34,676 nt of DNA. It comes from Lysobacterales bacterium (GTDB taxonomy: Bacteria > Pseudomonadota > Gammaproteobacteria > Xanthomonadales > Rhodanobacteraceae). The stretch's first letter is position 1; each line of letters begins with the position of its first letter. The notes beneath the pieces were generated by a model, which was not told the origin of the DNA, did no database searches, and saw nothing but the letters and a program-made list of their open reading frames with translations. The position numbers and the translations under genes were made by a program. The DNA is taken from positions 1 through 34,676 of the forward strand of contig JAFLDX010000009.1 in NCBI GenBank assembly GCA_017302215.1, given 5' to 3'. Positions 1 to 34,676 of the stretch are shown piece by piece.

Positions 1-130
1 GCGGCGACTCGGCCTCGTGGCGTTCCAGCGCGTACGTCGGGCACTGCGGCAGGCACAACCCGCACCGGACGCACTGGTCGGCGAGGGCGAGCAGGCCGGA
101 ATCGGCCGGCGCCGCGGGCAGGTCGGGCAT
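1..130 (-). CDS. (Fe-S)-binding oxidoreductase, GlcF-like, N-terminal fragment
   Basis: Only the first 43 codons are inside the window; the gene runs off the left edge. Read on the minus strand from the ATG at 130, the protein has a short leader and then [19 protein letters not shown]. This is the first 4Fe-4S cluster motif (CxxCxxCxxxCP) typical of the glycolate oxidase iron-sulfur subunit GlcF and related heterodisulfide-reductase-type proteins. Those proteins pass electrons from a flavoprotein dehydrogenase to the respiratory chain. The cysteine motif is seen; the family is inferred from it and from the residues just after it (ERHEAESP). The exact substrate cannot be told from this fragment. 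It is divergent from rplM, and about 210 bp separate the two starts. Confidence 0.72.
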
Positions 131-263
131 GGCCGCGATGCTAGCATCCGCACCCGTTCGGCCCGCGCCCGAGGCCCGCCATTTGCCGCGGACGCGGTCC
201 GATTCCGCCGCATCGACCGGCCTCGGCAGGGCCCGTCCGACCCCGTCCGCACGCGCCCTCGGC

Positions 264-292
264 TTGCACCCCCGGGAGCGTTCCGCTATTCT
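264..292 (+). promoter_or_regulatory. Candidate sigma70 promoter for rplM-rpsI
   Basis: TTGCAC (264-269) and TATTCT (287-292) are separated by 17 bases. Transcription would begin near 299 and leave a leader of about 45 bases before the rplM ATG. The match to consensus is moderate, but spacing and position fit. L13 is known to autoregulate this operon in Escherichia coli; I see no convincing operator structure in this leader. Confidence 0.45.
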
Positions 293-343
293 CCCGCGCC
301 TTTCGCCGCATCCAGCCCCCTTGCGGGCACCCAAGGTTCGATC

Positions 344-772
344 ATGAAGACCATCAGCGCCAAGCCGGAGAGCGTGAAGCGCGACTGGTTCGTAGTCGAC
401 GCTACGAACAAGACGCTCGGACGCCTGTCCACGGAAATCGCCCACCGCCTGCGCGGCAAGCACAAGCCCGTGTTCACCACGCACGTCGACACCGGCGATT
501 TCATCGTCGTCGTCAACGCCGATAAGGTCGCGGTCACCGGCAACAAGCTGCAGGACAAGAACTACCACCGCTTCACCGGCCACGTCGGCAACCTGAAGAC
601 GACCTCGCTCAAGGACATGCTCGCGACCCATCCCGAGCGCGTCATCGAGATCGCGGTCAAGGGCATGCTGCCGAAGAACCCGCTGGGCCGCGCGATGTAT
701 CGCAAGCTCAAGGTCTATGCCGGCCCAAACCATCCGCACACCGCCCAGCAGCCGCAGGCGCTGGAGATCTGA
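344..772 (+). CDS. rplM: 50S ribosomal protein L13
   Basis: The 142-residue product has the standard length of bacterial uL13. It carries family-typical stretches such as [19 protein letters not shown] near the N-terminus, the [13 protein letters not shown] segment, and the C-terminal [21 protein letters not shown] block. L13 is an early-assembly protein of the large ribosomal subunit that binds 23S rRNA. The ATG at 344 is chosen because it gives the family length and has AAGG (333-336) eight bases upstream; the open frame extends further 5' but that part is not protein-like. rpsI follows after 68 bases on the same strand, the conserved rplM-rpsI operon of proteobacteria. Confidence 0.98.
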
Positions 773-840
773 CAAGGTCTCGCCGCGGACGTCCTTCGCG
801 GTTTCCCATTCAACACTTTCAAAGAACCAGCGAACGTCAC

Positions 841-1233
841 ATGGCCATCCAGCAGAACTACGGCACCGGCCGTCGCAAGTCCTCCGCCGCACGCGTGTTC
901 CTGCGCAAGGGCAGTGGCGCGATCGTCGTCAACGGCAAGCCGCTCGACACCTTCTTCGGCCGCGAGACCGCGCGCATGATCGTGCGCCAGCCGCTGCAGC
1001 TGGTCGAGGCGACCGAGAAGTTCGACGTGCTCGTCACCGTCGCCGGCGGCGGCACGACCGGCCAGGCCGGTGCGATCCGCCTCGGCATCGCGCGCGCGCT
1101 CGCCGAGTACGACGAGAACCTCAAGTCGCCGCTGCGCAAGGCCGGCTTCATGACCCGCGACGCCCGCGAGGTCGAGCGCAAGAAGGTCGGCCTGCGCAAG
1201 GCCCGCCGCGCCACGCAGTACTCGAAGCGCTGA
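841..1233 (+). CDS. rpsI: 30S ribosomal protein S9
   Basis: The 130-residue product matches bacterial uS9. The N-terminus has [20 protein letters not shown], the middle has the [21 protein letters not shown] block, and the C-terminus ends in the basic [16 protein letters not shown] tail. That tail reaches into the decoding centre and contacts the anticodon of P-site tRNA. It is the second gene of the rplM operon and is followed after 54 bases by tRNA-Gln. The upstream ribosome-binding site is weak; the start is fixed by the family N-terminus. Confidence 0.98.
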
Positions 1234-1287
1234 TCCCGTCGCTTCCGCGCGGCCGGATCATCCTCCGGCCGCGCATCCCAGGTTCAT

Positions 1288-1361
1288 TGGGAGATCGTCT
1301 AACGGTAGGACAACGGACTCTGACTCCGTTTATCTAGGTTCGAATCCTAGTCTCCCAGCCA
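1288..1361 (+). tRNA. tRNA-Gln (anticodon CUG)
   Basis: This is a complete cloverleaf with encoded CCA. The acceptor stem is TGGGAGA paired with TCTCCCA. The anticodon stem ACGGA/TCCGT encloses CT-CTG-AC, with the anticodon CTG at 1320-1322. The T stem CTAGG/CCTAG encloses TTCGAAT. The discriminator G at 1358 is followed by CCA (1359-1361). The U1-A72 pair is typical of glutamine tRNAs. It lies 54 bases after rpsI and may be co-transcribed with it or have its own promoter. Its 3' end is repeated twice just downstream (see the repeat entries). Confidence 0.97.
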
Positions 1362-1407
1362 AACAATGCCCCCGCGTGAGCGGGGGTTTTTGTTTGGCTG
1401 GGAGACT
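1349..1407 (+). repeat. Long imperfect palindrome spanning the tRNA-Gln 3' end and its terminator
   Basis: The 17 bases 1349-1365, covering the tRNA T-stem end, the 3' acceptor strand, CCA and the next four bases, are exactly reverse-complementary to 1391-1407. Between them sits the 7-bp terminator hairpin. The whole segment could therefore fold into one stem of about 24 bp with a small internal mismatch. In RNA this fold would pair the 3' acceptor strand of the tRNA with downstream sequence instead of with its own 5' strand. The repeat covers more than the acceptor stem, so it is not simply the stem's own self-complementarity. Confidence 0.85.
1369..1391 (+). terminator. Intrinsic terminator of tRNA-Gln
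   Basis: A 7-bp GC stem, CCCCCGC (1369-1375) and GCGGGGG (1380-1386), encloses a GTGA loop and is followed by five T residues (1387-1391). It starts eight bases after the tRNA CCA and should end the tRNA transcript. Confidence 0.9.
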
Positions 1408-1531
1408 GGTCGGATTCCAGAACCTTCGTTCGACGCTTTCGGCAGGACAGCCGAAAGCGAACGGCGCGCAGCGCCGGGCCCGCAGGGTCGAGCGCCATGG
1501 ATGGCGCGAGTCATCCTAGTCTCCCAGCCAA
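1394..1531. other. MITE-like 138-bp element with 14-bp inverted ends and internal hairpins
   Basis: The segment begins with TTGGCTGGGAGACT (1394-1407) and ends with its exact reverse complement (1518-1531). Inside are three perfect small hairpins: a 10-bp stem at 1434-1443 with 1450-1459, a 5-bp stem at 1463-1467 with 1471-1475, and a 6-bp stem at 1492-1497 with 1502-1507. No coding frame is evident. The shape, inverted ends around a small non-coding structured core, resembles a miniature transposable element. The ends are identical to the tRNA-Gln 3' region, so an origin by tRNA duplication and rearrangement is equally possible. Confidence 0.45.
1513..1531 (+). repeat. Direct repeat of the tRNA-Gln 3' end (att-like)
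   Basis: The 19 bases ATCCTAGTCTCCCAGCCAA are an exact copy of 1344-1362, covering the 3' half of the T stem, the 3' acceptor strand, the discriminator and CCA. The rest of the tRNA is not present here. A short exact copy of a tRNA 3' end is what site-specific integration leaves at the far side of an inserted element. It could instead be the remnant of a second tandem tRNA-Gln gene, since it too is followed by a strong terminator. Confidence 0.7.
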
Positions 1532-1573
1532 TTCGACTTCCACGTCAGACCCGGGAAGTCCCAGAACCACACG

Positions 1574-1600
1574 AAACCCCGCGGAAACGCGGGGTTTTTT
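1574..1600 (+). terminator. Second intrinsic terminator downstream of the tRNA repeat
   Basis: The 7-bp stem CCCCGCG (1577-1583) and CGCGGGG (1588-1594) closes a GAAA loop, with AAA before the stem and six T residues after it. It lies 43 bases after the copied tRNA 3' end, mirroring the tRNA-terminator order of the intact gene. From here to 1856 I see no gene. Confidence 0.9.
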
Positions 1601-1856
1601 GTTGCCATGGGGTCCCGGGGCATTCTTCGAGTCTCGCGAACGACGAGCGCGAGCTTTCCGATTGCGCAAACCGAGCGCAATGCAGAGGTTCGCGAAACGA
1701 AACGGACCACCAAGCTCTCAGTGCGAGTCAGGAAAATCGCAGGCTGCCGCGTAGCAGCCGTGGCGAGCCGCATTCTCGAGGACGGGCGCGACCTCTCGCT
1801 TGATCTTCTGCCAGGTCGGATGCATTCTGAATCCATTCCGGATGCGGATGCCGCCA

Positions 1857-2186
1857 ATGCCTGTGACGCTCACCATCAAGAATGTTCCCGATGCGGTGGC
1901 CGAAGACCTGCGTGGACGGGCGCAGGCCAATCGACGCTCGCTGCAACAGGAACTGTTGCTGATCGCGGAGGAGGCGGCGTCGCGCGCGCCTCGGATCGCC
2001 GAGCCTTCGGTTCCGGCCTATTGCCCGCCGCGCGTGGCTGCTGCCAAGTCAGCGAAGCCGCGGCGCAGCACCAGGCGACTGAGCCTCAACGAACTCTGGC
2101 AGCGCGCGGCACGGCTTGGCCAACCGATGCCATCCGAATCGGCCGATCTCGTGCGCAAGGATCGCGATGGCCGTCACCGTTCTTGA
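1857..2186 (+). CDS. Ribbon-helix-helix antitoxin, FitA/VapB-like
   Basis: The 109-residue product starts MPVTLTIKNVPDAVAEDLRG, a beta strand followed by helix sequence typical of the ribbon-helix-helix DNA-binding fold of FitA/VapB antitoxins. It continues with the RRSLQQELLLIAEEA helix. The longer, proline- and lysine-rich C-terminal part (about residues 45-109) would wrap and inhibit the toxin. Antitoxins of this class also bind and repress their own promoter. The ATG at 1857 starts at the fold; ATGs at 1842 and 1848 in the same frame are possible. The gene overlaps the toxin gene by 20 bases, so the two are translationally coupled. Family is assigned from fold and neighbour. Confidence 0.82.
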   Translation: MPVTLTIKNVPDAVAEDLRGRAQANRRSLQQELLLIAEEAASRAPRIAEPSVPAYCPPRVAAAKSAKPRRSTRRLSLNELWQRAARLGQPMPSESADLVRKDRDGRHRS

Positions 2187-2559
2187 TGCGTCGGCGCTGG
2201 CTGCCGTGGTGTTCGACGAACCCGAGGCAGCCCCCGTGCTGGCGTCGGTACGCGGCGATCCGGTTGCCCCGAGCCTGATCCGCTACGAGCTGGCCAGCGT
2301 CTGCACCGTCAAGCAGATTCGCCACCCCGGGCGCGCGGAGGAGATCGATGCGCGCCATCGGCTGCTGTCGCGCCTCGCGCTGACCACGCACGAACCGGAC
2401 TGGGACGACCTGCCGCGCCTCGCGCGCCGCTGGGCGCTCTCGGCCTATGATGCCGCCTACCTGCAACTCGCCCTCGCGCTCGACGCGCCACTGGTGACGC
2501 TCGACGCGCGCCTGGCCGCCGCCTGGGACGATGCGATCGCCGCCAAGGATTCCGCATGA
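2167..2559 (+). CDS. PIN-domain ribonuclease toxin, VapC/FitB family
   Basis: The 130-residue protein has the usual PIN toxin length and its acidic residues: Asp in VTVLDASALAAVVF at the N-terminus, Glu in IRYELASV, Asp in SAYDAAYLQLA and Asp in LVTLDARLA. These coordinate the metal for endonucleolytic RNA cleavage in VapC toxins, often of tRNA or rRNA. The ATG at 2167 is preceded by AAGGAT with good spacing and lies inside the antitoxin gene. The pair sits just after the tRNA-Gln repeat cluster, a usual place for acquired modules. The target RNA cannot be inferred. The next 232 bases hold only a low-quality frame. Confidence 0.9.
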   Translation: MAVTVLDASALAAVVFDEPEAAPVLASVRGDPVAPSLIRYELASVCTVKQIRHPGRAEEIDARHRLLSRLALTTHEPDWDDLPRLARRWALSAYDAAYLQLALALDAPLVTLDARLAAAWDDAIAAKDSA

Positions 2560-2791
2560 CGTCGCCCGCGATTCGGTGGATCAACTCTCCGGTCGCGCCC
2601 GCCACCGGCGGCGATGAAGTCGAAGACGAGGTCGCTGCGGCCATCGGCGACGCGCGCGAGCATGGGATTCTCTCCGTCGCGGGTCTGCGGCAGTCTACGC
2701 CGCGACCGCACGTCGGTGCAGGCATCCGCTTCGGTTGTCGCCACCCGGCGGGCGAGCTCGGATGAGCATGACAGACGCAGCGGAACGCACC

Positions 2792-3163
2792 CTATGCGCA
2801 GGGAGCCGGTCCCTGCGGCAGGTGGGGTTCGACCTTGCGCTTGAGCAGGCGCACGAGCTCGGGATCCATGTACTCGTAGTCGTCGGGAATGCCGAGGCAG
2901 ATCACGCGCGCTGCGCCGAGGCTCGGCTTGAACCTCGTACGCAGTTTGTCCCGATGGGCTCTTTCCATCACGAAGATGAGCTCCGCCCATTCGACGAGTT
3001 CGGCGGTCAGCGGATTCTCGGCATCGTGGTTGAGACCCGCCGACGAGCACTCGAGGTCCGTGCGCGCCGAGAACACCTGCTCCGCCGTGGGGCTGCGCAA
3101 GCGGTTCCGGCTGCAGATGAAGAGCACGCGCTTCACGGCGCGTGCCCGCGTCCGCTCCGGCAT
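2792..3163 (-). CDS. Small low-molecular-weight protein tyrosine phosphatase-like protein
   Basis: The product is 123 residues from ATG 3163, or 114 from the in-frame GTG at 3136. The latter starts MKRVLFICSRNRLRSPTAEQ, as this family usually does. The segment CSRNRLRSPT is the CX5R-S/T phosphate-binding loop of low-molecular-weight tyrosine phosphatases, with the nucleophilic Cys and the Arg present. The family is shorter than classical enzymes (about 150 residues), and the usual C-terminal DPY-type catalytic aspartate motif is not obvious; a YMDPE stretch may replace it. Neither start has a good ribosome-binding site. It follows the indolepyruvate oxidoreductase gene by 23 bases on the same strand and is probably co-transcribed. 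Function in vivo is unknown. Confidence 0.82.
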   Translation of the reverse strand: MPERTRARAVKRVLFICSRNRLRSPTAEQVFSARTDLECSSAGLNHDAENPLTAELVEWAELIFVMERAHRDKLRTRFKPSLGAARVICLGIPDDYEYMDPELVRLLKRKVEPHLPQGPAPCA

Positions 3164-3186
3164 CGACGCGGGGTCGTCGCGTCCGC

Positions 3187-6100
3187 TCAGGCCGCGACCC
3201 GCGGCGAGCGCGGATTGCGCCATGCGGCGAGCAGGTCGTCCTGCCGCTTCATCGCGTCGGCGTAGTGGCGTTCCTTGACGTGGCCGTAACCGCGGATGTG
3301 CTCGGGCACGCTCGCGATGTCGACGGCGAGCGCGTGGTTGTCTCCATCGAGTCCGGCGACGAGTTCGTCGACCTGGCGGAAGTACTCCTCGATGAGGCGG
3401 CGCTCCATCCTGCGCTCGGCGGTATGGCCGAACACGTCGAGCACGCTGCCGCGCAGGCCCCTGAACTTCGCCAGCAGGCGGAAGGCCTTGAACACCCACG
3501 GCCCGTACTCGGCCTTGCGCAGGTGGCCTTCGGCATCCTTCTTCGCCAGCAACGGCGGGGCGAGGTGGAAATGCAGCTTGAAGTTGCCGTCGAAGGCGTT
3601 GCGGATGCGCTTCTCGAAATCGCCGCTCGTGTACAGGCGCGCGACTTCGTACTCGTCCTTGTAGGCCATGAGCTTGAACGCGTAGCGCGCGACCGCGGCG
3701 GTCAGCGAGTTGAAGCCCGGCGTGCGCTGCTGCTCGGCGACGCGCACCGATTCGACGAGGTCGCGGTAGCGCTTCGCGTAGGCCGCGTTCTGGTACCCGG
3801 TGAGAAAGGCGATGCGGCGCGCGATCTGCTCGTCGAGGCTGCCGCTGACTACCTCGTCGGCGAGCGGCGAAGCGATCGTGCCGTCGCCGGCCGCGACGCG
3901 CGCGGGGCGCGCCGGCAGCGCGAGCGGGATCGCGCCCGAGGGCAGGTGCGGACGCACCCCGGCAGCCTCGCGCACGCGCGCGATGTCGTGCGCGCCGAGG
4001 CGTCCCCAGTTGAAGGCGGACTTGTTCATCTCGATCGCTGCGCCGTTCAGCTCGATCGCGCGCATCAGCGCGTCGTGGCTGACCGGCACCCAACCCTTTT
4101 GCCAGGCGTAGCCGAGCATGAACAGGTTTGCCGCGATCGTGTCGCCGAGCAGGGCCGTCGCGAGTTCGGTCGCGTCGACGAGTTCCGGCGAACGGCCGTC
4201 CAGGGCGAGCCTGACCGAATCGATGATCTGCTGCGCCGGGAACTGCAGGTCCGGGCGCGTCGTGAACGTTCCGGGCATCGCCTCCCACGTGTTCAGCACG
4301 ACGTTGGAGCGGTCGGCGCGGATCTTGGACAGCGCCCAGTAGTCATTGACCACGACCATGTCGCAGCCGAGCACGAGGTCGGCCTCGCCGGCAGCGATGC
4401 GCACGGCGTGGATCTCGGCCGGCGTTCGCGCGATGCGCAGGTGGCAGGTCACCGCGCCGCCCTTCTGGGCGAGTCCGGTCTGGTCGAGCACCGTGCCGCC
4501 CTTGCCTTCGAGATGCGCCGCCATGCCGATCAGCGCGCCGATCGTGACGACGCCGGTGCCACCGATGCCGGTGACGAGGACGTTCCAGGGTCGCGACAGG
4601 TCGGTCGCGAACACCGGCAGCGGCAAGGCATTAAAGTCGACCGCGCCGCCGCTGCCCTTGCGCTTCTTCAGAGCGCCGCCGTGCACGGTGACGAAGCTCG
4701 GGCAGAAGCCCTTCACGCACGAATAATCCTTGTTGCAGCCGGACTGGTCGATCTCGCGCTTGCGCCCGTACTCGGTCTCCTTCGGCAGCACGGAAACGCA
4801 GAACGACTTCACGCCGCAGTCACCGCAGCCCTCGCAGACCAGCGAGTTGATGAACACGCGTTTCTGCGGGTCCTCGAGCTTGCCGCGCTTGCGCCGGCGA
4901 CGCTTCTCGGTCGCGCAGGTCTGGTCGTAGATCAGGATCGACGTGCCCTTGATCTCGCGCATGCGCCTCTGCACGGCGTCGAGCTCGTCGCGGTGGACGA
5001 ACTCGACGCCGCTCGGGAAGATCTCGGGACGCGACCATTTCGCGATGTCGTCGGAGACGACGATGATCGTCTGCACGCCTTCCGCGCGCATCTGGTGCGC
5101 GATGTCGGGCACGGTCAGCGTGCCGTCGACGGGCTGGCCGCCGGTCATCGCGACGGCGTCGTTGTAGAGGATCTTGTAGGTGATGTTGACCTTGGCCGCG
5201 ATCGCCTGGCGGATCGCGAGCGAGCCGGAGTGGAAGTAGGTGCCGTCACCGAGGTTCTGGAAGACGTGTTCGGTCTCGGTGAACGGCGCCTGCCCGCACC
5301 AGGTCACGCCTTCGCCGCCCATGTGCGAGAACGTGTCGGTGCGCCGGTCCATCCACGTGACCATGTAGTGGCAGCCGATGCCGCCATGCGCACGCGAACC
5401 TTCCGGCACCGCGGTCGAGGTGTTGTGCGGACAGCCCGAGCAGTAGTGCGCGGCGCGCGGGAAGTTCGCGCGTGGCAGGGTCAGTTCCTGCTCCTTGGCC
5501 TCGATCCAGGCGACGCGCGAGCGGATCGCCTCGCTCGTGAAGAAGCGTGCGAGGCGGCGCGCGATGACCAGCGCTATCATCGCCGGGGTCAGTTCGCCGG
5601 TGCTCGGCAACACCCAGTTGCCGTCCTCGTCGTACTTGCCGACCACGCTCGGGCGTGTCGGCCAGTTGTACATGTATTCCTTCATCTGCGATTCGATGAA
5701 CGAGCGCTTCTCCTCGACGACGATCACGTCCTCGAGGCCGCTGGCGAACGCGCGGATGCCGAGTGGCTCGAGTGGCCAGGTCATGCCGATCTTGTAGACG
5801 CGGATGCCGATCTCGCGCGCATCACGCTCGCTGATGCCGAGGTACTCGAGTGCCTGCAGCACGTCGAGGTAGCTCTTGCCGGTGGTGACGATGCCGAGGC
5901 GTGCCTTCGGCGAATCGAGCACGATGCGGTCGATGCCGTTGGCGCGCGCGAATGCGCAGGCGGCCTGCACGGCGTACTGGTGCAGGCGCATTTCCTGGTT
6001 GAGCGGCGGATCGGGCCAGCGGATGTTGAGCCCGCCGTCGGGACCGGTGAAATCCGCGGGCAGGATGATGTCGAGCTGGTGCGGGTCGACGTTGACGCTC

Positions 6101-6756
6101 GCACTCGACTCGACCGTCTCGGCGATCGTCTTGAAGCCGACCCAGCGCCCGGTGAAGCGCGACATCGCCCAGCCGAGCAGGCCCATGTCGAGGATGTCCT
6201 GCACGCCGGCCGGATTGAGGATCGGCATCATCGCCGAGACGAACTCGAGCTCCGAACCGTGCGGCAGGGTCGACGAGCGGCAGGCGTGGTCGTCAGCGGC
6301 CAGGGCGAGCACGCCGCCGAGTTTCGAGGTGCCGGCGGCATTGGCATGCTTGAACACGTCGCCGCAGCGGTCGACGCCGGGGCCCTTGCCGTACCACATG
6401 GCGAATACGCCGTCGAACTTGGCGCCCGGAAACAGGTTGGTCTGCTGCGTGCCCCACACCATCGTCGCGCCGAGGTCCTCGTTGAGGCCCGGCGTGAACT
6501 CGATGCCGGAAGCCTTGAGGTGCTTGCGCGCCTTCCACAGCTCGAGGTCGAAGCCGCCGAGCGGCGAGCCGCGGTAGCCCGAGATGAATCCGGCCGTGTT
6601 CGCGCCCTGCGCGCGGTCGCGCATCTGCTGCATGAGCGGCAGGCGCACGAGCGCCTGCACGCCGGAGAGATAGATGCGTCCCTCGCTGCGCGTGTACTTG
6701 TGCTCGAGCGTGTACTCGCGATCGATCGAAGGGGTTTCGAGGGTGGGGACGGACAT
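3187..6756 (-). CDS. Indolepyruvate ferredoxin oxidoreductase, fused large form
   Basis: This 1189-residue protein joins the alpha and gamma parts of a thiamine-diphosphate 2-oxoacid oxidoreductase. The N-terminal pyrimidine-binding half has GFISGYRGSPLGGFD. HYCSGCPHNTST lies near 438, and the TPP/Mg-binding segment GDGTYFHSGSLAIRQ near 500. Cysteine clusters for Fe-S centres begin at CEGCGDCGVKSFC near 639, with more cysteines after it. The gamma domain GIGGTGVVTIGALIG starts near 727, and a C-terminal extension of about 250 residues completes the protein. The reaction is oxidative decarboxylation of aryl-pyruvates or related 2-oxoacids to acyl-CoA, with electrons passed to ferredoxin. Such long fused forms occur in aerobic proteobacteria, where the true substrate may be branched-chain or aromatic 2-oxoacids. 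It is divergent from nupC. Confidence 0.93.
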   Translation of the reverse strand: MSVPTLETPSIDREYTLEHKYTRSEGRIYLSGVQALVRLPLMQQMRDRAQGANTAGFISGYRGSPLGGFDLELWKARKHLKASGIEFTPGLNEDLGATMVWGTQQTNLFPGAKFDGVFAMWYGKGPGVDRCGDVFKHANAAGTSKLGGVLALAADDHACRSSTLPHGSELEFVSAMMPILNPAGVQDILDMGLLGWAMSRFTGRWVGFKTIAETVESSASVNVDPHQLDIILPADFTGPDGGLNIRWPDPPLNQEMRLHQYAVQAACAFARANGIDRIVLDSPKARLGIVTTGKSYLDVLQALEYLGISERDAREIGIRVYKIGMTWPLEPLGIRAFASGLEDVIVVEEKRSFIESQMKEYMYNWPTRPSVVGKYDEDGNWVLPSTGELTPAMIALVIARRLARFFTSEAIRSRVAWIEAKEQELTLPRANFPRAAHYCSGCPHNTSTAVPEGSRAHGGIGCHYMVTWMDRRTDTFSHMGGEGVTWCGQAPFTETEHVFQNLGDGTYFHSGSLAIRQAIAAKVNITYKILYNDAVAMTGGQPVDGTLTVPDIAHQMRAEGVQTIIVVSDDIAKWSRPEIFPSGVEFVHRDELDAVQRRMREIKGTSILIYDQTCATEKRRRRKRGKLEDPQKRVFINSLVCEGCGDCGVKSFCVSVLPKETEYGRKREIDQSGCNKDYSCVKGFCPSFVTVHGGALKKRKGSGGAVDFNALPLPVFATDLSRPWNVLVTGIGGTGVVTIGALIGMAAHLEGKGGTVLDQTGLAQKGGAVTCHLRIARTPAEIHAVRIAAGEADLVLGCDMVVVNDYWALSKIRADRSNVVLNTWEAMPGTFTTRPDLQFPAQQIIDSVRLALDGRSPELVDATELATALLGDTIAANLFMLGYAWQKGWVPVSHDALMRAIELNGAAIEMNKSAFNWGRLGAHDIARVREAAGVRPHLPSGAIPLALPARPARVAAGDGTIASPLADEVVSGSLDEQIARRIAFLTGYQNAAYAKRYRDLVESVRVAEQQRTPGFNSLTAAVARYAFKLMAYKDEYEVARLYTSGDFEKRIRNAFDGNFKLHFHLAPPLLAKKDAEGHLRKAEYGPWVFKAFRLLAKFRGLRGSVLDVFGHTAERRMERRLIEEYFRQVDELVAGLDGDNHALAVDIASVPEHIRGYGHVKERHYADAMKRQDDLLAAWRNPRSPRVAA

Positions 6757-6806
6757 GCTTGCCTGGCGACTTTGCCCGCGCTGCGGGCCGGCTGGGAAAG
6801 GCGGCG

Positions 6807-6812
6807 ATTCTA
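6807..6812 (-). promoter_or_regulatory. Candidate -10 element for the indolepyruvate oxidoreductase gene
   Basis: TAGAAT on the minus strand differs from consensus at one position and stands out in GC-rich sequence about 50 bases before the start codon. No good -35 element is seen at the right distance. Confidence 0.35.
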
Positions 6813-6846
6813 TCAGGTCGCCCCGTCCGGACCGGGCGCAGCCGCC

Positions 6847-6876
6847 TTGCGTGCGGCTTCGCCGCTGCTCTACGCT
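6847..6876 (+). promoter_or_regulatory. Candidate promoter for the nucleoside transporter gene
   Basis: TTGCGT (6847-6852) and TACGCT (6871-6876) are separated by 18 bases, 38 bases before the ATG at 6915. The match is weak to moderate and rests on position. Confidence 0.3.
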
Positions 6877-6914
6877 CGTCCGCGCGGTCGTCGATCGCTC
6901 CCCGGGAAAAACTC

Positions 6915-8210
6915 ATGTTCGATGCGCTCGGCCACGTCGCCTTCGGCCTGTTCGGCCTTGCCACCCTGATCGGCATCGCCTGGCTGTTCTCGAACAACAA
7001 GCGCGCGGTCGACTGGCGCCTCGTCGCGATCGGCGTCGCCCTGCAGATCGGCTTTGCCGCCGTCGTCCTGCTCGTGCCGGGCGGGCGCGACGTGTTCGAC
7101 TGGCTCGGCCGCGGTTTCGTCAAGGTACTGAGCTTCGTCGACGAAGGCTCGAACTTCGTCTTCGGCAGCCTCGTCGACATGTCGAAGATGGGCTTCATCT
7201 TCGCCTTCAAGGTGCTGCCGACGATCATCTTCTTCTCGGCCCTGATGGGCGTGCTCTACCACCTCGGCGTGATGCAGGCGATCGTGCGCGCGATGGCCTG
7301 GGCGATCACCAAGGTCATGCGCGTGTCGGGCGCGGAGACGACGAGCGTCTGCGCGAGCGTGTTCATCGGCCAGACCGAGGCACCGCTGACCGTGCGTCCG
7401 TACATCCCGCGCATGACCGAATCCGAACTGCTGACGATGATGATCGGCGGCATGGCGCATATCGCCGGCGGCGTGCTCGCCGCGTACGTCGGCATGCTCG
7501 GCGGCCCCGATCCCGCGCAGCAGGCGTTCTATGCCAAGCACCTGCTCGCGGCCTCGATCATGGCCGCGCCGGCCACCCTCGTCGTCGCCAAGATCCTGAT
7601 CCCGGAGACACAGGAGCCGCTCACGCGCGGCACCGTCAAGATGGAGGTCGAGAAGACCACGAGCAACGTCATCGACGCCGCGGCCGCGGGCGCCGGCGAC
7701 GGCCTGCGCCTCGCCCTCAACATCGGCGCGATGCTGCTCGCCTTCATCGCGCTGATCGCCTTGCTCAACGCGCCACTGACGTGGTTCGGCGAATGGAGCG
7801 GCCTCGCCGCCGCGATCGGCAAGCCGACCAGCCTGTCGACGATCTTCGGCTACCTGCTCGCGCCGATCGCCTGGGTGATCGGCACGCCGTGGGCCGATGC
7901 GACGACGGTCGGTTCGCTGATCGGGCAGAAGGTCGTCATCAACGAGTTCGTCGCGTACACCGAGCTCGCCCGCATCGTCAACGGCGAAGTCGCCGGTGCG
8001 GTGCTGAGCGACAAGGGGCGGCTGATCGCAACGTATGCGCTGTGCGGCTTCGCCAATTTTTCGTCGATCGCGATCCAGATCGGCGGCATCGGCGGCCTCG
8101 CCCCGGAACGCCGCGCCGACCTCGCCCGCTTCGGCCTGCGCGCCGTGCTCGGCGGCTCGATCGCGACGTTCATGACCGCGACGATCGCGGGCGTGCTCAG
8201 CGCGATCTGA
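6915..8210 (+). CDS. NupC-type concentrative nucleoside transporter
   Basis: The 431-residue integral membrane protein fits the CNT family in length (about 400-430) and sequence. Typical stretches are FVFGSL and the FAFKVLPTIIFFSALMGVLY helix, GAETTSVCASVFIGQTEAPL, which holds the nucleoside-contacting Q-T-E, and the C-terminal TYALCGFANFSSIAIQIGGI. The last holds the N-F-x-S-I motif of the second substrate-binding half. The protein imports nucleosides driven by a sodium or proton gradient across the inner membrane. The ATG at 6915 gives the family N-terminus; the frame is open further upstream but overlaps the promoter region. Its stop overlaps the convergent dehydrogenase gene by 14 bases. 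Confidence 0.94.
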   Translation: MFDALGHVAFGLFGLATLIGIAWLFSNNKRAVDWRLVAIGVALQIGFAAVVLLVPGGRDVFDWLGRGFVKVLSFVDEGSNFVFGSLVDMSKMGFIFAFKVLPTIIFFSALMGVLYHLGVMQAIVRAMAWAITKVMRVSGAETTSVCASVFIGQTEAPLTVRPYIPRMTESELLTMMIGGMAHIAGGVLAAYVGMLGGPDPAQQAFYAKHLLAASIMAAPATLVVAKILIPETQEPLTRGTVKMEVEKTTSNVIDAAAAGAGDGLRLALNIGAMLLAFIALIALLNAPLTWFGEWSGLAAAIGKPTSLSTIFGYLLAPIAWVIGTPWADATTVGSLIGQKVVINEFVAYTELARIVNGEVAGAVLSDKGRLIATYALCGFANFSSIAIQIGGIGGLAPERRADLARFGLRAVLGGSIATFMTATIAGVLSAI

Positions 8211-9927
8211 GCATCTCGCGTCGTTCGTTCGGATCGAAGCCGTCCACGAACAGCAGGTCGCGTGACACCGTGACGATCATGCGCGCGACATCGCGCGCGC
8301 CGCGCGCATCGGTGGCGCGCACGGCCACTTCGACCGTGCGCACGGCGGCGGTCGGCGCGGTGTAGGCGGCTGACGCCGTGACGCCGGTTGCGTCGTCGAA
8401 ATCACCGTCGCCGTCGAGGTCCCACTCGAACGCGAGTGCGCCGGGGTCGTCGGCATCGACGCTGTTGACCGCCGCGAAGGCGATGCTGCGTTCCGGGCCG
8501 TCGGCTACCGATCCTTTCGCCAGCGCGATTGCCGCCGACGGCGCGAGATTGCGGTTCGCGATGTCGGCATCCCACGAGATGCGCGTGATGCGCCCGTTGT
8601 TGATGTTGACGAAGAACAGGTCGCCGGCCGGTCCGGGAACGAGGTCGACGATGCCGAGGTTGCTCTGGCCGAACAGCGTGGCGGCGCCGCTCGCGACCGG
8701 GTCGGGCCGGCCGTCGCCGTTGGTGTCCTTGATCGTCCACATGCGGTTGATGACGGTGTCGGCGAAGAACAGCGCGTTGCGGTATTCGGCTGGCCAGCGC
8801 TCGCCGGTGTAGAACGCGATCGCCGATATCGCGTTGCCACTGGTGTGCGCATAGGCGTGGAACGGCGCGCTGACCGGCGTGCGTCCGCCGGTGCCGCCGT
8901 TCGTGTAGAGGGTCATGCACAGCGCGCGGGCACTGTAACCGGACGTGAGCAGGCCTCCCTCGTAGCACGGCCAGCCGAAATTGCGCAGCGTGGCGCCGGC
9001 ATCGATGGCCGGAATGACGTCGATCTCCTCGGTCGTGTTCCAGCCGACGTCGCCGATCCACACTTCGTTGGTGCCGGGTCGCAGCGCGAAGCGGAACGGG
9101 TTGCGCAGGCCGTAGGCAATGATGCGCTTCGCGTTCGGCGTCGCGTCGGTCGCGGATGCGAGCGGATTGCCGGGTGCGCCGGCGCCGGTGCCAGGATCGA
9201 TGCGCGCGATCGTGCCGTTGAGCCAGACCTGCCCCGAATAGAGCGCCTCGACCTCGAGCCCCTGTGCGCGCAAGGCGCCACCCTGGTCGGTCGGCGAGCG
9301 CTGGTCGGGCCACGACGGATTGCCGCGCTGACCCCAGTCGGCCCAGTCGTAGCTGGCGCCGTCACCGCCGCCGGCATACAGGTAGCCGTCGGCGCCGAAG
9401 CGCACGCTGCCGATCGAATGGCTCGGGTACTGCTGGTACCAGTCCTCGACCAGTACGCGCTCCTCGATGACCTGGGTGTCGCGCAAGGTCAGTCGCGACA
9501 GCCGTCCACTGACCACGCAGCCTGCATTGTTGCCGACCGGATTCGCGCAGCCGGTGGCGGGCCAGCGCGGTGGCACATCGGCGAACAGCCCGCCGTTGAA
9601 CGCGTACAGCACGTAGAGATACGGGCGTTCGGGGAAACGCGGGTCGAGGGCGAGCCCGAGCAGGCCGCGGTCCTGGAAATCGTGCACGACGGCGCTCAGG
9701 TCGGCGACCTCAACCGGCGTCGCGTCGAGCAGGTTGTCGTACATCCAGACGCGACCGGCCTTCTCGGCGACGAACACGCGGCCATCGTGGGCGAACGCGA
9801 CCTGGGTCGGTTGGGCGCGGCCCGTGATCGCATGCGTGTGGCGGAAGTTCGGGCTGGCCCAGGTCTGGGCGAGCGCGGCACCCGCGCACGCCAGCAATGC
9901 GCAGAGCAGGACGGCACGCATCGTCAT
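8197..9927 (-). CDS. Secreted PQQ-dependent sugar dehydrogenase family protein with PKD-like C-terminal domain
   Basis: The ATG at 9927 has GGAGG seven bases upstream and opens a signal peptide (MTMRAVLLCALLACAGAALA, cleavage likely after AQ). The body is a six-bladed propeller of the glucose/sorbosone dehydrogenase family: VAFAHDGRVFVAEKAGRVW, SHSIGSVRFGADGYLY near 169 with the candidate catalytic His, GLRNPFRFAL near 272, and EVWIGDVGWNTTEEIDV. About residues 455-560 resemble a PKD/Ig-like domain (FEWDLDGDGDFDD). The C-terminus has LLFVDGFD followed by 11 extra residues rich in arginine. The substrate is unknown and PQQ dependence is inferred from family. It lies 83 bases after speE on the same strand. 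Confidence 0.88.
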   Translation of the reverse strand: MTMRAVLLCALLACAGAALAQTWASPNFRHTHAITGRAQPTQVAFAHDGRVFVAEKAGRVWMYDNLLDATPVEVADLSAVVHDFQDRGLLGLALDPRFPERPYLYVLYAFNGGLFADVPPRWPATGCANPVGNNAGCVVSGRLSRLTLRDTQVIEERVLVEDWYQQYPSHSIGSVRFGADGYLYAGGGDGASYDWADWGQRGNPSWPDQRSPTDQGGALRAQGLEVEALYSGQVWLNGTIARIDPGTGAGAPGNPLASATDATPNAKRIIAYGLRNPFRFALRPGTNEVWIGDVGWNTTEEIDVIPAIDAGATLRNFGWPCYEGGLLTSGYSARALCMTLYTNGGTGGRTPVSAPFHAYAHTSGNAISAIAFYTGERWPAEYRNALFFADTVINRMWTIKDTNGDGRPDPVASGAATLFGQSNLGIVDLVPGPAGDLFFVNINNGRITRISWDADIANRNLAPSAAIALAKGSVADGPERSIAFAAVNSVDADDPGALAFEWDLDGDGDFDDATGVTASAAYTAPTAAVRTVEVAVRATDARGARDVARMIVTVSRDLLFVDGFDPNERREMLRSR

Positions 9928-10010
9928 CGTGGACCTCCAGCCGGACCGACGGCCATCAGAACCGCAAGCGACATCGCCCTGCAGTGACCCGCTCCACAGG
10001 GCGGGCGTGA

Positions 10011-10868
10011 CTACTCGCCCAGTTCCTCGCGCACGAACTCCGGCAGCGACAGCGCGGCCTTGTGGATCTCGGCGTTGTAGTAGCGCGTGGCGAACTGCTT
10101 GGTCTGCGCGCCGCGCTCGCGGAAACCCGACAGGTCGGCACCCTTGCGCGCGAGCGTCGCGCTCCACCAGCCGGTCGGATAGCACGGCTGCGGAAAGGTC
10201 AGCGTGCGCACGGCCTGGAAGCCGGCCACGCGCAGGGCCGAGCGCATCTGCTTGATCAGCGTGATGTGGGCGAGCGGTGATTCGCTCTGCTGCACGAAGA
10301 TGCCACCCGGACGCAAGGCCTTGAAGCAGCTCGAGTAGAACGCCGCGTTGAACAGGCCCTCCGCGGGGCCGACCGGATCGGTCGAGTCGACGATCACGAT
10401 GTCGACCGACTCCGGATCGCAATCGGCCATGTACCTGATGCCGTCGTCGAAGCGCAGTTCGGCACGCGGGTCGCCGTTCGATTCGCAAAGTTCCGGGAAA
10501 TACTTCTCGGCGAGGCGCGTCACGCGTTCGTCGATGTCGACCTGAACGACCTGCTCGACTTCGTCGTGGCGCAGCACCTCGCGCAGCGTGCCGCAGTCGC
10601 CGCCACCGATGATGACGACGCGCTTGGCGCGCGAGTGGGTGAACAGCGCGGGATGCGCCATCATCTCGTGGTAGAAGAAGTTGTCGCGCGTGGTCAGCAT
10701 CATGCAGCCGTCGATGACCATGAGCTTGCCCCAGTCGGTCGAGTCGTAGATCTCGATGTGCTGGAACGGTGTCTGCTCGGCGTGCAGGCGCTCGCGGACA
10801 CGGAATCCGATCGACGAACCGGACGACTCGTGTTCTTCGGTGAACCAGCTCTGCTCGGGCGTGGACAT
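10011..10868 (-). CDS. speE: Polyamine aminopropyltransferase (spermidine synthase)
   Basis: The 285-residue enzyme transfers an aminopropyl group from decarboxylated S-adenosylmethionine to putrescine. It has the Rossmann-type nucleotide site RVVIIGGGDCGTLREVLRH, the acidic VDIDERV segment, the DDGIRYM loop, and the catalytic VDSTDPVGPAEGLF region with its Asp residues. The ATG at 10868 has AGGAAG about seven bases upstream and gives the family N-terminus (WFTEEHESSG). It is divergent from speA, so the two genes form a polyamine unit. The agmatine-to-putrescine step and SpeD are not in this window. Confidence 0.96.
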   Translation of the reverse strand: MSTPEQSWFTEEHESSGSSIGFRVRERLHAEQTPFQHIEIYDSTDWGKLMVIDGCMMLTTRDNFFYHEMMAHPALFTHSRAKRVVIIGGGDCGTLREVLRHDEVEQVVQVDIDERVTRLAEKYFPELCESNGDPRAELRFDDGIRYMADCDPESVDIVIVDSTDPVGPAEGLFNAAFYSSCFKALRPGGIFVQQSESPLAHITLIKQMRSALRVAGFQAVRTLTFPQPCYPTGWWSATLARKGADLSGFRERGAQTKQFATRYYNAEIHKAALSLPEFVREELGE

Positions 10869-10931
10869 GGGCAACTTCCTGGAGGGCGGAGAGCCGTGCC
10901 GCTTGATGCGACGACGGCGGAAAAGCGCGCG

Positions 10932-10962
10932 ATTGTAGCGGGTCGTGGGCGTCACGGGACAA
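10932..10962 (-). promoter_or_regulatory. Candidate promoter for speE
   Basis: TACAAT (10932-10937 on the minus strand) is a one-mismatch -10 element. TTGTCC (10957-10962) lies 19 bases upstream of it. The predicted leader is about 57 bases. Confidence 0.5.
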
Positions 10963-11010
10963 TCGACGGTGCGCGGATATGCGTACGGAACATCATTCAT
11001 GGTGCTTCGC

Positions 11011-11016
11011 TACAAT
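11011..11016 (+). promoter_or_regulatory. Candidate -10 element for speA
   Basis: TACAAT on the plus strand sits in the sequence CGCTACAATG, nearly the same as at speE on the other strand. No clear -35 is seen. Transcription near 11023 would give a leader of about 95 bases, longer than usual and able to hold regulation, though no riboswitch fold is evident to me. Confidence 0.45.
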
Positions 11017-11117
11017 GCCGGCCCCCGACGGGTCCCGCGGCGTGCGAGGCTTCCGATCCGTCGCGGTGAATCCGTCCAGGCCCCGCCGCTGCGACGTCGC
11101 TGCCATCCGGAGGAACC

Positions 11118-13004
11118 ATGAGCCGATCCTGGAGCATTGACGACGCACGCAAGCTGTACTCGATCGCCCACTGGAGCGAGGGCTACTTTGACGTCGGCGC
11201 GAACGGCCACGTCGTCGTGCGTCCGCGCGGCGAAGGCGGTCCGACCCTCGACCTCGCCGAAGTCGTCGCGGCGGCACGCGCCAACGGTGCGCGCCTGCCA
11301 TTGCTGGTGCGGTTCGCCGACATCCTCAACGACCGCCGCGAGCGCCTGCGCGACGCGTTCGCGAAGGCCATGGCCGCGTGGGACTACGCCGGCGGCTACA
11401 CCGGCATCTATCCGATCAAGGTCAACCAGCAGAAGAACGTCGCCGGCGAACTGGCCACCGGCATCGGCCCGGCGTTCGGCCTCGAGGCCGGCTCGAAGCC
11501 CGAACTGATGGCCGTGCTCGCCCTTGCCAAGGCCGGCAGCACGGTCATCTGCAACGGCTACAAGGATCGCGAGTACATCCGCCTGGCCCTGATCGGACGC
11601 AGGCTCGGACTCGACATCTTCATCGTCATCGAGAAGCCGTCGGAGCTGCGCTACGTCGTCGAGGAAGCGCGTGCGCTCGGCGTCGATCCGCTGCTCGGGG
11701 TGCGCATGCGCCTGAAGAGCCTCGGTGCCGGCAAGTGGCAGAACTCGGGTGGCGACAAGGCCAAGTTCGGCCTGACCCCGCGCCAGCTGCTGACCCTGAT
11801 CGACGAACTGCGCGCCGCAGGCCTCGCGCACACGCTCAAGCTGCTGCATTTCCACATGGGTTCGCAGATGTCGAACGTGCGCGACATCGCGCGCGGCATG
11901 CGCGAAGCCGTTCGCTACTTCGTCGAGCTGTCGCAGCTCGGCCTGCCGATCACGCACATGGATGTCGGCGGCGGACTCGGCGTCGACTACGAGGGTACGC
12001 GCTCGCGCTCGGACTGCTCGATCAACTACGGTCTCGACCAGTACGCTTCGAGCGTGGTCGGTGCCCTGGCCGAGGCGTGCGCCGAGCATGGGCTCGCCCA
12101 TCCGCGCGTGCTGACCGAATCGGGACGCGCACTGACCGCGCATCACGCCGTGCTCGTCGTCAATGTCAGCGAGGTCGAGCAGGCCCCGGCTGGCGCGGTG
12201 CCGCCCGAGCGCGCCGACGAGGCGGCCGTGCTGCGGCGCCTGCGCGAGGTGCATGCCGAGATCGGCACGCGCCCGCCGACCGAGCTCTACCACGAGGCGC
12301 AGTACCACCTCTCCGAGGGCCAGTCGCTGTACGCACTCGGCCAGCTTTCGCTCGCCGACCGGGCCGAGCTCGACGATCTCTACTACGCGATCGTGCATGC
12401 CGTGCGCGGTCGCCTGAAGCCCGACGAGCGCTCGCACCGGCAGGTGCTCGACGAACTCAACGAGACGCTCGTCGACAAATACTTCGTCAACTTCTCGGTG
12501 TTCGAGTCGGCGCCCGACATCTGGGCGATCGACCAGGTGTTCCCGATCGTGCCGATCGCAGGGCTCGACCGCGAGCCGACGCGGCGCGGCGTCATCGCCG
12601 ACCTGACCTGCGATTCGGACGGCCGCATCGACCACTACGTCGATGCCGACGGCGTCGATGTCAGCCTGCCGCTGCACGCCATCGCACACGACGAGGCGTA
12701 CGCGCTCGGCCTGTTCATGGTCGGTGCGTACCAGGAGACGCTCGGCGACATCCACAACCTGTTCGGCGACACCGACGCGGTCAGCGTGCGCCTCGCGGGC
12801 GATGGCTACGCGTTCGGTCACGTGCGCCGCGGCGACACCACCGACCTCATGCTCGACTATGTCGGCTACGACCTCGCCGCCTTGCGCGCCGAGTACCGCG
12901 CGAAGATCGCCGCAGCCGGCATCGATGGCGCACTCGCGGATGAGCTCGGCGCGGCGCTCGAGGCCGGCCTGACCGGCTACACCTACCTCGCGGAGGGCGC
13001 ATGA
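11118..13004 (+). CDS. speA: Biosynthetic arginine decarboxylase
   Basis: The 628-residue product fits SpeA of the fold III PLP decarboxylases. It forms agmatine from arginine as the first step to putrescine. The PLP lysine lies in YPIKVNQQKNVAGEL near residue 101. GLEAGSKPELMAVLALAK, LLHFHMGSQMSNVRDIARG, the MDVGGGLGVDYEG glycine loop and LTESGRALTAHHAVLVVN follow in family order. The active-site Cys is in IADLTCDSDGRID near 500. The ATG at 11118 follows GGAGGA closely. Its last codon and stop overlap the next start by four bases (ATGA), coupling it to the dehydrogenase gene. It is divergent from speE. Confidence 0.97.
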   Translation: MSRSWSIDDARKLYSIAHWSEGYFDVGANGHVVVRPRGEGGPTLDLAEVVAAARANGARLPLLVRFADILNDRRERLRDAFAKAMAAWDYAGGYTGIYPIKVNQQKNVAGELATGIGPAFGLEAGSKPELMAVLALAKAGSTVICNGYKDREYIRLALIGRRLGLDIFIVIEKPSELRYVVEEARALGVDPLLGVRMRLKSLGAGKWQNSGGDKAKFGLTPRQLLTLIDELRAAGLAHTLKLLHFHMGSQMSNVRDIARGMREAVRYFVELSQLGLPITHMDVGGGLGVDYEGTRSRSDCSINYGLDQYASSVVGALAEACAEHGLAHPRVLTESGRALTAHHAVLVVNVSEVEQAPAGAVPPERADEAAVLRRLREVHAEIGTRPPTELYHEAQYHLSEGQSLYALGQLSLADRAELDDLYYAIVHAVRGRLKPDERSHRQVLDELNETLVDKYFVNFSVFESAPDIWAIDQVFPIVPIAGLDREPTRRGVIADLTCDSDGRIDHYVDADGVDVSLPLHAIAHDEAYALGLFMVGAYQETLGDIHNLFGDTDAVSVRLAGDGYAFGHVRRGDTTDLMLDYVGYDLAALRAEYRAKIAAAGIDGALADELGAALEAGLTGYTYLAEGA

Positions 13005-13876
13005 GCCTCTCGCCGCGCGCCGGCTTCGTCGGACTCGGTGCGATGGGCCGACCGATGGCAGCCCATCTCGCGCGCGCCGGCCTGCTTGAGGCGGTGTGGA
13101 CACGCACGCCGGAAAACGGCGCGGCGTTCGCCGGCGAGCACGGCGTCGCTGCGGCCGCGAACCTGGCCGCACTCGCCGCACGCTGCGAGGTCGTCGCGCT
13201 GTGCGTGCCGGCCGACGCCGATGTGCTGGCCAGCGTCGACGAACTGGCCGGCGCCGCGCGTCCAGGCATGATCGTCGTCGATCATTCGACCGTCGCTTCG
13301 GTTACCGCGCGCGAAGCGCAGAGGCGCATGCGCGCGGCCGGTGGCGATTTCGTCGACGCACCGGTCTCGGGCGGCGTGGAAGGCGCGAGGAACGGCAAGC
13401 TCTCGGTGATGCTCGGCGGTGACGCGGACGTCATCGAACGCGTGCGCCCCGTGCTCGAATGCTATGCAGCGCGCATCGGCCACATGGGTGGCATCGGCGC
13501 CGGCCAGGACGCCAAGGCGGTCAACCAGGTGCTCGTCGCCGGCATCGCCGCGGCGGTTTGCGAGGGCCTGGCCCTGGCCGAGGGCCTCGGCCTCGATCCC
13601 GAGCGCCTGTTGCCGACCCTGCAGGCCGGTGCGGCCGGCAGCTGGTTTCTCGACAAGCGTGGCGCGACGATGCTGCGCGACGAGTTCGGCGTCGGCTTCA
13701 AGCTGGCCCTGCTGCACAAGGACCTCGCGATCGTGCGCGAGCTCGCGCGCTCGACCGGAACCGATCGCAGCGTCATCGAGAAGGCGCTGGCGGACTATGC
13801 CGAACTGATGGCGCGCGGCTGCGGCAGCGACGACATCTCGGCATTGATCCGCCTGAAGCGGACAACGAAAGCTTGA
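13001..13876 (+). CDS. NAD(P)-dependent beta-hydroxyacid dehydrogenase (3-hydroxyisobutyrate dehydrogenase family)
   Basis: The 291-residue protein has the family's three signatures in order: the Rossmann loop GFVGLGAMGRPMAAHLARAG at the N-terminus, the substrate-binding DAPVSGGVEGARNGKLSVM near 125, and the catalytic lysine in AGQDAKAVNQVLVAG near 170. Members oxidise 3-hydroxyisobutyrate or reduce small aldehydes such as tartronate, succinic or glyoxylic semialdehyde; the sequence alone does not decide between these. Translation is coupled to speA through an ATGA overlap. A role in handling an aldehyde from polyamine breakdown is therefore tempting but unproven. Confidence 0.9.
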   Translation: MSLSPRAGFVGLGAMGRPMAAHLARAGLLEAVWTRTPENGAAFAGEHGVAAAANLAALAARCEVVALCVPADADVLASVDELAGAARPGMIVVDHSTVASVTAREAQRRMRAAGGDFVDAPVSGGVEGARNGKLSVMLGGDADVIERVRPVLECYAARIGHMGGIGAGQDAKAVNQVLVAGIAAAVCEGLALAEGLGLDPERLLPTLQAGAAGSWFLDKRGATMLRDEFGVGFKLALLHKDLAIVRELARSTGTDRSVIEKALADYAELMARGCGSDDISALIRLKRTTKA

Positions 13877-14014
13877 CGTCCCCGCGGCCCGGATCGGCGA
13901 TCATGCGCGCCGATGCTCCGGTTCCGTGAGCCGCGTGGCAGCGTGCGCGCCCCGATCCGTCGACAATCGCGACGATTCCGATTCCCTTCGAAGCCCTGAC
14001 CCGGAGTGCAAGAC

Positions 14015-15322
14015 ATGCGCAAGACCCTGATCGCCGCCGCGATGGCCATGGCGGCATGGCCGGTGGCCGGCATGACCCAAACCCTGCCTGCGGACCTCAC
14101 GTTGACGCCGTTCGCCAGCGGCGTCGGTGCCCCCGTGGCGATCCGCGCGCCGAACGACGGCAGTGGCCGCGTCTTCATCGTCAACCAGGGCGGTTCGATC
14201 CGCGTGGTCAAGAACGGAACGCTGCTGCCCACGGCGTTCGTCACCGTTGCGGTGACCGCAGGCGGCGAGAGCGGCCTGCTCGGCCTCGCCTTCCATCCGA
14301 ACTTCGGCAAGGTCGGCCAGCCGCACAACGACGAGTTCTACGTCGCCTACAACCGCCCGAGCGGCGATCCGCGGCTCGGTTCGGCGGCAGACGTCGCGCT
14401 CGCGCGCTACACCGTGCCCTCGCTCGGTTCCGATACGGCGAACCCGACCGGCACGCTCGTGCTGCGCGTCCCCGACATCGCCTCGAACCACAACGGCGGC
14501 GACATCCACTTTGGACCGGACGGTTACCTCTACATGTCGACCGGTGACGGCGGCACGCAAGGCGATCCGCACGGCTTCGCGATGTGCCTGTGGAAGAAGG
14601 CCGCCGACAGCACGCCGGCCAACTGCGGCAGCGGCACGCCGACCTATTTCCTGATGGGCAAGATCCTGCGTGTCGACGTCGACACGCGTGGCGGCACGGC
14701 CACGGCCGACATGTGCGGATCGAACGGCATCTCGCCGACCCAGTACGCGATCCCGGCCGACAATCCGCACGTCGGCACGAACAACACCTGCGACGAGACC
14801 TGGCTGCACGGATTCCGCAACCCGTGGCGCACGAGCTTCGACCGCGCCACCGGCGATTACTGGATCGGCGATGTCGGCCAGGGCAACGTCGAGGAAATCG
14901 ACGTGCGCGTGGCCGGTTCGACCGAGCCGACGTTCTACGGCTGGCGCTGCCGCGAGGGCAGTTCGACGTACAACTCGTCCAATGTGTGCGCGACGCCGCC
15001 GGCCAATGTGCCACCCGTGCTCGAATACACGCATGCCGGCGGCCGCTGCGCGGTGACCGGCGGCTTCCGCTTCCGCGGGCCGATCGCACCGCTCAACGGC
15101 ATGTACTTCTACTCGGATTCGTGCACGAGCGAGATCTGGGCGGGCAAGCCGAACGGCGCGGGAGGCTGGACCTCGACGGTCTGGCGCAACGACACGGACG
15201 GTTACGGCACCTACTCGGGCTTCGGCGAGGACGAGGCCGGCAACCTCTACGTGGCCCACACGTCCGACGGCATCGTCTACAAGTTCACGTCCGATCGCAT
15301 CTTCGACAACGGCTTCGACTGA
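14015..15322 (+). CDS. Secreted PQQ-dependent sugar dehydrogenase family protein
   Basis: The 435-residue protein starts at ATG 14015, eight bases after GGAG; an in-frame GTG lies nine bases upstream. A signal peptide (about residues 1-22) is followed by the beta-propeller: SGRVFIVNQGGSIRVVKNG, ESGLLGLAFHPNFG, NHNGGDIHFGPDGYLYMSTG near 158, HGFRNPWRTSFDRATGDYWI near 264, then a cysteine-rich last third with probable disulfides. It is a distant paralogue of the protein encoded at 8197-9927 but lacks its C-terminal PKD-like domain. It ends exactly in RIFDNGFD. It probably acts in the periplasm or outside the cell on a sugar or sugar polymer; the substrate is unknown. Confidence 0.88.
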   Translation: MRKTLIAAAMAMAAWPVAGMTQTLPADLTLTPFASGVGAPVAIRAPNDGSGRVFIVNQGGSIRVVKNGTLLPTAFVTVAVTAGGESGLLGLAFHPNFGKVGQPHNDEFYVAYNRPSGDPRLGSAADVALARYTVPSLGSDTANPTGTLVLRVPDIASNHNGGDIHFGPDGYLYMSTGDGGTQGDPHGFAMCLWKKAADSTPANCGSGTPTYFLMGKILRVDVDTRGGTATADMCGSNGISPTQYAIPADNPHVGTNNTCDETWLHGFRNPWRTSFDRATGDYWIGDVGQGNVEEIDVRVAGSTEPTFYGWRCREGSSTYNSSNVCATPPANVPPVLEYTHAGGRCAVTGGFRFRGPIAPLNGMYFYSDSCTSEIWAGKPNGAGGWTSTVWRNDTDGYGTYSGFGEDEAGNLYVAHTSDGIVYKFTSDRIFDNGFD

Positions 15323-15346
15323 GCCCGAGGCCTGCGGGGCGCGTGG

Positions 15347-15970
15347 TCAGCGCCCCGCTTCTTCCTTCAGGGCGATCGCGTTGATGCCGCTCTCGGCCAG
15401 CGCCGCCTTGGCGGCCTCCAGTTCGCTCGCGCTGCCGTACGGACCGAGGCGCACGCGGTTCCAGGTCTTGCCGTTGATCGTGACCGGCTGGACCTGGGCG
15501 ATGAATCCCATCAGGGCGAGCTTGGCCTTCACCTCGTCGGCGCCCTTGGCGTCGGGATACGAACCGGCCTGCAGCAGGTAGCGGGCGCCGGCTTGCGCAG
15601 CCGGTGCGGTCGCTGCCGTCGCCGGCGTCGTTGCGCGCGCCGTCCTGGCCTGGGCCTCGGCGCGTGCCTTCGCGGACAGCTCGGCATCGGGTATCACGAC
15701 CTCCATCTCGGGCAGAACCGAGTAGAAGTCGTAGCTCTTCTTGCGTGTTTCCCTGGCGTCGGCCAATGGCGGCTCGCTTTCGCGCGGCGCCACGGCCTCC
15801 GGGTTCGGCTGCGGCAGGTTCTTGCCGCGCAGCACCGGCATCCAGTTGCCCGCGAGGAACACGCCGGCGACGACGAGACCGAGCAGGACGCCGATGGCGA
15901 GCCATATCCAGGCCGGCCAGGAGCGACGTCCTCCGCCGCGAGTGGCCTGTTTGCGGGATCGTGCAGCCAT
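15347..15970 (-). CDS. FtsN-like SPOR-domain membrane protein
   Basis: The 207-residue protein has a basic cytoplasmic N-terminus, one transmembrane helix (about residues 20-42: PAWIWLAIGVLLGLVVAGVF), a proline/alanine-rich periplasmic linker, and a C-terminal SPOR domain from about residue 129 (YLLQAGSYPDAKGADEVKAK ... NRVRLGPYGSASELEAAK). SPOR domains bind denuded glycan strands at the division septum, and FtsN activates septal peptidoglycan synthesis. Its ATG overlaps the argS stop by one base (TAATG). The same argS-SPOR order is found in pseudomonads and other gammaproteobacteria. Confidence 0.9.
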   Translation of the reverse strand: MAARSRKQATRGGGRRSWPAWIWLAIGVLLGLVVAGVFLAGNWMPVLRGKNLPQPNPEAVAPRESEPPLADARETRKKSYDFYSVLPEMEVVIPDAELSAKARAEAQARTARATTPATAATAPAAQAGARYLLQAGSYPDAKGADEVKAKLALMGFIAQVQPVTINGKTWNRVRLGPYGSASELEAAKAALAESGINAIALKEEAGR

Positions 15971-17655
15971 TACATGCTCTCCGGGGCGCCGACGCCGAGC
16001 AGGTCGAGGCCGTTGCGCAACACCTGTCGGGCCGCTTCGGCCAGGGCGATGCGCGCATCGCGCAGGACGACGTCGTCGACGATGAACTGGTGTGCGTTGT
16101 AGTACGCGTGGAATGCGGCCGCAAGCTCGCGCAGGTACTGGGCGACGAGTTGCGGATCGAGGTTGGCGGCCGCCGATTCGACCACCTCGGGATAGCGCGA
16201 GAGCTCGGCCATCAGCACGCGCTCGTGCTCGCTGTCGAGGCGAGCCAGGGCGTTGAGGCCCGCGCCGGCATCGACGGCGAGGCCGCGTTCGGCGAGCTGG
16301 CGGCGCACGCTGCATACGCGCGCGTGCGCGTACTGGATGTAGAAGACCGGGTTGTCGTTCGTCTGCGCGCGCGCGAGGTCGATGTCGAACACGAGCTGGG
16401 AGTCGGTCTTGCGCGCGACCAGGAAGTAACGCGTGGCGTCCCGGCCGACTTCGTCGATGAGGTCGCGCAGCGTCACGTAGCTGCCGGCGCGCTTGGACAG
16501 CTTGACCTCCTCGCCCCCGCGCATGACGGTGACCATCTGATGCAGCACGTATTCCGGCCAGCCGTTCGGGATGCCGATGTCGAGTGCCTGCAGGCCGGCG
16601 CGCACGCGCGTGACGGTCGAATGGTGGTCGGCGCCCTGCTCGTTGACCACGCGCTCGAAACCGCGGCGCCACTTGTTCTCGTGGTAGGCGACGTCGGGCA
16701 CGAAATAGGTGTAGCCGCCCTGCGCCTTGCGCATGACGCGGTCCTTGTCGTCGCCGAAGGCGGTCGTGCGCAGCCACAGCGCGCCGTCCTGTTCATAGGT
16801 GTGGCCGGCGGCGACGAGGTCGCGCACGGTGTCGTCGACCTTGCCGTCGGCATACAGCGATGACTCGAGGAAATAGACGTCGAAAGCGACGCCGAACGCG
16901 CGCAGGTCGAGGTCCTGCTCGCGCCTCAGCCAGGCGACGGCGAAGCGGCGGATCGCCTCGAGATCGTCGGCGTCCGCGCGCGCGGTGACGTCGCGGCCGT
17001 CGGCCTGCACGGTGGCCCCGGCGAGGTAGTCGCGCGCGACATCGCGGATGTAGTCGCCGCGGTAGCCATCGGCCGGCCAGCCCTCCTGGTCGGGCTCGAC
17101 CCCCTTGCAGCGTGCCTGCACCGACAAGGCGAGGTTCTCGATCTGCGCGCCGGCGTCGTTGTAGTAGAACTCGCGCGTGACATCCCAGCCGTTCGCCGCG
17201 AGCACGCGGCTGAGACTGTCGCCGACCGCGGCGCCGCGTCCATGGCCGACATGCAGCGGGCCGGTCGGATTGGCCGACACGAACTCGATCTGCACGCGAC
17301 GGCCGCCGCCGGACGCGTTGCGGCCGTAATCCGCACCGAGCGCGTGGATGCGACGCATCTCGTCGTGCGTCGCCGAATCGGCGAGGAAGAAGTTGATGAA
17401 GCCCGGTCCGGCAATCTCGATGCGGGCGAGGCGCGTGTCGGACTGCAGTCGGGCTCGCAACGCCTCGGCGATGTCGCGCGGCTTGCGTCCCGCCGACTTG
17501 GCGAGGACCAGGGCGGCATTGCTGGCGAAGTCGCCGTGCTCGCGATTGCGCGTGCGCTCGACGACGAAGGCGGCGGCGGGGCCATCGGGCAGCAGGCCGC
17601 CCGCGCGCAGGTCGGCGAGCGCTTCGAGGATCAGCTCGCGCAGGGCATCTTTCAC
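15970..17655 (-). CDS. argS: Arginyl-tRNA synthetase
   Basis: The 561-residue class I synthetase charges tRNA-Arg. The N-terminal additional domain ([20 protein letters not shown]) is followed by the catalytic domain, with [19 protein letters not shown] (HVGH as the HIGH motif, near 133) and [13 protein letters not shown] (the KMSKS-like loop, near 385). The anticodon-binding helical domain ends with [15 protein letters not shown]. The GTG at 17655 is chosen: it gives the family start ([13 protein letters not shown]) and length, and a good -10 element (TACAAT) overlaps the alternative ATG at 17688. It forms an overlapping pair with the SPOR gene. Confidence 0.96.
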
Positions 17656-17686
17656 GTCGGGAGTTCGGCTGGCGGCGGGGCCGCGC

Positions 17687-17715
17687 ATTGTAGAGCGAGC
17701 CTGCGCGGGTCGGAA
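17687..17715 (-). promoter_or_regulatory. Candidate promoter for argS
   Basis: TTCCGA (17710-17715) and TACAAT (17687-17692) on the minus strand are separated by exactly 17 bases. Transcription would start near 17680, downstream of the ATG at 17688, which supports the GTG start at 17655. Confidence 0.5.
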
Positions 17716-18060
17716 CCGCCGCCTACGCGACACGGGCGGCAATGCCGGCAGGCGCTTGCGTCGAATTGCTCGGTCGAACGCAAGGAACCAGCGCCAAAGG
17801 CTTGTCACCGAAGCGCAAATGCGCGCATGGCACAGGCTGTGGATAACTGTGTGGGAATGCGCGGGCGGGGATTCCCCGGGGTTTTTGCGTTGTCAAGCGA
17901 AATTCCGGCACATTTTCGCTGGACTTCGTTCAAGTTGTTGATATGGAAGGATTTCAAGCGAGCATGACAAACGCCGGCGTGGATCGGCGCCGGTCCGATC
18001 CGGCTCCTCTGGAATGTGTATAGAAATCGGCGTACGGCCGTCGACGATCCAGCGGATGCC
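17716..18060. other. Non-coding interval between argS and the phosphohydrolase gene
   Basis: About 345 bases with no supported gene. The part 17880-17975 is markedly richer in A and T than its surroundings. The features I can see are an exact DnaA box (listed separately), a G/C palindrome followed by five T residues around 17875-17887 that may act as a weak terminator, and a 6-bp inverted repeat GCGAAA/TTTCGC near 17899-17922. Frames crossing it have no family resemblance. Confidence 0.6.
17838..17846 (-). promoter_or_regulatory. Exact DnaA box (TTATCCACA)
   Basis: The minus strand reads TTATCCACA, the high-affinity DnaA binding sequence, within CCACACAGTTATCCACAG. It is a single perfect copy about 180 bases upstream of the argS start. 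Whether it binds DnaA in the cell is not shown by sequence. Confidence 0.5.
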
Positions 18061-19122
18061 TCAAAGCAGGCCGGCCACGGTCTCGCCGTACGCCTTGAGC
18101 ACCTGGGTGCCGCTCTCCGGCCGTCCCCTGACGGCGATCCGCGCACGCAGGCCGAGGCTCAACGACTTCAGGCGCTCGGCGTTGGCGGCCTTGTCGCGTT
18201 CGAAGGTTGCGCGACCGAGCTCGGAGTGGAAGCGGTGCAGGTCGAAGAAGAACCGGTCCTGGCCGTCGGTCAGGAATCCCAGCACTGGCTGCGCGCTCTC
18301 GCCATGGTCCAGGTTGCGCCGGCACAGCATCTCGCGCTCGCGGCACAGGTTGGCCGCGGTGATGGCGAAATGCGCAAAAGGCTCGGCGACATTCGCGGTA
18401 TCGAGATCGGCGGCGATCAGGGCGAGGTCGAGTGCATGGCGGATGCGGGCATCCTCGCGCCAGCCCGGACGGTGCTTGTCGAGCTTGCGTTCGAGTTGCG
18501 AGGCGAGCGCACCGCCCGACTGCACGAGCTCCGCGGCGTTGAAGGCGGCGCCACCTGGTGGCGGGCGCGCATCGAACGTGCTGCCGTCGATCATCAGGTC
18601 GAGGGCGAGGTAGAGATCCGCGTCGGCCTGCTCGTCGAAGCCGACCTGGCGGAGGAGTCGAAAGGACTCCTCGAGGCTGGCGCGTTCGTTCGCACCGACT
18701 CCGGCGGCGTAGAGCGGCTGCTCGCGCTGGCGCAGGTCGTGGCATGCGGCGAACAGGCCGAGTGCACACCAGTCGCGCAGCGACAATGCGTGGATGCCGC
18801 GTGCTTCGATCAGGCGGTCGATGCGGGTCCCGAAGATCTCGAGGATGTGTCCCTCGTTGTGGTACGCATGGAAGTCCGTGCTCCAGCTGCCATGCCGGCG
18901 CGCCAGGCGCGCGTAGGCGATGCGGATCGCCTCGTCGACTCGGGCGAGCAGCGTTGTCGAGCCCTCCGGTCCGCACAACGACGCCAGCCGCTGCCGCCGC
19001 GCGGCCAGCGCCGCATCGATCTCGGCGAGGCGCTCGCCGGCGCAGGCGCGCACCGCTTCACCGTCGACAAGTTCGATCTCGGTGGCATCGGGTGGATAGG
19101 TTCGCGGGAAATCGAAGATCAC
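18061..19122 (-). CDS. Predicted metal-dependent phosphohydrolase, HD/PDEase-like
   Basis: I know no named family for this 353-residue protein, but it carries a full set of candidate metal ligands in the order of HD/PDEase enzymes. These are HAYHNEGHILEIF (HNxxH, near 86), LGLFAACHDLRQRE (the HD pair, near 124) and LALIAADLDTANVAEP (a later Asp, near 237). The spacing and the words HNxxH, AACHD and AADLD-x-x-N recall class I cyclic nucleotide phosphodiesterases. The second His of their HDxxH signature is Gln here. No signal peptide or membrane helix is seen. The GTG at 19122 is the only reasonable start (MIFDFPRTYPP) and has a TATACT -10 upstream. Substrate unknown; it could equally be another HD-superfamily hydrolase. 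Confidence 0.65.
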   Translation of the reverse strand: MIFDFPRTYPPDATEIELVDGEAVRACAGERLAEIDAALAARRQRLASLCGPEGSTTLLARVDEAIRIAYARLARRHGSWSTDFHAYHNEGHILEIFGTRIDRLIEARGIHALSLRDWCALGLFAACHDLRQREQPLYAAGVGANERASLEESFRLLRQVGFDEQADADLYLALDLMIDGSTFDARPPPGGAAFNAAELVQSGGALASQLERKLDKHRPGWREDARIRHALDLALIAADLDTANVAEPFAHFAITAANLCREREMLCRRNLDHGESAQPVLGFLTDGQDRFFFDLHRFHSELGRATFERDKAANAERLKSLSLGLRARIAVRGRPESGTQVLKAYGETVAGLL

Positions 19123-19153
19123 GCGGCGGCGGGCTCCGTGAGTCGACGACGCG

Positions 19154-19159
19154 AGTATA
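19154..19159 (-). promoter_or_regulatory. Candidate -10 element for the phosphohydrolase gene
   Basis: TATACT on the minus strand, about 32 bases before the GTG start, differs from consensus at one position. No convincing -35 is seen. Confidence 0.4.
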
Positions 19160-19265
19160 GGACACCGCCGCGGCGGCCCCGGTTGACCCGCAATGCGGTG
19201 AGCGGCCTCAGGCGCGCGGGAGCGCCTCGTCGCGAACACGTCCCGCACGCGCCGGGACGCGACGA

Positions 19266-19928
19266 TCAGATCCAGCCGCGCTGGGCGAGCGAGGTCGGCG
19301 TGCCGCTGCCGACCACGAAGTGGTCGAGCACGCGCACGTCGATCAGGGCCAGGCTGTCGCGCAGGCGCACGGTGATCGCGCGGTCGGCACTGCTCGGCTC
19401 GGCGACGCCCGAGGGATGGTTGTGGGCGAAGATGACCGCCGCCGCATTGTGCGCGAGGCAATGGCGCACGACCTCGCGCGGATGCACGCTGGCACCGTCG
19501 ATCGAGCCGCGGAACAGTTCCTCGAAGGCGATCACGCGATGGCGGTTGTCGAGGAACAGGCAGGCGAACACTTCGTACGGATAGCCGCCGAGGCGCGACT
19601 TGAGATAGCGCGCGCTCGCCGCGGGATCGGTCAGGCTGTCGAGTTCGCGCAGCTCGGCATCGAGATAGCGCCGCCCGACTTCGAGCGCCGCCTGCAGGCG
19701 ACACCATGCGACAGTCCCGAGTCCGTCGACCGGCCGTACGGCGGTGAGCAGGGCTTTCAGGCCGCCGCTCGCGCCGAGCAGGTCGCGACCGACCTCGACC
19801 GCGCTGCGGCCGCGCCGGCCCGAGCCGACGAAGACCGCGAGCAGTTCGGCATCGGAAAGCGCCTGCGCGCCGCGCGCCTGCAGCTTCTCGCGCGGTCGCT
19901 CGCTGTCGGGCCAGTCGCGGATGCTCAT
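19266..19928 (-). CDS. radC: RadC-family JAB/MPN+ domain protein
   Basis: The 220-residue protein has the RadC layout. The N-terminal helix-hairpin-helix part includes [20 protein letters not shown], and the C-terminal metalloprotease-like JAB domain has [18 protein letters not shown] (HxH...D zinc ligands near 168) and a preceding Glu. Despite the name, a direct role in recombination repair has not held up, and the substrate is unsettled. The start ATG 19928 gives the family N-terminus ([16 protein letters not shown]). Divergent radC-coaBC is the arrangement found in many gammaproteobacteria. Confidence 0.95.
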
Positions 19929-20051
19929 TGCCGTGCTCGCTGCCGGGATCGGATTGGACGCAGGCTAACGGGCGACAGGCCGAACCGTCAGCGGTGGCGA
20001 CGGTGAATTTGGGTAAGCTACGAGCCCTTTCGCGTGTCGGAAATTTCCTGC

Positions 20052-21269
20052 ATGAGTCCGTTGCCGCTGGCTGGCCTGCGTGTCCTGCTCGGGGTTTCGG
20101 GCGGCATCGCGGCGTACAAGGCGGCCGAGCTCGTGCGCCGCCTGCGCGACGCCGGCGCGGAAGTCCGCGTGGTCCTGACCGCCAACGCCGCGCGCTTCGT
20201 CACCGCACTGACGTTCCAGGCCTTGTCCGGCCATCCGGTCCGGACCAGCCTGTGGGACGAATCCGCCGAGGCGGCGATGGGCCACATCGAGTTGGCCCGC
20301 TGGGCCGACGAGATCCTGATCGCGCCGGCATCGGCCGACCTGCTCGCGCGCCTCGCGCACGGCCATGCCGACGACCTGCTCGGCACGCTCGTCCTGGCCA
20401 GCGCTGCACCGGTCAGCGTGGCGCCGGCGATGAACCGGCAGATGTGGGCGAACGCGGCCACGCGCGCCAACCTCGACCTCCTCGCAGCGCGTGGCGTGCG
20501 CGTTCTCGGCCCTGCAGCGGGCAGCCAGGCCTGTGGCGAGACCGGCGAGGGTCGCCTGCTCGAGGTCGACGATCTGGTCGCACGCCTCGTCGCGGCGCGC
20601 GGTCCGCGCATGCTCGACGGCGTGCGCGTGCTGGTCAGCGCCGGCCCGACCTACGAAGACATCGATCCGGTGCGCTTCATCGGCAACCGCAGTTCGGGCC
20701 GCATGGGTTTCGCGATCGCCGAGGCGGCCGTTGCCGCCGGCGCGACGGTCACCCTGGTGGCCGGACCCGTCGCCCTGGCGACCCCCTTGGGCGTGACCCG
20801 CGTGGACGTGCGCAGCGCGTGCGAGATGCGCGACGCCGTGCTCGGTGCCGCGCCGGCCCACGACGTGTTCATTTCCGCCGCTGCGGTCGGTGACTACCGG
20901 CCTGCGCAGGCCTCGGCGTCCAAGCTCAAGAAGACCGGCCAGTCGCGCACCCTCGAGCTCGTGCAGAACCCCGACATCCTCGCCGAGCTCGGGCAATCCG
21001 CAGCGCGCCCGCTGCTGGTCGGCTTCGCCGCCGAAACGGACGAACTCGAGCGCCATGCGCGCGAAAAGCTCGAGCTCAAGGGACTCGACCTGATCGCCGC
21101 CAACCAGGTCGGCGAGCGGCTCGGTTTCGAATGCGCGGACAACGCCTTGCTGCTGCTGTGGCCGGGTGGTCGCGAGCCACTCGCGCAGGCCGACAAGCGC
21201 GTGCTGGCCACGGCCCTGGTCGCGCGGGTCGCCGAACGGTTGCATGCGCGCGGTGGCCAGTCGCGATGA
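20052..21269 (+). CDS. coaBC: Bifunctional phosphopantothenoylcysteine decarboxylase/phosphopantothenate-cysteine ligase
   Basis: The 405-residue protein carries two successive enzymes of coenzyme A synthesis. The N-terminal flavin decarboxylase CoaC has [20 protein letters not shown], the conserved His in [20 protein letters not shown] and the catalytic [10 protein letters not shown] cysteine near 160. The C-terminal ligase CoaB has [47 protein letters not shown] and SKLKKTG. ATG 20052 begins directly before the fold; a GTG 18 bases upstream is also open. Its stop overlaps dut by four bases (ATGA). Confidence 0.96.
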
Positions 21270-21724
21270 ACCGGCGCGTCGAAGTCCGCGTCCTCGATCC
21301 GCGCATCGGCGCCGACTACCCGCTGCCCGAGTACGCGACCATGGCCTCGGCCGGCATGGATCTGCGCGCCATGATCAATGCACCGCTCACCCTCGAACCG
21401 GGCGCGACGGCCCTGCTTCCGAGCGGCATCGCGATCCATATCGGCGATGCCGGCCTGTGCGCGCTCGTGCTGCCGCGCTCCGGCCTCGGCCACAAGCACG
21501 GCATCGTGCTCGGCAACGGCACCGGCCTCATCGACGCCGACTACCAGGGGCCCCTGATGATTTCGTGCTGGAACCGCGCTGCCGAGGCCTTTACGATCCA
21601 ACCCGGGGACCGCATCGCCCAACTGGTGTTCATGCCGGTCGTACGCGCGGTGTTCGACCGGGTTGACGAGTTCGCGCCGAGCGACCGCGGGGAGGGCGGG
21701 TTCGGCAGTTCGGGGCGGCGCTGA
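21266..21724 (+). CDS. dut: dUTP diphosphatase
   Basis: The 152-residue trimeric dUTPase hydrolyses dUTP to dUMP, keeping uracil out of DNA and feeding dTMP synthesis. All five motifs are present in order: [32 protein letters not shown] (with the catalytic Asp and Tyr), GDRIAQLVF and the glycine-rich [11 protein letters not shown] tail that closes over the substrate. It is translationally coupled to coaBC through an ATGA overlap and followed after 117 bases by algC, the conserved coaBC-dut-algC order. Confidence 0.97.
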
Positions 21725-21841
21725 AGCGCGGCTTCGTGCGAGCATCGCGGGTCGCGAAACGGGCAGTGTGACGCGGCGCCGCCGCGGCGCCGCACGGACA
21801 ATACCGGAATCGCAGCGGATGAATGCCGGTCGGAGTGAGGG

Positions 21842-24256
21842 ATGGCAGAGAAGCAGTCGGCGGTCGCAATGAGTGGCAAGGCGCGCGCCAGCGGCGTCGG
21901 CACCGCGCTCGCACGCCTGTTGCCGAGCCTGCGCGTGTTGTTGCCGCTCGCGTTGGCGACACTGCTCATGTTGTTCGCATTCTTCCTGATCTGGCAATGC
22001 GCGCTGGTCTACGCGGCCAGCGACGACGTGGAAGCCGCCGAGCAGGCGCGGGCGCGCCAGGTCATCGCGATCGGCGAGGTGATCAACCGCTCGATCGAGA
22101 AAGCCGTCGCGGTCGTCCAGCAACCTGCCGTGGTCGACGCGCTGGCCGGCGCCGACGAGGCGGCGCTGGATGCGGCAGCGCTTGCCGCGCGCAGTGCCTG
22201 GCCCGAACTGGTCGATGCCGCGTTCTACACGCCGAAGCTGATCGAGGTGCTGCGCGAAGATCTCGGCAAGCTGGGCTACGCTCGCGCGCAGATGCTCATG
22301 CAGGCGCAGTCGACGGGTCGGCCTGCGCCGGCGCAGATGCGATCGGATGCCGACCATCGCCAGTTGCTCGTCCTCTCGGTGCCCGTGCGTGCCGGCGCGC
22401 AAACCATCGCTTACGCCTACCTGCAGCTGCCGTTCGAGCCGGTCCTCGCGGCTTTCCGTGGCGTGTCGACCGGCGGCGGCCGCGTCGACCTGCGCCAGGG
22501 TGACGGGCGTGGCGACCTGCAGATCGCCGGTACCGGGTCGTCGAAGGGCAGTTCGGTCGGCGACCTCGGTGTGGCCGTACCGAACTCGAAGTTCCGGCTC
22601 GCGCTCGCCACGCCGGACGATCCGATCTTCGTCACCCGCGACCTTCGCATCCTGGTCCCGTTGACCGCCCTGTGCCTGCTCGCCGGCTTCGCCGCGCTGT
22701 GGCTGCGCCAGGTCGGCATGCAGCGCGCCCTCGAAGTGTTGCGTCCGGGACATCGCTCGCCAGTGGAGGAGATCACCTTGGGTGACGCAATGAAGAAGCA
22801 GGCCGGCCAGGCCGCGCAGGCCGTGCCCGTCAAGCCCGCGCAGCCGGTGCCGGTTGCGCCGAAGGTCGAGGAAGCGGTCAGCGTCGATCGCAGCATCTTC
22901 CGCGCGTACGACATCCGTGGCGTGCTCGGCCGCACGCTGACGACCGGCGTCGCGCGGCTGATCGGCCGCGCGATCGGCAGCGAGGCGCAACAGCGCGGCC
23001 TGCGCGAGATCGTGGTCGGCCGTGACGGACGACTGTCAGGGCCGGAACTTTCCGCTGCGCTGATCGAAGGACTGCGCTCGACCGGCTGCGACGTGATCGA
23101 CATCGGCCTCGCGCCGACGCCGCTGACCTACTACGCGGCCTACCAGCTCCAGACCGGCTCGTGCATATCGGTGACCGGCAGCCACAACCCGCCCGACTAC
23201 AACGGCTTCAAGATCGTCCTGGGTGGCGAAACGCTGTCCGAGGGCGCGATCCAGGATCTCTACGGGCGCATCGCCGAGAACCGCTTCAGCAGCGGATCGG
23301 GCGGCCTGCAGGTCATGGACATCACCCAGGACTACATCGCGCGCATCAGCGACGACATCCAGGTCGAGAAGAGCCTGAAGGTCGTTGTCGATTGCGGCAA
23401 CGGCGTCGCCGGAGCGGTGGCACCGGCCGTTCTCGAAGGCATCGGCTGCGAGGTCATCCCGCTCTACTGCGAAGTCGACGGCCAGTTCCCGAACCACCAT
23501 CCCGATCCGTCGGACCTGCACAACCTGCAGGACCTGATCCTGTCGGTGAAGCAGACCGGCGCCGATCTCGGTCTCGCCTTCGACGGTGATGGCGATCGCC
23601 TCGGCGTGGTCACGCGTTCGGGCGAGGTCATCTACCCGGACCGCCTGCTCATGCTGTTCGCGATCGACGTGCTGAGCCGCAACCCCGGCGCGACGATCAT
23701 CTACGACGTCAAGTGCACCGGACACCTGCAGCCCTTGATCCTGCAACATGGCGGCAGTCCGGTGATGTGGCGCACCGGTCATTCGCTGATCAAGGCCAAG
23801 ATGCGCGAGACCGATGCCCAGCTGGCGGGCGAAATGAGCGGCCACTTCTTCTTCGGCGAGCGCTGGTACGGTTTCGACGATGGCATCTACTCCGCGGCGC
23901 GCCTGCTCGAGATCCTCGCCGGCGACCTCGAAGGGCGCACGCCCGAGCAGATCTTCGCCGGGCTGCCGAAGGGCGTATCGACGCCGGAGCTCAAGATCCC
24001 GCTGCATGAGGGCGAGCATTACCGCTTCATCGAAGCCTTCCGCAAGCAGGCGACGTTCGATGGCGCGCGCCTGACCACGATCGATGGCGTGCGCGCGGAT
24101 TGGCCGGATGGATGGGGTCTCGTGCGTGCATCGAACACGACGCCGGTGCTCGTGCTGCGCTTCGACGCCGACAACGAAGCCGCCCTGGCCCGCATACAGG
24201 CTGTATTCCGCGAGCAGCTGCTCGCACTCGATCGGGCCCTGCCGCTGCCGTTCTGA
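21842..24256 (+). CDS. algC: Membrane-anchored phosphomannomutase/phosphoglucomutase
   Basis: The 804-residue protein is a fusion of a membrane sensor-like N-terminus and a complete phosphohexomutase. Two transmembrane helices (about 33-57 and 270-290) flank a periplasmic region of about 210 residues. A linker rich in Lys, Pro and Val follows, and the mutase begins near 350 (SIFRAYDIRGVLGRTLTTGV). Catalytic features are present: the phosphoserine loop SVTGSHNPPDYNGFK near 443, the metal loop FDGDGDRLG near 580, the sugar-recognition GEMSGH near 662 and the phosphate-binding RASNTTPVLVLRF near 761. The enzyme interconverts mannose and glucose 1- and 6-phosphates for exopolysaccharide and LPS. 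Long AlgC forms with this N-terminus are known in pseudomonads and xanthomonads. GAGGG precedes the chosen ATG. Confidence 0.94.
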   Translation: MAEKQSAVAMSGKARASGVGTALARLLPSLRVLLPLALATLLMLFAFFLIWQCALVYAASDDVEAAEQARARQVIAIGEVINRSIEKAVAVVQQPAVVDALAGADEAALDAAALAARSAWPELVDAAFYTPKLIEVLREDLGKLGYARAQMLMQAQSTGRPAPAQMRSDADHRQLLVLSVPVRAGAQTIAYAYLQLPFEPVLAAFRGVSTGGGRVDLRQGDGRGDLQIAGTGSSKGSSVGDLGVAVPNSKFRLALATPDDPIFVTRDLRILVPLTALCLLAGFAALWLRQVGMQRALEVLRPGHRSPVEEITLGDAMKKQAGQAAQAVPVKPAQPVPVAPKVEEAVSVDRSIFRAYDIRGVLGRTLTTGVARLIGRAIGSEAQQRGLREIVVGRDGRLSGPELSAALIEGLRSTGCDVIDIGLAPTPLTYYAAYQLQTGSCISVTGSHNPPDYNGFKIVLGGETLSEGAIQDLYGRIAENRFSSGSGGLQVMDITQDYIARISDDIQVEKSLKVVVDCGNGVAGAVAPAVLEGIGCEVIPLYCEVDGQFPNHHPDPSDLHNLQDLILSVKQTGADLGLAFDGDGDRLGVVTRSGEVIYPDRLLMLFAIDVLSRNPGATIIYDVKCTGHLQPLILQHGGSPVMWRTGHSLIKAKMRETDAQLAGEMSGHFFFGERWYGFDDGIYSAARLLEILAGDLEGRTPEQIFAGLPKGVSTPELKIPLHEGEHYRFIEAFRKQATFDGARLTTIDGVRADWPDGWGLVRASNTTPVLVLRFDADNEAALARIQAVFREQLLALDRALPLPF

Positions 24257-24276
24257 TCGATCGGCGGGGCCGTGAC

Positions 24277-24897
24277 TCAGCGGCTCAGGGCACGGTAGTG
24301 CTCGAGCTCGGCGGCGAAGTCGAGCTTGGCTTTCTCGAGTTCGGCGATGCGTCGATCGACGACGCGATGTTGCGCCTCGATCTGTGCGCGCGTCACGCCG
24401 ATCAGGTCGGCGATGCGTTGCGGCACCGGCTTGCCTTCGCGCTCGATGTCGGCGGCCTGGCCGAGCTGTTCGGCGAGGTTGCGCTCCTGGCTCTGCAGGC
24501 CGATCTCCGCGCTGCGGATGTTCTGCTGCAGCATCTCGAGTTGCTGCTGATGCGCGCGCGCGAGTTCTTCCTCGTTCGGATAGGCCGCCAGCAACTGCTG
24601 GTCCTTGCGCAGCCGCGCCTCGGCATCGGCGCGTGCAGCCTGTTCCTTCGCGGCGATGGCCTTGGCCGCCGCGACCTGTTCGGGCGTCTTGGGTGCCTCG
24701 ACCCGCTTGATGACGATGCCCTGGGCGTTGATCACCTCGTAGCCGCGCTTGCCGGCGTCGGGCGGAAGCGCATCGGAGTAATGCAGGTTGCCCTCGGCAT
24801 CGCGCCACTTGTAGCGCGTGCCCTGGGCCAGAACCGGTGCAGCCAGGATGCCCGTGGCGGCGAGGGCGACGATGGCGCGAACGAGCGACGTGTGCAT
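24277..24897 (-). CDS. DUF4124-containing periplasmic coiled-coil protein
   Basis: The 206-residue product has a signal peptide (MHTSLVRAIVALAATGILAA, then PVLAQ). A DUF4124 domain follows (YKWRDAEGNLHYSDALPPDA), a small fold common in proteobacterial envelope proteins with no settled function. The rest (about residues 70-206) is a charged, Gln/Glu/Ala-rich helix, most likely a coiled coil. The ATG at 24897 has AAGGAG nine bases upstream; the ATG at 24903 is only three bases from it and less likely. It lies 60 bases after pyrE with its own -10 element, and 20 bases from the convergent algC stop. Confidence 0.88.
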   Translation of the reverse strand: MHTSLVRAIVALAATGILAAPVLAQGTRYKWRDAEGNLHYSDALPPDAGKRGYEVINAQGIVIKRVEAPKTPEQVAAAKAIAAKEQAARADAEARLRKDQQLLAAYPNEEELARAHQQQLEMLQQNIRSAEIGLQSQERNLAEQLGQAADIEREGKPVPQRIADLIGVTRAQIEAQHRVVDRRIAELEKAKLDFAAELEHYRALSR

Positions 24898-24919
24898 GGA
24901 CATGGTCTCCTTGCGCAAA

Positions 24920-24925
24920 AGTATA
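24920..24925 (-). promoter_or_regulatory. Candidate -10 element for the DUF4124 gene
   Basis: TATACT on the minus strand, in the context CCTATACTT, which is almost the same as upstream of the phosphohydrolase gene (19154-19159). Transcription would begin at or just before the ribosome-binding site. No clear -35. Confidence 0.4.
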
Positions 24926-24957
24926 GGCACGCGCCGCGACGAACGCAGCGGCGCCGG

Positions 24958-25602
24958 TCACACCCCGTAGCGCGCGCGGTAGTCGAGCAGGGCAGGTCGC
25001 ACCGCAGCGTACTCGTCGGGCCGTTCGCCGGTGTAGGCAAGCAGGTCGGTCAGGCGCGCGATCGCGATGACCGGAATGCCGAACTCCCGGGTCACTTCCT
25101 GCGTGGCCGACAGCTCGCCCTGGCCGCGCTCCTCGCGGTCGAGTGCGACGAGTACGCCGGCGGGCTGTGCGCCTCGCGCAGCCAGGAGAGCCAGCGACTC
25201 GCGGATCGCGGTGCCTGCGGTGATGACGTCGTCGACGATCAGTACGCGACCCGCGAGCGCCGCTCCGACGGTCAGGCCGCCCTCGCCGTGGGCCTTGGCC
25301 TCCTTGCGGTTGTAGGCGAAGCCGACATCGCGACCGTGTTCGCGGGCGAGCGCCGCGGCTGTCAGTGCGGCCAGCGGGATGCCCTTGTAGGCCGGTCCGA
25401 ACACGAGGTCGAAGCCGATGCCGGCGGCGGCAGCTGCCGCCGCATAGGCGCTGCCGAGGGCATCGAGCGCGCCGCCGCTGTCGAACAGGCCGGCGTTGAA
25501 GAAGTACGGGCTCGCGCGCCCGGACTTCAGCGTGAACTCGCCGAAGCGCAGCACGCGCCGGGCCAGGGCAAGGTCGAGGAAGCGGCGCTGGTAATCGTGC
25601 AT
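24958..25602 (-). CDS. pyrE: Orotate phosphoribosyltransferase
   Basis: The 214-residue enzyme converts orotate and PRPP to orotidine 5'-monophosphate in de novo pyrimidine synthesis. It has the family N-terminus ([20 protein letters not shown]), the [10 protein letters not shown] loop, the [15 protein letters not shown] flexible catalytic loop with its Lys residues, and the PRPP motif [13 protein letters not shown]. Length equals that of the Escherichia coli enzyme. It lies downstream of the glucan exporter gene, separated by a strong hairpin. In Pseudomonas pyrE adjoins crc; here the exporter gene stands between pyrE and xthA. Confidence 0.97.
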
Positions 25603-25645
25603 CGGCGAGTTGTCCGGGGTCGACGCGGCATCTTAGCCGGGCTCG

Positions 25646-25678
25646 CCCGCCCGCGTGCCGGTCGTGCACGCGGGCGGG
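25646..25678. repeat. Perfect 13-bp hairpin between the exporter gene and pyrE
   Basis: CCCGCCCGCGTGC (25646-25658) is exactly complementary to 25666-25678, with a 7-base loop. There is no run of T residues on either side, so it is not a standard intrinsic terminator. It may stop or stabilise the exporter transcript before pyrE. Confidence 0.65.
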
Positions 25679-25698
25679 TGCGGCGCGGTCGGGGCCGC

Positions 25699-27480
25699 TC
25701 AGGCGACTTCGGCGAGCGGCACCGCTGCGGCTGGCGCCTCCTCCTTCGCGTCGGGAGCGAAGCGACCCTGCTGCGCGAGTTCGGCGAACAGGCCGTCGCG
25801 GGCGACCAGCTCGTCGAAGCTGCCCTGTTCGACCAGGCGACCGTGATCGAGCACGAGGATGAGATCCGCGTTGCGCACGGTCGACAGGCGATGGGCGATG
25901 ACGAAGGTCGTGCGCCCGTGCGCGAGGCCCGCGAGGGCGCGCTGGATGCGCGCCTCGGTGGCATTGTCGAGCGCGCTGGTCGCTTCGTCGAGGATCAGGA
26001 TCGGCGCGTCCTTGAGCATTGCCCGAGCGATCGACAGGCGCTGGCGCTCGCCGCCCGACAGCGAGCGCCCGCGTTCGGCCACCAGGGTTCCATAGCCTTC
26101 CGGCTTCTCGACGATGAAGCCGTGCGCCTCGGCCGCGCGTGCCGCCGACTCGACCGCGGCGTCGTCGGCTGTCGGGTTGGCGATGCGCAGATTGTCGAGG
26201 ATCGAGCGGTAGAACAGCCCGGGTTCCTGGAACACGACGCCGATGTTGCGCCGGAGCGCATCGAGGCGGATGTCGCGGATGTCGACGCCATCGATGCGGA
26301 TGTGCCCCTGCTGCGGGTCGTAGGCGCGATACAGCAGCGACAGCGCGGTCGTCTTGCCGGCGCCGGTCGGGCCGACCAGGGCCACGGTGCTGCCTGCCGG
26401 GGCCTTGAAGCTCAGGCTTTCGACCGCGGCACGGCCCTCGCCGTAACCGAAGCCGACGTCGTCGAAGACGACCTCGCCACGCAGGCGGCCGGGGTCGATC
26501 GCATCGATTCGTTCGACGATCGCCGGACGCTGGTCCAGAACTTCGAAATAGTTGCGCAGCGAATGGGTCTGGAAAAAGAGCGCCGAGATGAAGCCGGCGA
26601 ACTGCTCGAGGCGCCCGATCAGCATGAGCGAGAAGCCGACGAAACTGACGATGTTGCCGACGCTGACCTCGCCCTTGGCGTGCAGGCTCGCGCCGAGCGC
26701 GAAGATCGCGACCACGGTCAACGTGCTCGCCGTGCGATTGAGCACGGACAGGATGGCCCAGCCGTTGAGCACCGGGTACTGCGCATCCAGCACGCGCGCC
26801 ATCATCTGCTTGAGCGCCTTCACCTCGTCGCCGAGTCGCGTGAAGCTCTGCACCACGGTGACATTGCCGAACACGTCGCTCGCGCGGGCGGCGATCTCGT
26901 GGTGCAGCTGCTCGACCTCGGCCTGGGCCTTGTGCGTGCGACGCACGGTGATGGCGTTGAACGTCGCGAAGCAGACCATCAACGCGACCATGAGCAGGGC
27001 GAGCTTCCAGTTCATCCACAATGCGAGTGGAACCATCACGAAGATCGCGAGCAGGGTCGCGAGGTGTTCGCGGAAGAAGCCGAGCCACAGGCCGAACAGG
27101 TTCGACACGCCCGCGTTCATGACGCGGCCGAGCCGGCCCGTGTGGTTCTCGCCGTGGAAGGCGAGCGGAAGCGCAGCGGCGTGCTCGAAGAACGCCGTGA
27201 TGGCGGCGAGACGACGCCGATGCGCGAGGCGGTCGGCATGCAGCGACACCCACACGCCGGCGACGATGCCGGCGAAGCCGACCCCGGCCCAGAGCGCGAT
27301 GAGGCGCGGCGCGCCGGCGCCCTTGTCGGTCGACAAGGCATCGACGACCTGGCCGAACAGCATCGGTTCGAGGAAGAACACGCCGGCGAGGGCGAGGTTC
27401 GCGACGGCGAGGGTGATCGCCAGCTTCTTCTCGGGCGCCAGCAGCCCGAGCACGCGCAGGTACAGGCGCAGGATCGACAA
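25699..27480 (-). CDS. ndvA: Glucan ABC transporter, fused permease/ATPase, NdvA/ChvA family
   Basis: The 593-residue half-transporter has a six-helix membrane domain and an ATPase domain. Walker A is ALVGPTGAGKTTALSLLYRA near 377, the signature is SLSGGERQRLSIARAML, and Walker B is ILILDEATSALD with the switch His in VIAHRLSTVRNADLI. The membrane part (EPMLFGQVVDALS, LFGLWLGFFREHLATLLAIF, LDAQYPVLNGWAILSVLNRT) resembles rhizobial NdvA/ChvA, which export cyclic beta-1,2-glucan. The TTG at 27480 is inferred as start because MSILRLYLRVLGLLAPEKK aligns with the family N-terminus; the ribosome-binding site is weak and a GTG further upstream is possible. No glucan synthase is in the window, so the substrate is unproven. 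Confidence 0.85.
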   Translation of the reverse strand: MSILRLYLRVLGLLAPEKKLAITLAVANLALAGVFFLEPMLFGQVVDALSTDKGAGAPRLIALWAGVGFAGIVAGVWVSLHADRLAHRRRLAAITAFFEHAAALPLAFHGENHTGRLGRVMNAGVSNLFGLWLGFFREHLATLLAIFVMVPLALWMNWKLALLMVALMVCFATFNAITVRRTHKAQAEVEQLHHEIAARASDVFGNVTVVQSFTRLGDEVKALKQMMARVLDAQYPVLNGWAILSVLNRTASTLTVVAIFALGASLHAKGEVSVGNIVSFVGFSLMLIGRLEQFAGFISALFFQTHSLRNYFEVLDQRPAIVERIDAIDPGRLRGEVVFDDVGFGYGEGRAAVESLSFKAPAGSTVALVGPTGAGKTTALSLLYRAYDPQQGHIRIDGVDIRDIRLDALRRNIGVVFQEPGLFYRSILDNLRIANPTADDAAVESAARAAEAHGFIVEKPEGYGTLVAERGRSLSGGERQRLSIARAMLKDAPILILDEATSALDNATEARIQRALAGLAHGRTTFVIAHRLSTVRNADLILVLDHGRLVEQGSFDELVARDGLFAELAQQGRFAPDAKEEAPAAAVPLAEVA

Positions 27481-27630
27481 CGGAGTGGTTTCCCGGAGGG
27501 TCGCGCAATCGCGGCGCGCATTGATGCATCCGCCGGGTAAGGGCACGCTGAATGGAAGCCTGTTGACGCAAATTTTTTCACGGTGACCCGCGGGCGAATC
27601 GGCATCGCTCGCGCGCCGGCGCGATTCGGC

Positions 27631-27659
27631 TTGGCGAGCACCGGCGCGGGGGCTAGGCT
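27631..27659 (+). promoter_or_regulatory. Candidate promoter for xthA
   Basis: TTGGCG (27631-27636) and TAGGCT (27654-27659) are separated by 17 bases, 29 bases before the ATG. The -35 is fair and the -10 weak. Confidence 0.4.
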
Positions 27660-27688
27660 GTGGTTCCCCGGCCCGGAACAGCAACGCG

Positions 27689-28489
27689 ATGCGCATCATC
27701 AGCTTCAACGCCAACGGCATCCGCTCGGCGGCAAACAAGGGCTTCTTCGATTGGCTGCGCCAGCAGGACGCCGATGTCACCTGCATCCAGGAGACCAAGG
27801 CCCAGGAGGATCAGCTGGGCGATCCGATGTTCCGCCCCGACGGTCACCACAGCTTCTACCGTGACGCGGTGACGAAGAAGGGCTACAGCGGTGTCGCCAT
27901 CTATTCAAGGCGCGAGCCGGACGAGGTCCTGACCAGGCTCGGTTGGGCTCCGTTCGACGATGAAGGGCGCTACATCGAGGCGCGCTACGGCAAGCTCAGC
28001 GTCGTTTCGTTTTACGTCCCGTCGGGCTCGTCCGGCGACGAGCGCCAGGGATTCAAGTACGAGTGCATGGACTTCCTCGCGCCGATCTTCGCGAAATGGC
28101 TGAAGAGCGGGCGCGACTACGTGCTGTGCGGCGACTGGAACATCGTGCGTGCACGCAACGACATCCGCAACTGGTCGTCGAACCAGAAGAACTCGGGTTG
28201 CCTTCCGCGTGAACGGGCCTGGCTCAATGGATTGATCGACGATGCCTGCGGTGATGGCACGCCGGCGCCGGACGGCGGCTGGGTCGATACGTTCCGCGCC
28301 TTGCGTCCGCAGGGGGTCGAGTACACGTGGTGGTCCAACCGCGGCGCGGCGCGCGCCAACAACGTCGGTTGGCGCATCGACTATCAGATCGTGACACCTT
28401 CGCTGCGCAGCGTCTTGCGCGACTGCCGGATCACGGCGACGCCACGGTTCTCCGATCACGCGCCGTACGCGGTCGACTACGCGCTCTGA
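27689..28489 (+). CDS. xthA: Exodeoxyribonuclease III / AP endonuclease
   Basis: The 266-residue enzyme belongs to the exonuclease III branch of the endonuclease/exonuclease/phosphatase fold and would cut DNA at abasic sites in base excision repair. The catalytic set is complete: Asn7 (SFNANGIRSA), Glu35 (CIQETKAQ), the Asp and Asn of CGDWNIVRARND near 149-151, the Asp of GWRIDYQIVTP, and the Asp-His of FSDHAPYAVDY at the C-terminus. The Pseudomonas homologue near pyrE is Crc, a catabolite-repression factor that lost these residues. This gene occupies that position but appears to be an active nuclease. It overlaps the convergent ampG by 13 bases. Confidence 0.93.
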   Translation: MRIISFNANGIRSAANKGFFDWLRQQDADVTCIQETKAQEDQLGDPMFRPDGHHSFYRDAVTKKGYSGVAIYSRREPDEVLTRLGWAPFDDEGRYIEARYGKLSVVSFYVPSGSSGDERQGFKYECMDFLAPIFAKWLKSGRDYVLCGDWNIVRARNDIRNWSSNQKNSGCLPRERAWLNGLIDDACGDGTPAPDGGWVDTFRALRPQGVEYTWWSNRGAARANNVGWRIDYQIVTPSLRSVLRDCRITATPRFSDHAPYAVDYAL

Positions 28490-29832
28490 GTCTTCGTGCC
28501 GTCGGACGCGCCGCCGTCCGTGGCGGCGCGGATATCGTCCTCGGCAATGGCCGCGTCGACCAGGCCCGTTCGCATCAGCCAGGCGAACAGCACGATGCCG
28601 GGCAGTGCCGCCACCGTCGTCAGCAGATAGAAGTCGACGTAGCCGAACTGCTCGATCAGGCGTCCGGCCGTGGTGCCGGTGACGAGTCGCCCGACGACCG
28701 ACGCGGCCGCCGAGAACAGGGCGAACTGCGTGGCCGTGAACGACAGGTTGCACAGCGCGGACAGGTAGGCGACGACGACCACGCCGCCGATTCCGCTGGC
28801 GAAGTTCTCGAAGCCGATCGTGAAAGCGAGGAAACAGTTGCTGTGGCCGAGCGCGGCCAGCGCGGCGAAGGAAAGGTTCGAAGCGCCCATCAGCACGAGG
28901 CTGGCGAGCACCGAGCGCTTGAGGCCGAGGCGCGCGTAGACGATGCCGCCGACGAAGATGCCGGCCAGATAGGCGAGGAAACCGAAACCGACGTCGTAGG
29001 TGGCGATTTCCTCGTTGCTGAAGCCGAGGTCGTCGAGCAGGAGGCGCACGGTCAGGTTGGCCAGTGTGTCGCCGATCTTGTGGAGCAGGATGAAGAGCAG
29101 GACCAGCCAGGCTCCGCGCCGACGGAAGAACTCGGTGAGCGGCGCAATGACGGAGCCGAGCAGTTCACCGAAACCACGGCTGCGCAGCGGTGGGCGGTGG
29201 CGGCTCGGCTCGCCGAGCCAGAGCCCGGCGACGATGGCAGGCAATGCGAACACCGTGCAGCAGAGGTAGGCGAGGGTCCACCCGGCGGGCCCGGCGACGA
29301 GCAGGGCAAGCGCGCCAGCAGATACCGAGCCGATGCGCCAGCCGTATTGCGACATGCCCGAGCCGACGCCGAGCTGGTGCGGCTCGAGCAACTCGATGCG
29401 GTAGGCGTCGATCACGATGTCGAAGGTCGCGCCCGCCACACCCACCGCGACCGCGGCGGCGGCGACCTCGGCGAGTCGTGCCTGCGGATCGACGAGGGCC
29501 AGCCAGGCGACCGCACCAACGACGCCGAGCGCGGACAACCACAGCCACGAGCGCCGATGGCCGAAGCGGCCGATCAGCGGCAGGCGCAGGCGGTCGACCA
29601 ACGGCGCCCACAGGAACTTGAGGTTGTAGACCAGGAAGGCCAGCGCGAACGCGGTCACGCTCTTCTTGTCGATCCCTGCCTGGGCCAGGCGCGTCGTCAG
29701 CGTCGCGCCGATCATCGCGTACGGAAAGCCCGACGACATGCCGAGCAACAGGGCGCCGAGCGGGGCAGGTTCGAGGTAGGGGCGGAGCAGGGCGGGAAGG
29801 CCAGCACGACTGACCGCGGCGGGTGGATTCAT
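28477..29832 (-). CDS. ampG: AmpG-family muropeptide MFS permease
   Basis: The 451-residue inner-membrane protein has about 12-14 hydrophobic helices and AmpG-like sequence: LLLGMSSGFPYAMIGATLTT near the N-terminus, YNLKFLWAPLVDRLRLPLIG, GHRRSWLW, ATFDIVIDAYRIELL and LLLDDLGFSNEEIATYDVGF in the middle. AmpG imports GlcNAc-1,6-anhydroMurNAc peptides released by lytic transglycosylases, the entry step of peptidoglycan recycling and of AmpC induction. The ATG at 29832 (MNPPAAVSRAGLP) is chosen without a clear ribosome-binding site. anmK and an M23 peptidase lie upstream on the same strand. Confidence 0.9.
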   Translation of the reverse strand: MNPPAAVSRAGLPALLRPYLEPAPLGALLLGMSSGFPYAMIGATLTTRLAQAGIDKKSVTAFALAFLVYNLKFLWAPLVDRLRLPLIGRFGHRRSWLWLSALGVVGAVAWLALVDPQARLAEVAAAAVAVGVAGATFDIVIDAYRIELLEPHQLGVGSGMSQYGWRIGSVSAGALALLVAGPAGWTLAYLCCTVFALPAIVAGLWLGEPSRHRPPLRSRGFGELLGSVIAPLTEFFRRRGAWLVLLFILLHKIGDTLANLTVRLLLDDLGFSNEEIATYDVGFGFLAYLAGIFVGGIVYARLGLKRSVLASLVLMGASNLSFAALAALGHSNCFLAFTIGFENFASGIGGVVVVAYLSALCNLSFTATQFALFSAAASVVGRLVTGTTAGRLIEQFGYVDFYLLTTVAALPGIVLFAWLMRTGLVDAAIAEDDIRAATDGGASDGTKTQSA

Positions 29833-29948
29833 GGGCGGGCATGCTAGCGGATCGCAGCGCCGGCCGGCGCCAGCCACGGTTCGCGATGGCCGTTCGGGAT
29901 CGTGCGTCCGTTTGCTGACACAATCGACCGCTCGCGGAGAGTTCCGAC

Positions 29949-30239
29949 ATGGCCGAGCTGCTGCTCAAGGACATCGACGAGGAAACGATGGCGCGCCTGC
30001 GAGCGGCGGCGAGCGAGCGCGCCTGCACGATCGAGGACATCGGAGTCCGCGCGCTGCGCTTCGCGTTCGGACTCGGCATCGAGGACTTCGCGCCGCGTGA
30101 TCGCCAGGACATCGCGACGCTGCGCGGCGTGTGGAACCAGGGCGAGAACCAGGCGTTCCGTGAAGCGATCGAAGCGTTCAAACAGGTTGATTCGGGCCCT
30201 TCGTTCGAGGCGCGGGCCGCGCGACGCAAGGATCGGTAG
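29949..30239 (+). CDS. Ribbon-helix-helix protein, orphan FitA/VapB-like
   Basis: The 96-residue product begins MAELLLKDIDEETMARLRAA, with the strand-helix-helix pattern of FitA/VapB-type DNA-binding proteins; the C-terminal half is charged and helical. GGAGAG stands about seven bases before the ATG, so it is likely translated. Unlike the pair at 1857-2559 it has no toxin beside it: the next gene on each side is on the other strand (ampG and anmK). It may be a lone antitoxin or a local repressor of the flanking peptidoglycan-recycling genes; the sequence does not decide. Confidence 0.78.
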   Translation: MAELLLKDIDEETMARLRAAASERACTIEDIGVRALRFAFGLGIEDFAPRDRQDIATLRGVWNQGENQAFREAIEAFKQVDSGPSFEARAARRKDR

Positions 30240-30271
30240 TCGATCGGCGGAATCGCCGTGGACCAGGTCGA

Positions 30272-31390
30272 TCAGCCGCGTGGAGGCGGCGCATGGATTG
30301 CGCCGAGCAGGCGCGGACCACGCGCCCCGGTGACATCTTCGCGGTTGCCGGGTCGGCCGGCCAGGCGTTCGCGTGCGAGCCAGGCGAACAGCGCGGCCTC
30401 GACGAAATCCGGGTCGAGCCCGGACTCGGCGGTCGTGACGAGCGGGACGGGCGCGATCGCCGCGGCGATCGCATCCATCAGCAACGGGTTGTGGACGCCG
30501 CCACCACAGGCGTGCACGCGCGTTGCCGACGGCATCGCTGCGCGCAGGGCGTCCGCGATCGTGCGTGCGCTCAGGATGACGAGGGTTGCCTGCACGTCTG
30601 CAGCGCGCAGCGGCGCGCCATCAAGGTGTGCCTCGAGCCATGCGAGATTGAAATGTTCGCGACCGGTGCTTTTCGGCGCGTGAAGCGCGAAGTACGGATC
30701 GGCGAGCAGCCGGTTCAGCAACTCCGGAACGACGGTCCCGCCCGCAGCCCAAATGCCGCCTTCATCGCGCGCCGTGCCGAGATGGCGCTCTGCCCAGGCA
30801 TCGAGCAGTGCATTGGCGGGACCGGTGTCGAAGCCGATCAGCGAGGTCCCGCGACCGATCAGGCTGAGGTTGGCGATGCCGCCGAGATTGAGGACCGCAC
30901 ACGGCGCGCTGCCGCCGAACACCGCCGCGTGGAGCGCGGGAGCGAGTGGCGCCCCCTGTCCACCCGCGGCGACATCGGCGCGACGGAAATCGGCGACCGT
31001 GAGGATGCCGGTGCGCTCGGCGATGACGGCGCCGTCGCCGATCTGCAGGGAGAAGGGACATGCACCTTGCGGTCGGTGGCGCACGGTCTGGCCGTGTGAT
31101 CCGATCGCCGCGATCCGCGAGCGCGCGCACCCGCTGGCCTCGAGCAGTGCGTCGACGGATTCCGCGAAGCAGTGCCCGACCTCGACGTCGAGCGCGCCGT
31201 ACTCATCCAGGGGAATCGATGCACCCGGCGCCGTGAGCGCGAGCAGGCGCTCGCGCAGGGCGGCAGGGTAAGGCGTCGTCGCGGCGGCGAGGATCTCGAG
31301 CCCCGGTTCGAAGCGCACGACGGCCGCATCGACGCCGTCGGCGCTCGTTCCCGAAATCAGGCCGATGTACAGGTCGCTGGGTGTGGCCAC
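30272..31390 (-). CDS. anmK: Anhydro-N-acetylmuramic acid kinase
   Basis: The 372-residue kinase opens and phosphorylates 1,6-anhydroMurNAc to MurNAc-6-phosphate in peptidoglycan recycling. Family motifs are YIGLISGTSADGVDAAVV at the N-terminus, GSHGQTVRHRP, the catalytic-Asp region TVADFRRADVAAGGQGAPL, AVLNLGGIANLSLI, GFDTGPANALLDAW and ACGGGVHNPLLM near the C-terminus. The start is the GTG at 31390, giving the family N-terminus, 10 bases after the M23 peptidase stop, so the two genes form an operon. AmpG, which brings in the substrate precursor, lies downstream. Confidence 0.95.
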   Translation of the reverse strand: MATPSDLYIGLISGTSADGVDAAVVRFEPGLEILAAATTPYPAALRERLLALTAPGASIPLDEYGALDVEVGHCFAESVDALLEASGCARSRIAAIGSHGQTVRHRPQGACPFSLQIGDGAVIAERTGILTVADFRRADVAAGGQGAPLAPALHAAVFGGSAPCAVLNLGGIANLSLIGRGTSLIGFDTGPANALLDAWAERHLGTARDEGGIWAAGGTVVPELLNRLLADPYFALHAPKSTGREHFNLAWLEAHLDGAPLRAADVQATLVILSARTIADALRAAMPSATRVHACGGGVHNPLLMDAIAAAIAPVPLVTTAESGLDPDFVEAALFAWLARERLAGRPGNREDVTGARGPRLLGAIHAPPPRG

Positions 31391-31400
31391 CGAAACGTCT

Positions 31401-32846
31401 TCAGTCGTTGCGTGCGAGCCGGATCGTGTCGACGAACTTGAGGCGCGCGAGCAGTGGCGCCGAGCGCGACTTGAACTGCGCGAGCTCGGTGGCCGGCAAT
31501 GGCTCTTCCTTCGGCAGGGTGACCGTCAGCGGATCGCGATGCTGGCCGTCCAGGCGGAACTCGTAGTGCAGATGCGGCCCGCTCGCCAGCCCGGTCATGC
31601 CGACATAGCCGATCACCTGACCCTGGCTGACGCGCTGACCGACCTTGGTGCTGGCGAACTTCGACATGTGCCCGTACAGCGTGGTGTACTTGCCGTTGTG
31701 CTGGACGATCACGACGTTGCCGTACCCGTTCTGCCAGCCGCGAAACATGACCTTGCCGTCGCCAGCCGCGCGGATCGGGGTGCCGGTCGGAGCGGCGTAA
31801 TCGACGCCGCGGTGCGCGCGCATCTTGCCGAGGATCGGATGCATGCGCCCCGCGCTGAAGCGCGAGGAGATGCGCGTGAACTCGACCGGCGTGCGCAGGA
31901 ATGCCTTGCGCAGGGGACGCCCGTCCTCGGTGTAGAAAAGGGTTTCGCCCTGCGCGTTCGTGTAGCGGATGGCCGTGTAGCGCTTGCCCTGGTTGACGAA
32001 CGTGGCGGCGACGATGTCGCCGGCGCGCAGGCGCTCGCCCTCGCGATAGATCTCGTCGTAGATCACGCTGAAGCTGTCGCCTTCGCGGAGGTCCTGGGCG
32101 AAGTCGATGTCGTAGCCGAAGGCATTCGCCAGCTTGAGCGTCATCAGGTCGCTCATGCCGGCCTGGTCGCCGGCGTCGAAAAGCGAACTCGTGATGACGC
32201 CATGCGCGACCTGCACGCGACGCTCGATGGCGCGGTCGGTGGCGACTTCCGCAACGCCAGCCGGCGTGAAGTTCAGGATGACGCGGGTGGCGTCGTCACG
32301 GTCGAAGCGCATCGCGCGCAGGACGCCCGCATCGTCGATGTCGAAGCCGAACTCGTCGCCGGGACGGATGCGACGCAGTGCAGTAGCGTCCTTCTGCGTA
32401 TCGAGCGCACGTTGGAGGTCGTTCGGACTGAGACCCTGCTCGCGAAAGATGTCGGAGAGCGTCTGCCCGGCGCGCACGGTGGCGATGCGCCAGGCAGGCT
32501 CGTCCATGCCGTAGGCGGCGAGCCCCGCGATGCCCGCCTCCGCCTGGGCTCCGGCGGGCAGCGGCGGAACATCAAGCGCGAGCGTTCGGAACGCGATTTC
32601 GGCCCCTTCGTTGCGCGTGGCGCTGGCGAAGGTTGGCATGATGATGCCGGCGAGGACGACGAGCAGGAGCGCGGTGCCACCGAGTATCCAGTGCTCGCGA
32701 CGCCACGACACCGGTGCGGTGGCGACGTTCTGCAGGAACGTCCAGGTCTGGTTGCGCAGGTAGAAATTGAAATGCTGGCGCTGGGCGCGACGGCGCAGGG
32801 CGAGCCGACGGACATTGCGGCGCGTGTTCTGGTTCGACTCGGTCAC
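31401..32846 (-). CDS. M23 peptidoglycan endopeptidase (MepM-like)
   Basis: The 481-residue protein has a basic cytoplasmic start, one transmembrane helix (about 54-74: HWILGGTALLLVVLAGIIM), a LysM/OapA-like region from about 120 (ATVRAGQTLSDIFREQGLS), a middle Csd3-like part, and a C-terminal M23 metallopeptidase. The zinc site is complete, with MRAHRGVDYAAPTGTPI (His and Asp, near 343) and SGPHLHYEFRLDG (near 422). Such enzymes cut peptide cross-links so that the sacculus can grow. The GTG at 32846 is the start, with a well-formed promoter just upstream. The M23-anmK order beside tyrS is shared with other gammaproteobacteria as I recall. Confidence 0.93.
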   Translation of the reverse strand: MTESNQNTRRNVRRLALRRRAQRQHFNFYLRNQTWTFLQNVATAPVSWRREHWILGGTALLLVVLAGIIMPTFASATRNEGAEIAFRTLALDVPPLPAGAQAEAGIAGLAAYGMDEPAWRIATVRAGQTLSDIFREQGLSPNDLQRALDTQKDATALRRIRPGDEFGFDIDDAGVLRAMRFDRDDATRVILNFTPAGVAEVATDRAIERRVQVAHGVITSSLFDAGDQAGMSDLMTLKLANAFGYDIDFAQDLREGDSFSVIYDEIYREGERLRAGDIVAATFVNQGKRYTAIRYTNAQGETLFYTEDGRPLRKAFLRTPVEFTRISSRFSAGRMHPILGKMRAHRGVDYAAPTGTPIRAAGDGKVMFRGWQNGYGNVVIVQHNGKYTTLYGHMSKFASTKVGQRVSQGQVIGYVGMTGLASGPHLHYEFRLDGQHRDPLTVTLPKEEPLPATELAQFKSRSAPLLARLKFVDTIRLARND

Positions 32847-32872
32847 GATCGCGTTCCGGCGGCTGGCCGCGT

Positions 32873-32902
32873 ACCATAGCCACGCCCCGCGAACGACGTC
32901 AA
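32873..32902 (-). promoter_or_regulatory. Promoter for the M23 peptidase-anmK operon
   Basis: TTGACG (32897-32902) and TATGGT (32873-32878) on the minus strand are 18 bases apart. Five of six and four of six bases match consensus. The predicted leader is about 20 bases. Confidence 0.55.
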
Positions 32903-33024
32903 TCTCAATGGCCGCGCGGGTTTGCAGAACATTCTTCGATTAACGAATTATTAACCGCGCCGTCGCTTCCGATGGCTCGCGGCGCGGTTTCCGCACCGCT
33001 CCGACATCACCAGCAGGGTCACGC

Positions 33025-34236
33025 ATGTCCGACGTCCAGTCCGCCCTCGACCTCATTGGTCGCGGTGCCGAGGAGATCATCAAGCGCGAGGATCTCGAGG
33101 CGCGCCTGCGTCTTGGCCGCCCGCTGCGCATCAAGGCCGGTTTCGACCCGACGGCGCCCGACCTGCACCTCGGGCACACGGTCCTGCTCAACAAGATGCG
33201 CCAGTTCCAGGACCTCGGCCACCAGGTCATCTTCCTGATCGGCGACTTCACCGGGATGATCGGTGATCCGACCGGAAAGAACGTGACACGCAAGCCGCTC
33301 ACGCGCGATGACGTCGAGGCGAACGCACGCACCTACGCCGATCAGGTATTCAAGGTGCTCGACCGCGCGCGCACCGAACTGCGCTTCAATAGCGAATGGT
33401 TCGGGCAGATGTCGGCGGCCGACATGGTCCGGCTGGCCGCGCAGCACACCGTGGCACGCATGCTCGAGCGTGACGATTTCGCCAGGCGTTATGCGGCGCA
33501 GCAGTCGATCGCGATCCACGAATTCCTCTATCCGCTGGTCCAGGGTTACGACTCCGTCGCGTTGAAAGCCGACGTCGAGCTCGGCGGCACCGACCAGAAG
33601 TTCAACCTGCTCATGGGCCGAGGCCTGCAGGAACACCATGGCCAGGCGCCGCAGATCGTGCTCACGATGCCGTTGCTCGAGGGCCTCGATGGCGTCAACA
33701 AGATGTCGAAGTCGCTCGGCAACTACATCGGCATCGACGAGCCGGCGATCGACATCGTCACCAAGACGATGAAAGTCGGTGATGACCTCATGTGGCGCTG
33801 GATCGACCTGTTGAGCTTCGACATCTCGGTCGCCGAGGTCGCCGTGCTCCGTCGCGACATCGACTCCGGGGCGTTGAACCCGCGCGACCTCAAGCTGCGT
33901 CTGGCGCGCGAACTGGCGGCCCGATTCCAGGGCGCTGCCGAGGCGGAAAGGGCGGTGGCGGGCTGGAGCGCCGTCGTGCGCGGCGAGGGCGACACGACAT
34001 CGCTTCCGCTGGCTGAGATCGCCGTGCCGGCCGAGGGCCTGCGCATCGCCGCGCTGCTGACCGCGGCCGGGTTGACGCCGAGCAACTCCGAGGCGTCGCG
34101 CAAGCTCAAGGAAAGCGCCGTCCGCATCGACGGTGAAGTCGTGTCCGATCCGCAGCGCGTGGTGCCAAGCGGGTTCGAGGGCGTGCTCCAGATCGGCAAG
34201 CGCACGTTTGCGCGGGTTCGCCTGATCGGCGCGTGA
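33025..34236 (+). CDS. tyrS: Tyrosyl-tRNA synthetase
   Basis: The 403-residue class I synthetase charges tRNA-Tyr. The nucleotide-binding motif is [14 protein letters not shown] near 48, the [14 protein letters not shown] segment follows, [20 protein letters not shown] lines the tyrosine site, and the [11 protein letters not shown] loop is near 226. The C-terminal S4-type RNA-binding domain (about 340-403) includes [20 protein letters not shown]. Complete HIGH and KMSKS signatures with this length point to the TyrZ-like bacterial branch. The ATG at 33025 gives the usual start ([19 protein letters not shown]). The rRNA operon leader follows on the same strand. From 34237 to 34470 I see no gene. 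Confidence 0.97.
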
Positions 34237-34470
34237 CTGCGTGCGGATAGCCGACCCTGCCGGATTCGACCTGTTGATCGATCGTCGTCCCGGCTGCTCG
34301 ACGGGGTGTGCATTTGCGTCGCGTCACGGCGTCAACTTGCCGCGGTCGGACCGGCACCGTGGGTGCGAAAGCCCTCTTCCCGAACGCAGGCGGTCCGGTT
34401 AGGATGCGCGCCCCTTCGGAAGGAGGGGTATGGTTCGGGAGAGGGGGTCCCGGTCGTCGGTCGTCGGGTG

Positions 34471-34498
34471 TTGACGGTCGCGAAAATGGTTGTATAGT
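34471..34498 (+). promoter_or_regulatory. rRNA operon promoter
   Basis: TTGACG (34471-34476) and TATAGT (34493-34498) are 16 bases apart, each with one mismatch to consensus. The 16-base spacer is typical of stringently controlled rRNA promoters. No A/T-rich UP element is seen directly upstream. Transcription would start near 34505. Confidence 0.8.
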
Positions 34499-34504
34499 GT
34501 GCGG

Positions 34505-34676
34505 CTCCCTTGGACGAAAGGTCCTCGGGTGCGGGGGGAAGAAGGTCCTGCAAGCCATTGATCCTTGACAGTGTGCGCAAGTGTTTTGTGTGGGCGCCTT
34601 GAGGTGGACGAAAGTCCACGAAGTATCGAGCGTCCAAGCAAACGTCAAAGCAACGCTTTAGCAAAGCTTGGGTTCA
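34505..34676 (+). ncRNA. rRNA operon leader, cut by the window edge
   Basis: No coding frame is supported. A boxA-like antitermination element, TGATCCTTGACA, lies at 34559-34570. A 6-bp hairpin GTGGAC/GTCCAC with a GAAA loop follows at 34604-34619. A related smaller hairpin with the same TGGACGAAAG word is at 34511-34524. The last 60 bases (repeated CAAAGCAA/AGCAAAGC words) look like the sequence just before a 16S gene in xanthomonads. The 16S rRNA itself is not in the window. Leaders like this pair with the region after 16S to form the RNase III site. Confidence 0.7.

Follow-up and report, generated by a model that had tools for sequence, protein, structure and literature searches.

PDEx, a bacterial protein family with a predicted class I phosphodiesterase fold, a conserved HDxxQ site and an association with class III cyclases

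In animals, cAMP and cGMP are controlled by class I phosphodiesterases (PDEs), which are also major targets of drugs. In these enzymes (PDE4D2 numbering), H160 is the general acid and metal 1 is bound by H164, H200, D201 and D318. D201 also bridges metal 2, which is otherwise bound by waters that residues of the second shell, H204 among them, keep in place; the purine is recognised by Q369 and clamped by F372. In bacteria, the usual cAMP phosphodiesterase is CpdA. A review describes metal 2 of class I PDEs as water-based, their glutamine switch, and HD enzymes as diverse in their substrates (PMC8177086). Class I PDEs are given as eukaryotic only, the bacterial enzymes falling into classes II and III, and class III is recognised by the motif D-GD-GNH-GHxH (PMC4222275). 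One bacterial case calls for caution: SpdA of S. meliloti, encoded at a cyclase locus, hydrolyses 2',3'-cAMP and not 3',5'-cAMP (PMC4222275). Linkage to a cyclase can therefore mislead.

In this study, we analysed a gene, here named PDEx, in a stretch of bacterial DNA of 34,676 nucleotides (the window). The original prediction, drawn from the letters of this stretch, suggested that the gene might represent a new bacterial nucleotide phosphodiesterase family. Profile searches, the predicted fold and the genomic associations of PDEx all favour a class I PDE-like enzyme. We found no description in the open-licence literature of this family, or of its pairing with a class III cyclase that carries an FHA domain (cyclase-FHA).

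The PDEx gene and its conserved residues

The minus-strand reading frame of PDEx opens with a GTG at 19122, the start position kept across its homologues, and its stop ends at 18061. Homologues share 26-73% identity across the length of the protein. In public genomes they are carried by 45 loci, the best of which is from Dokdonella immobilis, at 74% identity. Among 60 relatives of the window genome, 26 carry PDEx, in one copy each. Given homologues that align along the full protein, the motifs named below are not a product of chance; the frame is a real gene. One homologue (G332:C8:19047-19988) has an in-frame TAA and is either a pseudogene or an assembly error. The gene and the segments discussed below are as follows.

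18061..19122, minus strand: PDEx, whole gene, 353 aa, GTG start (open reading frame; start kept among homologues; 60-member family)
18847..18864, minus strand: YHNEGH, residues 87-92; H88 pairs with PDE4D2 H160 (general acid) and H92 with H164 (metal 1) (profile alignment)
18721..18741, minus strand: HDLRQRE, residues 128-134; H128 pairs with H200 and D129 with D201, and Q132 replaces H204 (profile alignment)
18667..18696, minus strand: GANERASLEE, residues 143-152; E146 pairs with E230, S149 stands for H233; N145, S149 and E152 invariant (profile alignment)
18574..18585, minus strand: GSTF, residues 180-183, conserved, at the place of the PDE 'LATDM' (matched by eye, the automatic alignment being gapped here)
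18391..18414, minus strand: AADLDTAN, residues 237-244; D239 pairs with D318 (metal 1) and N244 with N321; extra invariant D241 (profile alignment)
18250..18261, minus strand: Q288-x-x-F/Y291, aligned with Q369, the invariant Gln for the purine in PDEs, and with F372, their aromatic clamp (profile alignment, low-posterior end)

The original prediction rested on three motifs, HNxxH, AACHD and AADLD-x-x-N, and on the loss of the second histidine of the HDxxH signature. Both observations hold in an alignment of 60 PDEx sequences. The motifs are all present, in order and conserved, as HNEGH (residues 88-92), AACHD (125-129) and AADLDTAN (237-244). There are 22 invariant columns, including H128, D129, Q132, N145, E146, S149, E152, D239, D241, E262, Q288 and F298; among the motif residues, H128, D129, Q132, D239 and D241 are thus identical in 60/60. 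H88 and H92 occur in 59 of the 60 members, the remaining one being a gap in a truncated sequence, and N244 likewise in 59. The HDxxH site reads H128-D129-L-R-Q132, with glutamine in 60/60 members, so the replacement of the histidine is a fixed feature of the family and not a sequencing error. The GxNExxS segment is one that we take to resemble COG4339-type HD proteins; a search of the 60 relatives with a DNA pattern of the COG4339 kind found none of these.

Residues were assigned by a realigned profile comparison between the PDEx family and PDEs, given in PDE4D2 numbering, in which pairing was automatic and without manual intervention. This comparison pairs Y87 with Y159, H88 with H160, N89 with N161 and H92 with H164 in the first motif; H128 with H200, D129 with D201, Q132 with H204, E146 with E230 and S149 with H233 in the central region; and D239 with D318 and N244 with N321 in the third motif. 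Q288 is paired with Q369 and F291 with F372 towards the end of the alignment, where posteriors are low; the first position holds Gln in 60/60 members and the second Phe or Tyr in 60/60. Altogether, PDE4D2 residues H160, H164, H200, D201, E230, D318, N321, Q369 and F372 map to positions conserved in at least 59 of the 60 members (the last as F or Y). On the basis of this pairing, PDEx appears to keep the general acid and the sites for metal 1 and for the purine. The water shell of metal 2 appears altered, with H204 replaced by Q, H233 by S, and N145, E152 and D241 as extra invariant residues.

Sequence searches and predicted structure

The original prediction had called the protein unrecognisable, and single-sequence searches of Pfam, NCBIfam and PDB sequences were indeed all empty, even at E<=10. 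Scanning all 60 members against NCBIfam gave chance-level matches only. In Pfam, the family matching most members was PDEase_I (PF00233), with 6/60 and a best E of 5e-5; the best member scored 23.5 bits, below the gathering cut-off of 24.8. A family HMM searched against PDB sequences returned five matches, all class I PDEs and all weak (E 0.6-2). The class III PDE motif is not found in PDEx, nor did PDEx match any metallophosphoesterase model of Pfam or NCBIfam.

We then compared the PDEx family by hhalign with a PDE profile built from four human PDE catalytic domains, identical to PDB chains over the aligned range, with one residue near the PDE10A start left out. The score was 42.1 (E 6e-5, for a single comparison), and 100 column shuffles reached at most 20.2. 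A bacterial HD family with the pattern YHNxxH...HDIGY...TRFP, represented by L105, L106, L108, L109 and L111, scored 50.4 against the same profile. Since this family scores as high as PDEx, the YHNxxH...HD match alone is not specific for PDEs, and the profile evidence would place PDEx near the PDE branch of HD proteins while leaving its substrate unfixed. The profile searches gave no clear assignment to another known family, and the proposal of a new family stands on this point. When the PF00233 profile was run on 349 Pseudomonadota genomes, it gave ten matches, mostly sub-threshold; those read belong to other HD families and served as controls. Separately, a pseudomonadotal protein (L103, G560) with the PDE-like segments YHNAHH...HDFEH and VLATD lies just above the Pfam PDEase_I cut-off.

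The AlphaFold2 model of PDEx, made with the family alignment, is helical, with a mean pLDDT of 92.5 and a pTM of 0.92, and confidence is low only around residues 187-194. Its H...HD...D metal motif sits on an all-helical predicted model, as expected of the HD superfamily. In Foldseek against the PDB, the best 50 rows listed were class I PDEs (prob 1.00, TM about 0.4-0.5), with E values of 2.4e-3 and up, never below 1e-3. The best 50 entries listed by VIA-align 2 are likewise class I PDEs, each a different entry, with Z values from 19.1 down to 18.1. These alignments cover 247-276 residues (261 for the entry at Z 19.1) within PDEx residues 11-353, at 10-16% identity. For reference, mostly helical models that lack a clear match typically reach a best Z of 14, and at rank 50 a Z of 6 (up to 13). 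The match of PDEx thus exceeds what a common helical arrangement would give. No non-PDE HD fold was among the 50 best structural rows listed. A viral structure library held no confident relative, and its better-named rows were phage HD proteins. Thus the model, compared with the PDB, resembles class I PDEs over nearly its whole length. For the suggested placing of the three motifs around one metal site, this match and the profile pairing of the motifs with PDE metal ligands are indirect indications.

The same comparisons bear on a different substrate. PDEx could be an HD-superfamily phosphohydrolase for another nucleotide (a 2',3'-cyclic NMP, ppGpp, a nucleoside mono- or triphosphate, or a cyclic dinucleotide), its PDE likeness reflecting the shared HD fold. 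We consider this unlikely, and yet the strongest of the alternatives. It draws on the substrate diversity of HD enzymes (PMC8177086), on the SpdA precedent (PMC4222275), on the equally good profile match of the L105-type family and on the second shell of PDEx, which differs from that of PDEs at Q132 and S149. Against it stand the structural matches, the best 50 listed being class I PDEs throughout, and the C-terminal Gln, which is invariant and followed three positions later by an aromatic residue. Such a pair is a feature of the PDE pocket and aligns there, at the low-posterior end. The association and operons with cyclic nucleotide cyclases, described next, also argue against it.

Class III cyclases and genomic setting

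Class III cyclases were counted as PF00211 matches at E<1e-10. They occur in 25/26 PDEx carriers vs 4/34 non-carriers among the 60 relatives (P 1e-11), in 13/13 vs 1/23 within the window's own family (P 6e-9), in 4/4 vs 1/22 when that family is counted by genus (P 3e-4) and in 60/67 vs 43/183 across 250 genomes of the order (P 7e-22); all four P-values ignore shared ancestry and are descriptive only, and the co-occurrence counts are inflated by kinship. The seven carriers without a cyclase match are mostly incomplete or fragmented assemblies.

Outside the families with operons, one and the same cyclase-FHA protein was found at full length in all 26 carriers checked, scoring 370-527 bits and spanning 286 or more of 293 positions; 9 of these 26 genomes were seeds of the cyclase-FHA model. 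In the window genome, it is encoded at L126:2372-3397 (G000, contig 113), matches Pfam Guanylate_cyc and FHA, and is the sole strong class III cyclase. No operon of PDEx with a cyclase was found in this genome, the cyclase lying on another contig (C113). Where read, the cyclase-FHA motifs are KTIGD and DVxGDAVNxAAR, whose Lys and Asp are presumably the ATP-selecting positions. A clear cyclase-FHA without PDEx occurs in G016, G059, G347 and G360, of which the last two are incomplete assemblies, and a weaker one in G363 and G364.

Direct linkage was found in three loci of two other families, where a cyclase with a CHASE2 domain (CHASE2-cyclase) lies directly upstream of PDEx.

L127:3150-6426 (G054), same strand: CHASE2-cyclase, then PDEx
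L128:5996-9303 (G413, same genus as G054), same strand: CHASE2-cyclase, then PDEx
L131:4875-8211 (G379, another family), same strand: CHASE2-cyclase, then PDEx

In L127 and L131, the end of PDEx is overlapped by the start of the next gene, which encodes a secreted, cytochrome-like protein rich in CxxCH.

Linkage to a cyclase would fit a regulator as well, and no member has an intact HDxxH signature; PDEx might then be an inactive PDE relative acting as a non-hydrolysing cyclic-nucleotide sensor or cyclase regulator. We regard this as quite improbable, because the general acid and the four metal-1 ligands are kept in every complete member and pseudoenzymes rarely keep these.

G042 and G052, which belong to the family of G379, have the CHASE2-cyclase and no PDEx; they carry CpdA-like genes instead, one of them 5-7 kb from the cyclase. 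These metallophosphoesterase genes (L194:10133-10987 and L195:2818-3672) lie beside a putative membrane transporter, as judged by eye. An E. coli-type CpdA model at E<=1e-10 found nothing in the window genome or its nine congeners. The CpdA-like genes in the two genomes without PDEx and the lack of a CpdA match in the window's genus make it plausible that one cAMP phosphodiesterase has been replaced by another. A CpdA-like gene is nevertheless present in several other carriers of PDEx.

At its own locus, PDEx lies between two housekeeping genes.

19266..19928, minus strand: radC, upstream neighbour of PDEx (Pfam RadC; synteny)
15970..17808, minus strand: argS, downstream neighbour of PDEx, with its true start inside the open reading frame (Pfam; synteny)

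In most carriers, the gene order is coaBC / radC, PDEx, argS and a gene for a SPOR-domain protein. The order radC-PDEx-argS is kept in many genera, and PDEx sits elsewhere in several families. In relatives without PDEx, radC and argS still adjoin, a few hundred bases apart, so PDEx behaves as a separate unit that is either there or missing at one fixed site. In L014 and L015, radC and PDEx are about 3.3 and 3.4 kb apart and PDEx and argS about 5 kb, with genes resembling those of exported or TonB-type proteins in between.

The distribution is patchy within one gammaproteobacterial order, where 67 of 250 genomes have PDEx, as a single copy, and the gene is nearly missing outside this order. In a draw of 349 Pseudomonadota genomes, it was found only in the window genome and one genome of the same family, and in a draw of 274 genomes of the class only in the window genome and one incomplete genome. 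A role outside nucleotide signalling, such as tRNA or DNA metabolism with radC and argS, would suit the gene order kept in many genera and is the least probable of the alternatives, since PDEx is missing from the same interval in many relatives, sits elsewhere in several families and follows the cyclase rather than radC, which is present in all 60 relatives. A role as a defence protein was also considered and rejected: no PADLOC model matched PDEx at E<=0.1, and it is a single-copy gene at a housekeeping locus.

Proposed function and comparison with known systems

The simplest account of PDEx, and in our judgement the likely one, is a phosphodiesterase for cAMP (or cAMP/cGMP). The gene, its conservation, the match of its predicted fold, the co-occurrence with cyclases and the operons are observed; that it is a catalyst, on which substrate and with which metals, and what each residue does, we infer. 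More precisely, it is probably a soluble bacterial 3',5'-cyclic-nucleotide phosphodiesterase, with cAMP as the probable substrate, a class I PDE fold and an HDxxQ second-metal shell. Its occurrence almost only in cyclase-carrying bacteria, combined with the PDE-like predicted fold, suggests that PDEx probably switches off a cAMP signal that is little known in bacteria. Restraint in this reading is called for, since a signature histidine is lost throughout the family, HD enzymes act on diverse substrates and SpdA sets a contrary precedent.

As a phosphodiesterase, PDEx would hold metal 1 through H92, H128, D129 and D239, and a metal-bound water would attack the cyclic phosphate. H88 would protonate the leaving 3' oxygen, and Q288 and F/Y291 would hold the purine. 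In most carriers, PDEx would thereby end the signal of the cyclase-FHA encoded elsewhere in the genome; in the two other families, the signal would come from the CHASE2-cyclase encoded directly upstream. More tentatively, PDEx and cyclase-FHA may together make up a cAMP module of two genes, so far undescribed, in one gammaproteobacterial order. The partner that degrades cAMP would then be a bacterial branch of the class I PDE fold whose metal centre has been remodelled (HDxxQ, DLD); it would stand in for CpdA and might use another metal or another number of metals.

A bacterial family with the class I fold and an invariant change at a textbook position of the active site would bear on the origin of class I PDEs, and on the role of the HDxxH histidine. 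Moreover, bacteria without a detectable CpdA would gain a candidate route to end a cAMP signal, with its partner cyclase named.

By Pfam and the HDxxH signature, PDEx is not a class I PDE; by its predicted fold and most of the aligned active-site residues, it resembles one. With the eukaryotic enzymes (PDE1-PDE11 and trypanosomatid PDEB; PF00233) it shares the predicted fold over the whole protein and, in the same order, the putative His for the general acid, the four ligands of metal 1 and the Glu of the second shell. The Gln for the purine and the aromatic clamp may follow in that order, being aligned at the low-posterior end. It differs from them in having HDxxQ for HDxxH, Ser for His233 and a two-residue insertion giving D-L-D-T-A-N. 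Furthermore, it is bacterial, only 10-16% identical, below the Pfam cut-off and free of regulatory domains. The class III PDEs of the CpdA/Icc type have in common with PDEx the proposed role, removal of cAMP in bacteria, but have a metallophosphoesterase fold and motifs that PDEx does not match. The L105-L111 bacterial HD families share the HD-superfamily metal motifs and the YHNxxH...HD segment, whereas they have HDIGY after the HD and no detected counterpart of Q288. Finally, CAPE of Marchantia resembles PDEx and its cyclase in bringing together a class III cyclase and a PDE-type domain of class I (PMC5159850, PMC8115329). CAPE is one eukaryotic fusion protein, whereas PDEx and the cyclase are separate bacterial genes, and PDEx has a variant predicted metal site.
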